A stretch of DNA of 64,000 nt from NCBI RefSeq assembly GCF_003730195.1, contig NZ_QWGG01000002.1, positions 372,001 through 436,000 of the forward strand. The letters are read 5' to 3'. Of this stretch, positions 1 to 64,000 are shown one piece after another. How positions within the stretch are numbered: the first letter of the stretch is position 1; every line of letters starts with the position of its first letter. Under the pieces are notes generated by a model. The model saw only the letters and a list, made by a program, of their open reading frames with translations. It was not told where the DNA came from and did no database searches. The stretch comes from Halosimplex salinum (GTDB taxonomy: Archaea; Halobacteriota; Halobacteria; Halobacteriales; Haloarculaceae). A program made the position numbers and the translations under genes.

Positions 1-1
1 C

Positions 2-112
2 CGCGGTGGTTCCACCCCGGTCACGACCGAGGCGGCGAAGCGGGTCGGCGAACAGACTGCCGCCGACCTGGAGCGGGGGGATGCGACCGACCCCGACGCC
101 ACCCAGCAGTGA
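2..112 (+). CDS. C-terminal fragment of an unidentified protein
   Basis: The window opens inside a gene: frame 2 is open from the first base and stops with TGA at 110-112, giving 36 C-terminal residues (ends DPDATQQ). Third positions are almost all G or C and the residues are acidic and Ala/Thr-rich, as expected of a haloarchaeal coding tail. No domain can be recognised from so little sequence. It is convergent with the next gene, leaving 27 bp between them. The frame choice rests on composition only. Confidence 0.5.
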   Translation, partial: RGGSTPVTTEAAKRVGEQTAADLERGDATDPDATQQ

Positions 113-139
113 GCGGCCGGCCGGCGTGGTCCGTCGGTC

Positions 140-499
140 TCAGGCGCCGTCGAACCCCGGATCGTCCCTGTCCGGGTCCTCGACGACCTCGATCTCCACG
201 TCGTCGCCGGCCAGTCCCAGCCGAGCGAACTGCGTGCGGACGTGTTCTCTCGCGGCGGCGAGCGCCGCCTCGCGGGTCTCGAACCCGCGGGTGATCGGCG
301 CCTCGAAGGCCACCCGGCGCTCCGTGCCGTCGATCTGCTGGATCTGCCCGCCCGATTCGACCTCGTAGAACTCGTCGCAGACCCAGACGTACGGGGCGCC
401 CTCGTCGGGCGCGCCCTCGAAGGTGGGCGGCCGCTCGCCGCGCTCGTACAGCGTCCCCGTCAGCGCCGTCCCGCCCGCGTGGCCGCGTACCAGTAACAT
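140..499 (-). CDS. conserved haloarchaeal hypothetical protein
   Basis: A 119-residue acidic protein starting MLLVRGHAGG. It has no signal peptide, membrane segment or cysteine pair; it contains one internal Cys (VWVCDEFYEV) and a C-terminal half rich in Ala/Glu followed by an acidic tail (DPDRDDPGFDGA). I recognise it only as the sort of small conserved protein found across haloarchaea, with no known function. It is transcribed towards the fragment at the window edge and is separated by 125 bp from the endonuclease-like gene upstream. Confidence 0.75.
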   Translation of the reverse strand: MLLVRGHAGGTALTGTLYERGERPPTFEGAPDEGAPYVWVCDEFYEVESGGQIQQIDGTERRVAFEAPITRGFETREAALAAAREHVRTQFARLGLAGDDVEIEVVEDPDRDDPGFDGA

Positions 500-624
500 C
501 TCTCGAAACTACGGCGCCGACGGCCAAAAGGACGCCGGCCCCGCACCCACCTGCCCCGCCCCGCTCTCGCCCTTCCCCCTCCCCCGCTCCCGCCTCCGCC
601 CCAGCCATCGGCGACCGTTCCCGG

Positions 625-1437
625 TCAGAGTACCAGATCCGCGACGACGGGCAGGTGGTCGGACGGGAACCAGCCGTCGCCGACCACGTCGGCGGCGACG
701 CCGTACCCGTCGACCTCGCAGTCGGCGACGAAGACGTGGTCGATCTGGCGACCCGGCCGGAGCGACTCGAAGTCTGTCCTGGTGGTCGACGGGCCGTGGG
801 GCGGGTACGCGCTCGCGTCGCGGGCGTCGACCAACGGGCTCTCTCGGTCTCCGGTCCCTGCGAGGACGGCGTGCGGGTCGTCGCCGGCGACGCAGTTGAA
901 GTCGCCAGCGACGACGGCCGGCGTCCGTCCGCCGTCGTCCGCGTCCCGGAGCGCGGCGACGCGGTCCCGGAGCACCCGCGCCCCTTCGCGGCGGGCGCGC
1001 TCGCCCTCGTGGTCGAGGTGCGTACCACAGAACAGCAGGGAGTCGCCGGTCCGGCGGTCGGTCAGGCGGACCCAGGTCGCGATCCGGGGGTAGGTCGCGT
1101 CCCAGCCGACGCTCCCCGGGTCGTCGGGTGTCGGCGAGAGCCAGAACGTCCCCGCGTCGGCGCGCTCGAAGCGGTCGCGGCGATAGCCGACGGGGCAGAA
1201 CTCCCCCTCGTCGTCGGCCGTCTCGCGCGACTGCCCGACCCACTCGTACTCCGGAAGCGCCTCGCGAACGTCGGCGTACTGGTGCGAGAGCGGTTCCTGC
1301 AGCCCGATCACGTCCGGGCGGTGAAAGCGGAGCGTGCTCGCGACGGCGTCGCGCCTGGCCGCCCAGTCGAACTCCCCGTCGCTCGCCACGTCGCGGCGAA
1401 CGTTGTACGTGAGCACGCGGACGGCGTCACGGTCCAT
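625..1437 (-). CDS. endonuclease/exonuclease/phosphatase family protein
   Basis: 270 residues with the metal-dependent EEP fold (DNase I, exonuclease III, inositol phosphatase superfamily). The motifs occur in the expected order: TYNVR near the N terminus, VIGLQEP with the metal-binding Glu, GTHLDH, AGDFNC in the middle and SDHLPVVADL at the C terminus with the catalytic Asp-His. The start is the ATG giving MDRDAVRVL, because the longer reading frame would run into the hairpin repeat upstream. No signal peptide is visible, so a cytoplasmic nuclease or phosphodiesterase/phosphatase is likely; the substrate cannot be told from sequence. It is divergent from the HerA-like gene across a repeat-filled gap. 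Confidence 0.85.
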   Translation of the reverse strand: MDRDAVRVLTYNVRRDVASDGEFDWAARRDAVASTLRFHRPDVIGLQEPLSHQYADVREALPEYEWVGQSRETADDEGEFCPVGYRRDRFERADAGTFWLSPTPDDPGSVGWDATYPRIATWVRLTDRRTGDSLLFCGTHLDHEGERARREGARVLRDRVAALRDADDGGRTPAVVAGDFNCVAGDDPHAVLAGTGDRESPLVDARDASAYPPHGPSTTRTDFESLRPGRQIDHVFVADCEVDGYGVAADVVGDGWFPSDHLPVVADLVL

Positions 1438-1481
1438 ACCCGACTGTCGGGCGTGGGGGTCCTTGAGCCTACCCACCCATC

Positions 1482-1611
1482 TTTTTCCCGGAGGGGTCGC
1501 CTGCGGCGACCCCTCCGGCAAAAACATGGGTGAAAAAGGCCGGACGACTCGCTCACTGCGTTCGCTCGCGTCCGGTGAACCGGCGCCTTCGGCGCCGGAT
1601 GCTCAGTGCAG
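1482..1611. repeat. hairpin repeat element, copy 1
   Basis: Begins CTTTTTCCCGGAGGGGTCGC, folds back on itself (GCGACCCCTCCGG), then AAAAACATGGGTGAAAAAGG, a second hairpin, and ends CGGATGCTCAGTGCAG. The same order of blocks occurs at 14747-14884, and parts of it at 11251-11280, 1840-1960, 16444-16510 and 21416-21473. The T5 and A5 tracts next to GC-rich stems resemble archaeal termination signals on both strands. Confidence 0.7.
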
Positions 1612-1615
1612 GGCC

Positions 1616-1990
1616 TAACGAATAGCTATGCATTCGCGCGAACGCAGTGAGCGCGATTCACCGTCAGAGCAAGCTCTGAAGAGCCCGCGGTCGTTCGCGG
1701 CGCTCACTCCCGCGGACACCGAAGCCGAGCGAAGTGAGGCTCCGGCCTTTTTCACCACCGGAAGACGGTTCTGCTCGTTCGCTTCGCTCACTGCGCGGAC
1801 TGCGACTTCCGAGCCTTGCCTCACTTCGCTCGGCAAGACCATGTTTTTGGCTAGCGAGGGACCGAAGGTCCCTCGGACCATGCGAACGGGCGGCTTCTCC
1901 GCCCGTGAGCAGATGGTGGGTCGCGCATGGCGCGACCCACCAGCGAAAAAGATGGGGGCGGAAAGCGTTTCACGTCGCAGTACGACGTGG
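1616..1990. repeat. block of nested palindromes between divergent genes
   Basis: About 375 bp without a credible gene. It contains several short inverted repeats (for example GAGGGACCGAAGGTCCCTCG near 1855 and TGGGTCGCGCATGGCGCGACCCA near 1917, each folding on itself), GAGCGAAGTGAG-type palindromes and a CCGGCCTTTTTCACC block near 1743 that is the inverse of the GGTGAAAAAGGCCGG block in copy 1. It fills the promoter region of the HerA-like gene; no clear TATA box could be picked out. Confidence 0.6.
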
Positions 1991-1995
1991 CGGGT

Positions 1996-3852
1996 ATGTC
2001 CGACCTCGGGGATTTCACTGATTTCGACGGCGACGACGACGGCGACGACGGAGGTGCGGCCGCCGACGAGACGGCGACGGCGGCCATAGCGACCGACACC
2101 GACGGGAGCGCGGTCGACGCCGACTCGACCGAACCGACCGCTGACACCGACGACGACTTCGAGTCGATGGACGTGACGCCCGCGGGCGAGGACCACGGCG
2201 TCGGCGTCATCTCGGCCACGGAGGGCCTGCGCATCAGCGAGGACGGCGAGGAGACGGAACTGCGCGCGTACGTCACCGTCGAGAACCGCTCGGACGTGCG
2301 GATCGGGAAGTACCTGCTCGTCCCCTACCAGGACACGGAGCGCCTGTTCTGTCGGATCACGGCGCTGGAGTACGCACAGGAGTTCCGCGCTGACGACGCG
2401 ACCGAGATCCACGCCCGCCGCGCGATGCGCCGGAGCGACATCGACGAACAGGACTTCAAGTTCGTCGCCACGCTCGACCCCGTCGCGGTCCTCTACTCGG
2501 AGGGCGGGGAACTGAAGCGGCGGATGACCGACCGCGTCCCCAAACCCGAGACCGTCGTCCGCGAGGCCACCGACACGAAGGAGATCAAGACCGGCCTCAA
2601 GATCCCTGAGGACGGCGTGTTCCTCGGCCACCTCTCCGTCGGCGGCGAGAAGGTCAGGACCGCCGCGGACCCGCCGACGATCGACTACCGACTGAAGGAC
2701 GACTACGGCGACGGCGACCCGCTCGTGTTCCGGCACACGCTCGTCGCCGGCGGGACGGGGTCGGGGAAGACCCACAGCGCCAAGAACGTCCTCCGGCAGT
2801 ACCTCGCCGAGGATCGAACGTATCCCGTCGAGGACGGCGACCGCGACGTCTCCCCGGGCCTCGTGATGTTCGACCCGCAGGACGAGTACGCCCAGATGCA
2901 CGACGACAACCCCGACCTCGACGCCGAGTTCGAGCGCCGCCTCGAACGCGAGGGCATCGCCCACGGCGGCGTCGACGACACTATCGCCTTCGTCCCCAAA
3001 GTCGACGGGGCAACCTACGCCACCAGCGACCACCGCGCCGAGCAGGTGGAGTTCACCATCCCCTTCTCGATGGTGCAGGACAACCCGTGGCTCATCGCGG
3101 GTTCCAGCCTCAACGGGAACCAGTACAACGCCCTCCGCCTCCTGCTGAACCGCTTCGCCCGCGACTACGGCGACGGCACCTATCAGCAGTTTAAAACGTT
3201 CCTCGACGACCCGGCGCTCCGGGAGGAACTCGACGAGACCGGTCGCGTCCACGAGGCGACGTTCAACGCGGTCAAGCGCCGCGCGCTGGGCTTCGACGGC
3301 ATCTTCGACCAGGACGCTCGCCCCATCACCGAACGGGTCCACGAGTTCGTCCGCGCGGGCGGGATTTCGGTCGTCCCGACCTACCACATCAACAACTCGC
3401 GGACCACCGTGACGGTCGTCCTCGCGCTCGCGGCGCTGATCGTTGACCAGAAGCTCTCGAACGACCCCGACTACGAGCGCATCAAGCACACGCCGCTCGT
3501 ACTGGGGCTCGACGAGGCCCACAACTTCCTCTCCGAAGTGGACAGCGTTCAGGGCGAGCAGATCATCGGCAAGTTCACCGAGGCCGCGAAACAGGGCCGG
3601 AAAGAACGGCTGGGTCTGTTCCTCATCACGCAGGACCCGCAGGACATCGCCGACCCGGTGTTCAAACAGATCAACTCGACGGTCGTGCTGAACCTCGGCG
3701 ACGACGACGCCATCTCCGCGGTGAATATCCCCGCCAGCCTCGAACAGAAGGTCCCTTACATGGAGAAGGGCCAGAAGGTCGTCTACTCGCCGGACAACTC
3801 AGAGCCCGTCGAACTCGTCGGGCTCTCGAAGTGCCTGACGAACCACGAGTAG
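1996..3852 (+). CDS. HerA-like hexameric ATPase (DUF87 type)
   Basis: 618 residues from the ATG giving MSDLGDFTDF. Residues 1-60 are a very acidic Asp/Thr/Ala region, followed by a beta-rich HAS-barrel-like part and a RecA/FtsK-type ATPase core with Walker A GGTGSGKT (about residues 252-259), a Walker B-like LGLDEAHNF, and a sensor/arginine-finger region around FLITQDPQDI. HerA family proteins are hexameric translocases that work with NurA nuclease and Mre11-Rad50 in archaeal DNA end resection. Its convergent neighbours are Mre11/Rad50-like proteins, which suits that role, but no nurA is next to it. It could equally be one of the several HerA paralogues with unknown partners. Confidence 0.85.
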   Translation: MSDLGDFTDFDGDDDGDDGGAAADETATAAIATDTDGSAVDADSTEPTADTDDDFESMDVTPAGEDHGVGVISATEGLRISEDGEETELRAYVTVENRSDVRIGKYLLVPYQDTERLFCRITALEYAQEFRADDATEIHARRAMRRSDIDEQDFKFVATLDPVAVLYSEGGELKRRMTDRVPKPETVVREATDTKEIKTGLKIPEDGVFLGHLSVGGEKVRTAADPPTIDYRLKDDYGDGDPLVFRHTLVAGGTGSGKTHSAKNVLRQYLAEDRTYPVEDGDRDVSPGLVMFDPQDEYAQMHDDNPDLDAEFERRLEREGIAHGGVDDTIAFVPKVDGATYATSDHRAEQVEFTIPFSMVQDNPWLIAGSSLNGNQYNALRLLLNRFARDYGDGTYQQFKTFLDDPALREELDETGRVHEATFNAVKRRALGFDGIFDQDARPITERVHEFVRAGGISVVPTYHINNSRTTVTVVLALAALIVDQKLSNDPDYERIKHTPLVLGLDEAHNFLSEVDSVQGEQIIGKFTEAAKQGRKERLGLFLITQDPQDIADPVFKQINSTVVLNLGDDDAISAVNIPASLEQKVPYMEKGQKVVYSPDNSEPVELVGLSKCLTNHE

Positions 3853-3924
3853 GCCGACTGCCCGCCCGCGACGCGGGCCGGAAGACTCGCCCGTTCACCG
3901 ACAGTTGTTCCCCGTATCGACCGC

Positions 3925-5871
3925 TCACAGCGACGACAGCTCGCTCACGCCCGCGTCGGTCGCCTCGGCGAGCGCGTCACGGGCCTCGGGCTTGCAGGTG
4001 AGATACACCACCTGCCAGCCGGATTCGACCAGGTCCCCGAGCACGTCGGCCTGCCGCTCCAGTCGCTCGGGGTCCGCGGAGAGGAAGGCGTCGTCCATCA
4101 GGAAGAAGCCGTCACGACCCTCCATGAGGCGGCGGCCGAGCGCGACGCGGACCGAGAGGTACAGCTGGTCGCGCGTCCCGCGGCTCAGTTCGAGCGGGGA
4201 GAGGCGCTCGCCGTTGGCGAGTTCGACCGCGAGTCGCGAGTCGTCGGTCAGCCCCACGTCGACGTAGCGCTCGTCGGTGACGCGCCGGAACACCTCGGCG
4301 GCCTCGCCGTCGGCGAACAGCGTGGTCATCTTCTGGTTCTCGGAGGCGGCCATCTCCTCCAGGATCGTGGCGGCGGCTCGCGACACGTCCGCGTCCGTCT
4401 CGATAGCGCCGACGAACGCCTCTAGCTGGTCGGCGAGGTCTTCGAGCGCGCCGAGGTTCGCGACGGTCAGGTCCAGCGGTTCGCCGCAGAACGCCTCGAA
4501 GCGGATCTGGGCCGCGCGCTCGCCGAACCGGTCGAGCTGACGGCGGTGGTCCCGAAGCGCGTCCTCGCGTTCCTCGTAGCGCGCGGCGGCCGCCTCGGCG
4601 CGCTCGCGCGCGTCGGCCAGTTCCTCCTCGGTGAACTCGCGGTCGGCGTCGAAGTCGACGTCGGGTCGGCGGGCTTCCAGCGCGTCCGCGGCGGCGTCGA
4701 CGACGTCGTGAGGGTCCTGCGCGTCGATGTCGAGCCACGTGCGAAGGACGCCCGTGTTGCTCTGGATCACCTCGGTGTGGTTCTCGTGTTCCTGCCGCAG
4801 GTCCGCGATAGCGCCCCGGACGGCCGGCGGGTCGGCGGCGTCGATACCGATCTCCGAGGCGCGCTCGGCGATGGCCTCGCGCTCGGCGTCGAGTCCGACG
4901 AGCGCGTTGCTGGCCGACCGATAGAGCGCGAGCGCGACGAGCGTCACGACCCCGAACGCGGCGGGGCCGGCGGCGACGAGCGGGGGCTCCTCGAACCCGA
5001 GCGCGAGCGGGACCGCGGCGGCGACGACGCCCGCGGCCAGCGACGCCAGCGTCGCGCGGGTGTACCAGCCCTTGCGCCGCTTCAGTTCGTCCTCGCTCCC
5101 GGTCGCCAGTTCGTCGAGTCGGGACTCGAGCTCCGAGAGCTCGCGGTCGCTCGGGAGCTCCGCGCGCTGGTCGAGGCTCTGTTCCAGCGTCCCCTTCGTC
5201 TTCACGAGCTCCTCGTACTCCTCGCGAGTCTTCGCGGCTTCGAGCGCTTCGACCGCGGCTTCCGCACGCTCGCGTTCGCGGGCGGCCTCGTAACAGTCCC
5301 GTTCGATGGCGTCGAGCCCCTCCGACTCGGCGCGCTCCAGGTACGCCTCCACGTCGGACAGGAGGTCTGCGGCCAGGTCCCGTTGCTCTCGCGCGTCGTC
5401 GTACTGCGAGGAGAGGTCCCAGCGCTCGGGCGTGAGGCGCCCGCGTTCGAGGACGCGGTCGCGGGTGGTCTCGATGTCGCCGGTCCAGATGCCGACGACG
5501 CGGTCGGTGACGCTGCGGTAGAACGCCTGTTCGTCGAGGACGCTCAGGTCGGCATCGCGGACGACGAAGACGTTGCGGAACTCCGCGGGCGTCAGTTCGA
5601 AGTTGTAGCGCTCGGCGTAGCAGTCCAGGAGCGTGTCGCCGTTCTCGAGCTTTCGCTCGCCGTCGTCGCCGTCGAGGACGACGTACCCTTCCGGTCGCTC
5701 GTCGACGCGCGTCGCGGCGACGCGGCGGTCGCCCGTCAGGGACTGGAGGAGCGATTCGACGAGCAGCGTCTTCCCCGACTCGTTGGGGCCGTAGACGACG
5801 TGGGCGTCGTCGAACTGGAGCGTCTCGCGGAGCGGTCCGTAGCGGTCGACGTGCACCTCGCGGAGTTTCAC
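3925..5871 (-). CDS. Rad50/SbcC/YhaN-like coiled-coil ATPase with central membrane segments
   Basis: 648 residues from a GTG start that overlaps the stop of the upstream nuclease gene (GTGA). N terminus MKLREVHVDRYGPL and Walker A GPNESGKT (29-36); long Glu/Arg/Ala coiled coils; C-terminal ABC half with signature LSRGTRDQLYLS and Walker B FFLMDDAFL. This is the SMC/Rad50 layout, but the CxxC zinc hook is absent and the mid-region instead holds two hydrophobic segments (about 271-292 and 297-318) separated by a short acidic loop, as in bacterial YhaN. Known partners of this class are Mre11-like nucleases, and the upstream overlapping gene is one. A membrane-tethered DNA-end or repair complex is the inference. 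Confidence 0.85.
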   Translation of the reverse strand: MKLREVHVDRYGPLRETLQFDDAHVVYGPNESGKTLLVESLLQSLTGDRRVAATRVDERPEGYVVLDGDDGERKLENGDTLLDCYAERYNFELTPAEFRNVFVVRDADLSVLDEQAFYRSVTDRVVGIWTGDIETTRDRVLERGRLTPERWDLSSQYDDAREQRDLAADLLSDVEAYLERAESEGLDAIERDCYEAARERERAEAAVEALEAAKTREEYEELVKTKGTLEQSLDQRAELPSDRELSELESRLDELATGSEDELKRRKGWYTRATLASLAAGVVAAAVPLALGFEEPPLVAAGPAAFGVVTLVALALYRSASNALVGLDAEREAIAERASEIGIDAADPPAVRGAIADLRQEHENHTEVIQSNTGVLRTWLDIDAQDPHDVVDAAADALEARRPDVDFDADREFTEEELADARERAEAAAARYEEREDALRDHRRQLDRFGERAAQIRFEAFCGEPLDLTVANLGALEDLADQLEAFVGAIETDADVSRAAATILEEMAASENQKMTTLFADGEAAEVFRRVTDERYVDVGLTDDSRLAVELANGERLSPLELSRGTRDQLYLSVRVALGRRLMEGRDGFFLMDDAFLSADPERLERQADVLGDLVESGWQVVYLTCKPEARDALAEATDAGVSELSSL

Positions 5872-6932
5872 GCGTGGGTCACCTCCCCCGAGGCGAGCAG
5901 TTCGGCGAGCGACTCGACCAGTCGCCGCTCGACCTGTTCGCGGTCCGCCACGTGATCGAACTCGTCGACGTCGAGGTCGTCGAGTCGGTCGACGAAGTCG
6001 GCGTAGATGGGGTGGTCGAGGACGGCCGCGACGCCGCGGGTCTCGTTGACCACGGTCGCCGGGCCCGCGGCCGCGTGCAGGCGCTCGTCGAAGGTCTCCT
6101 CGTCGAGTTCGGTGAAGCCGTCGACCCGGACTTCGAGGTCGCTCCGGGCGGCGTCCTGTCCGTCGACCCACCCCTCGACGCGGTCGATGGCCCCGTAGTC
6201 GTCGCCGGGGGTCACGGTCACGGAGAAGCGGTCGCGGTAGTAGGTGTCGAGCGCGACGGGCTGGACGTTCGCGTCGTCCGTGTCGACGACGACTGCGTGG
6301 CGCCGACCGGTCTCGGCCCAGGAGTGAGAGACGGGCGAGCCCGGGTAGATGAACAGGCCGCCGTTGGGGAGTTTCCGCTGATAGAGTTCGGCGTGGACGT
6401 GGCCGGCGAGGACGAACTCGTAGCCCAGTTCGCCGAGCGTCTCCGTCTGGACGGGGAAGTAACTCGGCGACGCCTCCCCGCCGGTCGCGCCGGCGCCGAA
6501 CCCGGCGTCGAGCGTGCAGTGCAGACAGAGGACGCTGTCCTCGTCCGCGCGCTCCCGGAGCGAGTAGAAGAGGTCGTCGCCCAGTCGCTCCCGGTAGGGG
6601 ACGCCGATCACCTCGCCGTCGCCCACGGTGGCGACCTCGAAGGGTTCGGTCGAGAGCGTCCGGAAGTCGGGGCCGAACTCGACGTTGCCGCGGAAGGCGT
6701 CGGCGTCGTGGTTCCCGGGGACGACGACCACGTCGAAGGGGTTGTCGGTGAACCGTTCGCGGAGGACCGGGCGGAGTTCGTCGGCGTCGGCGGCCGAGTC
6801 GAAGCAGTCGCCGCCGACCGTCAGGGCGTCGACCTCCTCGCGCGCGGCGGCGTCCAGGAGAGCGTCGAGCGCGGCGACCGACCGCTCGCCGCCGCGTCCG
6901 AGGTGGAGATCCGCAGTGTGGAGTACCCTCAT
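5868..6932 (-). CDS. Mre11/SbcD/YhaO-like metallophosphoesterase nuclease
   Basis: 354 residues. All calcineurin-type phosphoesterase motifs are present: DLHLG at residues 8-12, GGDCFD, PGNHD, LHCTLD and AGHVHAE. After the catalytic domain the protein has a C-terminal region with a heptad-like helix (DREQVERRLVESLAELLASG) that could bind the coiled-coil base of its partner. It is translationally coupled with the downstream SbcC/YhaN-like ATPase (4-bp overlap), so the two almost certainly form one complex acting on DNA ends. It is shorter than classical Mre11, which favours the YhaO-like subgroup. Confidence 0.88.
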   Translation of the reverse strand: MRVLHTADLHLGRGGERSVAALDALLDAAAREEVDALTVGGDCFDSAADADELRPVLRERFTDNPFDVVVVPGNHDADAFRGNVEFGPDFRTLSTEPFEVATVGDGEVIGVPYRERLGDDLFYSLRERADEDSVLCLHCTLDAGFGAGATGGEASPSYFPVQTETLGELGYEFVLAGHVHAELYQRKLPNGGLFIYPGSPVSHSWAETGRRHAVVVDTDDANVQPVALDTYYRDRFSVTVTPGDDYGAIDRVEGWVDGQDAARSDLEVRVDGFTELDEETFDERLHAAAGPATVVNETRGVAAVLDHPIYADFVDRLDDLDVDEFDHVADREQVERRLVESLAELLASGEVTHA

Positions 6933-7067
6933 CCGTACCCCGGTCTGGTGGCGGCGAGCGACTTAAGGATTGGTTACGCTATCGACAGAATCGGCGCAGT
7001 CGATCGGCTTTACCGCCGCGACCGCTCGACGCTCCCGTCTCGGGCGCCGCAACGTGCGGCGACCTCC

Positions 7068-7871
7068 TCACAGTCGCAACTCCTCGGCTTCCTCCCAGCG
7101 CGGGGCGAACTCGGCCGCGATATCGGCGGCGAACTGGGGGTCCTTGAGGTCGATGACGGCGAGCGTCTCCCCGTCGCTCAGCGGGTGGGGGACTTCGATA
7201 CACACCTCGGCGTCGTCGACGATCTCGAACGTGCCGGTGACGTTCTCGCTCGTCCGCGTCTCGAATCGCTCGTGGGTCTGGAGCGCCTCGCGGTAGCGTC
7301 GACCGACGTGCTCCGGCAGCGTGTCGACCAGTTCCGGCGTCAGCAGGACCGACACCGACACGCCCCGCTCCAGCGCGTCCTCGAGCGCGGCGGTCATGCG
7401 AGCGGCCACGTCGTCGATGTCGAACTGCTGGACCGCCTCCGACGCGACGATGACGATGCGCTCGTCGGCCGTCGTGAGCCGCTCGACCAGCAGATCCAGC
7501 GCCTCCTGCTGGCCGACGCTGGCCGTCCAGAACGGCTCGTCGACGGGTTCGGCCTCGTCGAGTTCGTCGACCAGTTCGTCGACGATGTCCTCGTACTGCT
7601 CGGCCTGCTGTTCGAGTTCGCGTTTCTTGTTGTCGAGCAGTCGGTCCAGCGCCGTGTCGGACTCGACGGCGACGTACTTCTTCGGCCGACTCGCCGACTG
7701 ACTGCGCGCCAGTCGCTGGGTCTCCAGACTGTTGAGCACGTCGTAGATCCGCCCCATCGGCACGTCGCTCGCACGCGAGAGGTCTTTCGCCGTCGTCGGC
7801 CCCGCTTCCAGGAGCGCGCGGTACGCCCGCGCCTCGTACTCCGAGAGGCCCATGTCTCTGAGCGTCGCCAT
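7068..7871 (-). CDS. TrmB-family transcriptional regulator
   Basis: 267 residues from MATLRDMGLSEYE. N-terminal winged helix (LSEYEARAYRALLEAGPTTA; recognition region DVPMGRIYDVLNSLE), a Glu-rich coiled coil at about 85-110 and a C-terminal phospholipase D-like/TrmB effector domain. TrmB proteins in archaea sense sugars or act as general metabolic regulators. It stands alone between the nuclease pair and a DUF255 gene, so the target is not evident. A longer start (MLFQPDRGV) is possible but would add residues unlike the family. Confidence 0.85.
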   Translation of the reverse strand: MATLRDMGLSEYEARAYRALLEAGPTTAKDLSRASDVPMGRIYDVLNSLETQRLARSQSASRPKKYVAVESDTALDRLLDNKKRELEQQAEQYEDIVDELVDELDEAEPVDEPFWTASVGQQEALDLLVERLTTADERIVIVASEAVQQFDIDDVAARMTAALEDALERGVSVSVLLTPELVDTLPEHVGRRYREALQTHERFETRTSENVTGTFEIVDDAEVCIEVPHPLSDGETLAVIDLKDPQFAADIAAEFAPRWEEAEELRL

Positions 7872-7910
7872 TACACCACGGTCAGGCTGGAACAACAAAA
7901 AACAACGGGC

Positions 7911-7920
7911 AAATTTATGT
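7911..7920 (-). promoter_or_regulatory. TATA-like box of the TrmB gene
   Basis: Read on the minus strand the sequence is ACATAAATTT, 40-50 bp upstream of the ATG at 7871, in an otherwise GC-rich gap. The distance allows a short leader. Confidence 0.4.
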
Positions 7921-7962
7921 CAGCTCGCACGGCCGTTCGGCCGGTTCGGCTACGCAGAGGCG

Positions 7963-9591
7963 CTATCCTGTCAGGACGGCTTCGAGTTCCGCGGGGCTGT
8001 CGGCGCGTCCCGTCACGTCGCCGTCGGAGACGACGACCGCTTCGCCGTCGTCGGCGCGGTCGTCGTCGGGCGAGACGACGGTCTCGTGGTCGACGAGTCG
8101 GAGCGCCGCGCGGTGGAGGTCCGTCCCCGCCTCAGTCCCGACGGCGACGACCTGCGGATCGCGCAGTCGCGCCACCGCCGAGGCGTACGTGGCGACTTCG
8201 ACGCCCATCCGGTCGGTCGCGCCGGCGAATGCCGACAGCGCCTCGCGTGCGGCCTCGCGGTACCGCTCGTCGTCGGTGAGCAGCCACCAGTCGAGGAGCG
8301 CGTCGGCGGCGTCGACGTTCGTGTCGAGGGGATGGAGTGGGCGGTCGAGCAGGCCCTCTCCCTCGGTCGGTCCGTCGCGGAACGCGCCGGACTCGGCCTG
8401 CAGTCGTTCGAGCGTGTAGTCGGCCACCGCCTCGGCGGGTCCGGGTTCGCCCAGCACCGATGCGCTGGTCGCCAGTCCGGCGAGCGTCCGCGCCTGCGCC
8501 GTGAGCAGGCCGGTCTCGCCCACCGCTCCCGTCTCGGGGTCGCCGAAGTGGACGACGCCGCCGTCTTCGCCGACGAGTTCGGAGACGACGTGGTCGCGGG
8601 CGCGCTCGGCGTATCGCTGGGCGCGCTCGTCGTCGGTGTACGCCGCGTAGGTCAGCAGTCCGTCCACTGCGACGCCGTTGTGGCCCGCGAACACCGTCTC
8701 GTCGACGCTCGGCGGGTCGGCGTCCTCGCGCTCGGTCGCCTCCAGCCGGTAGTACGAGTCGTCGCCGCCCTGGCTCGCCGCGAAGGCGTCGCCGGTCCAC
8801 AGGTCCGTCGTCAGGTACTCGACGGTGCGCTCGGCGGTCTCGCGGTAGCTCTCCTCGCCCGTGTAGCGGTAGCCGTGGGCGAACGCTCGGACCAGCGCCG
8901 CGTTCTCGTCGACGAGTTTCTCCCGCTGGGGCGACCCCCAGTTGCGGTTGTGGGAGAAGCGGTAGAAGCCGCCGTCGTAGGTGTCGAGCAGCCGGTTCTG
9001 GACCGCGTCGAGCGTCCGCGTCGCCTGGTCGCGCGCCCGGACCAGCGCGAACTCGATGGTGCGCGGGAGCGGGAACTTCACGTCCGTGCCCCAGCCGCCG
9101 AACTCGTCGTCGTACGCGGCCAGCAGTTGCTCGACCATGTGCTCCTCGGCGCGGGCCGACAGCTCCCCGCCCGGCGGTTCGGAGTCGCTCAACTGACGCG
9201 GGACCGACCCCGCCTCGGTCCCCTTGGCGTCCCACGTGCGACGCACCGCGTCGAGGATCTCGCGGAAGCCGTCGACGCCGAGGAACGTCGCTCCCGTCAG
9301 AACGGTGCCCTCCGGCGTCGTGAACACCGTCGAGGGGAACCCGCCCATGTTGTAGCGGTCGCGGACGCGCGGGTGGCGGTCGACGTTCACCCGGACGGGG
9401 ACGAACCCGTCGTTGACGTTCGCGGCGATGCGCGGCTCGGAGTAGGTCGTGCGGTCCATCTCCCGGCAGTCCTCGCTCCACGGCGCCCACAGCGAGAGCA
9501 GGACCGGCTTGCCCGACCCCGCGGCGCGGCCGAACGCCTCCGGGCCCCACTCGCGCCACTCGACTTTCGTGTCGACCGCTGAATCGTCCAT
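7963..9591 (-). CDS. DUF255/YyaL-type thioredoxin-fold protein
   Basis: 542 residues. The N-terminal ~120 residues match the thioredoxin-like domain of DUF255 (spermatogenesis-associated protein 20/YyaL) with the NMGGFPSTVF segment; the rest is the alpha/alpha-barrel part with SHNRNWGSPQREK. The family usually has a CxxC-type site (CHWCHVM); here the equivalent stretch is WSEDCREMD (residues 38-46), so only the second Cys (C42) remains. It is also shorter than the ~650-700 residue bacterial members. A role in redox handling or sugar isomer chemistry is not settled for the family. Confidence 0.82.
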   Translation of the reverse strand: MDDSAVDTKVEWREWGPEAFGRAAGSGKPVLLSLWAPWSEDCREMDRTTYSEPRIAANVNDGFVPVRVNVDRHPRVRDRYNMGGFPSTVFTTPEGTVLTGATFLGVDGFREILDAVRRTWDAKGTEAGSVPRQLSDSEPPGGELSARAEEHMVEQLLAAYDDEFGGWGTDVKFPLPRTIEFALVRARDQATRTLDAVQNRLLDTYDGGFYRFSHNRNWGSPQREKLVDENAALVRAFAHGYRYTGEESYRETAERTVEYLTTDLWTGDAFAASQGGDDSYYRLEATEREDADPPSVDETVFAGHNGVAVDGLLTYAAYTDDERAQRYAERARDHVVSELVGEDGGVVHFGDPETGAVGETGLLTAQARTLAGLATSASVLGEPGPAEAVADYTLERLQAESGAFRDGPTEGEGLLDRPLHPLDTNVDAADALLDWWLLTDDERYREAAREALSAFAGATDRMGVEVATYASAVARLRDPQVVAVGTEAGTDLHRAALRLVDHETVVSPDDDRADDGEAVVVSDGDVTGRADSPAELEAVLTG

Positions 9592-10126
9592 ACCATCGCT
9601 TCGGCTCCAGCCCGATAAGGGCTAACTGATCGCACTTAGCGGACCGGTCAGTAGTGGCGCGCGCTGTCGAGCGTGCCGAACGATAGTGAGGCCGCGAGAG
9701 GGAGCCGTGCGAGGGATGAGTAACGCAGGGCGAGCGAACGGAGTGAGCGAGTCCGAGTAACGCAGTCGGGTGGGGAGGTGTGAGGCCGGTTGCAGTGCCG
9801 TGCTGTACTGTCTGGTGCTGTTCTCCTGGCGGACTGAAAGGGCGAGACCCGGTCGCGGTGAGTGTAACGAACGGAGTCGCTGGTCGGGCAGTATCCGAGG
9901 GAGCGGAGCGCCGCGAGGATATCCCGCACAGACCCCGCGAGCGGGTCGAGGGCTTTCACCGCTTGCTGACGGTCACAGAGGGCGGTCCAACTCATACCGA
10001 GCGGGTCGAGACCTGTGTCCCAGTCTCGATGCCGCCCGTAGCCAGCCTCCCTCGAATCCGATCTGATAAAATCACAGCCACTCAGCCAACGCTTATGACG
10101 CTCTGTCCCGTCCCTGTAGCAAACAG
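9592..10126. other. repeat-rich intergenic stretch, no gene seen
   Basis: About 535 bp with palindromic GAGCGAACGGAGTGAGCGAG-type sequence, a GGTTGCAGTGCCGTGCTGTA run near 9788 and repeated GAGCGGGTCGAG near 9938 and 9998. Several reading frames are open but have no family resemblance and wrong composition. A TATA-like GATAAAATC at 10065-10073 lies ~55 bp upstream of the zinc-ribbon gene. Confidence 0.5.
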
Positions 10127-10306
10127 ATGGGACTCTTCAACAGGCTCGGCCGGGAGGTCGAACAGTTCAAGCAGACGGCCAAGGAGTCGGCCGAGGAAGC
10201 CCACGACTACCGGTGTGCGGAGTGCGACGCGCGGTTCTCGACCGAACACGACTACTGTCCCGACTGTGGCGAAGACGCGATCGTCGAGACTGCGGACGAG
10301 GAGTAG
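10127..10306 (+). CDS. small zinc-ribbon protein
   Basis: 59 residues, MGLFNRLGREVEQFKQTAKE... The N-terminal half is an amphipathic helix; the C-terminal half carries a two-knuckle zinc ribbon CAEC (30-33) and CPDC (44-47), spaced by ten residues, and an acidic tail. Such one-ribbon proteins are common in haloarchaea and generally have no assigned role. It is preceded by TATA-like GATAAAATC at 10065. Codon composition matches neighbouring genes. Confidence 0.75.
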   Translation: MGLFNRLGREVEQFKQTAKESAEEAHDYRCAECDARFSTEHDYCPDCGEDAIVETADEE

Positions 10307-10361
10307 CGGTCGCTCTCTGCTCAGTTGATCGAAGCAGTCGCGTTCGATCGCAACGGGAACC

Positions 10362-11204
10362 CTATCGCTCGCGGACGACGACGAACTCCGCCAGATCCCT
10401 GAGATACTCCATCGCTTTCGAGTCGTCGGCGTCGACGGCCGCGAGCGCGTCGAGGGCGACCTGTGACTGCTCGTGGGCGCGCTCGTTGGCCTCCTCGGGC
10501 GTCAGGTCGCCGACCTGAACGAGCGAGGGACGCTCCATCGCGGCGTCGTGGCCGGTGGGTTTGCCCAGCTCCTCCGAATCGGCGGTGGCGTCGAGGACGT
10601 CGTCGCGCATCTGGAAGGCGACGCCGACGCGCTCGGCGTACTTGCCGAAGTTCTCGACGGTGTAGGCGTCGGCCTCGGCGGCGATGGCCCCGAGTTCGGC
10701 GGCGGCGCGGAACAGGGCCCCGGTCTTCCGCCGCGCGAGTTCCATGTACTCCTGCTCGCTCGCTGGCTGGGCGACTAGCTCCGTGGCCTCGCCCTCGCCG
10801 AGTTCCACCATCGACTCGGAGACGGCCTGCATCGCCCGTTCGTTGGCGGAGAAGAGGGCGAACGCCTCGCCGAGCAGGCCGTCGCTGGCGATGATCGCCG
10901 GACCGTGGCCGTACTCGGCCCAGGCGCTGGGCGTCCCGCGGCGGAGCTCCGACCGGTCGATGATGTCGTCGACGACCAGCGACGCGCTGTGGACGAGTTC
11001 GATCCCCACGGCGAACTCGACGGCCGTGTCCACGTCGCCGCCCAGCGCCTCACACACCAGCACCGTCACCGTCGGTCGGACCCGCTTCCCACCCGAGAGC
11101 ACGACGTGTCGTACCTCCTCGCCGAGCTCGTCGGGTTCGATGCCGTCGAGGACCGCTTCGAGCCGGTCCTCGACTCGCCCCCGACGACTCTTCAGGTACT
11201 CCAT
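10362..11204 (-). CDS. polyprenyl (geranylgeranyl-type) diphosphate synthase
   Basis: 280 residues from MEYLKSRRGR. Trans-isoprenyl diphosphate synthase with GGKRVRP (38-44, diphosphate binding), first aspartate motif DDIID (79-83) followed by RRG, and second motif MRDDVLD. It condenses isopentenyl diphosphate with allylic diphosphates; in haloarchaea the C20 and longer products feed archaeol lipids, carotenoids, retinal precursors and menaquinone. Product length cannot be told reliably; HSAS before the first motif suggests a medium-to-long chain. An upstream extension to 11255 exists but runs into a hairpin repeat. Confidence 0.85.
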   Translation of the reverse strand: MEYLKSRRGRVEDRLEAVLDGIEPDELGEEVRHVVLSGGKRVRPTVTVLVCEALGGDVDTAVEFAVGIELVHSASLVVDDIIDRSELRRGTPSAWAEYGHGPAIIASDGLLGEAFALFSANERAMQAVSESMVELGEGEATELVAQPASEQEYMELARRKTGALFRAAAELGAIAAEADAYTVENFGKYAERVGVAFQMRDDVLDATADSEELGKPTGHDAAMERPSLVQVGDLTPEEANERAHEQSQVALDALAAVDADDSKAMEYLRDLAEFVVVRER

Positions 11205-11757
11205 CGCCCGTCGGTTAGGAACAGTCCCGCTTGTACCTGACGAACCTGACCCCATGTTTTTGCCGGAGGGGTGTCCTCGGGCCGTCGCTCGCTCACGGGT
11301 CGCTGCGCTCCCCGTCTGCTCGCGGGCCGGAGGCCCGCTCGCACAGTCCGTGGGAGCTTCGCTCCCACGCTATTCGCATCGAGGTCTCCCTCCGGTCGAC
11401 CTCGCCTCGCTCGCGCGGATGCTCACGCTCCTCGGCGAGCGCTGGTGGCAGAAAGCAGTGGAGGGGTGGGAGTGCAGGAGTGAAACCCTGCGAATTGCTT
11501 CGATGGCCCGTGTGTGCGGGCATCGTGCTGGTTTGCCAGTGAGTGGTATAGACTTTGACCCAATTTGCTTAGGTCCGGTGGCTGCAGGCGTCCCACGGCG
11601 GCGCTGTTCCGTGGCGCGGGCGCTACGCTTCGGCTTCGACAGCTTCGACAGAGGCCGTGTTTCCACTGGAGCGTCGGTCCACGCGCCACGGGACGGGAGC
11701 GGCCCCCAGCCATCACTGACCGACGGTTCCTCTCCCCCGATTCCCTTCGTCCCGCCG
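11205..11757. repeat. repeat-filled intergenic region
   Basis: Starts with CCCATGTTTTTGCCGGAGGG at 11251-11270, which is the inverse of the right arm of hairpin copy 1, followed by stacked inverted repeats (GTGGGAGCTTCGCTCCCAC near 11350). From about 11470 to 11750 the sequence is less palindromic and codes for nothing I recognise; it may be the decayed end of a mobile element. Confidence 0.55.
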
Positions 11758-12045
11758 TCACTCACGAAACGCACGCCAGCAGAGCCACAGTCCGGCCGCG
11801 ACGGCGGCGGGACCGCTCACGAGAAAGAGTGCGCGCGAGGGGAACGGCACGACGGCCGTACAGCCGTGGGGCCACGGTCCCTGCTGGACGCAGGCGCTCG
11901 TCGGCAACGCCGCGAGCGTGAGAACCAGCCCGCAGAGACCCAGGACGGCACCGATCTGCAACAGCTTCGCCGCCCGGCGCTGTCGCTCTAGCTCCGCCCA
12001 GCGCTCACGGACGGCCCGCCGTTCCCACTCGGCGCCCCGTTCCAT
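11758..12045 (-). CDS. small two-helix membrane protein, unknown function
   Basis: 95 residues from MERGAEWERR. A charged N-terminal helix rich in Arg and Glu (1-28) is followed by hydrophobic segment about 33-53, a loop with two cysteines (SACVQQGPWPHGC) and a second hydrophobic segment about 68-91. Both termini are predicted cytoplasmic, with the Cys loop outside. Start chosen at the second Met because a cluster of upstream codons is poorly typical. No family known to me. Confidence 0.55.
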   Translation of the reverse strand: MERGAEWERRAVRERWAELERQRRAAKLLQIGAVLGLCGLVLTLAALPTSACVQQGPWPHGCTAVVPFPSRALFLVSGPAAVAAGLWLCWRAFRE

Positions 12046-12199
12046 TCCCTCGAGATACGGCACGAGACTACCTCACGGTTCTTTCCAGGCACTTGCGGGT
12101 AGGCGGTCCCGACCGAGTCCCGTCGCCCTCCCGGGGTCACTTGGTTGCGCTAGCCGGTAGGACTATGTGTCGGTGTCGCATGGGTCTGTCCGTATCGCT

Positions 12200-12466
12200 A
12201 TGCAATCGTGCCAAAACTGTCAGGCGGTCATCGACGAGTACACCCTGGACAAACAACTCGAACCCCTGCGCGACCTCACAGTCGACGACTTCAACGTCTG
12301 CGTCGACTGTACGACAGTCGTAGACGGCGCGTGCGTGGAGTGCGGCGGTGCGGTGTACGTCCCCCGGACCGAATCGGCGAAACCCGACTACTGCCCGGCC
12401 TGCCGCTCCGACCTCATCGACCGCACTGGTCGCGACCCCGGCTGGCACCTCGAAACCCCGTCCTGA
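12200..12466 (+). CDS. haloarchaeal small zinc-finger protein
   Basis: 88 residues from MQSCQNCQAVI. Four CxxC pairs (CQNC, CVDC, CVEC, CPAC) can hold two zinc ions in a double-ribbon arrangement. Conserved small proteins of this form are widespread in haloarchaea without assigned function; nucleic acid or protein binding is a guess. It is divergent from the membrane protein and convergent with the HAD gene. The short upstream extension lacks zinc-finger character. Confidence 0.75.
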   Translation: MQSCQNCQAVIDEYTLDKQLEPLRDLTVDDFNVCVDCTTVVDGACVECGGAVYVPRTESAKPDYCPACRSDLIDRTGRDPGWHLETPS

Positions 12467-12577
12467 TCGACCCCGTCGGTTCCCTGCAGTAGACGCGGCC
12501 GCGCTCCTGCGGCCGCTCGTTTTCGTCACGAGACGATGTCTCGTCGTCCGCGGCCTGCACCGACCGCGCAACCGACT

Positions 12578-13237
12578 TCAGGTCGCGCAGATGTCGTGGA
12601 GGTCGTCGAGCGAGTCGATGTCCCACGTGGGCCACACGTTGAGGTCCCAGTCGCTGCGGTGGGGGCGACGGATGAACGCCGAGTCGATGCCGGCGTTCTC
12701 CGCCGCCTCGATGTCGGACTCGTTGTCGCCGACGAACAGCGCCGACTCCGCGTCGAGATCCGACAGCGCGCGTTCGATGTAGTGCGGGTGGGGCTTGCGG
12801 AGCGTGAGGCTCTCGATGGTCGCCTCGCGCCCGTAGGCGGTCTCGAACAGCCCGTCGATCTCGAAGTGGTCGAGGAGGAAGTCGACCGTCTCCTGCTGGT
12901 TCGAGCTGACGATCCCGGTCGACACGTCGAGGTCGGCCAGCGTGTGGACGTCCCCGTAGGGCGTCTTCCGGCCCGCGCGCGCCTCCTCCTGCTGGGCGCC
13001 CGAGACCGTGCTGTCGCGTGCCCGCCAGAACTGCTCCGGTTCGAAGTCGTACACGTCGCTGACGGTCTCGACCTGTTCGGGGGTCGCACCGATAGTCATG
13101 TCTTCCACGTGATCGGGGTCGGGGTCGGTCACGCCGAACTGCGCAAACGTCGCTTCGGTAGCCTCGCGGAGAACGTCGAAATGCGTCCGGCCGACGAGGA
13201 CACCGTCGTTGTCGAAGACGACGGTATCGTAAGTCAT
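12578..13237 (-). CDS. HAD-superfamily hydrolase
   Basis: 219 residues from MTYDTVVFDNDGVL. HAD motif I is FDNDG (Asp9 nucleophile, Asp11 acid/base), motif II is the Ser in GIVSSN, motif III is the Lys in RKPHP and motif IV is VGDNESD. The cap is the helical C1 type of phosphoglycolate phosphatase/beta-phosphoglucomutase relatives. Substrate unknown; a sugar phosphate or glycolate phosphatase is plausible. Start chosen so the beta strand before motif I begins the protein. Confidence 0.85.
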   Translation of the reverse strand: MTYDTVVFDNDGVLVGRTHFDVLREATEATFAQFGVTDPDPDHVEDMTIGATPEQVETVSDVYDFEPEQFWRARDSTVSGAQQEEARAGRKTPYGDVHTLADLDVSTGIVSSNQQETVDFLLDHFEIDGLFETAYGREATIESLTLRKPHPHYIERALSDLDAESALFVGDNESDIEAAENAGIDSAFIRRPHRSDWDLNVWPTWDIDSLDDLHDICAT

Positions 13238-13509
13238 ACGTGTACTTATGAACGCGGCCTGATAAAGATAGCGTGTGCGCGACTCCGCTTCCGGCGCCCG
13301 TCTCGGGCGCGCTGCGTACACCACCGGCGACGGCGACTCGACCTCGTTTCACTCCGCGAGACCAGCGGACCGCGTCGCGACGCCGCTCGGACCTGTCTAT
13401 CTTTTACATCGATCAGATCTTTCGCTTATGTCGATACAATATAGAATACTCGGTACGTGTATGTAGCCATTTGGCAACCTCTTTACGGCCACTCCAGAGA
13501 CTTCGCCTG

Positions 13510-14739
13510 ATGCACGACACCGAGTCAGACGGCGAGGAAGACGAGTCATTCAGTCGGCGAGCGATCCTGCGGAGCGGCGGCGTCCTCGCGGCGACGGCAG
13601 TCGCCGGGTGTTCCGGCGACGGAGGCGACACCGACACGCCGGCAGCGACGGACTCTCCGGCGCCCACTCCGACCGCGACGGCGACGCCGACGGAGACGCC
13701 GACGGCCACGCCCAGCCCGAGCCCGACGGCGACGGAGACACCGACCGCGACACCGACGCCGACCGAGGAACCGCTCCCCACCGTCGATGAGTTCGAGTAC
13801 GCGGACGGAGCGTCGGCCGACGGTCTCTCGGCGTCGCTCGTCTCCGCGCACACGGGGACGATCACCGACGCTGGCTCGGTCACTATCGCGGAACAGGGGC
13901 AGCGGGACCGCTCCAACAGCCCTGCCAGCCCCGTCGACGTGACCCGGCGAGTCGGCTCCGCGGGTGTCTTGCAGGAGCGGGACACGGGCGACGTGACCGA
14001 GCGACTGTGGGCGTCCACCTCGGAGTCGGACGCGTTCGTCCAGCTCGACGCCGGCTTCGAGCAGCGATACCGGATCGATTCGAGCGGCCCGTCACCAGAC
14101 CAGGCGCTCGGTGCCGACCGACTCGAACTCCTCCTCCGGGCCGGAGAGTGGGGCGGCGTCACGGAGATCACGGAACAGAACGGCCGCCCCGTCGCCGAGT
14201 ACGTGACGTCGACGGCCGCCCACGACCAGTCCGCTCTCCGACTCGTCGGCGGCGACAGCCTCGACGCGTTTCAGGCGCGGATCTTCCTCACGCAGGGGGG
14301 CTACCTGAGTCGCTACGAGTACGATATCACGGCCACCGACGGCGACCAGACGGTCACGGCTACGCGGACCGCGTCGTTCACCGGCGTCGGCGACACCGAC
14401 GTGTCCCAGCCTGACTGGTACGACACCGCCGTCGCCGAGGGGTACCAGTTCGAGGCCCAGATCGTCGAGGACAACCAGGCCCTGCGACTCGACGTGACGA
14501 ACGGCACGCCCGTCGAACAGCTAGACGTGGTCCTCGACAGCCGAAGCGGCCACGGGAGGGGCTCCATCTCCGAGTCCGTGAGCGAGGGCGACACGCTGTA
14601 CCTCTCGTACACGGGCGACCGGACGCTCACGTACGGAATCAACGAACTCCCGGACCAGACGTCGACCTTCGAGGAGTTCGTCTTCGCCGAGGTCAGAGAC
14701 GGCCCGTTCTCCCTCTTCGACCGGTTCTTCCGCTTATAG
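13510..14739 (+). CDS. Tat-exported lipoprotein, unknown function
   Basis: 409 residues. The N terminus has a twin-arginine signal (SRRAILRSGG) followed by a hydrophobic stretch and the lipobox AVAGC, so it should be exported folded and lipid-anchored outside the cell. Residues about 45-95 are a Thr/Pro linker (repeats such as TPTATPTPTE), typical of haloarchaeal surface proteins. The remaining ~310 residues form a beta-rich domain ending in FSLFDRFFRL; no enzyme motif was recognised. It is monocistronic and followed immediately by a hairpin repeat. Confidence 0.8.
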   Translation: MHDTESDGEEDESFSRRAILRSGGVLAATAVAGCSGDGGDTDTPAATDSPAPTPTATATPTETPTATPSPSPTATETPTATPTPTEEPLPTVDEFEYADGASADGLSASLVSAHTGTITDAGSVTIAEQGQRDRSNSPASPVDVTRRVGSAGVLQERDTGDVTERLWASTSESDAFVQLDAGFEQRYRIDSSGPSPDQALGADRLELLLRAGEWGGVTEITEQNGRPVAEYVTSTAAHDQSALRLVGGDSLDAFQARIFLTQGGYLSRYEYDITATDGDQTVTATRTASFTGVGDTDVSQPDWYDTAVAEGYQFEAQIVEDNQALRLDVTNGTPVEQLDVVLDSRSGHGRGSISESVSEGDTLYLSYTGDRTLTYGINELPDQTSTFEEFVFAEVRDGPFSLFDRFFRL

Positions 14740-14746
14740 ATTATCT

Positions 14747-14884
14747 ATTTCCCGGAGGGATGCTCCGCGACCCCTCCGGCAAAAACACGGTCTCCTCGAG
14801 CGAAGCGAGACGAGGCTCGGGAGAGCTTTGCTCTCCCGGTGGTGAAAAAGGCCGTACGGTTCGCTCGGCGGATGCTCAGTACAG
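14747..14884. repeat. hairpin repeat element, copy 2
   Basis: Same module order as the element at 1482-1611: ATTTCCCGGAGGG, inverse arm CCCCTCCGGCAAAAACACGG, a palindrome (GGGAGAGC.TTTGCTCTCCC), GGTGGTGAAAAAGGCCG and CGGATGCTCAGTACAG. It begins 8 bp after the lipoprotein stop codon and could act as its terminator. From 14885 to 15121 the DNA turns AT-richer and holds no gene; TATTTACT-like sequence near 15090 may be the beta-lactamase promoter. Confidence 0.7.
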
Positions 14885-15121
14885 AGTACTCACCTGTCGT
14901 TCGGTCCAGAAGATGTATTCTGAATAAACCATCGAACCAGTACGAGGACGCTCACAGAGTTTCGGGACAACCGTGTTCTCGTCGGTCCCACCGTCAAATC
15001 AATCACTCCAGTCTCGTCGTTCCCGAGCATCTGTTGAGGGGCGATTCCCTGTTGAAGACGTTCTGTGATATCTGGAACGTTACAACGATTTACTATCTCT
15101 AACGTCGTATATTCGGGCGTT

Positions 15122-16246
15122 ATGGAACAGCGAGAAGCTAAATCACGTCTCGAATCCAGATTACGATCTGCCGTCAGAGACAGTCCCGACCTCCACTCCG
15201 CGTACTTGTTGGTCCATTCCGATAGCCGGGACCTGCATTGGAATATGGCCACCGGACGGACGGGAGATACCGAAGCCGCTCCAGAGCAACCATTCTACGC
15301 AGCCAGCATCGGCAAGAGCTTCACGTCGACAATCGTGGCCATGCTCTCGGACGACGGCCAGCTCAGTTTCGACGACCCGATAGGAGAGTATCTATCGACC
15401 TCGATCCTCGACGGCCTTCACACGATTGACGGGACAGACTACACAGACGAGATTCGAATCAGTCATCTCCTCGGTCACACCTCCGGACTTCCGCACTCCC
15501 TCCCCGAAGGCGGAAAGATGTTTTTGAACACTCGACTGGAAGCATCACCCGAGGGGAAGACACTGTTCGACGAGATGTTGGCGGACCCGGACCGGACGTG
15601 GGAACCGGAAGCGACTATCGAATGGGCGAAACGAAATCTGGAGCCCCACTTCCCGCCCGGCGAGGACTGTTACTATTCGGAGTTCGGGTACAATTTGCTC
15701 GGACTGATTATCGAGAGCGTGACCGACCAACCGTATCACGAGGCCCTGAAGGAGTTCCTCTTTGACCCATTGGAGATGGAGCATTCGTACTTACCCCCGT
15801 TCTCAGAACCCGCAGTAGACAGCGAACTCCCCACAGCTCCATTTTACATCGGCGAGACGAAGCTCGACGTGGACACAGTGCCTTCGTTGAGCGCCTTCTA
15901 TGCCGGTGGACAGACCGTAAACACCGCAGAAGAACTGTTTCGGTTCCATCGGGCCCTGGTCGAGGGCAAACTCGTATCCGAGGAGACGCTCCAGGAGATG
16001 CGGCAGTGGAACAAACTGTGGCAAGGAATCGACTACGGCTACGGCTTCGTCCGCATTCGCCCCTTCCCGTTTCTCGAACGATTCCACTCGTGGGGTGGAC
16101 TCGGCGCGAGTAGCGCGTTCATGGTGTACAATCCCTCGATCGATGTCTATCTGGTCGGAACATTCAACCAGTGGTCGTATATGCGAAAGAGCATGATGTT
16201 TCTCTTCCGAACGCTCCGTTCGATCTCGAAGGTGGAACGAACCTGA
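15122..16246 (+). CDS. serine beta-lactamase-like hydrolase (class C/PBP4 family)
   Basis: 374 residues from MEQREAKSRL. The family's S-x-x-K motif is SIGK (62-65). The usual Y-x-N appears as YSE in YYSEFGYNLLG, and the H-x-G-like third motif as HSWGGLG. There is no signal peptide, so the protein should be cytoplasmic. Relatives hydrolyse esters or peptides rather than beta-lactams. Codon third positions are visibly less GC-rich (TTG, ATT, TAT, AAT common) than in neighbours, and hairpin repeats lie on both sides, suggesting recent acquisition. Function is not predictable beyond serine hydrolase. Confidence 0.82.
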   Translation: MEQREAKSRLESRLRSAVRDSPDLHSAYLLVHSDSRDLHWNMATGRTGDTEAAPEQPFYAASIGKSFTSTIVAMLSDDGQLSFDDPIGEYLSTSILDGLHTIDGTDYTDEIRISHLLGHTSGLPHSLPEGGKMFLNTRLEASPEGKTLFDEMLADPDRTWEPEATIEWAKRNLEPHFPPGEDCYYSEFGYNLLGLIIESVTDQPYHEALKEFLFDPLEMEHSYLPPFSEPAVDSELPTAPFYIGETKLDVDTVPSLSAFYAGGQTVNTAEELFRFHRALVEGKLVSEETLQEMRQWNKLWQGIDYGYGFVRIRPFPFLERFHSWGGLGASSAFMVYNPSIDVYLVGTFNQWSYMRKSMMFLFRTLRSISKVERT

Positions 16247-16403
16247 CGATAGCTTCGCAAGCGATAGAAGAACCAATTTTAGAGCGTACAGTCAGGGTAT
16301 TTAGGTGCCAAGCTCTGGCATCCCAGTGAGTAATCAATACGCACTCCGAACCGAACGGGCAGTCCGACCTGCGAAGCGCGAAACCAGCGATCCTGTTCCT
16401 TTC

Positions 16404-16628
16404 CCGCCGAACTGCTCGGTCAGCGCCGGTACAACCTGATAACCATCTTTTCCACTCGGGGCCGCTCACTGCGTTCGCACCCCACTCGTGGAAAAACATG
16501 GGTGAAAAACCGTCAGAGCAAAGCTCTGACGACCCCTCGTTCGCCTCGCTCACGAGGAAGACCGCACCTCGCTCCCGTCGGTCGCTCGGTGCGGCGAACC
16601 GGCTCGGCGCTTCGCGCCTCGCCGGACG
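16404..16628. repeat. hairpin element with a duplicated etfA 3' end
   Basis: 16404-16429 repeats, base for base, 26 bp of the end of etfA at 16633-16658 (codons for PALTEQFGG). Between the copies lies CATCTTTTCCACTCG, a fold-back, GTGGAAAAACATGGGTGAAA and further palindromes (GTCAGAGCAAAGCTCTGAC). The gap 16247-16403 has no gene. Confidence 0.7.
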
Positions 16629-17582
16629 TTATCCGCCGAACTGCTCGGTCAGCGCCGGAACGACTTCGAACAGGTCGTCGACGATACCGTAGTCGGCGAT
16701 GTCGAAGATGGGCGCGTTGGGGTCTTTGTTGATCGCGATGATGGTGTCGGCGCCCTTCATCCCGGCGACGTGCTGGACCGCGCCGGAGATACCGACGGCG
16801 ATGTACACGTCGGGGGTCACAACCTTCCCGCTCTGGCCGACCTGCCGGTTCTTGGGGAGCCAGCCGTTGTCGACCACGGGGCGAGAGGCCGAGACGGTGG
16901 CGTCCAGCGCCTCCGCGAGGTCCCAGATGATGTCGAGGTTGTCCTCCTCCTCGATACCCCGGCCGACGGAGACGAGCACGTCCGCCTCGGAGATGTCCAC
17001 GTCGCCGCCGGCGGCCTCCTCGAAGCCCGTGACCGTCGAGCGGACCGCGCCCTCGTCGATGCTCACGTCGAACGGTTCGACGGTCGCGTCGCCGCCGGAG
17101 GGCGCGGCGGGCCACTCCGCCGGCCTGACCGTCAGCGCCGCGTGGTCGCTCTCGACCTCGATAGTCGTCTCGACTTTCGACCCGTACATCTCGCGGGTGA
17201 CGGTCAAGGACCCGTCTGCTTCGAGGCCGACGGCGTCCGTCACGAGCGGGTAGTCGAGGCGCTCGGCGACGGCCGGCGCGTAGTCCAGCCCGTTGACCGT
17301 GTGAGGCAGGAGGAGGTACTGCGGGTCGAGATCGTCGGCCAGCGCCTCGACGGCCTGGACGTACACGTCGTGGTTGAACTCCTCGCCGTAGTCGACGGTG
17401 TGGACGGCGTCGACGCCCTCGCGGGTCAGTTCGTCGCCGAACGATTCCACGTCGCCGCTCACGACCGCGACGTGCAACTCGGACCCGGTCGCGTCGGCCA
17501 GTTCCCGGCCGGCGCTCACGAGTTCGTGGCTCACGTCGCGCAACTCCCCGCGTCGGTGCTCCGCGACGGCCAGCACCGTCAT
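16629..17582 (-). CDS. etfA: electron transfer flavoprotein alpha subunit
   Basis: 317 residues. The C-terminal FAD-binding domain is intact: GRGIEEEDNLDI, SRPVVDNGWLPKNRQVGQSGK, YIAVGISGAVQHVAGMK and AINKDPNAPIFDIADYGIV. ETF is a soluble heterodimer that takes electrons from acyl-CoA and related dehydrogenases and passes them to the quinone pool. The gene overlaps etfB by 4 bp, so translation is coupled. The 3' end is duplicated downstream across a hairpin element. Confidence 0.95.
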   Translation of the reverse strand: MTVLAVAEHRRGELRDVSHELVSAGRELADATGSELHVAVVSGDVESFGDELTREGVDAVHTVDYGEEFNHDVYVQAVEALADDLDPQYLLLPHTVNGLDYAPAVAERLDYPLVTDAVGLEADGSLTVTREMYGSKVETTIEVESDHAALTVRPAEWPAAPSGGDATVEPFDVSIDEGAVRSTVTGFEEAAGGDVDISEADVLVSVGRGIEEEDNLDIIWDLAEALDATVSASRPVVDNGWLPKNRQVGQSGKVVTPDVYIAVGISGAVQHVAGMKGADTIIAINKDPNAPIFDIADYGIVDDLFEVVPALTEQFGG

Positions 17583-18370
17583 TGGCCCACCCCCTCGTCC
17601 CGCAGGACGCCGGCCAGTTCACCCGCTGTCTCGTCGGGGGCGCCCTCGAACACGGTCGCCTCGCCCTCGCTCTCCGGTTCGTAGGTCGCCGTCCACCGCA
17701 GGGGCGACTCCAGCGCGCTGCCGTCGAGGCCCAGCTCCTCGAGCGATTTCACGTCGAGGGGCTTGTTCTGGGCCTGTCGGATCCCCCGGAGGCTGGCGTA
17801 CCGGGGCTCGTTGATCCCCGTCTGGATGGTCAGGACGGCCGGCAGTTCCACGTCGGTCAACTCGTCCACGCCGCCCTCCAGCTCGCGGTGGACGGAGGCG
17901 AGCCCCTCGTCCTGGTCGAGGTCGAGCTGATTGACGACGGCGGCCCACTCGTCGCCGAGTTTCTCGGCGAGCGTGACGCCCGTGGCGGCGAAGCTGTCGT
18001 CGCCGCTCTGGACGCCCGAGAGGATCAGGTCCGGCTCCTCCTCGCGGGCGACCGCGGCGAGCAACTCGGCTTTCGTCTCGGCGTCGAGCAGGTCCCGTTC
18101 GGCGATGGCGTCGTCCCAGACGCGGACCGCGCGGTCGGCTCCCTTCGCCAGCGCCTTCCGGATCACCTCCTCCGAGCGCTCCGGGCCGACGGTGACGGTC
18201 ACGACCTCGACGTCCGTCACGTCCTCGGCGATCTGGACGGCCTCCTCGACGGCGTAGTCGTCCCACTCGTTGAGTTCGTAGGTGAGATAGCGTTCGTCGA
18301 CGTCGAGTCCGTCGATCTCGAACTCGTCGTCGACGACTGCCACGTCGGTGACTGTGACGAGGACTTTCAT
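17579..18370 (-). CDS. etfB: electron transfer flavoprotein beta subunit
   Basis: 263 residues from MKVLVTVTDVAVV. Adenine nucleotide-binding alpha/beta fold with the ETF-beta motif ILSGVQSGDDS and the loop VTVGPERSEEVIRKALAKGADRAVRV. It precedes etfA in the same transcript with a 4-bp overlap. A longer reading frame upstream (to 18457) lacks family similarity. No dehydrogenase or FixC-type gene is adjacent, so the electron donor is encoded elsewhere. Confidence 0.95.
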   Translation of the reverse strand: MKVLVTVTDVAVVDDEFEIDGLDVDERYLTYELNEWDDYAVEEAVQIAEDVTDVEVVTVTVGPERSEEVIRKALAKGADRAVRVWDDAIAERDLLDAETKAELLAAVAREEEPDLILSGVQSGDDSFAATGVTLAEKLGDEWAAVVNQLDLDQDEGLASVHRELEGGVDELTDVELPAVLTIQTGINEPRYASLRGIRQAQNKPLDVKSLEELGLDGSALESPLRWTATYEPESEGEATVFEGAPDETAGELAGVLRDEGVGQ

Positions 18371-18472
18371 GCACCGAACGTTGGCCCGGTCGGCGGTTAA
18401 ACGTTTCCGAGGGCCGGACCGTTGTTCGGCGTTTTCGCCGTCGAAATCGCCACGCACGGGAGAATCTGCCGG

Positions 18473-19825
18473 TCACTCCGAGTCGATGTCGGTGACGTCC
18501 TCGTCGGGGAACGAGATGAGGTTCTCGCGACCGATCCGGAGCTTGTCGATCCGGTCGTCGTCGTCCATCGCCGAGAGCAACTGCGAGACCTTCGCGTTCG
18601 ACCAGCCGGTCTCCTGGACGATGGCGGCCTGTTTCATCCGTCCGCCGTTTCGCTCGATGAGTCGCTCGACGCGCTCCTCGTCGCTGAGGAGTTCCTCGTC
18701 GATTCCGCCGTCGTCGGTCGCGTCGCCCGCGCTGGCGGTCACGTCGGCACCGGCGCCGGCCGCCGCCCCCGCCGCGACGCCCGCTCTCTCGTCGTCTGCC
18801 GACACGTCTGTATCGGCCGGGGAGTCGGTTCCGGCGGCACCGTCGCTCTCGGTTTCGGCGGGGGACTCGGCGCCGGCGTCCGTCCCGGAACTCCCGTCGT
18901 CGCCGCTACCGACGAGTCCGCCGAGGCCGTCGTCGTCTTCGTCGCGGCGCATGTAGACGGCGAGCACGGCGGCGCTCGCAGCCGCGACCACCACGACGAT
19001 CCCGAGCGGGAGCGCGTCCAGGAACTCGCTCCCGTTCCCGCCTGGACTGGTCCCCGGTCCCGCGGTCGGTCCGTCGAGCGTCGACGTCGGCGACACCGCC
19101 GTGGGTCCGGTGGTCGTCGGCGGCGTCGTGAACGGTGTGGCGTCCCCCGAGTAGACGATCCAGGGGCCGCGGTCGCCGAAGTTCTGGGGTCCCTCCCAGC
19201 GAGCCACGCCGTTCTCGAGGTTGGTCACCGCCGACGTGCTGGCCGTCGGCGCGCTACTGACGCCGTACCCGCTCGGCGGTTCGATCACGAGCGTCTCCCG
19301 GTCGGTCAGCTTCGGCAACCAGACGCCCGTGCTCGTGTTGAACGCGTCGTCGACGTAGAGTCTGTTCCCGCTCGTCCGCGCGAAGTCCGTCCACGTGAAC
19401 GTGATCCACAGCGCTCCGGTCTCGTTGTGGAGCGCGTGGTGCCGCTGGACGTTCTCGATCTCCATCGTCCGACCGGTCACGTCGCTCGCGTTCTCCGCAC
19501 CGGCTCTGAACGTGTCGAGTGCGAACGGCGACTCCGTCTCGTTGAACTCGTCGACGAGGTCCGCGAACGCCTCGCGTTCGTCTCCGTCCGTAACGGAGAC
19601 GACGGTCATGACTCGCCACTCTGCGTCACCGTCGGCGGCCACGTCGACCCGCATCTCGACGTCCCCAGAGTCGAGAGAACTGTTGTGGGGGCGTTCGATC
19701 GCACCAGCGACCGCTCCCGACTGGGCGCCCGGATCCGCGTGCGCCGCGCCGAGGGCCATCGCTGGCGCGGCCCCTGCCAAGAGGAGGACCAGCGTAACGA
19801 GGGCTGCGAACGACCGCGGGGACAT
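18473..19825 (-). CDS. membrane-anchored winged-helix regulator with external sensor domain
   Basis: 450 residues from MSPRSFAALV. A signal peptide/first membrane segment (1-25), an extracellular beta-rich domain of ~230 residues, a Thr/Pro/Gly linker, a transmembrane helix (LGIVVVVAAASAAVLAVYM), an acidic Ala/Gly/Asp linker and a C-terminal winged helix (ERVERLIERNGGRMKQ..IVQETGWSNAKVSQLL). The order means a signal seen outside could act directly on DNA at the membrane. Such one-component membrane regulators form a haloarchaeal family with few known targets. The gene directly across, divergently transcribed, is a secreted protein and a natural candidate target. A start 39 bp further upstream is possible. 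Confidence 0.82.
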   Translation of the reverse strand: MSPRSFAALVTLVLLLAGAAPAMALGAAHADPGAQSGAVAGAIERPHNSSLDSGDVEMRVDVAADGDAEWRVMTVVSVTDGDEREAFADLVDEFNETESPFALDTFRAGAENASDVTGRTMEIENVQRHHALHNETGALWITFTWTDFARTSGNRLYVDDAFNTSTGVWLPKLTDRETLVIEPPSGYGVSSAPTASTSAVTNLENGVARWEGPQNFGDRGPWIVYSGDATPFTTPPTTTGPTAVSPTSTLDGPTAGPGTSPGGNGSEFLDALPLGIVVVVAAASAAVLAVYMRRDEDDDGLGGLVGSGDDGSSGTDAGAESPAETESDGAAGTDSPADTDVSADDERAGVAAGAAAGAGADVTASAGDATDDGGIDEELLSDEERVERLIERNGGRMKQAAIVQETGWSNAKVSQLLSAMDDDDRIDKLRIGRENLISFPDEDVTDIDSE

Positions 19826-19969
19826 ACACGACTCATTTCCGGCCTCGCGGAAAACACTTTCCATTAAAACGTCTCTGCTGTTTTTGAAACGTCTACACGG
19901 CTCTCGGGCCTTTACGATAGTATCGAGAGTAGGTGGATTTTTGTAATCGGGCACGAAAGAGTCCGTGTG

Positions 19970-21307
19970 ATGCCCAGAGACCGCCCTGTCCTCCTCGCCG
20001 TCCTCGTGGCGGCCGTCGCCCTGGCCCCGGTGGTCGGCGCGGCCGCTGCCGCCCCGGCTGTCGGGGGCGCCGACGCGACCGATGTCCACTCGGACGCGGC
20101 GTCCCAGGCCCAGCCGGCCGGCGCCCAGTCAGTTTCGGGAACCGAGCAGACAGCCTTCTCCCTCACGCCGCGGTCCGCCGACGTGGCCCGAACGGTCGTC
20201 GTCTCCCAGCCGAACACGTCGAGCTATCTCGGGATCCGGGACGAAGCGGTCCAGCAGTCCGGCCAGGACAGCGTGTCACTGAACGTCGGCAGTGCGATTC
20301 AACAGGACGTTACCGAGCTCGAGAGCGAGTACACTTCGCTTACGTTCGAACAGCGCTACGAGAACACCACCGGTCGACAGGCCCGACTGGACGTGATCCG
20401 GAGCGAGGTCGATCGGCTGGAACGGCGCGTGCAGGAGCTCGAACTGCGCCGGAATCGCGTGATCAACAGCTACAACGACGGCGACTACGACACCGAAGCG
20501 TTCCTGCAGGAACTGGCGTCGCTCGACGTGGCCGCCCGCGGGATGGAGTCCGAGTTCGACCGGGTCCGGGGGGCGGCGGGTCTGGGACTTCCCTCGGACA
20601 TCGACACGAAACTCGACAACCTCGAGGGCGACCTGCTCACCCTCCACGGGCCGGTTCGCCAGCAGATCGGCGGCGCGATGTCCGGCGCTCGCGACCCGCT
20701 CTCGGTGTACACGGTCACGTCCCAGACCGGCGTCGTCCTCGCGGCCAAGGAAGGGTCGCTGTACTACCGCGAGGCCTACCTCGGGCAGAACCGCAACCAG
20801 GTCGGAACCAACGAGTTCGTCACCGAGGACGACCCCAGCGGGATCAGCAACGCGAACACCCGCGCGACGCAGCTCTACCCGTGGGTATACGACAACTACC
20901 GTTCGGGACCGAACGTCGAACCGATCGGCAACACGTCGATCTACTATGTCCAGCTGGGTCACCCGCACGGCTCGCTGGACACCTACCTCGACGGCCGCTC
21001 CGGGGACGCGTTCCGCGAGTACCAGACCAAACCCCTCGACGCGCTCCCGACCCGACAGACGACGAACGTGAGTTCCAACGTCCGCCTCACGATCAACCGC
21101 ACGCACGCTACCGGACCGATGGAGATCGTCGTCACCGACAACCTCACCGGCGAATCGCTGGACGCGACGGTGACGGTCAACGGCCACGACGTCGGTTCGA
21201 CCGGTGACGACGGCCGTCTCTGGACGCTCACCCCACAGCGCTCCGTCCGTATCACCGTCACGACGGAGAGCGGACGGACCGTCCACGAGCGGTTCTTCTC
21301 GCGCTGA
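19970..21307 (+). CDS. secreted haloarchaeal protein with coiled-coil region
   Basis: 445 residues. Sec-type signal peptide at 1-30 (VLLAVLVAAVALAPVVGAAAA), then a central coiled coil (RSEVDRLERRVQELELRRNRV), a middle domain with FVTEDDPSG, and a C-terminal Ig/carboxypeptidase-regulatory-like beta domain (TVTVNGHDVGSTGDDGRLW). No C-terminal anchor is seen. I recognise it as one of the large secreted proteins shared by haloarchaea, function unknown. It is divergent from the membrane winged-helix regulator with 144 bp between the starts. Confidence 0.75.
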   Translation: MPRDRPVLLAVLVAAVALAPVVGAAAAAPAVGGADATDVHSDAASQAQPAGAQSVSGTEQTAFSLTPRSADVARTVVVSQPNTSSYLGIRDEAVQQSGQDSVSLNVGSAIQQDVTELESEYTSLTFEQRYENTTGRQARLDVIRSEVDRLERRVQELELRRNRVINSYNDGDYDTEAFLQELASLDVAARGMESEFDRVRGAAGLGLPSDIDTKLDNLEGDLLTLHGPVRQQIGGAMSGARDPLSVYTVTSQTGVVLAAKEGSLYYREAYLGQNRNQVGTNEFVTEDDPSGISNANTRATQLYPWVYDNYRSGPNVEPIGNTSIYYVQLGHPHGSLDTYLDGRSGDAFREYQTKPLDALPTRQTTNVSSNVRLTINRTHATGPMEIVVTDNLTGESLDATVTVNGHDVGSTGDDGRLWTLTPQRSVRITVTTESGRTVHERFFSR

Positions 21308-21353
21308 GGGCGGCGAAAATCGGTTTTCTGCGTTCGATCGCGGCGAGCGCGGT

Positions 21354-21505
21354 CCTATTCGGGCACTTCGGCGACGGTCGTGATCGCGACTTCCGGGCTG
21401 TACGATGGCCCTGCATCCACCTTTTTCCGCTCGGGTCGCTGCGCGACCCACTCGCGCAAAAATCTGGACCAAAAACCCGCTCGCTCACTCCGTTCGCTCG
21501 CGGCC
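21354..21505. repeat. hairpin element plus duplicated methyltransferase 3' end
   Basis: 21354-21411 repeats 21505-21562 with one mismatch (21358); the copied segment is the last 18 codons and stop of the methyltransferase. Between the copies is CCACCTTTTTCCGCTCGGGT, its inverse arm, CGCAAAAATCTGGACCAAAA and a GAGCGAACGGAGTGAGCGAG-like palindrome. Confidence 0.8.
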
Positions 21506-22123
21506 CTACTCGGGCACTTCGGCGACGGTCGTGATCGCGACTTCCGGGCTGTACGATGGCCCCATCGTCACGTGGCGGAACTCCTCGAAGCCGGCTTCGG
21601 AGAACATGCGGTCTGCTTCCTCGGCGTCGTAGAACAGCATGAACGCGTCGGCGAGCTTCTGGAAGATGGCCCGCGAGGGGTAGTTCGGGCCGACGATGAG
21701 CACCTGACCGCCGGGCTCGGTGACGCGGCGACACTCGGCGAGCGCCTCGACCGGGTCGGGCCAGTACTCGATCGACCCGGAGGACCACACCACGTCGAAG
21801 GTGTCGTCCTTGAACGGGAGTCGCTGGGCGTCGCCGCGATAGAACCGCACGGGGTCGTGCTTGCCGAGCTTCGCCCACGCTTTCTCCATCTGGTGGACGC
21901 TCTGGTCGAGCCCGTGGACGTTCCCGGTGTGCTGGAGGATGCCCTCGGTGCCGAAGCCGGTCCCACAGCCGACGTCCAGCACTCGGTCCCCGTCTTCGAT
22001 GTCCAAGAGGCCCAGCGCCTGCGCGCGCATCTCCTCGGTCCAGATGAAGGGGTTGATCTGGTCGTACACCTTCGAGAGATACTTGTAGAACAGACGGGCC
22101 CGCGACTTGTCTTGGACGGCCAT
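21506..22123 (-). CDS. SAM-dependent methyltransferase, MPBQ/quinone type
   Basis: 205 residues. Class I methyltransferase with motif I VLDVGCGTG, an acidic loop DQSVHQMEKA, motif II-like FDVVWSSGSIEYWPDP and motif III PGGQVLIVGPNY. The SSGSIEYWPDP and FYDAEEADRMF segments resemble the archaeal group related to plant VTE3 (2-methyl-6-phytylbenzoquinol methyltransferase). In haloarchaea a role in menaquinone ring methylation is likely. Single gene; its 3' end is duplicated downstream around a hairpin repeat. Confidence 0.82.
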   Translation of the reverse strand: MAVQDKSRARLFYKYLSKVYDQINPFIWTEEMRAQALGLLDIEDGDRVLDVGCGTGFGTEGILQHTGNVHGLDQSVHQMEKAWAKLGKHDPVRFYRGDAQRLPFKDDTFDVVWSSGSIEYWPDPVEALAECRRVTEPGGQVLIVGPNYPSRAIFQKLADAFMLFYDAEEADRMFSEAGFEEFRHVTMGPSYSPEVAITTVAEVPE

Positions 22124-22331
22124 TGCCGAGGGTTAGGCCCAGTCGGGCATAATTCCCCTGTTTTCCGACGCTTCGCCGTCGACCGAGCGGGCACGGGGGT
22201 CAGTCGGCCGACACGAGGGGGCAGCGAGCGAGGCAACGAGATGACACGCTCGCACGGCGTCTGGCGCCGCTGGGCGGCGACACTTCGCAACTACCAAATA
22301 GGCCCTGAACGGATCTCTCCACGATTAGCAA

Positions 22332-22664
22332 ATGCCAAGGCCAGAGGTTCTCGACCGAGTCAAAGACGCCGAACAGGAGGCGGACGAGATCGTCGCCGAG
22401 GCCGAGGAGGACGCCGAGGAGACGATCGCGGCCGCGCGTGACGAGGCCGACGAGATCCGCGAGGAAGCCCGCGAAGACGCGGACGCCGAGGCCGAGGAGC
22501 GTCTCGCAGACGCGCGCGAAGAGATCGAGACCGAGCGCGAACGGATCCTCGAAGAGGGGGCCGAAGAGCGTGAGGCACTCGAGGCGCGCGCGAGCGAACG
22601 CACGGAGGACGTGGTCGAATTCGTCGTGACACAGTTCGAGGAGGCGGTGCATGCTCAGACCTAA
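22332..22664 (+). CDS. atpH: A-type ATP synthase subunit H (peripheral stalk)
   Basis: 110 residues, nearly all one alpha-helical coiled coil rich in Glu, Ala and Arg, with the typical start MPRPEVLDRVKDAE. Subunit H pairs with E to form the stator stalk of archaeal A1Ao ATP synthase. First gene of the operon; an AAATA sequence at 22296 about 35 bp upstream may be the promoter. It overlaps atpI by 14 bp. Confidence 0.9.
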   Translation: MPRPEVLDRVKDAEQEADEIVAEAEEDAEETIAAARDEADEIREEAREDADAEAEERLADAREEIETERERILEEGAEEREALEARASERTEDVVEFVVTQFEEAVHAQT

Positions 22665-24906
22665 GCGAATGAGCAAGGTGTCCGTGACCGGCTCCAAGGC
22701 CGTCATGGACGACGTCATCGAGACCGTCTACGACCTCCATCTCGTCCACTTCACCGACTACGACGGCCGCTGGCCGGGCTTCGACAACGGCTCGCCGATG
22801 GAAGGCGGCGACGAGGCCTCGGAGAACCTCGTCACCGTCCGCTCGCTCAAGAGCATCCTCGGCGTCCAGCCCGAGGACGCCGGTCCCAGCCGGATCGTCA
22901 CCGACGACACCCTCGAGACGGAACTCGAGGAGGTCAGGACCGAGGCCAACGCGCTCGACGACGAGCGCAACGAACTGGAGAGCGAACTCCGCGGGGTCGA
23001 CGAGGAGATCGACGCGATGGACCCGTTCGCGACGCTGGGCATCGACCTCGACCTCCTGTGGGGCTACGACTCGCTGGCCGTGCAGGTCGGCCACGGCGAC
23101 TCCGGCAGCGTCGAACGGGCGCTCGCCGACGTCGACGCCGCGACCGGCGTCTTCGCCGAGGACGACGTCGTCGCCGCGTTCGCCCACACTGACGAGGAGA
23201 CGCTCCAGAGCGCGCTCGTCGAGGCCGACTTCACGGCCGTCGAGGTCCCCAACGAGGAGGGCGACCCGCAGGACGTGCTCGGCGAACTCGAGCACCGAAA
23301 ACAGCAACTCGAATCGAAGCTCGCGACCGTCGAGAACCAGATCGAGGAGCTTCGCTACGACGTGGCCGGCTTCCTGCTGGCCGCCGAGGAGAAGTTCTCG
23401 ATCCGCGCACAGAAGACCGAGGCGCCGCTCTCGTTCGCGACGACCGAGAACGCATTCGTCGCCGAGGGCTGGATCCCGAGCGAGCGCGTCGCGGACTTCG
23501 AGGCCGCGCTGGCCGACGCCGTCGGCGAGCACGTCGACGTCGAGGAACTCGAAGTCGCCGAGTACGACCGCCACGGTCACGCCGCGACCACCGAGGGCGT
23601 CGACCACACGCCGGAGAAGACCGGCGCCGGCACCGGCGGCGTCGAAGAGGAAGAGGCCGCCGCGCGGTCGTTCGAGGACGAGGAAGAAGAAGAGGCCGAG
23701 CCCCAGGAGGCCCGCGCCGATGGGGGTACGGTTACGATGGCGGACGACGACCCGCCGGTGATCCAGGACAACCCCGGGATCACCCAGCCGTTCGAACTCC
23801 TGACGAAGGCCGTCGGTCGGCCCAACTACTCGGAGTTCGACCCGACGATCATCCTCTTTCTCACGTTCCCGCTGATGTTCGGATTCATCATCGGCGACGT
23901 GGGGTACGGGCTGATCTACACGGCCATCGGCTACTACATGATCCGGAACTACGACTCGGACGCGTTCAAGAACTTCGGCGTCATCACCGCCGCGTCCGGG
24001 CTCGCGACGACGATATTCGGCGTTCTCTACGGCGAGATATTCGGACTACATCTGGTCGCCTCGATGTTCTGGGAGGGCGTCGTGGGACTCTCCCACGCGC
24101 CCATCGAGAAGGGCCTCTCCCCGGCGACGAGCTACTGGGCCGAGACGTGGTTCGTCGTCACCGCACTGTTCGGCCTGTTCCACCTGAACACGGCCTACGT
24201 GCTGGAGTTCCTCGAGAACCGGACGCTCCACGGCACGAAGGAGGCCATCATCGAGACCGGCTCGTGGATCCTCGCGCTCAACGGGCTCTGGCTGTTCATC
24301 TTCAGCACCCTGTTCGAGGGCGCCAAGCCTGACCTCCTGTTCACCGTCCTCAACGAGGGACAGGGCGCCGGGTTCGAACTGGGCTTCTCCGGGTTCTCGC
24401 CGGTCGTCGGCTGGCTCGGGCTCGGGATGGTCGGTCTCGGGATGGCGCTGCTGGCCATCGGACCGGTCCACGAACTCATCGAGATCCACGTCGTGCTGGC
24501 CCACACCCTGTCGTACCTGCGTATCGCCGCGGTCCTCCTCGCGAAGGCGGGGATGGCGTTCGCGGTCAACCTCCTGTTCTGGGGGGCGTACGCGGTGCCG
24601 GGTGACCACGGTGCCGAGTGGCACTTCATGCTCTCGCACGGGAGCGAGTACGTGCTCAGCCACTACGAGAGCGCGGAGATCCTCTTCCCCGGCATGGTCC
24701 ACATGGGGCCGGCGATGGCCGTCTTCGGCGTCGTCGTCCTGATCGTCGGGAACCTGGTCGTCCTGATCCTCGGGGTCACCTCCTCGGGGATCCAGTCGGT
24801 GCGCCTCGAGTTCTTCGAGTTCTTCGAGAAGTTCTACGAGGGCAACGGGACGGTGTACTCGCCGTTCGGGACCGAGCGGACCTACACCACCGACGACGGG
24901 TCCTGA
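22651..24906 (+). CDS. atpI: A-type ATP synthase subunit I (membrane subunit a)
   Basis: 751 residues from MLRPKRMSKVSVTG. A long cytoplasmic N-terminal part with coiled coils (1-~380, ending in a Glu-rich linker) is followed by a membrane domain with about eight helices: FPLMFGFIIGDVGYG, AIGYYMI, FGVLYGEIFGLHL, GLFHLNTAYVLEFLENRTLHG and HVVLAHTLSYLRIAAVLLAKAG, the last carrying the essential arginine next to the rotor ring. It supplies the two ion half-channels. 14-bp overlap with atpH indicates coupled translation. Confidence 0.95.
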   Translation: MLRPKRMSKVSVTGSKAVMDDVIETVYDLHLVHFTDYDGRWPGFDNGSPMEGGDEASENLVTVRSLKSILGVQPEDAGPSRIVTDDTLETELEEVRTEANALDDERNELESELRGVDEEIDAMDPFATLGIDLDLLWGYDSLAVQVGHGDSGSVERALADVDAATGVFAEDDVVAAFAHTDEETLQSALVEADFTAVEVPNEEGDPQDVLGELEHRKQQLESKLATVENQIEELRYDVAGFLLAAEEKFSIRAQKTEAPLSFATTENAFVAEGWIPSERVADFEAALADAVGEHVDVEELEVAEYDRHGHAATTEGVDHTPEKTGAGTGGVEEEEAAARSFEDEEEEEAEPQEARADGGTVTMADDDPPVIQDNPGITQPFELLTKAVGRPNYSEFDPTIILFLTFPLMFGFIIGDVGYGLIYTAIGYYMIRNYDSDAFKNFGVITAASGLATTIFGVLYGEIFGLHLVASMFWEGVVGLSHAPIEKGLSPATSYWAETWFVVTALFGLFHLNTAYVLEFLENRTLHGTKEAIIETGSWILALNGLWLFIFSTLFEGAKPDLLFTVLNEGQGAGFELGFSGFSPVVGWLGLGMVGLGMALLAIGPVHELIEIHVVLAHTLSYLRIAAVLLAKAGMAFAVNLLFWGAYAVPGDHGAEWHFMLSHGSEYVLSHYESAEILFPGMVHMGPAMAVFGVVVLIVGNLVVLILGVTSSGIQSVRLEFFEFFEKFYEGNGTVYSPFGTERTYTTDDGS

Positions 24907-25023
24907 CGGGCCCGTTCGCCGCCGCAGTTCGACGCCGCGGCCGGTCGCCGCGACCGGTCCGCTGTCGCGGATAGCCGCGCTCACGGGATCCGGTTTTGCG
25001 GACTTCATTCGACGTATTTGGGA

Positions 25024-25033
25024 AGCTTTATGC
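25024..25033 (+). promoter_or_regulatory. likely internal promoter before atpK
   Basis: AGCTTTATGC in the 187-bp gap between atpI and atpK, about 60 bp ahead of the ATG. All other joints between atpH and atpB are short or overlapping, so a private promoter for the multicopy ring subunit is a reasonable reading. Confidence 0.4.
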
Positions 25034-25093
25034 CCACGATAGAGCAATTCGGGGGTGTACGGAACGGAACCGTCGCGACCTAACTCATACACA

Positions 25094-25360
25094 ATGATCG
25101 AGAACACCGCCGAACTCGCCAACGTCGTACTGCAGGGAGAAGGAGCAAGTAGCCCGGCACTGACCGCACAGGGTGCAGCCGCCATCGCCGTCGGGCTGGG
25201 CGCCCTCGGGACGGGCATCGCACAGCGGTCCATCGGTGCCGCGGCCGTCGGGGCCGTCGCCGAGGACGACGACATGTTCGTCCAGGCGCTGATCTTCACT
25301 GCACTGCCCGAGACACTGATCATTATTGCCTTCGTGACGCTGTTCATCGCTGGGCAATAA
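25094..25360 (+). CDS. atpK: A-type ATP synthase subunit K (rotor ring proteolipid)
   Basis: 88 residues, two transmembrane helices (about 26-55 and 62-86). The ion-carrying carboxylate is Glu73 in ALPETLIII; the first helix is glycine/alanine-rich (GLGALGTGIAQRSIGAAAVGA). Many copies build the rotor ring. The start MIENTAELAN was chosen over an upstream Met that lacks a family match. No Na+-ligand signature is obvious; proton use is expected in this setting. Confidence 0.95.
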   Translation: MIENTAELANVVLQGEGASSPALTAQGAAAIAVGLGALGTGIAQRSIGAAAVGAVAEDDDMFVQALIFTALPETLIIIAFVTLFIAGQ

Positions 25361-25386
25361 GCCTCTCTCACACCCTTTCACTACAC

Positions 25387-25968
25387 ATGAGCCTCGATAC
25401 CGTCGTAGAGGACATTCGAGACGAGGCCCGCGCGCGTGCGGAGGAGATTCGCGCCGACGCCGAGGCACAGGCAGACGAACTCATCTCGGAGGCCGAGGCC
25501 GACGCCGAGTCGATCCGCGAGGAGCGCGACCGGGAAGTCGAGGCCACCATCGAGCAGGAACGCGAGCAGAGAGTCTCCAGCGCGAAGCTGGAGGCCAAAC
25601 AGGAGCGCCTCGAGGCCCGCCGCGACGTGCTGGCCGAGGTCCGCGACTCCGTCGAGTCGGAAGTCGCCGCGCTCGAGGGCGACACGCGCGAGGAGCTGAC
25701 GCGCACGCTGCTCGACGCCGCGACGGCGGAGATCGGTGACACCACCGACGCCGTCGTCTACGGACGGCCCGACGACCAGGACCTCCTCGAGGAGATCCTC
25801 GCGGACTACGACGTGGAGTACGCCGGGGAGTACGACTGCCTCGGCGGCGTCGTCGTCGAGAGCGAGTCTTCCCGGGTCCGCGTCAACAACACCTTCGACT
25901 CGGTGCTGGACGACGTCTGGGAGGACAACCTCCGAGAGATCAGCGACCGTCTGTTCGGAGACAAATGA
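25387..25968 (+). CDS. atpE: A-type ATP synthase subunit E
   Basis: 193 residues. N-terminal ~100 residues are a charged coiled coil that pairs with H in the stator; the C-terminal globular domain (LGGVVVESESSRVRVNNTFD) attaches to the A3B3 head. Overlaps atpC by 4 bp (ATGA). Confidence 0.94.
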   Translation: MSLDTVVEDIRDEARARAEEIRADAEAQADELISEAEADAESIREERDREVEATIEQEREQRVSSAKLEAKQERLEARRDVLAEVRDSVESEVAALEGDTREELTRTLLDAATAEIGDTTDAVVYGRPDDQDLLEEILADYDVEYAGEYDCLGGVVVESESSRVRVNNTFDSVLDDVWEDNLREISDRLFGDK

Positions 25969-27026
25969 GCACGACAGACGACTACGAGGACAGCAACTAC
26001 GAGTACGTCACGGCCCGCATCCGGTCGCGTCGGTCGAAGCTGTTCGACGACGACGACTACCGGAAGCTGGTCCGAATGGGGACCGGCGAGATCGCCCGAT
26101 TCATGGAGGAGTCGGAGTACGAGACGGAGATGAACCGGCTCGGCTCCCGGTACTCCGGGTCGGACCTCGTCGAGTACGCGCTGAACGAGAACCTCGCGGG
26201 ACACTTCGACGACCTGTTGCGCTGGTCGAACGGTCGGCTGTACGACTACGTCGCCCGCTACCTGCGGAAGTTCGACGCGTGGAACATCAAGACCGTACTC
26301 CGGGGGCTGTACTCGGACGCGCCGCGCGACGACGTCGAGGCCGACCTCATCGACGCCGGCGAGTTCTCGGCGGACCTGCTCGACGACCTCGTCGATGCCG
26401 GCTCCGTCGAGGAAGTCGTCGAGGCGCTCGACCGGACGATATTCGGCGACGCGCTCGGTGCGGCCGTCGAGGACTACGAGGAGACCGGCCTGCTCGTGCC
26501 CCTCGAGAACGCCGTCGACCGGACGTTCTACGAACACCTCATCAGCGGGCTGCCGGACGAGCCCGACCGGGCGACGGGGCTGTACATCGAGTTCCTCGAG
26601 GCCGAGATCGACTTTCGGAACCTCCGGAACGCGCTGCGACTCGCTCGTAGCGGCGCCGACATGGACCCCGCCGACTACTACATCGACGGGGGCCGCCTGT
26701 TCGACGCCGACGAGCTCCGACAGCTCGTGGCCAACGAGGACCAGCTCGTCGAACGGGTCCGCACGAGCGTCTACGGCGACGAACTCGACGACGCGCTCGA
26801 CGTCCTCGCCGACGCCGAGAGCCTCATCGAGTTCGAACACGCCCTCGACGCGGCGCTGCTCGAGTACGCCGACACCCTTTCCAATCGCTACCCCCTATCC
26901 GTGTGTCCGGTGCTCTCGTTCGTCCTCGCGAAGGAGCGGGAGGTCGACAACGTCCGCGCGATCGCGCGGGGCCGCGAGGCGGGACTGAGCCCCGAGCAGA
27001 TCGAGGCGGAACTGGTGGTACTATGA
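25965..27026 (+). CDS. atpC: A-type ATP synthase subunit C
   Basis: 353 residues, V-type subunit d/C family: all-helical funnel that couples the central shaft to the proteolipid ring. Features include the N-terminal YEYVTARIRSRRSKLF and repeated three-helix units, and the C-terminal SFVLAKEREVDNVRAIARG. ATGA overlaps with both atpE and atpF show a tightly coupled operon. Confidence 0.94.
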   Translation: MSTTDDYEDSNYEYVTARIRSRRSKLFDDDDYRKLVRMGTGEIARFMEESEYETEMNRLGSRYSGSDLVEYALNENLAGHFDDLLRWSNGRLYDYVARYLRKFDAWNIKTVLRGLYSDAPRDDVEADLIDAGEFSADLLDDLVDAGSVEEVVEALDRTIFGDALGAAVEDYEETGLLVPLENAVDRTFYEHLISGLPDEPDRATGLYIEFLEAEIDFRNLRNALRLARSGADMDPADYYIDGGRLFDADELRQLVANEDQLVERVRTSVYGDELDDALDVLADAESLIEFEHALDAALLEYADTLSNRYPLSVCPVLSFVLAKEREVDNVRAIARGREAGLSPEQIEAELVVL

Positions 27027-27346
27027 GCCAGGAGATCGGCGTCGTCGGCAGCCCGGACTTCACGACCGGCTTTCGGCTGGCGGGCGTCCGGAAGTTCGCC
27101 GACGTACGCGACGACGACGAAGACGAACAGTTCGACGAGGCGGTCCGGGAGATGCTCGAAGACGACGACGTCGGCATCCTCGTGATGCACGACGACGACC
27201 TGAATCGCCTCTCCCGCGGCGTGCGGTCCGACGTCGAAACCAGCGTGGAACCGGTGCTGGTCACCCTCGGTGGCGGTACCGGCTCCAGCGGACTCCGCGA
27301 CCAGATCAAACGCGCCATCGGCATCGACCTGATGGAGGAAGACTAA
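27023..27346 (+). CDS. atpF: A-type ATP synthase subunit F
   Basis: 107 residues from [17 protein letters not shown]. Small Rossmann-like protein of the central shaft that regulates the catalytic head; motifs GFRLAGV and GILVMHDDD. The ATG overlaps the atpC stop codon. One base separates its stop from atpA. Confidence 0.94.
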
Positions 27347-27347
27347 C

Positions 27348-29114
27348 ATGAGCCAAGCAACAGACACGACCGTTCGCGAGGACGGCGTCATCGAAAGCGT
27401 GTCGGGGCCCGTCGTCACGGCCAAGGACCTCGACGCGAAGATGAACGACGTCGTCTACGTCGGCGAAGAGGGACTGATGGGCGAGGTCATCGAGATCGAG
27501 GGCGACATCACCACGATCCAGGTCTACGAGGAGACCTCCGCTGTCGCCCCGGGCGAACCCGTCGAAGGGACGGGCTCGCCGCTCTCGGTCGACCTCGGTC
27601 CGGGCATGCTGGACTCCATCTACGACGGCGTCCAGCGGCCGCTGGACGTTCTCGAAGACAAGATGGGGTCGGCGTTCCTCGACCGCGGCGTCGACGCCCC
27701 CGGTATCGACCTCGAGAAAACGTGGGAGTTCACCCCCGAAGTCGAGGAGGGCGACGAGGTCGAGGCCGGCGACATCGTCGGCTCCGTCCCCGAGACGCCC
27801 AGCATCGACCACAAGGTGATGGTGCCGCCCGACTACGAGGGCGGCGAAGTCGTCGCCATCGAGTCCGGCAACTTCAACGTCGAAGAGACGGTCGCCGAAC
27901 TCGACAACGGCGAGGAGATCCAGATGCGCCAGGAGTGGCCTGTCCGGTCGGCCCGACCGACCGAGGACAAGCAGACGCCGACGGAGCCGCTCACGTCGGG
28001 TCAGCGCATCCTCGACGGCCTGTTCCCGCTCGCGAAGGGCGGGACGGCCGCCATCCCGGGACCGTTCGGGTCCGGGAAGACCGTCACCCAGCAGAGCCTC
28101 GCCAAGTTCGCGGACGCGGACATCGTCGTCTACATCGGCTGTGGCGAGCGCGGCAACGAGATGACGGAAGTCATCGACGACTTCCCGGACCTGCCCGACC
28201 CGCAGACCGGGAACGCGCTGATGGCACGCACGTGCCTCATCGCGAACACGTCGAACATGCCCGTCGCCGCCCGTGAATCCTGCGTGTACACGGGGATCAC
28301 CATCGCGGAGCACTACCGCGACATGGGGTACGACGTGGCGCTGATGGCCGACTCCACCTCGCGGTGGGCCGAGGCCATGCGCGAGATCTCCTCGCGTCTC
28401 GAGGAGATGCCCGGTGAGGAGGGGTACCCGGCCTACCTCGCCGCGCGCCTCTCGCAGTTCTACGAGCGAGCCGGCTACTTCGACAACATCAACGGCACCG
28501 AGGGCTCGATTTCGGCCATCGGCGCCGTCTCGCCGCCCGGCGGGGACTTCTCCGAGCCGGTCACCCAGAACACCCTGCGTATCGTCAAGACGTTCTGGGC
28601 GCTGGATTCCGACCTGGCCGAGAAGCGCCACTTCCCGGCGATCGACTGGAACGACTCCTACTCGCTGTATCGGGACCAGCTTGACCCGTGGTTCGTCGAG
28701 AACGTCGCCGAGGACTGGCCCGAACAGCGCCAGTGGGCGATCGACATCCTCGACGAGGACGGCGAACTGCAGGAGGTCGTCCAGCTCGTCGGCAAGGACG
28801 CCCTGCCGGAGGACCAGCAGCTGACCCTCGAGGTCGCCCGCTTCATCAAGGAGGCGTGGCTGCAGCAGAACGCGCTCCACGACGTCGACCGCTACTGTCC
28901 GCCGGAGAAGACCTACCGGATCCTCGGCGCGATCCGGACGTTCAACGACGAGGCGATCGACGCGCTCGACGCGGGCGTCCCGATCGAGGAGATCACGGGC
29001 ATCGACGCCGCGCCGCAGCTCAACCGCATCGGCACGACGCCCGACGACGAGGTCGACGAGTTCGTCGACGACCTCGAATCGGACATCGCAGACCAACTGC
29101 GCTCCCTGTACTAA
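27348..29114 (+). CDS. atpA: A-type ATP synthase catalytic subunit A
   Basis: 588 residues. Contains the P-loop GPFGSGKT, the subunit A-specific non-homologous insertion before it, the catalytic Glu region [11 protein letters not shown] and the [28 protein letters not shown] block. Three copies alternate with subunit B and perform ATP synthesis/hydrolysis. No intein is present, which is worth stating because this subunit is an intein site in some archaea. Confidence 0.98.
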
Positions 29115-29116
29115 CA

Positions 29117-30526
29117 ATGAAAGAATACCAGACAATCACGGAAATCAGCGGTCCGCTGGTCCACGTCGAGACGGACGAGCCCATCGGCTACAACGAGATC
29201 GTCGAGATCGAGACCGGTGACGGCGAGACCCGCCGCGGTCAGGTGCTCGACTCCTCGAGCGACCACGTCGCGATCCAGGTCTTCGAGGGCACCGAGGGGA
29301 TCGACATGGACTCCTCGGTCCGCTTCCTCGGCGAGACCATGAAGATGCCCGTCACCGAGGACCTCCTCGGGCGGGTCCTCGACGGCTCCGGCAACCCGAT
29401 CGACGGCGGCCCGGACATCGTCCCCGACGAACGCCGCGACATCGTCGGCGCAGCGATCAACCCCTACTCCCGGGAGTACCCGGAGGACTTCATCCAGACG
29501 GGCGTCTCCGCCATCGACGGCATGAACACGCTCGTCCGCGGGCAGAAGCTCCCGATCTTCTCGGGTTCGGGGCTGCCCCACAACGATCTGGCGCTCCAGA
29601 TCGCCCGGCAGGCCTCCGTCCCGGAGGAAGAGGCGGGCGAGGACGAGGACACCGAGTTCGCAGTGATCTTCGGCGCGATGGGGATCACGGCCGAAGAGGC
29701 CAACGAGTTCATGGACGACTTCGAGCGCACGGGCGCGCTGGAGCGCTCCGTCGTCTTCATGAACCTCGCGGACGACCCCGCCGTCGAGCGGACGGTCACG
29801 CCGCGACTCGCCCTGACCACCGCCGAGTACCTCGCCTTCGACAAGGGGTACCACGTGCTGGTCATCCTGACGGACATGACCAACTACTGTGAGGCGCTCC
29901 GAGAGATCGGCGCCGCACGCGAGGAGGTCCCGGGCCGACGTGGCTACCCGGGGTACATGTACACCGACCTGGCCCAGCTCTACGAGCGGGCCGGTCGTAT
30001 CAAGGGTCAGGAGGGCTCTATCACGCAGATCCCGATCCTGACGATGCCGTCCGACGACATCACCCACCCGATCCCGGACCTGACCGGGTACATCACGGAG
30101 GGGCAGATCCTCGTCGACCGCGACCTGAACAGCCAGGGCATCCAGCCGCCGATCGACCCGCTGCCGTCCCTGTCGCGCCTGATGGACGACGGTATCGGCG
30201 AGGGGCTCACCCGCGGCGACCACGGTGGCGTCTCCGACCAGCTGTACGCCGCCTACGCGCAGGGTGAGGACCTGCGCGACCTCGTGAACATCGTCGGCCG
30301 CGAGGCGCTGTCCGAGCGCGACAACAAGTACCTCGACTTCGCCGAGCGGTTCGAAGAGGAGTTCGTCCAGCAGGGCTACGGCACCGACCGCGACATCGAC
30401 GAGACGCTGGACATCGGCTGGGACCTGCTCTCGATGCTCCCGAAGGAGGAGCTCAACCGCATCGACGAGGAGAACATCGCGGAGTACTACCGCGAAGACG
30501 TCGAAGCCGAAGTCGCCGCGGACTGA
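29117..30526 (+). CDS. atpB: A-type ATP synthase subunit B
   Basis: 469 residues from [14 protein letters not shown]. Non-catalytic partner of subunit A; the P-loop is replaced by the family's [10 protein letters not shown] segment, and [25 protein letters not shown] and [17 protein letters not shown] are all typical. Two bases separate it from atpA. The usual next gene, atpD, is not here: it lies 5.1 kb downstream beyond a rhodopsin cassette. Confidence 0.98.
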
Positions 30527-30622
30527 CGACCCCTTCTTCCCGTGACCGTTCGGCCGTTTCTCGCACGCGCGACCGTGTCTGTGAGGACAACGCTCATGAA
30601 GCGCCCGCCAGTACTTCGGTCC

Positions 30623-32617
30623 ATGACTCGCTCTGACAGGGTGGGGACGGGGCGGCGGGTGCTGTACGTCGACCCCGACGAGGAGCGGGCGGCGCCTGTA
30701 CTCGACGCACTCACCGAGGCGGGGTACGAGGTCGAACGCGCCGAGAACGCGGCGACGGCGTCGGACGTCGTCGCGACCGACCCGCCCGCCTGCGTCGTCA
30801 GCGAACAGCGCCTGCCCGACGGGTCGGGGCTGGAACTGCTTCGAGACGTCCGCGAGCGCTTCGAGGAGTTTCCATTCATCATCTTCACCGCGGTCGGCGA
30901 CGAACACCTGGCGAGCGACGCGATCTCCGCGGGCGTGACCGACTACGTTCCGCGCGCGCCGCCGGAGAAACAGTACGGGGCGCTGGTCGACGGGATCGAT
31001 GCGGCGCTGGAAGCCGGAGACCGGCGCTTCGCCGCGGTGACCGAGGAACTGAAAGACCGCGCGATGGACGAGGCGCCGGTCGGGATCACCATCGCCGACG
31101 GGAAGCGCCGCGACACGCCGCTCATCTACGTCAACGAGGCGTTCCAGGAACTCGCGGGCTACGAGGAGGCGGACGTGCTGGGTCGCAACTGTAACTTCAT
31201 GCAGGGCGAGGGCTCCGGCGAGGAGCAGATCGCCGAGATGGCGAAAGCCATCGACGCGGGCGACCCGGTGTCGGTCGAACTCCTGAACTACACCGACGAC
31301 GGCGAGGAGTTCTGGAACCGGGTCCACATCGCACCGGTCCACGACGACACGGGCGAGCTGACCCACTACGTCGGCTTCCAGGAGGACGTGACCGACCGCG
31401 TCGAGGCGGAGCGCGAGGCCAAACGACAGGCCGAGCGGGCGACCGCCGAACGGGAGAAAGTCGAGGCGCTGCTGGGCCAGCTCGACGGGCTGGTGACGGA
31501 CGTGACCAGCCACCTGCTGGGCGCGGAGACGCGGTCCGACGTCGAGTCGGCGGTGACCGAGCGCCTGGCCGAGACCGACGAGTACGCGCTGGCGTGGATC
31601 GGGGAGGCCGACCCCGCGTCGGGCGCCATCTCGCCGGGGACGTGGGCCGGCGTCGCGGATCCGCCGGCGCTCGAACTCGACGGCGACGCCGACGACCCGG
31701 CCGCCCGCGCCGTGCGAACGGGCGAGTCACAGGTCGTCGACGCCGCGACGGTCCCCGCGAGGTACGCCGACCTGGTCGACGGCGGCGTCGGCGGGCTGGC
31801 GGCCCTCCCGCTCCAGTACGGCGACGTGAACTACGGCGTCCTCGTCGTCGTCCTCCGCTCGGAGGCGACGCTGGCCGAGCCCGAACAGCGAGTCCTCTCG
31901 GCGGTCGCCCAGTCGACGGCGATGGCGCTCCACGACCTGACCTCGCAGCGACTGCTCGGCTCCGACGAGGTGATCGAACTGTCGTTCTCGCTGGCGGGCG
32001 ACGACCCGTTCTTCGTCGGGCTCTCCGACGTGCTCGGCGCCGAGTTCACGCACGCGGGGACCATCACGCGCGACGAGGGGAAGACGACGTTCTTCTTCGA
32101 GACCGACGCGGACCCGGACGCGGTCGTCGACGCGGCGTCGGTTCGCGGGGACGTCGCGGCGTGTACGCCCGTGACGACCGGCGACGGGCGGACCGTCGTC
32201 GAGTTCACCGTCGAGGCGTCGCCGCTCGTCGACATCCTGCTCGAGCGGGGCGGACGCATCACCGCGATGTCGGCGGCCGGCGGGACGGGCGAGATAACGG
32301 TCGAACTCCCGCCGGAGGCCCAGCCGCGGACAGTCGTCGAGGCCATCGAGGACCGCGTCCCCCGCGCGGACCTCTCGGCGTACCGGGAACACGAACAGCC
32401 GGCCGACACCCGGCGGGACGTCCGCGCGCGCATCGAAGACCGCCTCACGGACCGCCAGTCGACGGCGCTCCAGACCGCCATCGTCGGCGGCTTCTTCGAG
32501 TGGCCCCGCGAGACCAACGGCGAGAACCTCGCCGCCGCGATGGACATCGGCCGCTCGACCTTCCACCAGCACCTCAGGGCTGCCCAGCGAAAGGTGTTCG
32601 AGGAACTGTACGGGTGA
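30623..32617 (+). CDS. bat: Bat-like regulator: receiver-like, LOV/PAS, GAF and HTH_10 domains
   Basis: 664 residues from MTRSDRVGTG. Domains: receiver-like (10-130; the phosphorylated Asp position is Glu61 in VVSEQRLP), PAS/LOV (about 145-262), coiled coil (262-295), GAF (295-440), a bacterioopsin-activator domain (about 448-590) and a C-terminal helix-turn-helix HTH_10 (610-664, LAAAMDIGRSTFHQHLRAAQRK). Bat activates bop, brp and carotenoid genes in Halobacterium. The PAS domain carries the LOV signature GRNCNFMQG with photoactive-type Cys190 and flavin-contacting Asn222, Asn232 and Gln253. It lies directly upstream of bop. That this protein, and not a paralogue, controls bop is inferred from position. 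Confidence 0.88.
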   Translation: MTRSDRVGTGRRVLYVDPDEERAAPVLDALTEAGYEVERAENAATASDVVATDPPACVVSEQRLPDGSGLELLRDVRERFEEFPFIIFTAVGDEHLASDAISAGVTDYVPRAPPEKQYGALVDGIDAALEAGDRRFAAVTEELKDRAMDEAPVGITIADGKRRDTPLIYVNEAFQELAGYEEADVLGRNCNFMQGEGSGEEQIAEMAKAIDAGDPVSVELLNYTDDGEEFWNRVHIAPVHDDTGELTHYVGFQEDVTDRVEAEREAKRQAERATAEREKVEALLGQLDGLVTDVTSHLLGAETRSDVESAVTERLAETDEYALAWIGEADPASGAISPGTWAGVADPPALELDGDADDPAARAVRTGESQVVDAATVPARYADLVDGGVGGLAALPLQYGDVNYGVLVVVLRSEATLAEPEQRVLSAVAQSTAMALHDLTSQRLLGSDEVIELSFSLAGDDPFFVGLSDVLGAEFTHAGTITRDEGKTTFFFETDADPDAVVDAASVRGDVAACTPVTTGDGRTVVEFTVEASPLVDILLERGGRITAMSAAGGTGEITVELPPEAQPRTVVEAIEDRVPRADLSAYREHEQPADTRRDVRARIEDRLTDRQSTALQTAIVGGFFEWPRETNGENLAAAMDIGRSTFHQHLRAAQRKVFEELYG

Positions 32618-32683
32618 CCCCACGGCCCCGGGACCCCCTCGAAACCCGCGAGTTCGGCGTCGACGCTCCGTGAGACCCGTCGT

Positions 32684-32712
32684 CCAACTAGTTTGGTAGA
32701 GTCGTTATGTGA
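32684..32712 (+). promoter_or_regulatory. bop promoter: Bat-type upstream activating palindrome and TATA-like box
   Basis: CCAACTAGTTTGG at 32684-32696 (perfect palindromic core AACTAGTT) lies about 50 bp upstream of the bop ATG, and a TTATGTGA sequence at 32706-32713 lies about 30 bp upstream. In Halobacterium the bop promoter has an ACTAGTT-containing activator site near -50 and a TATA box near -25, with an almost leaderless mRNA; this arrangement is the same. Confidence 0.7.
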
Positions 32713-32739
32713 GAAAATTCCTCACTCCCACGTGTAGTC

Positions 32740-33504
32740 ATGCCACAACCAGGTAGCGAGCAGTTATGGCTCTGGATAGGGACGGCAGGAATGTTCCTGG
32801 GGATGCTGTACTTCATCGCCCGCGGCTGGGGCGAGGAAGACGAAAAGCGCCAGGAGTTCTACATCGTGACCATACTGATCACCGCCATCGCGTTCTGTAA
32901 CTACCTCGCCATGGCGCTCGGATTCGGGCTCACGACGGTCAACGTCGGGGGCGAGGAACTCCCCATCTACTGGGCGCGGTACACGGACTGGCTGTTCACG
33001 ACGCCGCTGTTGCTCATCGACCTCGGACTGCTGGCGCGGGCCAACCGCAACCAACTGGCGACGCTCGTCAGCCTCGACGCGCTGATGATCGCCACCGGCG
33101 CGGTCGCGACGCTGACCGGCGGTGCCTACGTCGCGTCGGGGCTCGGCGACGGCGCCCGTCGACTGATCTGGTGGGGCGTCAGTACCGGCTTCCTGCTGGT
33201 GCTCCTGTACTTCCTGTTCGGGACGCTCACCGAGCAGGCGAACGCGCTCGGCAGCGACGTGGGCGCGAAGTTCGCCCAGCTACGGAACCTGATCGTCGTC
33301 GTCTGGCTGGTGTATCCGGTCTGGTGGCTCGTCGGCACCGAAGGGCTGACGCTCATCAGCCTCAACGTCGAGACGGCCGGTTTCATGGTGCTCGACCTCG
33401 TCGCGAAGGTCGGCTTCGGGTTCCTGCTGCTGTCCAGCCGGCAGGTGCTCGACAGCGTCTCCTCGGCGACGGGCACGGGCGCCACCGCGACCGCGGACGA
33501 CTGA
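32740..33504 (+). CDS. bop: bacteriorhodopsin, light-driven proton pump
   Basis: 254 residues, seven transmembrane helices. Helix C reads [18 protein letters not shown]: Arg80, Asp83, Thr87 and Asp94 match R82, D85 (proton acceptor), T89 and D96 (proton donor) of Halobacterium bacteriorhodopsin. Helix G has Asp219 and the retinal-binding Lys223 ([10 protein letters not shown]). Proton-release glutamates Glu201 and Glu211 match E194 and E204. All pump residues are therefore present, which rules out halorhodopsin (T-S-A) and sensory rhodopsin. It pumps protons outward across the cytoplasmic membrane. The N terminus is short, with no long propeptide. Confidence 0.97.
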
Positions 33505-33672
33505 TCGTCGACGCCGCCGCGTCCGCGACGACGCGGCGCGCTCGCGACCGTCCGTCGTGATCCACTCCGCGGTCGGCGCGGGTCGGCGCTCGACGACGGA
33601 CAGGCGGTATCACGGTCGAGAATCGGCCCGGATCGTTGAGGTGACCGGCCACGGTAGCGGGACACACCACCG

Positions 33673-34398
33673 ATGTCGAGCACACTGACCTACGTCCAGT
33701 TCCACGCGCTGTACGTGTTGCCGGTGGTAGCGGCGCTGACGGCGACGGTCCACCACCGCCGAGACGACGTCGACTGGCGGGTCAGCGGCGTCGGACTCGC
33801 CGTCGTCACCGCCCTGGCGGTCCTGTACACGTTGCCGTGGGACCGCCTGCTCATCGACGTCGGCGTCTGGCGCTACGGTGCCGACACGGTCGCGGGTCGT
33901 CTCTGGGGCGTCCCCTACGAGGAGATCGCCTTTTTCGTCCTCCAGCCCGCGCTGACGACGCTGTGGACCGTCCACGTCGTCGGCCCGGTCCTCGAGGGCG
34001 TCACGCAGACGTGGCGTGATCGGGCGGCGGGAGCCGTCGCCGGACTCGCCGTCGGCCTCCTCGGACTCGCGCTCCTCACGACGCGGTCGACGACGTACCT
34101 GGGGGCGATCCTCGCGTGGGCCGGCCCCGTACTGGGGCTCCAGTGGGCCGTCGGCTGGCGATATCTCTGGCGTGCGCGCGCCCGCGTCGCCGTCGCCGTC
34201 CTCGTCCCGTCGGCGTACCTCTGGGTCGTCGACCGACTCGCTATCGAGGCGGGCGTGTGGATCATCTCGGAGACGTACACGACGGGGCTGGCAGTGGCCG
34301 GTCTGCCGGTCGAGGAGATGACGTTCTTCGTCGTGACGAACCTCTTCGTCGTGCAGGGAGTCGTCCTCTTTCGCTGGGTGGTCCACCGATGGCGGTAG
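33673..34398 (+). CDS. crtY: lycopene beta-cyclase, fused heterodimer type
   Basis: 241 residues, six to seven membrane helices in two homologous halves: PWDRLLIDVGVW with VPYEEIAFF (80-88) and VVDRLAIEAGVW with LPVEEMTFF (211-219). The PxE(E/D) motif in each half is typical of CrtYc/CrtYd-type cyclases that are fused in haloarchaea. It turns lycopene into beta-carotene, the substrate of the next gene. Its stop codon overlaps the brp start by 10 bp. Confidence 0.93.
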   Translation: MSSTLTYVQFHALYVLPVVAALTATVHHRRDDVDWRVSGVGLAVVTALAVLYTLPWDRLLIDVGVWRYGADTVAGRLWGVPYEEIAFFVLQPALTTLWTVHVVGPVLEGVTQTWRDRAAGAVAGLAVGLLGLALLTTRSTTYLGAILAWAGPVLGLQWAVGWRYLWRARARVAVAVLVPSAYLWVVDRLAIEAGVWIISETYTTGLAVAGLPVEEMTFFVVTNLFVVQGVVLFRWVVHRWR

Positions 34399-35423
34399 CC
34401 CGCGAACGCGGGACGACGCTCCCGGCGACGGCCCGGCGACCGCTCCGCGTGCTGGTCGGCTGGCTTCCGTGGACCCCGGTCGCGCTCGCGACCGTCGCCT
34501 TCGCGGCCGGCCTGTCGGTCCCTCGGGAGTGGCGCTACGTCCCGCTCGCGGTGAGTGTCGTCGCGTTCGGCCTCCCCCACGGCGCGGTCGACTGGGCGGC
34601 GCTCCCGCGAGCGGCGGTCGGTCGACTCGACCGCCGCTGGCTCGCCGTCGTCGGCGTCGTCTACCTCGCCTTCGGGGGCGCCTACGCCGTCGGCTGGTTC
34701 CTCGCGCCGCTCGCGGCCACCGTCGCCTTCCTCCTGCTGACGTGGTTCCACTGGGGACAGGGGGAACTCTACCCCCTCCGCGCCGTGCTGGGCGCCGACC
34801 ACCTCGACGCGCGGTGGCGACGCGGGCTGACGGTCGCCGTCCGCGGCGCGCTCCCGATGGGCGTCCCGCTCCTCGCGTTCCCCGGGCGATACCGCACGGT
34901 CCTCGACTCGTTCGTCGCGCCGTTCGGCGGGACCGTGCCGGCGTGGCCGTTCACCGCCGACGCCCGACTCGCACTGGGGGTCGCGCTGGCCGCGCTCACC
35001 GTCGCGACCCTCGCGGTCGGGTACCCGGCGGCGACGAACCGCCGGGAGTGGGCGCTCGACGCCGGCGAGACGGCCCTACTGTGGGCCTACTTCCTCGTCG
35101 TCCCGCCGGTGTTCGCGATCGGCCTGTACTTCTGTTGCTGGCACGCGCCCCGTCACGTGGCCCGGGTCCTCGCGCTGGACGACCGGGCGGTCGACGCGCT
35201 GTCCCGGGGTCGACTCGGCGGCGCGCTCGCCCGCTTCGCCCGGGAAGCGGCGGTCCCGACGCTCGCGGCGCTGGTCGGCTGTGCCGCCCTCTGGTGGTTC
35301 ACGCCGTCGCCCGACCCGACGCTGGCGGGCGCCGTCGCCGTCTATCTGGTCGCCATCGCGGTGTTGACCCTGCCCCACGTCGTCGTCGTGACGTGGCTCG
35401 ACCGGTTCGACGGGTACTGGTAG
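34389..35423 (+). CDS. brp: Brp/Blh family beta-carotene 15,15'-dioxygenase
   Basis: 344 residues with about ten hydrophobic segments. Conserved histidines for the iron site occur in GLPHGAVDW (His64), WFHWGQGE, CCWHAPRH and LPHVVVV. The enzyme splits beta-carotene into two retinals, the chromophore of bacteriorhodopsin. The ATG lies inside the end of crtY, so the pair is translated together: together they make retinal from lycopene beside the opsin gene. Confidence 0.93.
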   Translation: MAVARERGTTLPATARRPLRVLVGWLPWTPVALATVAFAAGLSVPREWRYVPLAVSVVAFGLPHGAVDWAALPRAAVGRLDRRWLAVVGVVYLAFGGAYAVGWFLAPLAATVAFLLLTWFHWGQGELYPLRAVLGADHLDARWRRGLTVAVRGALPMGVPLLAFPGRYRTVLDSFVAPFGGTVPAWPFTADARLALGVALAALTVATLAVGYPAATNRREWALDAGETALLWAYFLVVPPVFAIGLYFCCWHAPRHVARVLALDDRAVDALSRGRLGGALARFAREAAVPTLAALVGCAALWWFTPSPDPTLAGAVAVYLVAIAVLTLPHVVVVTWLDRFDGYW

Positions 35424-35624
35424 CGAGACGCGAGCGAAGCGAGCGTCTCGTGAGGCGAACGGCTCGCTTCGCTCGCCATTCACTTTTCGAGGTCGTGAGC
35501 GCAGCGAACGACCTCGCTGCTCGCGGTTCCCTGCGGTCACCGCTCGCTCGTTCGGCGGCGCTCACTGCGTTCGCGCCGCCCGGACTGAAAACGGTTAACT
35601 GCCTACGTCGACAACCGGGGATCA
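35424..35624. repeat. palindromic spacer between brp and atpD
   Basis: 200 bp of short inverted repeats: GAGACGCGAGCGAAGCGAGC with CGTCTC, GAGGTCGTGAGCGCAGCGAA with CGACCTC, and GGCGGCGCTCACTGCGTTCG with CGCCGCC. No coding potential. It may mark a recombination joint where the rhodopsin cassette meets atpD; GAAAACGG at 35587 is the only AT-rich patch near the atpD start. Confidence 0.6.
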
Positions 35625-36317
35625 ATGGCCGAGGACGTCAAACCGACTCGCAAGGAGCTCATGCAGATCGAGGAGCGCATCGAGCTCTCCGAGCGAGGAC
35701 ACGACACGCTGGAGCAGAAACGCGACGGCCTCATCATGGAGTTCATGGACATCCTCGACGAGGCCCAGGACGTTCGCTCCGACCTCGACGAGAAGTACGA
35801 GGAGGCCCAGAACGCGATCAACATGGCCCGCGCGCTCGACGGCGACGTGGCCGTGCGAGGCGCCGCCGCCGCGCTCAAGGAACACCCGGAGCTGACTACC
35901 CAGTCCAAGAGCGTCATGGGCGTCTACATCCCCCAGATCGACTCCACGAAGGTCCGCAAGAGCCTCGACGAACGGGGCTACGGCGTCCTCGGGACGAGCG
36001 CCCGCATCGACGAGGCCGCCTCCGCCTACGAGGAACTGCTCGAACAGATCATCCTCGCCGCCGAGGTCGAGACGGCGATGAAGAAGATGCTCGACGAGAT
36101 CGAGACCACCAAGCGCCGCGTCAACGCGCTGGAGTTCAAGCTCCTCCCCGAACTGCGCGCCAACGAGGAGTACATCGAGCAGAAACTCGAGGAGCAGGAG
36201 CGCGAGGAGATCTTCCGCATGAAGAAGATCAAGGACAAGAAGGAACGCGAGGAAGACGAGGAAGCGGAGGCCGAACGCGAGGCCGAAGAGGCCGAAACCG
36301 TCGCCGCCGACGACTGA
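35625..36317 (+). CDS. atpD: A-type ATP synthase subunit D (central shaft)
   Basis: 230 residues. Starts [19 protein letters not shown], the typical V/A-type subunit D opening; long antiparallel coiled coil with [15 protein letters not shown] near the end and an acidic tail ([16 protein letters not shown]). It forms the rotating axle inside A3B3. It is separated from atpB by the bat-bop-crtY-brp cassette, so it must be transcribed by read-through or its own promoter. Confidence 0.95.
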
Positions 36318-36393
36318 CGTTCCGCGCGTCCTCCACGGCCGCCCGTTCTCTCTCTGCCGGCATCGTTTAGTCGCCGCCGCCACCAGCTATCGC

Positions 36394-36786
36394 ATGGCCT
36401 GCCCCGACTGCGGCGCGCCGACGCTCGCCTTTCCCGTCCCGTCGGAGTACCGCGAGTACTTGCCGGGCGACGCCGCCGGTGCCGAGGTCTGCACCGACTG
36501 TCTCGTCCTCCGGCCGGTCGACGACCCGCCCGCGGAGCGCCCGGATCTCACCGCTCTCAGCGACGCCGTCCCGTCGAACGACGAGGCGGCCGTCCCGTTC
36601 GTCCTGCTCGTCGGTCTGCTCCCGTCGCTGGTGACGAACCGCTCGGAGATATCGGACCTGCTGGCCCGCGTCGAGCGGGCGGGCACGGACCCATTACTCG
36701 CGCTCGACCGCCTCGCCGACGACCCGAGCGTCGACCCCGACACCGATCTCCGGGGGCGCCGGCGCCAGCTCGAACAGTTGCTGTGA
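36394..36786 (+). CDS. haloarchaeal DUF6276-like protein
   Basis: 130 residues. A zinc-ribbon-like pair CPDC (3-6) and CTDC (33-36) at the N terminus, then a helical part (FVLLVGLLPSLVTNRSEISDLL). It resembles the DUF6276 family of haloarchaea, which has no known role. It follows atpD by 76 bp and may share its transcript. Confidence 0.7.
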   Translation: MACPDCGAPTLAFPVPSEYREYLPGDAAGAEVCTDCLVLRPVDDPPAERPDLTALSDAVPSNDEAAVPFVLLVGLLPSLVTNRSEISDLLARVERAGTDPLLALDRLADDPSVDPDTDLRGRRRQLEQLL

Positions 36787-37169
36787 CCCCCGTGGCGTCG
36801 TGCGAATCGGATCGAGTAATCGGGCCTTTCGACGGGTTCCCACAGCGTGCCTACTCTGTTAGGTACAGGGCATTTACATCAGGGGGCGTTAGGAAAAGAC
36901 GCGGCATCGATGCCAGGTGCCGCCGCGACGACACGTAGGACCCGTCGTCGTCTCCCCCCAATCCCCCCTTTACCACCAGCACCCATTTCGCGTCGCCGGC
37001 GGTGGCCCGACGGAAGCACTCCCCCCCGCTTCCCGGGTACGCCGGCGACACTCTCTCTTCCGTCTCGGTAACGAACCGTTACCGACGGGTACGGTCGCAC
37101 CGCCCCGAGCCAGCGATGCGACTGGTCGAACGGTTCGGACTGCGAGCGCAGAAAAGACGGTCCCGTCGA
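36787..37169. other. gene-free convergent gap with a perfect palindrome
   Basis: 383 bp between two convergent genes. Contains the palindrome CGGTAACGAACCGTTACCG at 37066-37084 (8-bp arms, 3-bp spacer) and C-runs near 36955 and 37021. No credible reading frame. The palindrome could form a terminator stem, but no T tract follows it. Confidence 0.5.
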
Positions 37170-38414
37170 TCAGACGCCGGTCGAGTAGCGGAGGATGCCG
37201 GCGACGCCGCCGAACGCGGAGAGGAGTTGTTCGCCCTTCTCGAAGTCCGTGGAGACGAAGTACGTCTCCGTGCCGCGCTGGTCGGCGAGTTCCATGAGGT
37301 GGTCGATGGCGTCGTCGCGCTCGCCCTCCATCTCCTCGCCACAGCGGTCGCACGCTCGGTCGTCTTCGAGGCTCTCCGACTGCCCGAGCAGTTCCCGCTC
37401 GGTGTGGCCGTTGGGGCAGTCGTAGATGGCGACGTCCTGCCGGAGATCCTCGCTGAGGAGCAGGGTCTCGACGGCGCCCATGTTGAGGTTCTCGCGGGTG
37501 GGGCCAAAGCCGTAGGTCGCCTGGTCGCCGTCGTGGAGTTCGTCGAAGAACTCCTCCATGTACTTCTTGTCCTGCAGCATCTCGTGCTCGTCGAGCACGT
37601 CCTGCGCGGCGTCGACGAGGTCGTACAGCCCCGACTCGTCGGTGTAGGAGACGTCGAACTTCCCGAGCACCATGTCGCCGAGCTCGTGGTGGAGGTAGTC
37701 GCCGTCGAGGAACTCGTCTTTCGTCGGCGACGGGCCGCCCACGAGGATGCCGTCCATGTCGTGGCGGTCGTCGACGAACAGGTCGTTGGCCATCCCGGCG
37801 ACCTCCTGATAGAAGTTGTCGATGGCTTCGAGGCGCAGGCGGGCGAATCGCTGTGCGGACTGGCCACCCTTTCGCTGCTTGCCGGGGACCAGCGAGGACG
37901 CAGATTTGACGGGTTCGACGCGCTTGCCGCGGAGCCAGCCGACATTGGCCTCGCGGCGGTCGAGGACGATCAGGCCGAACAGGCCCTTGTCCGCCATCAT
38001 CTCCTCTAGCGGTTCGGTGAGGAAGTCGGAGTCGCAGTGGTAGCGGAACGACTCGATGGGCTGGGGCGGGCTCTCCAGCGTGCGGGTGATCATCTCCGAG
38101 CGGCCGCCGCCGGTGTCGATGGCGCCGGAGAAGACGACCATCCCGTTGTCGGGCGGGTAGGTGTCGTAATAGCGCAGGCGGTCCTTGATCGAGGTGAGCG
38201 CGTCCTGGACGGCCGTGCGAGTGTCCTTGGACTTGATGTTCGCCGCCTCGCTGTGCTCCTGGGTGACGTGGGCGACGACGCTGCTGACCTGTCGGTCCTC
38301 GGGGATGTAGATGGAGACGAGCTGCGTGCCCGACCCGTCGTACCCCTTGAGTTCCTCGATGACCTTGCGGAACTCGTATTTCTGTTTGTCCGACTGTCCT
38401 TCTTGCTCGCTCAT
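37170..38414 (-). CDS. prf1: peptide chain release factor aRF1
   Basis: 414 residues. Domain 1 carries the stop-codon-reading NIKS loop (59-62, context AANIKSKDTR), domain 2 the GGQ tripeptide (183-185, KRKGGQSAQRF) that triggers peptidyl-tRNA hydrolysis, and domain 3 the zinc knuckles CPNGH and CDRCGEE. Acts with aEF1A and ABCE1 at all three stop codons. Monocistronic; divergent from a small membrane protein. Confidence 0.97.
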   Translation of the reverse strand: MSEQEGQSDKQKYEFRKVIEELKGYDGSGTQLVSIYIPEDRQVSSVVAHVTQEHSEAANIKSKDTRTAVQDALTSIKDRLRYYDTYPPDNGMVVFSGAIDTGGGRSEMITRTLESPPQPIESFRYHCDSDFLTEPLEEMMADKGLFGLIVLDRREANVGWLRGKRVEPVKSASSLVPGKQRKGGQSAQRFARLRLEAIDNFYQEVAGMANDLFVDDRHDMDGILVGGPSPTKDEFLDGDYLHHELGDMVLGKFDVSYTDESGLYDLVDAAQDVLDEHEMLQDKKYMEEFFDELHDGDQATYGFGPTRENLNMGAVETLLLSEDLRQDVAIYDCPNGHTERELLGQSESLEDDRACDRCGEEMEGERDDAIDHLMELADQRGTETYFVSTDFEKGEQLLSAFGGVAGILRYSTGV

Positions 38415-38514
38415 TGTCCATCATTCGGGCTGTCGGGGGTAAGTAATTGTTGACCTGTCCGAGCGCCCGCTCGGTCGCCCCCTCCCTCCGCAACCGATAA
38501 GTGACGGTGCTGTG

Positions 38515-39060
38515 ATGGGATCGCACGGAACGCCGTCGGCGCCGTCCACCGTGGTGGGTGGGGCGAGCGCGCGACGGCCGCGGAGCGGTGGACGGCGGGT
38601 GAGTGGAGTGAGCACGGACACGACGGACGGACACGGGCGGGTGTACAGTTGGGTGGCACGCGTACTCGGGCCGCGGATCGGTCGGGGCCCGGTCGCGAGG
38701 CTCCTCCGGGAGTGGTACGCGGGGGTCCACCCGCGATACAGGCCGGTCACGGTCGGCGTCTGGGGGTTCGTCCTCGCGTTCTACGGGCTGGGCGATACGG
38801 GCCTCACGACGGTCGTCCTCGCGCTCGGCGGGTTCGAGGCCAGCCCGGTCGCCCGACTCTTCCTCGACTACCTCGGCTACGCGGGGCTCGTCGTCCAGAA
38901 AGGGGCCGCGATAACGCTGCTCGCGCTCGTCTGGCGCTACTACCCGACGGTGGGCGGACTGTCGGCCGACCCCTGGCGGCTGGTCGTCCCGACGCTGGCG
39001 GCCGCTCGCGGCCTCCATCTGGTGGCGATCCACCTGTGGAACGTCGCTATCCTGGTGTGA
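38515..39060 (+). CDS. small membrane protein, unknown function
   Basis: About 181 residues from the ATG; a GTG at 38599 is an equally possible start and would drop the odd Ser/Arg/Gly-rich leader. Three hydrophobic segments are visible: VGVWGFVLAFYGLGDTGL, LVVQKGAAITLLALVW and WRLVVPTLAAARGLHLVAIH. No known domain identified. It precedes the MinD-like gene by 87 bp on the same strand. Confidence 0.65.
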   Translation: MGSHGTPSAPSTVVGGASARRPRSGGRRVSGVSTDTTDGHGRVYSWVARVLGPRIGRGPVARLLREWYAGVHPRYRPVTVGVWGFVLAFYGLGDTGLTTVVLALGGFEASPVARLFLDYLGYAGLVVQKGAAITLLALVWRYYPTVGGLSADPWRLVVPTLAAARGLHLVAIHLWNVAILV

Positions 39061-39147
39061 GCGGGGCGACGGGTTTCGCCGGTGGCGTCACCAGCGCCTC
39101 AGAACGGACGGCGGGTTTATATGGGACCCGTCACTTGGACGTACACA

Positions 39148-39951
39148 ATGGCGGGCTACGTCTGTACGGTTGCCGGCGGTAAAGGAGGGGTCGGCAAGAC
39201 CACGACGGCTGTCAACGTCGCGGCGGCCATGGAGGACCAGGGGTACGACACCGTCGTCGTGGACGCGGACCTCGGGATGGCGAACCTCGGTGCGATGCTC
39301 GGCGTCGAACCCGAGACGAGCATCCACCAGATCCTCGCCGGCGGGCGCGCGGTCAGCGACGCGCTGACCGACGTGCAGGGCGGGATCACGATCGTCCCCG
39401 GCGAGCAGAGCCTCGAGGCGTTCGCCGACGCCGACCCCGCGAAGCTCCGCAAGGTCATCAAGACCCTGCGCAACGCCTACGACGTAGTCCTCATCGACAC
39501 CGGCGCCGGCCTGAGCCACGAGACGACCGTCCCGCTCGGGCTGGCCGACGGCGTCGTCCTGATCACGACCCCCGACGACGTGGCCGTCGGCGACGCCATC
39601 AAGACCGCCGAACTCGCCGAGCGCGTCGACGGCGAGGTCATCGGCACCGTCCTCAACCGGACGACCACCGAGACGGACGTGGAGGCCATCGCCGACCGCT
39701 TCGACTCCAAGTTGCTCGCGGTGGTCCCCGACGACATCGAGGCGACCGCCGACGAACCGCTCGTGCTCAACGCGGCCGACAGCCCCGCTGCCGACGCCTA
39801 CCGCCGGCTGACCGACCAGCTGATCGGCATCTTCTTCGAGGGCCTCGAACTCGACGACGTCGAGACCGCGGTCGACCCCGAGTGGTTCCTCGACGAGGAC
39901 GAAGACGAGGACGACGACGACTCGGGCGGGCGCTTCGGGCTGTTCGGCTGA
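39148..39951 (+). CDS. MinD/ParA-family ATPase
   Basis: 267 residues from MAGYVCTVAGGKGGVGKTTT. Deviant Walker A KGGVGKTT (12-19), switch I DADLGMANL, switch II DTGAGLSHETTVPL and the ParA/MinD C-terminal adenine contacts. The tail is an acidic run (DEDEDEDDDD) ending GGRFGLFG, which could serve as a short membrane or partner tag. Haloarchaea have several MinD paralogues that position motility and chemotaxis structures rather than FtsZ; which one this is cannot be told here. Confidence 0.9.
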   Translation: MAGYVCTVAGGKGGVGKTTTAVNVAAAMEDQGYDTVVVDADLGMANLGAMLGVEPETSIHQILAGGRAVSDALTDVQGGITIVPGEQSLEAFADADPAKLRKVIKTLRNAYDVVLIDTGAGLSHETTVPLGLADGVVLITTPDDVAVGDAIKTAELAERVDGEVIGTVLNRTTTETDVEAIADRFDSKLLAVVPDDIEATADEPLVLNAADSPAADAYRRLTDQLIGIFFEGLELDDVETAVDPEWFLDEDEDEDDDDSGGRFGLFG

Positions 39952-40076
39952 GCGGGAAGGGGACCGTATCCGACACCGCTGGTCGAAGCCCGACGTAGAT
40001 CCGTCCACGGCGAGAACCGCTGGTCTCCCCGACCACATTCGTCATTCCTATATCTGCCGCTCGAAAACCGGGAGGT

Positions 40077-41834
40077 ATGTATCTCTCCCTGCGCGGCGAG
40101 GTCGAGGACGCGCTCGAAGCGGCGCTGTCCGCGCTCGACCTGCCGACCGAGGACCTGGGCATCGAACGCCCGCCGGCGGACGTCGACGCCGCGGTCGCCT
40201 CCAGCGTCGCCTTCCGCCTGGCCGGCGAGGTGGGCGCGCCGCCCCCACAGGTGGCCGCCGACATCGCCGCCGAGATCGACCCCGCGGGGTACGACTACTT
40301 CGGCGCCGTCGACACGGAGGGGCCGTATCTCAACTTCTTCCCCTCCGACCGGTACGTCGCCGAGACCGTCGAGCGCGCCCAGTCCGAGGAGTACGGGCGC
40401 CTCGCCGACCGCGACACGTCGGTCGTCGTCGAACACACGAGCGCAAACCCGACCGGCCCGGTCCACGTCGGCCGCGCGCGCAACCCCATCGTCGGCGACG
40501 CCATCGTGCGCGTCCTCGACTTCGCCGGCTACGACGTCGACGCGCACTACTACGTCAACGACGCCGGCCGCCAGATCGCCGTGTTCACCTGGGCCTACGA
40601 GACGTTCGACGAGTCCGACCTGCCCGACCCCGAACGCGACAAGCCGGACTACGACCTCGTGCGCTACTACCGCAAGGGCAACTCGTTCCTCGAGGACGGC
40701 GACCCCCAACGAGTCGAGGACGCCGAGGCGGAGATCGAGGCGATCATGCAGGGGCTGGAGGAAAACGACGAGGAGACCTACGAGCGCATCTCCGAAGTCG
40801 TCGACACCGTGCTCGAGGGTATGACGGGGACGCTCGACCGCCTGCCCGCCGCGTTCGACGAGTTCGTCAAGGAGACGCGCTTCATGCGGAACGGCTCGAC
40901 CGACGACGTGATCGAGCGCCTCAAGGCCCTCGACGAGGCCGTCTACGAGGACGACGCCTGGCAGCTCGACCTCCCCGACATCGACAAGAACCTCGTCTTC
41001 CTCCGCTCGGACGGCACGTCGCTGTACACGACCCGCGACATCGCTCACCACGAGTGGAAGTTCGAGAACTACGACCGCGCCGTCACCGTCATCGGCGAGG
41101 ACCACCAGCTCACCTTCGACCAGTTGCGCGAGACGCTGGAACTGCTCGACCACGACACCGACCAGCTCGACCAGGTGTTCTACTCCTGGGTGAACCTCCC
41201 CGGCGGCGAGGGGATGAGCACCCGCGAGGGCACCGGAATCGACCTCGACGACCTGCTCGACGAGGCCATCGACCGCGCACGCGCCGAGGTCGAAGAGCGC
41301 CTCGACGACCGCATCCGCGACGACGACCTGGACGAGGACGACGTCGAGCGCATCGCCCACCAGGTCGGTATCGGTGCCGTCCGCTACGACATCGTCGCCA
41401 AACAGCCGACGAAGATGATCACCTTCGAGTTCGAGCGCGCGCTCGACTTCGAGGCGCAGTCGGCGCCCTACGTCCAGTACGTCCACGCGCGGACCTGCGG
41501 CATCCTCGACGAGGCCGCGAGCGACGGGCTGGAAGCGGCCGAGTCGGTCGACCCGGCCCTGCTCGACACGGACGCGGAGGCCGACCTCCTCAAGACGATC
41601 GCCCGCTTCCCGGCGGTCGTCGAGGAGGCCGCCGACGAACTCGAGCCCCACCGCGTCGCCACTTACACCCGCACGTTCGCCGAGCAGTTCAACACCTTCT
41701 ACCGCGAGTGCCCGGTGCTCACCGCCGAGGACGAGGAGACGCGGCGCGCCCGCCTCGCGCTCGTCGCCGCCGCCCGCGAGACGGTCGGCAACGCGCTCCA
41801 CCTGCTCGGCGTCGAAGCGCCCGACTCGATGTAA
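40077..41834 (+). CDS. argS: arginyl-tRNA synthetase
   Basis: 585 residues. N-terminal tRNA-recognition domain, HIGH-type motif HVGRARN in [14 protein letters not shown], the class Ia Rossmann core with YYVNDAGRQ, and a C-terminal DALR anticodon domain. The KMSK position reads GMSTREG, a degenerate form seen in some ArgRS enzymes. Charges tRNA-Arg with arginine. Start at the [10 protein letters not shown] Met. Confidence 0.96.
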
Positions 41835-41841
41835 GCGGGGG

Positions 41842-41955
41842 TCACAGTCCGCCGAGGACGATCAGGACGCCGGCGAGCGCCCCGAGCACGAGGACGAGAA
41901 AGACGAACACCCACCAGCCGGGGACCGTCTCGTCCCCCGATTCGCTGGCGCTCAT
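41842..41955 (-). CDS. 37-residue single-pass membrane protein
   Basis: ATG to TGA gives MSASESGDETVPGWW followed by one hydrophobic helix (residues 14-36, Val/Leu/Gly/Phe-rich) and a stop. The N terminus is acidic and probably outside or cytosolic; C terminus ends in GGL. It lies tail-to-tail with argS, 7 bp apart. The clean start, charged head and uninterrupted membrane helix argue for a real gene, but there is no family evidence. Confidence 0.6.
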   Translation of the reverse strand: MSASESGDETVPGWWVFVFLVLVLGALAGVLIVLGGL

Positions 41956-42119
41956 CGGTCGAACGTCGGCGTGTCGCCGACCCGGTCACGGGTGCTCGCT
42001 GGGGTTGGTTCCATCACCCACAGTTCGCAGCGAGTTGACTAAATGGTACTGGCGGTGTTCCCACCCGTCTCCCCGTCGGTCGGCACCTGCTCGGCCACGA
42101 CGACATATATAGCTCTCCC

Positions 42120-42151
42120 GAGGGCTATCCGCGTCGATATAGCGCTCTTAG
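42120..42151 (+). promoter_or_regulatory. paired motif shared with the pstS upstream region
   Basis: GAGGGCTAT, 15 bp, GCTCTTAG. The same two half-motifs with the same 15-bp gap occur at 49010-49041. A TATATAGCTC at 42106 also recurs at 49016. The stretch 41956-42232 otherwise holds only this promoter-like AT-rich patch. Confidence 0.4.
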
Positions 42152-42232
42152 TCACCGTCTTCCCCCGCGGGCCTGTATCGCCGCGTAGCAGACGGGGCGG
42201 GATCGACGCGGTCCGCTCCGTCCACTCTCACT

Positions 42233-43258
42233 ATGAGCGACACTGGCTACGACACGGACGGGAGCGAGACCGGACAGAACACCGACGGGACCGGGCGCGC
42301 CGGGACCGACGCGGCGCCGCTCGACGGACTGGCACTCGACGAGGCGGCCGAGCGGGTTCTCGCCCGGGAGACGGGTCGAGACGCCGAGACGGCCAGGGCG
42401 TCCCTGTCGTACGCGGCCGAGAACGGCGTCGTCAGCGAGGCGGCGCTCGGCGACGCGCTGGCCGAGGCCTCGAAACTCGTCGCCACCGCGGAGACCCGGG
42501 CCGAACTCGCCCGTATCGCCCTCGACGAGGCCCGCGAGGCCGCCGCGTCGGTCGAGGACGTCCCGACGGTCGCGGCCCGCATCGAGCGCTTCGAACACGA
42601 CGTCTCGGCCGTCGAGGAGCGGGCCGCCGACCTCGGGCCGTCGCTCCAGTCGGTCGTCGACGACCGCGGCGAGCCCGCGGCACGCTTCGCCGTCGCCGAC
42701 GGGGTCCGCCGGGTCGAGCAGCGGGCGCGGTCGGTCCAGCGGGACGCCGACGACTGCCAGTTCGATATCGAGGCGTTCGAGCGCTGGCTCGACAGTCACG
42801 GGACCCGCGTCCGCGAACTCGACGAGGACGCCGACGCGTTCGCGTCGTCGCTGGACGACCTCGCCGCCGCCGTCGAGGCGGTCGAGGACGCGGAGACCGA
42901 CGCCGACCCCGCCCGGGTCTGGTTCGACGCGACCCTCCGCCACCGGGTCGCCGGGCTCACCGTCGCCGATATGCGGGCCGAACTCGCCGACCTGCGGACG
43001 TGGGCCGACCGCGAGGGCGCCGGGCCCGCCGACCCGAGCCTGGACGACCTCGCGGACCGACTGGGCGACCTCGACGCGCGCCGGGAGGCCCTCGGCGAGC
43101 GGCTCGCCGAGCGGGCCGAACCCGCGTGGCGGAGCCGATTCGGCGACACGCTCGCCGATCTCGAAGGCGAACTCGACGGACTCGCCCCGCCGGTCGACTG
43201 GGGGGCGGTGGGAGAGGCGCTCGAAGAATGCCGATCGACGGCGGGTCTGGACGGATAG
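42233..43258 (+). CDS. coiled-coil haloarchaeal protein, unknown function
   Basis: 341 residues, very rich in Ala, Asp and Glu, predicted almost wholly helical after an N-terminal acidic disordered part (1-35). No membrane segment, no chemotaxis hairpin signature and no cysteine pair. Proteins like this are sometimes labelled transducer-like in haloarchaea, but nothing in the sequence supports signalling. It is convergent with phoU, 5 bp between stops. Confidence 0.65.
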   Translation: MSDTGYDTDGSETGQNTDGTGRAGTDAAPLDGLALDEAAERVLARETGRDAETARASLSYAAENGVVSEAALGDALAEASKLVATAETRAELARIALDEAREAAASVEDVPTVAARIERFEHDVSAVEERAADLGPSLQSVVDDRGEPAARFAVADGVRRVEQRARSVQRDADDCQFDIEAFERWLDSHGTRVRELDEDADAFASSLDDLAAAVEAVEDAETDADPARVWFDATLRHRVAGLTVADMRAELADLRTWADREGAGPADPSLDDLADRLGDLDARREALGERLAERAEPAWRSRFGDTLADLEGELDGLAPPVDWGAVGEALEECRSTAGLDG

Positions 43259-43263
43259 GAAAT

Positions 43264-43944
43264 TCAGTACAGCAGTTCCGAGTCGTTCTCGAGCATGTAG
43301 AGGGTGCGAGCGGCGACGTTGACGGCGTGGTCGCCGACGCGTTCGAGGTCACGAACCGTCAGCAGGAGCCGAGACACGTCGTCGAGGACGCGCTCCGCGG
43401 CCCAGGAGTCGTCTCCCGTCTCTCGTTCGAGGAGGTCGCGGACGACCGCCTCGCTCGCGCGCTGACAGAGCGCGTCGAGGTCGTCGTCGCGGGCGGCCAC
43501 CGCGCGACAGGCGTCGGGGTCGCCGCTCTCGTAGGCGGCCAGCGCCGTCTCGAGCTGGTCGACGGCGTCGGCCCCGATGGCGTCGACGTCGACGTCCCCG
43601 GACTCCCCGTCGGCCGACAGCGCGTACTCCCCGAGGTTCGTCGCCAGGTCGCCGACCCGTTCCAGGTCCGTGAGGATCTTGAACGAGGCGGCGACGAACC
43701 TGAGGTCGGAGGCGACCGGTTGCTGGAGCGCGAGCAGGTCCACGCAGTCGCTTTCGAGCGCGAGATAGCGGTCGTTGATCGCCGCGTCGGCGTCGATCAC
43801 CTCGCGGGCGAGCGCCTCGTCACCGGTGTCGAGCGCGGTCAGTCCCGCTTCGAGCTGGTCGACCACGTCCGCCCCGAGCGCGAGCACGTCCGCCCGGAGG
43901 TCGCCGAGTGCCGTCTGGTACTCCTCTCTCGGCACGTGGATCAC
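43264..43944 (-). CDS. phoU: PhoU phosphate-uptake regulator
   Basis: 226 residues from a GTG overlapping the pstB stop (GTGA); a second GTG nine bases on (protein starting MPREEYQ) is also possible. Two PhoU three-helix bundles with the metal-binding E/DxxxD patterns, e.g. [14 protein letters not shown] and [17 protein letters not shown]. PhoU restrains the Pst transporter when phosphate is plentiful. Last gene of the pst operon. Confidence 0.92.
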
Positions 43945-44843
43945 CCGAACTTGCCGCTGACGTAGTCCTCGACGCGCTGGCTCTCGGGGTCCTCGAATAT
44001 CTTCCCCGTGTCGTCGTACTCGACGAGTTCGCCGCCGGTGAGGAACACGGCGGTCTGGTCGGAGATGCGCGCCGCCTGCTGCATGTTGTGCGTGACGACG
44101 ACGACGGTGTACTCCTCGGCGAGCTCCTCGACGAGGTCCTCGATCTTCGCGGTCGCGATCGGGTCCAGCGCGCTGGCGGGCTCGTCCATGAGGATCACTT
44201 CGGGGTCCACGGCGAGACAGCGGGCGAGACAGAGCCGCTGTTGCTGGCCGCCGGAGAGTCCCATGGCGTTGTCGTCGAGGCGGTCCTCGACCTCGTCCCA
44301 CAGCGCCGCCTGCCTGAGCGCCCGCTCGACGAGCCGGTCGGCCGCCTCGCTGTCGTCCCGGCCGGTGAGGCGGGCGAGCAGCCCGGTGTCGATGTCGCCG
44401 TGCTGTCGCGGGCCGTACGTGATGTTGTCGCGGATGGACTTCGGGAAGGGGTTGGGCGCCTGGAACACCATGCCGACCTGCTTGCGAAGCTCGACGAGGT
44501 CGACGCCGTCCTGGTAGACCTCCTGGCCGTCGAGTTCGACGGAGCCGTCGATGCGCGCGGTGCCGATGCGGTCGTTCATCCGGTTCAGACAGCGCAGGAA
44601 CGTGGACTTGCCACACCCCGACGGGCCGACGAGGGCGGTGACGCTCTCCTCGGGGATGTCCATCGAGACGCGCTTCAGCGCGTGGTCGTCGCCGTAGTAC
44701 ACGTCGAGGTCCTCGACGGCGAGCTTCGTCTCGCCGGCGAACTCGTACTCGCGCCACGCTTCGCGGGTCCGCTCGTCGGTCTCGCCCGCGGTCGTTTCCG
44801 CCGGGCGCTCGGTGCCGTTCGTCACTGGTTCGGTCTCACTCAT
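43941..44843 (-). CDS. pstB: phosphate ABC transporter ATP-binding protein
   Basis: 300 residues. Walker [11 protein letters not shown]-loop [11 protein letters not shown], signature LSGGQQQRL, Walker [14 protein letters not shown] and H-loop [11 protein letters not shown]. The phosphate-importer-specific [10 protein letters not shown] follows Walker A. Residues 1-35 are an acidic haloarchaeal extension. Overlaps pstA (8 bp) and phoU (4 bp). Confidence 0.97.
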
Positions 44844-46485
44844 AGGTCAGTTTGCTCCGGAAGTACTGTCGCGTCGCGATGCCGACCGCGTAGAACAGGA
44901 GGACGACTGCCAGCAACACGAGGGCCGTCCCCCAGCCGAAGGCGGTGATGTCGGTGACTCCGGCGGTCTCGCCCGTCCCCGTGAGCACCACCTGGTACAG
45001 CTGGTAGGGGAGCGCGGTCGTCGCCTGCGTGAGCTCGGGGTTGGTGACGAACGGCGGCGACAGCGACAGCTGGAAGCTGTCGAGCACCTTCGCCCGCTGG
45101 CCCGCGCCGACGAACGACCCGCCGCCCATCGTCAGCAGGAGCGGCGCGGTCTCGCCGGCGATCCGCCCGACGCCGAGGATGACCCCGGTGACGACGCCCG
45201 GCATCGCCGCGGGGACGACGACGCTGCGGATCGTCTGCCACTTCGAGACGCCCAGCGCCGCGCTGGCGTCGCGGTACTCGTCGGGGACGGCGATCATCGC
45301 CTCGCGACTCGTGATCACCACCAGCGGCAGGAGCATGAACCCGAGCGTGATCATCCCCGCGAGCAGCGACTTCTGGGGCTGCGGGGTGAACCGCGGCACG
45401 AGGAAGGCCGCCCCGAACAGTCCGAAGACGATGCTCGGCGTGCTCCAGAGGGCGTTCGTGGCGACTTCGACGACGCGCGTGAACCGCCCCTGTTCGGCGT
45501 ACTCGGTGAGGAAGATCGCCGCGCCGACGCCCAGCGGGACGGCCAGCAGGACCGCGCCGACGACGAGCCACGCGGTCCCGACGATGGCCGGGAACACGCC
45601 CGTCACGTCCGTGAACAGCGACGCCCCGTTCATCAGGAACGGCCAGTTGACGGGCCAGACCACCTCGTAGCTGAACCCGAACAGGGCGATCGTCGTCGCC
45701 GGGCCGACGCCGAGACCGACCGTGACGCTCTCGGTGACCGGGGCGAACCCCTTCACGACGACGAAGGCGACGAGGGCGACCAGGACGGCGATGATGGCGA
45801 TCGCGTTGAGGTAGACGAGGAGGTACGCCCCCAGGTGGCGGCCGCGAGCGCCGAAGCCGCCGTAGGCCTTCGCGGCCGCCCAGCCGACGACGAGCGCCGA
45901 GAGGATCACCGCGAAGGGAGCTATCGTGCGCGCGAAGAACGTCACGGACTGGCTGTCGGGGAAGCTCGCCGGCGACCACGACCACTCCGGGCCGACGACC
46001 CCAAGGAGGAAGACGAGCCCGAACAGCACGGCCAGCGCCCCGGCGGGGAGCGTCGACCCGATGTCTTCGCGCGGCAGTGCGGTCGCGGCGAACCCGACCG
46101 CACCGACGAGGAGGCCGACCGCGAGCCCGCCGCCGAACCCGAGTCCGAGCGTCTCCGAGCCGACGAGCGCGCCGACCAGGAACCACAGGCCCGAGAAGAG
46201 GGTCGCGGCGACGAGCCCGGCGCTCGCGCGCGGGTCCGTCGGGAAGATCCCGCGGTACGACGCCAGTCCGAAGGCGACGACGGCGAGTCCCATGACGACC
46301 AGCAGGAGTCCGAGCGCGGTCAGCGTCCCCAGCCCGGCGAGCGTGCCGGTGACCGAGACGATATCGACGGTGGCCGCGAGCCCGAGGAAGAACAGTATCG
46401 CGGCCAGCCCGACGGTGAGCCCCGCGACCGCCTCGTAGGTCGAGGTGTCCTCGCGGACGACGGTCGACTCGGCTGCGCCCGCCAT
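44836..46485 (-). CDS. pstA: phosphate ABC transporter permease PstA, long form
   Basis: 549 residues, nearly twice bacterial PstA. The C-terminal ~290 residues are the normal permease with EAA loop ([31 protein letters not shown]). The N-terminal ~250 residues add about six hydrophobic helices, an extension I associate with haloarchaeal PstA proteins. Its ATG overlaps the pstC stop. Confidence 0.92.
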
Positions 46486-47618
46486 CACTCGGCCCTCCCG
46501 AGGTCGTGGTCCATGCGTTCCTCGATCAGTTGCGAGCCGATGCTGAGCGTCAGGACCGAGACGAAGAGGATACAGCCGGCGACGAACAGCGCGTCCTTCT
46601 GGAGGCCGCTGGAGGAGCCGTAGTTGGCCGCGATCAGCGACGTGAGCGTCTCGAAGCCGTAGAAGACGTTGTACAGCGGTTCGGCGACTCTCGGCGTGTT
46701 CCGCAGCATGACCGTCGCGGCCATCGTCTCGCCGATGGCCCGGCCGACGCCGAGCAGGACGGCGGCCGACACGCCCGAGAACGCCGTCGGGAGGGTTATC
46801 GTCGTCATCGCCTGCCAGTCGGTAGTCCCGAGCGCGAGCGACCCGCTCTTCATCGACTCCGGGACGCTGTTGATGGCGTCCTCGGCGACGGAGACGACCG
46901 TCGGCAGCGCCATCAGGCCGACGACGATCCCGACGAAGAGGTACGTCCCCTGGCCGACGAGGTCGAACTGGTCCGACGCCCACGGGCTCAGCACCGTGAA
47001 CCCGATGAAGCCGTACACGATCGAGGGGATGCCGGCGAGGATCTCCACGCCCGGCTTGACCACCTCGCGGACCGGCGCCGGCGCGATCTCCGAGATGAAC
47101 AGGGCGGCCGCCACACCGAGCGGGCCGGCGACCGCGGTGGCGATGATCGTCACCAGCACCGTCCCCTGGATCATCGGGAGCATCGAGTACCGGGGCGTGC
47201 CCTCGGCGGGTGTCCACGCGGTCGTGGTGAACAGTTCGAGGCCGGGGACCGTGACGCCGAGCACCTGTCCGCTCCGGTCCTGGAGGATCGGCCAGGCCTC
47301 GTAGAAGATGAAGACGGTGATGAGCGAGAGGATGACGACCGTCGAGACGGTCATCGCCATCGTCACTCCCTTGGCCGCCAGTTCCTGGTGGCGCACCCAG
47401 CCGTAGCCCACCGACAGCAGAAATCCGACGATGCACACCGAGGTGTACGGCGAGGTCACGAGGAACCCCGCGAACGCGCCCGCGAGCGACACCGCCCCGA
47501 CGACACCCGCGGCTACCGCGTCGTTTTCAGTGTCCTGTACGACCGCTCCCATCCGAGCGAACCGAGACGCCAGTCGAGCCTGCCACCCGTCGGGGTCTCT
47601 CTCGTTTGTCGTTGCCAT
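46485..47618 (-). CDS. pstC: phosphate ABC transporter permease PstC
   Basis: 377 residues with six or more membrane helices; EAA loop SVPESMKSGSLALGTTDWQAMTTITLPTAFSG and helices ILAGIPSIVYGFIGFTVLSPW and AIGETMAATVML are typical. Forms the membrane channel with PstA. 54 bp follow the pstS stop; 1-bp overlap with pstA. Confidence 0.95.
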   Translation of the reverse strand: MATTNERDPDGWQARLASRFARMGAVVQDTENDAVAAGVVGAVSLAGAFAGFLVTSPYTSVCIVGFLLSVGYGWVRHQELAAKGVTMAMTVSTVVILSLITVFIFYEAWPILQDRSGQVLGVTVPGLELFTTTAWTPAEGTPRYSMLPMIQGTVLVTIIATAVAGPLGVAAALFISEIAPAPVREVVKPGVEILAGIPSIVYGFIGFTVLSPWASDQFDLVGQGTYLFVGIVVGLMALPTVVSVAEDAINSVPESMKSGSLALGTTDWQAMTTITLPTAFSGVSAAVLLGVGRAIGETMAATVMLRNTPRVAEPLYNVFYGFETLTSLIAANYGSSSGLQKDALFVAGCILFVSVLTLSIGSQLIEERMDHDLGRAE

Positions 47619-47672
47619 GTGCGTGATTCGATAGTAGCTGAAAGACGAAGTTCGACGCCGCGAGCGCCCGAG

Positions 47673-48890
47673 TCAGGCCGTTTCGGGGAGCTTCTCCAGT
47701 TCGGACTCGACGTCGCTCGTCGGCAGCGGGATGTAGTTGTTGTCCTCGACGAACACCTGTTGCCCGAACTCGGTCAGGAACATCCGGCAGAACGCGCCCT
47801 CGCGGTTGTCCGTCCCGTTCGGCGTGTCCTCGGTGATCTGCGTGTACATGTGCAGGTCGCGGTTGAGCGGGTACTCGCTGTCGAAGATCGTGTTCTCGGC
47901 GTCCCTGCTGGTCTCGTAGAGGGTGCCCTCGAACTCGATCCCGATGGGCTGGACCTGGTCGCCGGTGAAGGCCAGCGCCATGTACGCGATGGCGCCCTCG
48001 TTCTGTCGGACGAGCTGGGCGACGCCCTGGTTCTGGCCCTGACGAGTGTCGACGCCCGGCATCTCGGCCTCGGCGTCGCCGAGCATGTTGAGGCGGAATG
48101 AAGTGTCGGTCCCCGACCCGACCGCGCGACCGATACAGAAGATCTCCTTGTCCGGGCCGCCGAGTTCGCTCCAGTTGGTGACCTCGTCCTGGTAGATCTG
48201 GCGGATCTGCTCGCCGGTGAGCTGGGTGATCCCCGCGTCGTAGATGTCCTTGCTCACGACGACCGGCTGGCCGTCGCGGCCGAGGACGTGGTCGACGACC
48301 TCTTCCTCGGCCTTCTCCTCGCTCCAGCCGAGTTCGGCGGTGATCGGGCCCGAGGAGTTGCCGATGTCGACGAGGCCGTTGGTGACCGCCTCACAGCCGG
48401 TCCCGGAGTGGCTCAGGCCGATCGTCGCGCGGTAGGGCGGGTTCGACCGTTCCTCGGTCGGCTCGAAGCCGTACTGGCTCGCGAAGTAGTCCGCGAGGTG
48501 CATGTCCGTCTCGATCTCCGACCAGCCGGGGACCGAGCCCTCGTCGTTACTGCCCCAGTACTCGCCGTCGCTCGGCGGGGCGTTCCCGTTCCAGTAGGAG
48601 GCGCCCTTGTTCGCGATCGGGTAGACCGTCGAGGAGCCCTCGCCGGTGAGCAGGGAGGGGCCGTTCGAGTCGCCGCTCGACCCGTCACTCGAGGAGCCGT
48701 CGCCGGAGGAGTCCCCGTCGGCGGACTCGCCGTCGCCGGACGACCCGCCGTCGGCGGGTTCGGGCGTGTCCGTCGAGTCGTCGCCGCCACCGGTACACCC
48801 GGCCAGCCCCGCCGCCCCGACGGCGCCGGACGCGAGCAGGAACTTTCGCCGCGTTACCCTCTCTGCCGGACGCTCCGAATCGTGCGTCAT
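47673..48890 (-). CDS. pstS: phosphate-binding lipoprotein PstS
   Basis: 405 residues. Tat signal TRRKFLLASG with lipobox LAGC, a Ser/Gly/Asp linker (about 35-75), then the periplasmic-binding fold with phosphate loops GEGSSTVYPI, SHSGTGCEAV and GRAVGSGTDTSFRL. Captures phosphate at the outer face for PstCAB. Start at the ATG rather than the GTG one codon upstream. Confidence 0.95.
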   Translation of the reverse strand: MTHDSERPAERVTRRKFLLASGAVGAAGLAGCTGGGDDSTDTPEPADGGSSGDGESADGDSSGDGSSSDGSSGDSNGPSLLTGEGSSTVYPIANKGASYWNGNAPPSDGEYWGSNDEGSVPGWSEIETDMHLADYFASQYGFEPTEERSNPPYRATIGLSHSGTGCEAVTNGLVDIGNSSGPITAELGWSEEKAEEEVVDHVLGRDGQPVVVSKDIYDAGITQLTGEQIRQIYQDEVTNWSELGGPDKEIFCIGRAVGSGTDTSFRLNMLGDAEAEMPGVDTRQGQNQGVAQLVRQNEGAIAYMALAFTGDQVQPIGIEFEGTLYETSRDAENTIFDSEYPLNRDLHMYTQITEDTPNGTDNREGAFCRMFLTEFGQQVFVEDNNYIPLPTSDVESELEKLPETA

Positions 48891-48923
48891 CACCTGTACG
48901 GTGCCGGGACCCGACTAAACTGG

Positions 48924-48932
48924 TTTATAATA
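48924..48932 (-). promoter_or_regulatory. TATA box of the pst operon
   Basis: TATTATAAA on the minus strand, 34-42 bp upstream of the pstS ATG. It predicts a transcript with about a 10-nt leader and is the only AT-rich patch in the region. 48933-49299 holds no gene apart from the paired motif at 49010. Confidence 0.65.
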
Positions 48933-49009
48933 GGGGTATTGCCGGATACGCCCCTCCCAGTTCCCGTACTACCGGATAGGCACGCGAACATCTCACAGGG
49001 GTCGGTACT

Positions 49010-49041
49010 GAGGGCTATATAGCTCCACGAACCGCTCTTAG
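49010..49041. promoter_or_regulatory. second copy of the paired motif flanking the pst operon
   Basis: GAGGGCTAT, 15 bp, GCTCTTAG, as at 42120-42151, containing GGCTATATAGCTCC. It lies ~120 bp upstream of the pstS start and ~260 bp upstream of the PRC-barrel gene. Confidence 0.4.
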
Positions 49042-49299
49042 CGAGCTACTTCCGGGACGCGTCGAGACGTTCAGGCGGCGTGCTGTCAGACATCTCCACC
49101 ACCCGCATCGGACGGTCCGTTCGGCACGACTGATCCCGGGCCGTCCGCGACCACCCGCACGCCGCCGGGCCGTGGCCGCCGACCACGCCCCTCTTCTCCC
49201 TTCTCGTCGTCTCTCCCAACACCCGGTCGCAGTCGACCGGCCACTGCCGCGCAACCAGCCCGACAGAACCGATAGGGGTCGCCCCGACCTGGACCCGGT

Positions 49300-49536
49300 A
49301 TGGCCGAGTACACCGACGAACAGGTCGGCAAGCGCGTCGTCGCCCAGTCCGGCGAGGAGATCGGCGAGGTGGTCGCCATCGACGAGGGGTCGCTCGTCGT
49401 CGAGGTCCAGGTCGGCGACGGCCACGACGTCGTCGACCACCTGGGCTGGGACAGCGGCGCGAACCAGGAGCGGCACACGCTCGACGACCGGTACGTCTCG
49501 ACGATCCGCGAGAACGCGGTTCGACTGCGGGTTTAG
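49300..49536 (+). CDS. PRC-barrel-like protein
   Basis: 78 residues, MAEYTDEQVGKRVVAQSGEE then IGEVVAIDEGSLVVEVQVGD, a short beta-barrel of the PRC type, followed by LGWDSGANQERHTLDD. Such small PRC proteins are common in haloarchaea; PRC domains elsewhere serve in RNA processing or photosynthetic reaction centres. Role here unknown. Confidence 0.75.
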   Translation: MAEYTDEQVGKRVVAQSGEEIGEVVAIDEGSLVVEVQVGDGHDVVDHLGWDSGANQERHTLDDRYVSTIRENAVRLRV

Positions 49537-49641
49537 ACGCGCAAGGGTCGTTTCGGTCGAGGTGCGTAACCGTCACCAAACACCGTAGAGGGGCCGGTCG
49601 ACGAACTTGACGGCGAGATACCCGAGCCGACGACCCGCTGG

Positions 49642-49905
49642 TCAGCCACGGAGTCCGTCCTCCGCGATCCGGTCGATCACCGCACGCTGCTGGCGGCGAA
49701 GGTCGTCACGCTGGTCGGCGAACTTGACTGCGAGGTCGAGATCGGATCCACGGGTCGTCCCGCCCGTGATCTGGGAGCCGAACGCGACTACGAACTCGAC
49801 GTCCGAGTCGGAGCAAACGGACGGCGGCCACCCGGGAGCGTCACTCAGAGGTCGTCTCTGGAGAGGGAACTGCGAGCGGACACAGCGTCGATCTGCGACT
49901 GCCAA
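49642..49905 (-). pseudogene. remnant of a MNT-type nucleotidyltransferase
   Basis: Residues 36-66 of the frame carry the minimal nucleotidyltransferase core, VVAFGSQITGGTTRGSDLDLAV, with the GS and DxD metal-binding motif. Upstream residues have no similarity to the family, and the frame stops soon after (AEDGLRG), well short of the usual ~130 residues. The companion HEPN gene of such toxin-antitoxin pairs is missing. A diverged copy of the LAVKFAD codons appears past the stop at about 49600-49615. Confidence 0.5.
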
Positions 49906-50638
49906 CGTCCGACTGTCTCAAATACCAAAACAGAATTATACATAGAAATGTGTTACTATCGGATAAATTGAAGTTCAGTCGTGGAGAACCTGAGACGGTG
50001 TTCAACGGTCCTTTTCCGATAGGTTGACGTCCGTTTCGGCCGATTCAGGCTTTAAAAAAACGAAATCGTCGGAATCTGAACTTTCGACGACGTACAGACC
50101 GTATCTCATCGTCGATCCGTTCTCCCTAACATTTCGGTGATGATTAACCTGCGGTACTGTAGTGAGTATGGTTCTCTCAGCACCTTTACTGGAGTTTCGA
50201 AGGGTTTGCGAACATCGAGCGCGTCGAAGGTGTCATGGCGATCGCGATACTATCTATTCTCATATAATTATACGGTACTATTCCGTATTTGATAAAAACA
50301 GATGTTCTGTAACTATCTCTGGTTCCGTCTCTCTTGAATCCGAACCGCGAACACCGCAGATGGGGCGGCCACGTCGTGATACGTGACCCCCGTGGCCAGC
50401 CGACTGATTGTAGGCTCTCTAACCGGGCTCGACTGTGCAGTGATGCACTGCCGCCGTCATACTCCTCGCGGACGCGGCCGGGTGTGATTCTGGGTGGAGA
50501 GACACCGCTTCGCGAGACAGTGATGCCGGCGTCGGTACCGACAGTCACGACGCCGGCTCGGCGGGTCGTTCCGGCGACGAGCGCGAGCGAGCGAAACGGA
50601 CGGTAGTATTTTGCCCCACCAGTGGCAACTGAGGGAGC
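49906..50638. other. AT-richer relic stretch, no gene seen
   Basis: The base composition drops in GC from 49915 to about 50330 (e.g. AAACAGAATTATACATAGAA, CTTTAAAAAAACGAAATC, TCATATAATTATACGG), unlike any other part of the window. Reading frames are short and family-less. It is probably the wreck of a mobile element. The GTATTTTGCC at 50606 may be the promoter of the GH2 gene. Confidence 0.45.
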
Positions 50639-53320
50639 ATGGAATCACCGAGTGGCCAGAGTCGCGTCACGGAATCGCTCGACGGCGAGTGGCAGTTCCT
50701 GACGGACCCCGACGACGGCGAGGAGCGTGCGCTCGCGGACCCTGAGACGGACTGGTCGGACGCCGAGCGCGCGACCGTCCCGCACGCCTGGCAGGAAGAC
50801 GAAGCCCATCGCGAGTACACCGGGACGGCGTGGTACCGGCGGACGGTCGAGTACGACGGGTCCGGCGACCGCGTCTTCCTGCGGTTCGGCGCCGTCGACT
50901 ACGAGGCGACCGTCTACGTCGACGGCGAGCGGGTCGGCACGCACCGCGACGGCTACCTCCCCTTCGAGGTGGAGGTGACCGACGCGCTCTCGTCGGGCGA
51001 GAGCGTCGTCGCCGTCGAAGTGGCCGACCCGGAGGACCTCTCTGAGATCCCCCACGGTAAGCAGGGCGCACCGTGGTACACCCGGGTCAGCGGGATCTGG
51101 CAGTCGGTCACCCTCGAAGCCCGACCCGAGCAGTTCGTCGACGACGTGCGGGTCACGCCGGACCTGGACGACGACACCGCGACCGTCGAGGTGACGGTGG
51201 ACGGCGACGCCGCCGACCGCGACGACGACGCGGGTGCGGTCGACGCCGCAGTCACCGTCTCTCGGGACGGCGAGGAGGTCGTCGCGACGACCTGCGACAT
51301 CGAAGACGGCGAGGGAACGTGCACGGTTTCGATCCCCGACGCCGACTACTGGACGCCCGAGAACCCCGCACTCTACGACGTGACGGTCGAACTCCGGGCT
51401 GTCGACACCGTGGTCGACGCGACAGAGACGTACTTCGGGATGCGCAGCGTCAGTACGGACGGCGAGCGCATCTATCTCAACGGCGATCCCTATTACATCC
51501 GCGGCGCGCTCGACCAGGCGTACTACCCTGATACGTTCTACCGGCCGTTCGAGGACGGCCTCTTCGAGTACGAGGTTCGAACCGCGAAGGACCTCGGGTT
51601 CAACATGCTGCGAAAGCATATCAAGCCGGCCCATCCGGACTTCATCGAGGCGGCCGACCGACTCGGTATCCTCGTCTGGCAGGAGCCGGCGAACCCCACC
51701 ATCTACACCGACCGCTCGAAACGGGAGGTCCGCGAGCAGTTCCGAGGGCTGGTCGACCGCGACTACAACAGCCCGAGCGTCGTCGCCTGGAGCCTCTACA
51801 ACGAGGAGTGGGGCATCGGCCTCGACCAGGAGGACTACTCCATGCACGACGGGCGCCTCTGGAACGACGAGGCGAAACAGGAGTACCTGACCGACCTCTT
51901 CCACGAGGCCAAGGAGTGGGACACGACGCGGCTGGTCTGTGACAACTCCGGCTGGGCGCACGTCGCCACCGATATCAACGACTACCACGAGTACTACGTC
52001 AGCCCCGACCGCGCGGAGCCGTGGGCCGACGCGCTCGACGAGATCGCCGCGAACCCCGGGGACAACTACGCGACGGAGAACACGCCCGCGGCGGACGCCC
52101 CGATCCTGATCTCGGAGTTCGGGACCTGGGGGTTCCCCGACTTGCCGAAGCTCCGCGACCACTACGGCGGCGACCCGACGTGGTTCTCCCACGACTTCCT
52201 CGAAGACCCGCTCAAGCGGCCCGAGGGCGTCGACGAGCGCTACGAGGCGACCGACCTCCCCGACGTCTTCGACGGATACGACGACCTCGCCGAGGCCTGG
52301 CAGCGCCGCGAGTCCGTCTCGCTGCAGGGCGTCATCGAGGAGATGCGGACCCACGAGGCCGTCGCGGGCTACGTCGTCACCGAGTTCTCCGACATCGAGT
52401 GGGAGTTCAACGGCATCCTCGACTACCTCCGTGACCCCAAGGGCTTCGCCGAGGAGTTCGCCCGGATCAACAGCGAGGTGCTGGTCGCGATCGACCTCGA
52501 GACGCACGCCGTCGCACCGGGCGAAGAAGTCACCGCGGACGTCGAGATCGTCAACGACACCACGGACTCGCTGACGGGCGAGCTCCGCTGGAGCGGCCCC
52601 GAATCGTCGGGGACGCGGTCGGTCTCGGTCGACGGCTTCGGGACGACCACGCTCGAAGACGCGGTGACGCTCGCACCGTCGGGCGACGCCGCGACCGGCG
52701 CCCACCGGCTCGAAGTGACCTTCGACGCCGACGACCGCACGGTCACGAACGAGGAACCGGTGTTCGTCGTCGCCGGGGAGCGTCCCGACCGGACGGTCTA
52801 TGCCGACGACCCGCTGGCCGCCGGCCTGGAAGCGAACGGCGTCACCGTCACCGACAACCTCGACGAGGCGGACGTCGCGGCGGTCACGTCCGTCGGCGAC
52901 ACCGTCTCCGAGTTCGTCGAGGCGGGCGGCTCGGCGCTGGTCGTCCCCGAGCCCGACGGACGGATGGCCGGGACGGACGACTTCGACTACCGGAACCTCC
53001 CGGCCGGCGAGAGCTGGAACCTCGTCTCGTCGCTGCTGTACCAGGACAGCGACCTCCTCGACGGCCTGTGTACGGACGCCCGCGTCGGCTGGGCGTTCGA
53101 GGATCTGTTCCCTCACGACCTGATCGAGGGCCTGGACGAGTCCACCGACGAGATCCACGTCGGATCCGTCGAGGGCTGGATCGCCAACTGGGGCAGTCCG
53201 CTCGTCGTCCGCGACGTGGGCGACGGCCGGCTCTGTGGCTGCACCTTCCGCGTCACCGACCGCTACGGCGAGCACCCGACCGCGACCGCGCTGGTCGACC
53301 GGCTGCTCCGGCGGCTCTGA
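50639..53320 (+). CDS. glycoside hydrolase family 2 (beta-galactosidase/related)
   Basis: 893 residues. GH2 layout: N-terminal jelly-roll sugar-binding domain (1-~165, WQFLTDP, RFGAVDYEATVYVDG), Ig-like domain, TIM-barrel with acid/base Glu389 in SLYNEEWG and nucleophile Glu493 in ISEFGTWG, and C-terminal beta domains. It has no signal peptide, so it works inside on imported oligosaccharides. GH2 covers beta-galactosidase, glucuronidase and mannosidase; in this pentosan context beta-galactosidase or alpha-L-arabinopyranosidase-like activity is plausible. First of three co-directional genes. Confidence 0.88.
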   Translation: MESPSGQSRVTESLDGEWQFLTDPDDGEERALADPETDWSDAERATVPHAWQEDEAHREYTGTAWYRRTVEYDGSGDRVFLRFGAVDYEATVYVDGERVGTHRDGYLPFEVEVTDALSSGESVVAVEVADPEDLSEIPHGKQGAPWYTRVSGIWQSVTLEARPEQFVDDVRVTPDLDDDTATVEVTVDGDAADRDDDAGAVDAAVTVSRDGEEVVATTCDIEDGEGTCTVSIPDADYWTPENPALYDVTVELRAVDTVVDATETYFGMRSVSTDGERIYLNGDPYYIRGALDQAYYPDTFYRPFEDGLFEYEVRTAKDLGFNMLRKHIKPAHPDFIEAADRLGILVWQEPANPTIYTDRSKREVREQFRGLVDRDYNSPSVVAWSLYNEEWGIGLDQEDYSMHDGRLWNDEAKQEYLTDLFHEAKEWDTTRLVCDNSGWAHVATDINDYHEYYVSPDRAEPWADALDEIAANPGDNYATENTPAADAPILISEFGTWGFPDLPKLRDHYGGDPTWFSHDFLEDPLKRPEGVDERYEATDLPDVFDGYDDLAEAWQRRESVSLQGVIEEMRTHEAVAGYVVTEFSDIEWEFNGILDYLRDPKGFAEEFARINSEVLVAIDLETHAVAPGEEVTADVEIVNDTTDSLTGELRWSGPESSGTRSVSVDGFGTTTLEDAVTLAPSGDAATGAHRLEVTFDADDRTVTNEEPVFVVAGERPDRTVYADDPLAAGLEANGVTVTDNLDEADVAAVTSVGDTVSEFVEAGGSALVVPEPDGRMAGTDDFDYRNLPAGESWNLVSSLLYQDSDLLDGLCTDARVGWAFEDLFPHDLIEGLDESTDEIHVGSVEGWIANWGSPLVVRDVGDGRLCGCTFRVTDRYGEHPTATALVDRLLRRL

Positions 53321-53406
53321 CCGGGCGAGCAGCCACGCCCGTTCCCGCGCCCACCGACACGACCAGTACCGTTATTTCCCTGTCGATAGTTCTGTTGGCT
53401 AATAGC

Positions 53407-55323
53407 ATGACCACGCCGCAGTATTCGGTAGCCGTCGGTGACGTCGAGATCGACGACGAGTTCTGGACGCCGTGGATCCGGCGAAACCGGACGGAGACGA
53501 TCGAGTACCAGTACGACCAGCTCGAGGAGTCGGGAGCGCTGGAGAACTTCCGACGCGCGGCCGCGGGGCGCGAGGGTGGCTTCCAGGGGATGTGGTTCCA
53601 GGACAGCGACGCCTACAAGTGGCTCGAAGCGGCGAGTTACGAACTCGCCAAAGCCGACGACCCCGGCCTGCGCGAGCGGGTTGACGAGGTGATCGACCTG
53701 ATCGCGGGCGCCCAGCGCGAGGACGGGTACGTCAACACGTACTTCCAACTCGTCGAGCCCGACAAGCAGTGGACCAATCTCAACATGTTGCACGAACTCT
53801 ACTGCGGCGGGCACCTGATAGAGGCCGCCGTCGCCCACTACCAGGCGACCGGCGAGCGGTCGCTGCTCGACGTCGGGGTCGGCTTCGCCGACCACGTCGA
53901 CGACGTCTTCGGCGACGAGGTCGACGGCGTCCCCGGCCACGAGGAGATCGAACTCGCCCTGATCAAGCTCTACCGCGTGACGGGCGAGGACCGTTACCTC
54001 GACCGGGCTCGGTACTTCGTGGACCTGCGCGGGCACGACGACCGCCTCGCCTGGGAGTTCGACCACCTCGACGAGGTCGCCGGCCACGAGTACAGCGACG
54101 GCGACGCGGCCGAGGGCGCGGAAGTAGTCTTCACCGACGACGACGGTGAGTACGACGGGAGCTACGCACAGGCACACGCGCCCGTCCGCGAACAGGACAC
54201 CGTCGAGGGGCACTCCGTCCGGGCGATGTACCTCTTCGCGGCAGTCACCGACCTCGTCGACGAGACCGGCGACGAGGAGCTGTGGGCCGCGATGGAGCGA
54301 CTCTGGGAAAACATGACGACCAAACGGATGTACGTTACCGGGGGCATCGGTCCGGAGCACGAACACGAGGGGTTCACCGAGGACTACGACCTGCCGAACG
54401 AGACAGCCTACGCCGAGACCTGCGCGGCCATCGGGAGCATCTTCTGGAACCAGCGGCTGCTCGAACACACCGGCGAGGCGAAGTACGCCGACCTCGTCGA
54501 GCGGACGCTGTACAACGGCTTCCTCGCGGGGGTCGGGCTGGACGGGAAGCGCTTCTTCTACGTGAACCCGCTCGCGAGTTCCGGCGACCACCACCGAAAG
54601 GGGTGGTTCACCTGCGCCTGTTGCCCGCCCAACGCCGCGCGACTGTTCGCCTCGCTCGGGCAGTACTGCTACTCGACGCGCGACGGTGAACTCTACGTCG
54701 ACCAGTTCGTCGGCAGCACGCTCGAGACGACGGTCGACGGCGTCGACGTGACCGTCGAGCAGTCGAGTTCACTCCCCTGGACGGGCGACGTGACCCTCGC
54801 AATCGACGCCGAGGGTCCCGTGCCGGTCAATGTTCGGGTTCCCGAGTGGGCGACGGACGCCACCGTCACCGTCGACGGGGAAGACGCCGACGTCGACGGC
54901 GCGGGATTCGTCCGCCTGGCCCGCGAGTGGGACGGTGAGACCGTCGAGGTCACGCTCGAGCGGGAGACGGAACTGATCGCGGCCCACCCGGCCGTCGAAG
55001 ACGACGTCGGCCGCGTCGCGGTCGAGCGGGCGCCACTGGTCTACGCTGCCGAGGCGGTCGACAACGACCGCCCGCTCCACCAGTACGCCGTCCCGAGCGA
55101 TGCCGACGCCGAGGCGACCCACGAGCCCTCGCTGCTCGAGGGCGTGACGACGCTCGACGTGGACGCGACGGTGCCCGACCTCGACGGCTGGGACGGGTCG
55201 CTGTACCGGCCGGCGAGCGAGACCGCATCCGAGGAAGCCGCCCTCACGCTCGTCCCCTACTACGCGTGGGACAACCGCGAGGCCGGCGACATGCAGGTCT
55301 GGCACCGCTCGGACCTGTCCTGA
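53407..55323 (+). CDS. GH127 beta-L-arabinofuranosidase
   Basis: 638 residues from MTTPQYSVAVGD. Alpha/alpha-barrel with the Zn-cysteine catalytic site: Glu337 and Cys339 (YAETC) and Cys405-Cys406 (CACCPPN), matching E338, C340, C417 and C418 of Bifidobacterium HypBA1. The family hydrolyses beta-L-arabinofuranosyl links by a cysteine nucleophile. No signal peptide. 86 bp after the GH2 gene. Confidence 0.88.
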   Translation: MTTPQYSVAVGDVEIDDEFWTPWIRRNRTETIEYQYDQLEESGALENFRRAAAGREGGFQGMWFQDSDAYKWLEAASYELAKADDPGLRERVDEVIDLIAGAQREDGYVNTYFQLVEPDKQWTNLNMLHELYCGGHLIEAAVAHYQATGERSLLDVGVGFADHVDDVFGDEVDGVPGHEEIELALIKLYRVTGEDRYLDRARYFVDLRGHDDRLAWEFDHLDEVAGHEYSDGDAAEGAEVVFTDDDGEYDGSYAQAHAPVREQDTVEGHSVRAMYLFAAVTDLVDETGDEELWAAMERLWENMTTKRMYVTGGIGPEHEHEGFTEDYDLPNETAYAETCAAIGSIFWNQRLLEHTGEAKYADLVERTLYNGFLAGVGLDGKRFFYVNPLASSGDHHRKGWFTCACCPPNAARLFASLGQYCYSTRDGELYVDQFVGSTLETTVDGVDVTVEQSSSLPWTGDVTLAIDAEGPVPVNVRVPEWATDATVTVDGEDADVDGAGFVRLAREWDGETVEVTLERETELIAAHPAVEDDVGRVAVERAPLVYAAEAVDNDRPLHQYAVPSDADAEATHEPSLLEGVTTLDVDATVPDLDGWDGSLYRPASETASEEAALTLVPYYAWDNREAGDMQVWHRSDLS

Positions 55324-55421
55324 GTCGGGGCAGTCGACGGGTCCGGCGTGTTCGTCCCGGGCCTGCGCCGCACTCGAACAGACCACCAGCGCTTTTGCCC
55401 TCAGTCTCGACAGATCGGAGT

Positions 55422-56378
55422 ATGGACGAACTCCCGCTCGGCACGACCGGAGAGACAGTCAGTCCGCTCTGCCTCGGTGCGATGTACTTCGGGAGCCGCA
55501 CCGACCCGGAGACCTCGCGGGCGATCCTGGACCGCTACTACGAGGCCGGCGGTCGCTTCGTCGACACGGCCAACATCTACGCGACGTGGGTCGACGGCCA
55601 CGACGAACCCGCGAGCGAGCCGTTCCTCGGGGAGTGGCTGGCCGACCGCGGCGTTCGCGACGAGCTGTTCATCGCGACGAAGGTCGGGTTCGACTACGGG
55701 GAGGTCCCACAGTCGCTCGATCCCGACCTGATCGAACGCGAGGTCGAGAAGAGTCTCGACCGCCTCGGCATCGACTCCGTCGACCTGCTCTACGCTCACG
55801 TCGACGACCGGGAGACGCCCCTCGGGGAGACGATGGCCGCGTTCGACCGGCTGGTCGAGTCGGGCACGGTCGACCACATCGGCGCCAGCAACTACCACGG
55901 GTGGCGCCTCGCTCGCGCGAACACGCTCGCCGAGGAGCGCGGGCTGACGGAGTTCAGCTGCGTCCAGCCGCGTTTCTCGTATCTCGTCCCGCACCGGAAC
56001 GCGGACTTCGCGCCCCAGCGGCCGGCGACCGACGAACTCGTCACGTACTGCGACGACCACGACCTGACGATGCTGCCGTACTCGCCGCTCCTGCAGGGGT
56101 GCTACGGCCGCGACGACCGGCGGATACCGGAGGGGTACGTCACCACTGAGAACCGCCTGAAGATGGAGGCGGTACAGGACATCGCCGAGCGGAAGGACGT
56201 CTCGGGCAACCAGGTCGTCCTCGCGTGGCTGACCCAGCGCGAGCCGCCGACGGTCCCTGTCGTCGGCGTCAGCTCCGTCGGCCAGCTCGAGGAGAACCTC
56301 GCAGCACTCGATCTGGACCTGACCGACGCCGAGATGGAACGGTTGAACGGTATCGAGACGCTCGGCGGACTGCAGTAG
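55422..56378 (+). CDS. aldo/keto reductase
   Basis: 318 residues from MDELPLGTTGETV. AKR catalytic tetrad Asp48, Tyr53, Lys87, His126 (DTANIY, ATKVGF, YAHVD) and the C-terminal NADP-binding VPVVGVSSVGQLEENL. In a pentose locus it may oxidise or reduce a sugar or sugar acid semialdehyde; the specific substrate is unknown. Its 3' end lies in a 50-bp tandem repeat. Confidence 0.88.
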   Translation: MDELPLGTTGETVSPLCLGAMYFGSRTDPETSRAILDRYYEAGGRFVDTANIYATWVDGHDEPASEPFLGEWLADRGVRDELFIATKVGFDYGEVPQSLDPDLIEREVEKSLDRLGIDSVDLLYAHVDDRETPLGETMAAFDRLVESGTVDHIGASNYHGWRLARANTLAEERGLTEFSCVQPRFSYLVPHRNADFAPQRPATDELVTYCDDHDLTMLPYSPLLQGCYGRDDRRIPEGYVTTENRLKMEAVQDIAERKDVSGNQVVLAWLTQREPPTVPVVGVSSVGQLEENLAALDLDLTDAEMERLNGIETLGGLQ

Positions 56379-56468
56379 CGGTCCCGTCGAGCGGGTGGTA
56401 GTAGCGATCCCTCGGCGGACTGCAGTAGCGGTTCCGTCGAGCGGGTGGTAGTGACGATCCCTCGGCGG
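56361..56468. repeat. 50-bp tandem duplication of the aldo/keto reductase 3' end
   Basis: Unit starts CTCGGCGGACTGCAGTAGCG (codons for LGGLQ and stop) at 56361, repeats at 56411 with three mismatches, and begins a third time at 56461 (8 bp). Confidence 0.9.
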
Positions 56469-56524
56469 TGTGACGGTGAGCGGTCGGGCGAGACCTGGGA
56501 GCGACCGGGCGGGGCTGCGCCGCC

Positions 56525-57412
56525 TCAGACGAAGGCGGGGCCCTCGACGGACTCGTCCTCGGCGGTCCGCCAGGAGTGCTCGGGCGCCCAGCCCAGCAGG
56601 TCGCTCGCGTGTTCGGTCGAGAACGCCGACTCGTCGCCGTCGAGGTCGCAGTCGGGCGGCAGGTCGCCGAAGCCGGCCTCGATGGCGGCCACGCTGTCGA
56701 CGCCGAGGAAGTTGTCCGCGGCGAAGGCGTTGAACACCTCGTGGCCCTCGAAGTCGGCGTCGAGTGCGGCCGCGACGAGCGACACCACGTCGCGGATATC
56801 GACGTACGACCAGTAGTTGCCGAACCGGCCCGCGCTCTCGAAGTCGAATTCCTCACGGATCTGCGTGATCCGGTAGCGTCCCGGGTACTGGATCCACGAG
56901 GGTCGAACCGAAGCGACTGAGACGCCGAACCGGTTGACGACCCGTTCGGCCGCCGCCTCGCCTGCGAGCTTCGACGTCTCGTAGCCGTTCCAGGGTCGAA
57001 CTGGGTGGTCCACGTCGACGGGGAAGTAGTCGGGAAGTTCCGGCTCGTCCCAGTGGGTGCCGTAGACCGTCTCGCTGGAGGCCCAGACCACGTCGGCGCC
57101 CGCGCGACCGGCCGCCTCCAGCGTGTGATACGTGCTCAGGACGTTGTTCTCGTAGACGTCCCCGCCCGCGTTGTCTTCCTCGTGGGGGATGTTGCCGAAG
57201 TGGACGACGGCAGTCGGGTCCGCGTCGACGATCGTCTCCCAGGTCGGCCCTTGCTCCGTCAGGTCGACGGCCCTGAAGTCCACGCCGTCGATGTCGGTTC
57301 GCGCTGGAATTGACAGGTCGACCGCGACCACCTCGTACTCGTGGCGGAGTTCGTCGACGACCCAGCTTCCGGCACCACCGAGCGCGCCGGTGACGATTAC
57401 TGTCTCGGACAT
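56525..57412 (-). CDS. extended SDR dehydrogenase, candidate L-arabinose dehydrogenase
   Basis: 295 residues from MSETVIVTGALGGAG. Rossmann glycine motif TGALGGAG, catalytic Ser in SSETVYG and YxxxK in YETSKLAGE: an extended SDR/epimerase-like enzyme. Haloferax L-arabinose dehydrogenase is of this subclass, and the neighbours are arabinosidases and pentose-pathway proteins. A sugar epimerase is the alternative. Confidence 0.8.
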   Translation of the reverse strand: MSETVIVTGALGGAGSWVVDELRHEYEVVAVDLSIPARTDIDGVDFRAVDLTEQGPTWETIVDADPTAVVHFGNIPHEEDNAGGDVYENNVLSTYHTLEAAGRAGADVVWASSETVYGTHWDEPELPDYFPVDVDHPVRPWNGYETSKLAGEAAAERVVNRFGVSVASVRPSWIQYPGRYRITQIREEFDFESAGRFGNYWSYVDIRDVVSLVAAALDADFEGHEVFNAFAADNFLGVDSVAAIEAGFGDLPPDCDLDGDESAFSTEHASDLLGWAPEHSWRTAEDESVEGPAFV

Positions 57413-57494
57413 ACGGGCCGGTCGGTCCGAACCCACCTAACATCCTCGGTTACACCATCATTTTATGACGGGTCAGGTAAAAAGAAGAGGTAGA

Positions 57495-57953
57495 ATGGCT
57501 ATCGAATCAATCCTGTTACCCGTGGGATTTGACGACAGCGATCGTGTCGACCGACTCGTCGCGGAAGCGGTCACCCTCGCGAGCGCGACCGGCGCGAAGA
57601 TATCGGTCCTGCACGTGTTCAGCGAGTCCGAACTGGAAAACACTATCGACAGACTGGACATCGAACCCGGCAGCGAGGCCGCTACCCCGGACGAGGTCGC
57701 CGACCGCTTCGCTCCACTCCGGGACGTGACGTCACAACTCGACGACGCCGGCGTCGAGTACGACGTGCTGGGCGAGGTCGGCGACGCTGCCGAGCGCATC
57801 GTCGCGACCGCCGAGGAGATAGGCGCCGACCGGATACTCATCGGCGGTCGCAAGCGATCGCCGACGGGGAAGGCCGTCTTCGGCTCCACCGCTCAGTCGG
57901 TCATGCTCGACGCGTCCTGTCCCGTCACCTTCGTCCGCACGGGAGACCGCTGA
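57495..57953 (+). CDS. UspA-type universal stress protein
   Basis: 152 residues from MAIESILLPVGF. Ends with the ATP-binding signature GGRKRSPTGKAVFGSTAQSV. Single domain. TATA-like CATTTTATG at 57461 about 30 bp upstream. Placed inside the pentose locus without an obvious tie to it. Confidence 0.9.
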   Translation: MAIESILLPVGFDDSDRVDRLVAEAVTLASATGAKISVLHVFSESELENTIDRLDIEPGSEAATPDEVADRFAPLRDVTSQLDDAGVEYDVLGEVGDAAERIVATAEEIGADRILIGGRKRSPTGKAVFGSTAQSVMLDASCPVTFVRTGDR

Positions 57954-58001
57954 CGGCGGGGTTCCACCGGTCGTCAGGGCACCGGGCGAACCGTCGTCGA
58001 G

Positions 58002-58766
58002 TCACTGGTGGCGCAGGTTGATCTCGATGATGTTGACGGTGCTCTGTACTTTCTGCGGGACCCGCTCGTGGAAGTGGTCGCCTCGCATGCGACTCTTGAT
58101 GCCCGAGACGCTGACGGCGCCGACGACCTCACCACCGGAGGTCCGAACCGGAGCGGCGATGCACCGGATCCCCTCCAGTCGTTCCTCGTCGTCGGTCGCG
58201 TACCCGCGCTCGCGGATCGTTTCGAGTTCCGCGCGAAGTTCCGCTTCGTCCGTGATCGTGTTCTCCGTCACGCCGGGGAGCCCGTGTTTCTCGATGATGC
58301 TGTCGAGTCGGTCCTCGTCCATGGCGGCGAGCATCGACTTCCCGAGCGCGGTAGTGTGGAGATGGACTCGCTTGCCCTCGAAGGTGTCGAGCGAGAGCGC
58401 ATCGTCGCCCTTGCGCGTGAGGAGGAACACCCCGTAGCCGTTCTCCTCGACCATGAGGTTCGCGTGGTCGCCGACCTCCAGCGCGAGGTCCTGAAGCTCC
58501 GACTCGGCGATCCGGTAGAGCTTCGACTGCGTGCGAGCGTATCCGCCCAGTTCGAGGAACTTCATACTGAGCACGTACTCGTCGCCCTCGCGAACCAGAT
58601 ACCCCAGGTCCGTCAGCGTCTGCAGGTGGTCGTGGACGGTGCTCGTCGGTCTGTCGAGGTCCTCGACGAGTTCGGTCAGGGTCAGCCCGTCGTTTTCCTT
58701 GATACGGTCGAAGATGTGGAAGCTCACCGCAGTGGTGCGTATCTTGGGGTCGCGGCGAGGATCCAT
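58002..58766 (-). CDS. IclR-family regulator, XacR-like
   Basis: 254 residues from MDPRRDPKIRTT. N-terminal winged helix (LTLTELVEDLDRPTSTVHDHLQTL) and C-terminal IclR effector domain (ALGKSMLAAM, EGIRCIAAPVRTSGGEVVGAVSVSG). In Haloferax the IclR protein XacR controls xylose and arabinose catabolism. Position between the SDR and FAH genes supports the same job. A palindromic operator lies 32-48 bp upstream, so autoregulation is likely. Confidence 0.85.
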   Translation of the reverse strand: MDPRRDPKIRTTAVSFHIFDRIKENDGLTLTELVEDLDRPTSTVHDHLQTLTDLGYLVREGDEYVLSMKFLELGGYARTQSKLYRIAESELQDLALEVGDHANLMVEENGYGVFLLTRKGDDALSLDTFEGKRVHLHTTALGKSMLAAMDEDRLDSIIEKHGLPGVTENTITDEAELRAELETIRERGYATDDEERLEGIRCIAAPVRTSGGEVVGAVSVSGIKSRMRGDHFHERVPQKVQSTVNIIEINLRHQ

Positions 58767-58797
58767 ACCGACAAATCGAGTGAACACAGGTTAAGCG

Positions 58798-58814
58798 TTC
58801 CGGCTATTTCGGAA
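58798..58814. promoter_or_regulatory. candidate IclR operator 1
   Basis: TTCCGGCTATTTCGGAA, arms TTCCG/CGGAA, just upstream of the IclR gene. Confidence 0.6.
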
Positions 58815-58872
58815 TCGGGTCCGGCCAAGCGGAACGAACCGTACGCAGCCGGTTGTCCGTGTCGACTGACGG

Positions 58873-59733
58873 TCAAACCTCGACGACGTCGTTCTCGAGC
58901 GTCCCGATGTCCTCGATGGTGATCGTCACCGTGTCCCCCTCGTGGAGCGTCACGTCGGCCGGCGGGATGATGGAGGTGCCGGTGAGCAGGACGGTCAGTT
59001 CCGGGACGTAGTTGTGACGCCTGAAGTACGAGGCGAGTTCCTCGCAGGTGCGGACCATCTCCGACGTCGAGGTCGACTCGGCGAACACCGCTTCGCCCTC
59101 GCGCTCGATGGTCATCGACATCTCGAGGTCGTGCGGGTCGTCGACCAGCGCGACGGCGGGCCCGACCGCACAGCTGCGGTCGTATATCTTGCTCTGGGGG
59201 AGGTACAGCAGGTTCTCGCGCTCGATCGAGCGGCTGCACATGTCGTTGCCGACCGTGTACCCGACGATCTCGCCGTCCAGGAGCACCAGTGACAGTTCGG
59301 GTTCCGGCGCGTCCCACTCGGAGTCGCCCCTGATGCCGACAGCCTCGCCGGGCCCGACGGTCCGAGTGGGCGTGGCCTTGAAGTACACCTCGGGCCGCTC
59401 TGCTTCGTAAGCGTCGAGATACGTCTCACCGAGCCCCCCTTCCTCCTGGCGGTCCTCCTGGCTGATGGCGTAGGTCACCCCGGCCCCCCAGATCTCGTCG
59501 GGCCGGACCGGCATCGCTAGCCCGCTCCCGAGCGCGGCTCGTTCGACCGTGGGTGCGCCTTCGCACAGCGCAGCCGTCAGCTCGTCCAGCGGTCGGTCCG
59601 CGATGACCGCCGACCGGGCGAGTTCCCGAAACGAGTCGATCCCGGCGTCGGTCTCGCTCAGGTCATACAGCTTGTCTTCGTGTTCGACGACGACGGCCGT
59701 GTCCGTCCCGTCGCTGGTCTGGAAGAATCTCAT
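58873..59733 (-). CDS. FAH-family protein, candidate 2-keto-3-deoxypentonate dehydratase
   Basis: 286 residues. Fumarylacetoacetate hydrolase fold with metal-binding EPELSLVL, YTVGNDMCSRSIE, and PEVYFKATPTRTVG. In Sulfolobus and Haloferax, FAH-family enzymes dehydrate 2-keto-3-deoxy-arabinonate/xylonate to 2-oxoglutarate semialdehyde. The arabinan context makes that the leading reading over fumarylacetoacetase or acylpyruvase. Confidence 0.82.
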   Translation of the reverse strand: MRFFQTSDGTDTAVVVEHEDKLYDLSETDAGIDSFRELARSAVIADRPLDELTAALCEGAPTVERAALGSGLAMPVRPDEIWGAGVTYAISQEDRQEEGGLGETYLDAYEAERPEVYFKATPTRTVGPGEAVGIRGDSEWDAPEPELSLVLLDGEIVGYTVGNDMCSRSIERENLLYLPQSKIYDRSCAVGPAVALVDDPHDLEMSMTIEREGEAVFAESTSTSEMVRTCEELASYFRRHNYVPELTVLLTGTSIIPPADVTLHEGDTVTITIEDIGTLENDVVEV

Positions 59734-59756
59734 CCGTCTACCTCCGTAATCTACTG

Positions 59757-59781
59757 ACCGAGATAAATAGTTTACCTCGGT
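59757..59781 (-). promoter_or_regulatory. FAH gene promoter with inverted repeat
   Basis: ACCGAG and CTCGGT arms 13 bp apart enclose an AT-rich core (AGATAAATAGTTTAC) that should hold the TATA box, 25-50 bp upstream of the ATG. Confidence 0.5.
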
Positions 59782-59849
59782 CGTGAGGCGTCGCGACCGT
59801 CACCGGCCGCAGACGCCCACACAGACGGAACACGACTGTATCGAAGAAG

Positions 59850-59866
59850 TTCCGAGATACTCGGAC
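59850..59866 (-). promoter_or_regulatory. candidate IclR operator 2
   Basis: On the minus strand GTCCGAGTATCTCGGAA, differing from operator 3 by one base, 117 bp upstream of the FAH gene. Confidence 0.6.
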
Positions 59867-60119
59867 TACCAGCGGCGGTTCGACCGCCGCTCTGACAGCC
59901 CTTATTGATTACAGAAGTAGTAGTGTAATTTATCCAATCCTTAACTATTTTTCATGCGTGTCAGAACGCATCTCGTTCGGAGATAATCGGCCGCGACCGC
60001 GCCCAACGAACGATCGTCTACATGATCGAATTCTGGTGTATATAGATTAGAAACAGAATGGTTGGCTGAGATGACTCGGCCCCGGGCGGCGACCGGAGGG
60101 GCCGACCGTGCGGCCGGAT
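59867..60119. other. gene-free spacer in the divergent FAH/GH51 promoter region
   Basis: The whole gap between the FAH and GH51 starts is 686 bp. This part has a hairpin AGCGGCGGTTCGACCGCCGC at 59871 and an AT-rich patch (TAATTTATCCAATCCTTAAC) at 59930. From 60138 to 60380 nothing recognisable is seen. Confidence 0.5.
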
Positions 60120-60120
60120 T

Positions 60121-60137
60121 TTCCGAGTATCTCGGAA
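60121..60137 (+). promoter_or_regulatory. candidate IclR operator 3
   Basis: TTCCGAGTATCTCGGAA, upstream of the GH51 gene by 283 bp. Confidence 0.55.
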
Positions 60138-60383
60138 CAGTTGCGGACGTCTGCGTTATCGACGGACACCCGGTCGTCGGCGTGGACAGGCCGCCGAGCC
60201 GTGCGGAGTCGACGACAGCGTCCGCAGTACGTTGAACGCCGGTCGAGATCGTCTCACCACCGTTCGGGTCCGGACTCGCTTGTGCAGGTTCCGCACGCGA
60301 CGGGAGACGGGACGGACCGCGACACGGTGTGGGATCCGACGATCCCGACGAGCAGGAGTCAGGGGTGGCGGCCCCCCGACCGG

Positions 60384-60392
60384 TTGTTTTAT
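60384..60392 (+). promoter_or_regulatory. TATA box of the GH51 gene
   Basis: TTGTTTTAT, about 30 bp upstream of the ATG, fitting a leaderless transcript. Confidence 0.6.
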
Positions 60393-60419
60393 TGGGCCGT
60401 CCGCGGAGGATCCGCACGC

Positions 60420-61916
60420 ATGTCAGACACCCACATAACCGTGCATACAGGGGCGCGTATCGACCGCATCGAGCCCGAACTCCACGGCCACTTCTCCGAG
60501 CACCTCGGTCGCTGCATCTACGACGGGATGTGGCACGACGAGACGGCCGACGGGGAAGGGTTTCGCGAGGACGTGGTCGACCTGCTCGCCGACCTCGAGA
60601 TGCCGGTACTGCGCTGGCCGGGTGGCTGTTTCGCCGACGACTACCACTGGGAGGACGGCGTCGGCGACGACCGTCCGCGACGGCGCAACCTCTTCTGGGC
60701 GCAGGGGCGCGAGGAGCTACCGGAGGAACCCAACACCTTCGGGACCCACGAGTTCCTCGAACTCTGCGAGCGCATCGGGGCGGAGCCGTACCTCGCCCTG
60801 AACGTCGGGTCGGGCGACCCACAGGAGGCCGCCGACTGGGTCGAGTACTGCACCTACGGCGGCGACACGGAGCTGGCCGACCGTCGACGGGACAATGGCC
60901 GCGAGGAGCCCTTCGACGTGCCCTACTGGGGTATCGGCAACGAGAACTGGGGATGTGGCGGCCAGATGTCCCCCGAGCAGTACGCCCGCGAGTACCGCCG
61001 CTTCGCCACGTACGTCGGCACGATGGACAACCTGATGGCCGACCAGGAGTTCGACCTGATCGCCTGCGGGTTCGAGAACCACGAGTGGAACCGCCGCTTC
61101 ATGGAAGAGGTTAGCGAGTCCGCCTGGGGCGCCGCGTTCCCGCTCGACCACCTGACGCTGCACCACTACTACGGCCGGACGATGTCCGTCGTCGAGACCG
61201 ACGACGAGGACAAGTACGACCAGCTGCTCGTCGAGGCCCTGGAGATGGACGAACACATCGAACGGATCGCCGCGGCGATCAACGCGACGGCGACGACGCG
61301 GGACATCGGCGTCATCATCGACGAGTGGGGCACCTGGCACACAGAGGCGGTCTCCGAGACCGGCCTCGAACAGCCTGGGACCGTCATCGACGGGCTCTCG
61401 GCCGCCGCCGTCCTCGACATCTTCAACCACCACGCCGACGTGATGACCATGGGTAACATCGCCCAGACGGTCAACGTCCTGCAGTGTCTCGTCGAGACCG
61501 AGGGCGACGACGCCTGGGCCCGTCCGACCTACCACGTCTTCGACCTCTACAGCCCCCACCAGGGCAACGACGCCGTCCAGACGTCTGTCGACGCGCCCGT
61601 CCGCGACGCCGAGCGCACGGACGCCGACCTACCGCTGGTCGGCGCCTCGGCCTCGGTGGCCGACGACGAGACGTACGTCACGCTCACGAATCTCGACGTT
61701 CTCGGCGCCCGCGAGGTCGAGATCGACACAGAGGGCGACGACCCGTCTGCCGTCGACGCGCAGATCCTCTTCGACGGCCAGGAACCCGACGCGGTCGTCG
61801 ACGCCGACAACGCCGCGTCGTTCGAACCCGAATCGTTCGACGTCGGCGTCGAGAACGACGGCACCCTCACCGCCGAGCTCCCGCCCTCGACGGTCCTCGG
61901 CGTCTCGCTCCGGTAA
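60420..61916 (+). CDS. GH51 alpha-L-arabinofuranosidase
   Basis: 498 residues from MSDTHITVHTG. TIM barrel with acid/base Glu175 in GIGNENWGCGG and nucleophile Glu302 in IIDEWGTW, plus GGCFADDYHWEDGVG. Hydrolyses terminal alpha-L-arabinofuranosyl residues of arabinan and arabinoxylan fragments. No signal peptide, so acts inside. Complements the GH127 beta-linkage enzyme 5 kb away. Confidence 0.93.
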   Translation: MSDTHITVHTGARIDRIEPELHGHFSEHLGRCIYDGMWHDETADGEGFREDVVDLLADLEMPVLRWPGGCFADDYHWEDGVGDDRPRRRNLFWAQGREELPEEPNTFGTHEFLELCERIGAEPYLALNVGSGDPQEAADWVEYCTYGGDTELADRRRDNGREEPFDVPYWGIGNENWGCGGQMSPEQYAREYRRFATYVGTMDNLMADQEFDLIACGFENHEWNRRFMEEVSESAWGAAFPLDHLTLHHYYGRTMSVVETDDEDKYDQLLVEALEMDEHIERIAAAINATATTRDIGVIIDEWGTWHTEAVSETGLEQPGTVIDGLSAAAVLDIFNHHADVMTMGNIAQTVNVLQCLVETEGDDAWARPTYHVFDLYSPHQGNDAVQTSVDAPVRDAERTDADLPLVGASASVADDETYVTLTNLDVLGAREVEIDTEGDDPSAVDAQILFDGQEPDAVVDADNAASFEPESFDVGVENDGTLTAELPPSTVLGVSLR

Positions 61917-62040
61917 GCGTCCCGGCGCCTACGGTCGAGTAGGCTCGTCGGCGGCGAGCGACTCCACGCTGTCGGCGGCGAACGGCTTCGAGCAGGAGCG
62001 TACGCTGTCAGTGTCCCGAAGACAGTCACAGCGGTCCGTA

Positions 62041-63636
62041 TCAGAGGTCGGCGTCCAGGTGGTCGACGGCTTTCAGCGCGAGGGCGACGATGGTGAGCGT
62101 CGGGTTCATCGCGCCACTGGTCGGGAAGACGCTGCTCGAGGCGACGGTGAGGTTCTCGAGGTCGTGCGTTCGCAGGCGGGGGTCCACGACGCTCTCTGAC
62201 GGGTCCGTCCCCATCCGGGTCGTTCCGGCGGGGTGACGGGCGGCGCCCGGGTCGTGGACGTCGGTCTGGCCGGTGATCCGCGTGTTCATCGACGAGAGGA
62301 TCCGTCGCTGGACCGACTGGGCGTGCTCCAGCGCCGCGACGGCGTGGTCGCCGACGCTCCAGGAGACGTCCGGCACGGGGTTGCCGTGGTCGTCGGTCTC
62401 GTCGGGGTCGAGCGTGACGCGGTTCGTGGGGTCCGGCAGTTGCTCGACCAGCGCCCCCATCTGGAGGTGGTTGCCGAGTTCGAACTCCAGCGCCTCGCGC
62501 AGGTCCGCCCCCCACCGACCGTCGCCGAGGGCGACGTCGAGCGGCGAGGGGCCGGCGTAGTTGAAGAACTCGAGTTTGACGCTTCCCGGTGTCGGTTCCT
62601 CGTGGTCGTAGAACTGGTGGGACTCGCTGGTGATGAAGCCGATCTCGTGTTGCTCGGTCCGTCCGAGGAGCAGTGCGTTCGTCCCCGCGAAGGCATGTTC
62701 CATCAGGTATCGGCCGACGGCCCCCGAGGAGTTGGCCAGTCCGTCGGGGTACTGCTCGGACTGCGAGAGCAGCAGCAGGCGGGGCGTCTCGATGGCGCCA
62801 CAGGCGACGACGAACTGGCGGGCCGCCTGGCGGTGCTCCTCACCGTCCGGGGTCGCGTAGACGGCCGTCTCGACGCGCTCGCCCTCCGAGTCGTGTTCGA
62901 GTCGCTGGACGGGCGCGCGGTCGATGACGCGGGCGCCCTCGGACTCGGCCTCGCGGACGTGGACGGTCGCGTCGTACTTCGCGCCGGAGGGACAGACCGG
63001 TGCACACGTCCCCCAGCCCTGGCAGGCCGCTCGGCCGTCGTAGGGCTCGCTGTTGCGCGCCTGGGGCACCGAGTGGACCTCGATGTCCAGCTCCTCGCAG
63101 GCCGCGGCGAACAGCGAGTCCGAGTAACTCGGCGGGAACGCCTCCATCGGGAACGGCTCCTCGCGGGGGGGCGCGAAGGGGTTGTCCTGGGCGCCGGCGA
63201 CCCCCATCTCGGCCTCCGCCTCGGCGTAGTACGGTCGCAAATCCGCGTAGGAGAGCGGCCAGTCGGTCGCGAGGCCGTACCGCGTCTCCATCTCGAAGTC
63301 CTTCGGGTGAAAGCGGGGGGTGAGTCCGAGCCAGTGCAGCGTCGTGCCGCCGACACCCTTGACGCGGGTCGTGTTCAGCGGGTAGTGGATCTCCCCGCTG
63401 GAGGTGTAGGCGTCGCGTTCCCCGCCCATGTCCCAGACGTCGGTCCAGCCGTGGGCGGGACGGAGGTACCGCTCCATCCGGCGCTGGCGGTCGGCGAAGT
63501 CGAACCGCGGGCCGGCGTCGAGGACGACCACGTCGTGGCCCCGGTCGGCGAGGCGCGCGGCGGTGACGGCACCGGCGGGACCCGCCCCGACGACGCAGAC
63601 GTCGACCCGGTCGGACGGCGTCCGCGTCGCGCTCAC
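62041..63636 (-). CDS. GMC-type FAD oxidoreductase with Cys cluster
   Basis: 531 residues from a GTG start ([12 protein letters not shown]; a GTG 15 bp upstream also possible). FAD-binding [20 protein letters not shown], and C-terminal GMC motif HPAGTTRMG with [13 protein letters not shown]. An insert [14 protein letters not shown] resembles the iron-sulfur Cys motif of FAD-dependent glucose/fructose/gluconate dehydrogenases. No cytochrome or small subunit gene is adjacent. Probably a sugar or sugar-acid dehydrogenase feeding the respiratory chain. Confidence 0.83.
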
Positions 63637-63762
63637 CGTCCACCTCGCCACGCGAGTGCCGCGAGACCACGGTCGGTCGCTCTGTCCGGGCGCATACTCC
63701 CCGGTGCGGGGATCGGGACTTAACTGTTTTGTCGGCAGTGAATCAGGGGCTGAGGGCCGAAG

Positions 63763-63770
63763 ATATTTTA
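63763..63770 (+). promoter_or_regulatory. TATA box of the ABC transporter gene
   Basis: ATATTTTA, 25-32 bp before the ATG. Confidence 0.6.
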
Positions 63771-63794
63771 ACAGGCCCTGGCATACTTGGCGAC

Positions 63795-64000
63795 ATGGCA
63801 AGTGTTAGCATCGAGGATGTGACGAAGATATACGAGGACAGCGACGAGGGGCGGATCCTCGCTGTCGACGGCGTCAGCCTCAATATCGAAGACGGGGAGT
63901 TCGTGACGATCGTCGGCCCGTCCGGGTCGGGGAAGTCGACACTCCTCAGGATGGTCGCCGGACTCGAGGACATCACCGACGGGACGATGCGGATCGGCGA
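63795..64000 (+). CDS. sugar ABC transporter ATP-binding protein, N-terminal part
   Basis: The first 68 residues are in the window and the gene runs off the end. [15 protein letters not shown] opens a MalK/UgpC-type ATPase, with Walker [10 protein letters not shown] and [19 protein letters not shown], the usual sequence of carbohydrate importers. Divergent from the GMC gene. Likely the energy unit of an arabino-oligosaccharide or pentose importer whose permeases lie beyond. Confidence 0.9.

Follow-up and report, generated by a model that had tools for sequence, protein, structure and literature searches.

The methyltransferase locus

The DNA analysed here, referred to as the window, is a stretch of 64,000 nucleotides from the haloarchaeon Halosimplex salinum (contig NZ_QWGG01000002.1, positions 372,001 to 436,000). 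It carries a methyltransferase gene whose 3′ end occurs twice, with a small hairpin element between the two copies and a convergent gene beyond them. The features, in window coordinates, are:

19967..21307, plus strand: convergent neighbour gene, DUF7096 / DUF7094 / archaeal Fn3-like (open reading frame and domain search)
21355..21411, minus strand: X′, second gene-end copy, 18 codons and TAG, running on into downstream DNA (repeat comparison)
21412..21413, minus strand: Y = CA, two extra nucleotides separating NNN from X′ and belonging to the join signature (sequence)
21414..21416, minus strand: second NNN (ATG), immediately past GGTGG (sequence; pattern over 89 loci)
21417..21475, minus strand: core element of 59 bp (G000:C21:393417-393475), in gene sense TTTTT-GGTCCAGA-TTTTT-hairpin-AAAAA-GGTGG (pattern match)
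21427..21457, minus strand: hp3 hairpin GCGCGAGTGGGTCGCGCAGCGACCCGAGCGG, between T5 and A5 (folding; arm covariation in 223 relatives)
21476..21505, minus strand: hp2 palindrome GGCCGCGAGCGAACGGAGTGAGCGAGCGGG, between the stop codon and T5 (sequence)
21506..21562, minus strand: X, the gene-end copy in use by the methyltransferase, 18 codons and TAG (repeat comparison)
21563..21565, minus strand: NNN, the ATG codon before X in the methyltransferase gene (sequence)
21506..22123, minus strand: methyltransferase gene (Methyltransf_11 / UbiE-like), 205 aa, with the element directly past its stop codon (open reading frame; PF08241, E = 1.3e-26; PF01209, E = 2.5e-16)

The direct repeat (21348-21411 against 21499-21562) is identical at 62 of 64 positions with a start-to-start spacing of 151, and on the minus strand each copy comprises the last 18 codons and the TAG of the methyltransferase with one synonymous GAG/GAA difference. 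The original prediction, made from the window sequence alone, that this gene end occurs twice around a T5/A5 hairpin is therefore borne out. The repeat is far beyond chance: the two flanks of the element align with a score of 58, compared with 9 (median) and 13 (95% point) for the flanks of unrelated elements. In gene sense, the order past the stop codon is palindrome, TTTTT-GGTCCAGA-TTTTT, hairpin, AAAAA-GGTGG, ATG, CA and second gene end. The prediction had overlooked that the codon before the gene end is duplicated as well, as ATG at 21414-21416, and that an extra CA (21412-21413) comes after it, an arrangement that recurs throughout the family described below. The gene-sense strand of the hairpin folds far better than its shuffles (z = -3.28), whereas the opposite strand does not (z = -0.84). 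The end of X′ and the stop codon of the convergent gene are 47 nt apart, and no Rfam family matched the window at the gathering threshold.

A repeat family of the haloarchaea

The pattern T5-N8-T5-hairpin-A5-RRTGG was found at 42 places in the H. salinum genome (reversed control pattern, 0), in 8/8 Halosimplex genomes and in 27 of the 59 genomes of a class-wide haloarchaeal sample; such searches detect exact matches only, so that older copies are missed, and the element counts are inflated by orthologous loci. At least 117 GTDB contig stretches carry the element, and among the matches listed all titles are haloarchaeal except Actinarchaeum, a deep-branching halophile. The element was detected in none of 101 genomes of a phylum sample outside the order. 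The GGTCCAGA form had no match in 2.9 million viral contigs, on which ground viral spread was rejected. A text search of open-licence papers, including a search by motif sequence, retrieved no description of the family. These elements thus apparently represent an undescribed repeat family that extends across the haloarchaea and numbers up to dozens of copies in a genome.

A few kinds of 8-mer occur between the T tracts (GGTCCAGA, CGCCCACG, GCCCCATC, CACCCACG and CACCCATG), and the CCA of the 8-mer forms base pairs with the TGG at the end of the element. In Actinarchaeum YIM 93972 and Halobacteriales archaeon YIM A00013, a variant of the form T6-CATCAAC-T6 ... A6-GGTTG occurs (loci L184, L200 and L235), in which CAAC/GTTG replaces CCA/TGG, a compensatory change at the foot of the element in a deep-branching lineage. 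The arms of hp3 covary: in 223 relatives, positions 2 to 4 form Watson-Crick pairs in 70-81% of cases, compared with 29-43% when partners are shuffled. Positions 5 and 6 mostly comprise a tandem G-A/A-G mismatch (CGAG/CGAG), a non-canonical pairing that is conserved amid freely varying stems. In 208 of 224 distinct cores, and in all 30 of the CACCCATG class, the strand that begins with T5-N8 is more stable than its complement. This implies that selection sees this strand in single-stranded form, as either RNA or DNA. Longer relatives additionally contain GCATHCG, another hairpin and a GGTTCACC box located 27-44 nt to the left of T5; the box is present in 1 of 222 control regions.

The element is dispersed, with a right end that is fixed (A5-RRTGG) and a left end that is variable. 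Identical or nearly identical cores are located at unlinked loci with different flanks (for example L058 and L063, 80/80), and two elements about 520 bp apart in one genome (G008:C1:1830932-1831000 and 1831455-1831523) share an identical hairpin but differ in their 8-mers (GGTCCAGC and CGCCCACG), as if the 8-mer were swappable as a module. These observations show that cores are copied and in part swapped. In 1.46 Mb of loci, no autonomous or cargo-bearing version was found, nor a long version with the same ends.

Several other repeats were noted at the loci inspected. On the 3′ side of the methyltransferase gene in one Halosimplex genome (L255, G002), and beyond X′ at L020, another hairpin motif, CTTTT(T)CSGCCACCGGGAGAGC...GCTCTCCCGAGCC, occupies the place where the element would be expected; it is possibly a second terminator-like repeat family of haloarchaea, free of gene-end duplication. 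At L021 (G000:C11:442801-445825), a stretch resembling a tRNA 3′ end, AAGTGCGACGGGCGAGATTTGAACT, occurs four times at a spacing of 141-296 bp and possibly represents stacked attachment sites. Runs of 17-20 C next to an element-like half at L011 (locus position ~1600-1665, G000:C21) may reflect an assembly problem.

Gene-end duplications and their history

The survey for further 3′-end repeats that the original prediction had proposed revealed the same repeats at other copies of the hairpin. Among 232 distinct elements, the left and right flanks align with each other, at a score threshold of 22, in 64/123 elements with GGTCCAGA, 15/25 with GCCCCATC, 14/33 with CGCCCACG and 4/5 with CACCCACG; the threshold lies above the 95% point (13) for flanks of unlike elements, and the tail of this null distribution is contributed by orthologues and members of arrays. 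A duplication is therefore present in about half of the GGTGG-ended elements, compared with only 1 of 32 in the CACCCATG...GATGG class, and only for this subfamily does it hold that hairpins show no tendency to duplication, one of the two observations named beforehand as refuting. The duplicated stretch varies from 28 to 191 nt and is nearly always the 3′ end of the upstream gene. In 80 of 91 duplications, the stop codon of a sense gene is found past the start of the duplication, typically by 30-60 nt, and ahead of T5; the left boundary of the element is often at or within this stop codon and otherwise further out.

The join on the right side has a constant form: GGTGG is followed by three nucleotides equal to those in the gene, then by one or two extra nucleotides (mostly C, T, CC, CT or CA), after which the gene resumes. 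This form fits 52 of 89 loci, which include orthologues and represent about 40 genes by reading, compared with approximately 5 expected when the upstream sequence is swapped. No microhomology between the element end and the target was observed past the three nucleotides. The duplication boundary coincides with a codon boundary at 38 of 56 sites; codon-phase targeting was nevertheless rejected, because base preferences matched for codon phase (G/A past the boundary, no G at N2) can account for the figure. A reading of the element as the scaffold and X′ as the guide of a guide RNA is disfavoured by the insertion of 1-2 nt at position 4 and by the varied NNN.

The original prediction had compared the insertion to that of integrases at tRNA 3′ ends. 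An element of the tyrosine integrase type, with an attachment site in a protein gene and the gene end restored from the element's own sequence, would leave the gene intact after insertion and its 3′ end duplicated, as is observed. Elements of the tRNA type carry along a fixed copy of their attachment site. Here, by contrast, dozens of different genes are each flanked by their own end, the repeat varies between 28 and 191 nt, and one or two extra nucleotides lie three bases from the element, a combination that points to a long target duplication rather than to restoration of an attachment site. In the 1.46 Mb of loci, neither a cargo gene nor an integrase gene accompanies the element, nor does a fixed attachment core, and the analogy was rejected as very improbable indeed.

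The direction of insertion can be read from the PheT gene. In a Halosimplex genome that lacks the element at this gene (G002), PheT ends in ALRND-TGA. In G004, the right copy ends in ALRND-TGA and continues into comparable downstream sequence, and the left copy ends in ALR-TAG, with the stop codon supplied by the left end of the element; G006 is similar. Since the right copy retains the ancestral C-terminus and stop codon, the element was inserted within the gene, and the new copy is that on its upstream side. By analogy with PheT, X is probably the new copy and X′ the ancestral one at the methyltransferase locus. There, the element and the join ATG-CA-GG are common to four Halosimplex species, three sister species sharing Y = CA. 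The methyltransferase gene of G022 and of some twenty other genera has a single end and no element. The empty-site comparison thus agrees with the prediction of a miniature element inserted at the end of a protein gene with the coding end kept, and no relative was seen with two copies but no hairpin, the other refuting observation. Independent insertions are located elsewhere in the methyltransferase gene in G052 and G042, and in G054, a sister species, this gene has an element but no duplication.

The last case is among those expected if old, fixed terminator hairpins had been duplicated in tandem together with the gene end by replication slippage, with later loss of the second hairpin and no transposition at all. 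Some loci are indeed arrays of n elements and n+1 gene ends (X-E-X-E-X at many loci), and L280 is a plain tandem duplication in which the second hairpin is different. However, most duplications have no second element after them, the two PheT copies in G004 and G006 end differently with the right one matching the element-free gene of G002, and nearly identical cores are found at unlinked loci. Slippage without transposition is therefore an unlikely, although not negligible, account of the family. What is observed is that the element inserts with a long and variable target duplication.

Within a genome, X and X′ are mostly ~90-100% identical, whereas X is mostly ~80-90% identical between species that have the join in common, which suggests that the insertion is old and that gene conversion has since acted between X and X′. 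From species to species X′ tracks X, with a conserved join; such tracking might also indicate that X′ itself is functional, for instance as a guide or decoy, and that selection maintains its identity with the gene. This seems improbable, because X′ is absent from about half of the GGTGG-ended and from nearly all GATGG elements and the tracking is explained by gene conversion between close direct repeats. Some insertions are either very old or at re-used sites, since insertion sites are common to different families, as in the EFETL gene of Halosimplex and Natrialbaceae. Some orthologous sites have differing 8-mers, which requires replacement or conversion of the element. No transposition event between strains was caught.

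The predominance of 3′ ends need not reflect targeting. The duplication comprises the first codons of a gene in three Haloferax species (an oxidoreductase-like gene) and at one Natronolimnohabitans locus (another gene), and the start of a purD-looking gene is duplicated at L144. These rare 5′-end cases are what random insertion with long duplications and subsequent selection predicts, and the bias appears to reflect selection of those survivors that carry a terminator: a T-tract hairpin would be harmless or useful at a 3′ end and harmful between a promoter and its gene. T stretches end transcription in Haloferax (PMC7237163), by analogy with which the T5 tracts are putative transcription terminators. 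The right end of elements without a duplication is often a few nucleotides from a convergent stop codon; such a stop codon lies within 60 nt in 36/91 GGTGG elements and 18/32 CACCCATG elements, compared with 3/97 of those with a duplication. These stop-adjacent copies are as would be expected of old copies that now act as shared terminators.

A model of movement and its relation to known elements

A search for reverse transcriptase (RVT_1) in 59 haloarchaeal genomes, element-rich ones among them, found none, whereas a control search was positive in 3 of 14 known genomes. A reverse-transcribed element, a diversity-generating retroelement (DGR) and a group II intron were rejected on this basis. 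The same result makes a related mechanism highly improbable, in which a structured sense-strand RNA is inserted into a nick by target-primed reverse transcription; this mechanism would fix the 3′ end, leave the 5′ end variable and produce long target duplications, in keeping with the strong sense-strand structure, the ends of the element and the extra nucleotides close to the 3′ junction. A hairpin structured on one strand is a feature shared with IS200/IS605, PATE and REP types. Dependence on their Y1 transposase (PF01797) was rejected, because this enzyme was not found in the element-rich genomes G098 (26 copies), G031 (13) and G045 (8) and because target duplications are present.

Overall, the family is best explained as non-autonomous mobile hairpins that generate long, variable target duplications by strand-switch copying, survive at gene 3′ ends and undergo conversion between X and X′; we regard this account as a whole as probable. 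Insertion would start from a nick or short staggered break within a coding sequence, from which displacement synthesis would re-copy the gene end. The copying strand would then switch to a hairpin element exposed in single-stranded form on its structured strand, and the GGTGG foot of the element would be joined to the displaced 5′ flap, giving the product gene-X-element-NNN-(1-2 nt)-X′-downstream. Such insertions would survive mainly at gene 3′ ends, the only place where the gene stays whole while the T5 tracts may serve as a terminator, and X and X′ would be homogenised afterwards by gene conversion. The strand-switch model covers the fixed right end, the long and variable duplication and the polarity, but leaves the signature of 3 nt plus 1-2 nt without an explanation. 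The constant join matches no insertion mechanism among those considered, and the one or two extra nucleotides three bases in are the strongest clue to the enzyme.

The family resembles several known systems in part. As with integrative elements at tRNA 3′ ends that use tyrosine integrases, a gene end is found on either side of the insertion, but here there is neither an integrase nor a fixed attachment site, and the gene differs from one insertion to the next. REP and BIME sequences with TnpA-REP (RAYT) are likewise dispersed intergenic palindromes with single-strand structure, conserved mismatches and tandem arrays; their Y1 transposase family is, however, missing from several element-rich genomes. 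REPs are not known to duplicate gene ends. Haloarchaeal MITEs have been described in Haloquadratum walsbyi (PMC3119063) and are similarly short, non-coding and multicopy, with inverted-repeat ends and no transposase of their own. By contrast, no parent transposon was found for the present element in the 1.46 Mb of loci, its duplications are not short and of fixed length, as those of MITEs derived from DDE transposons are, but variable (28-191 nt), and one or two extra nucleotides are present at the join. The PATEs and SMR elements of H. walsbyi (PMC3119063) are also hairpin-based, approximately 100 nt long and present in many copies, and the movement of SMR is partly enigmatic; however, they generate no target duplications and SMR-A targets other mobile elements, whereas the present family is characterised by its duplications and inserts at ordinary genes.

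It is tempting to speculate, and doubtful rather than probable, that these elements represent a new class of DNA mobility, in which single-stranded hairpins move via host replication or repair with no dedicated transposase and leave long duplications and a constant scar of 3 nt plus 1-2 nt. The insertions reshape gene ends, as in the two species in which PheT has become shorter by two C-terminal residues, and supply T-tract hairpins behind genes. The constant join constrains the mechanism as few repeats do. Given the absence of reverse transcriptase from the genomes sampled, and of Y1 transposase from several rich hosts, how the repeat moves becomes a direct question, and the presence of copies in Haloferax, a genetic model genus, makes it testable.
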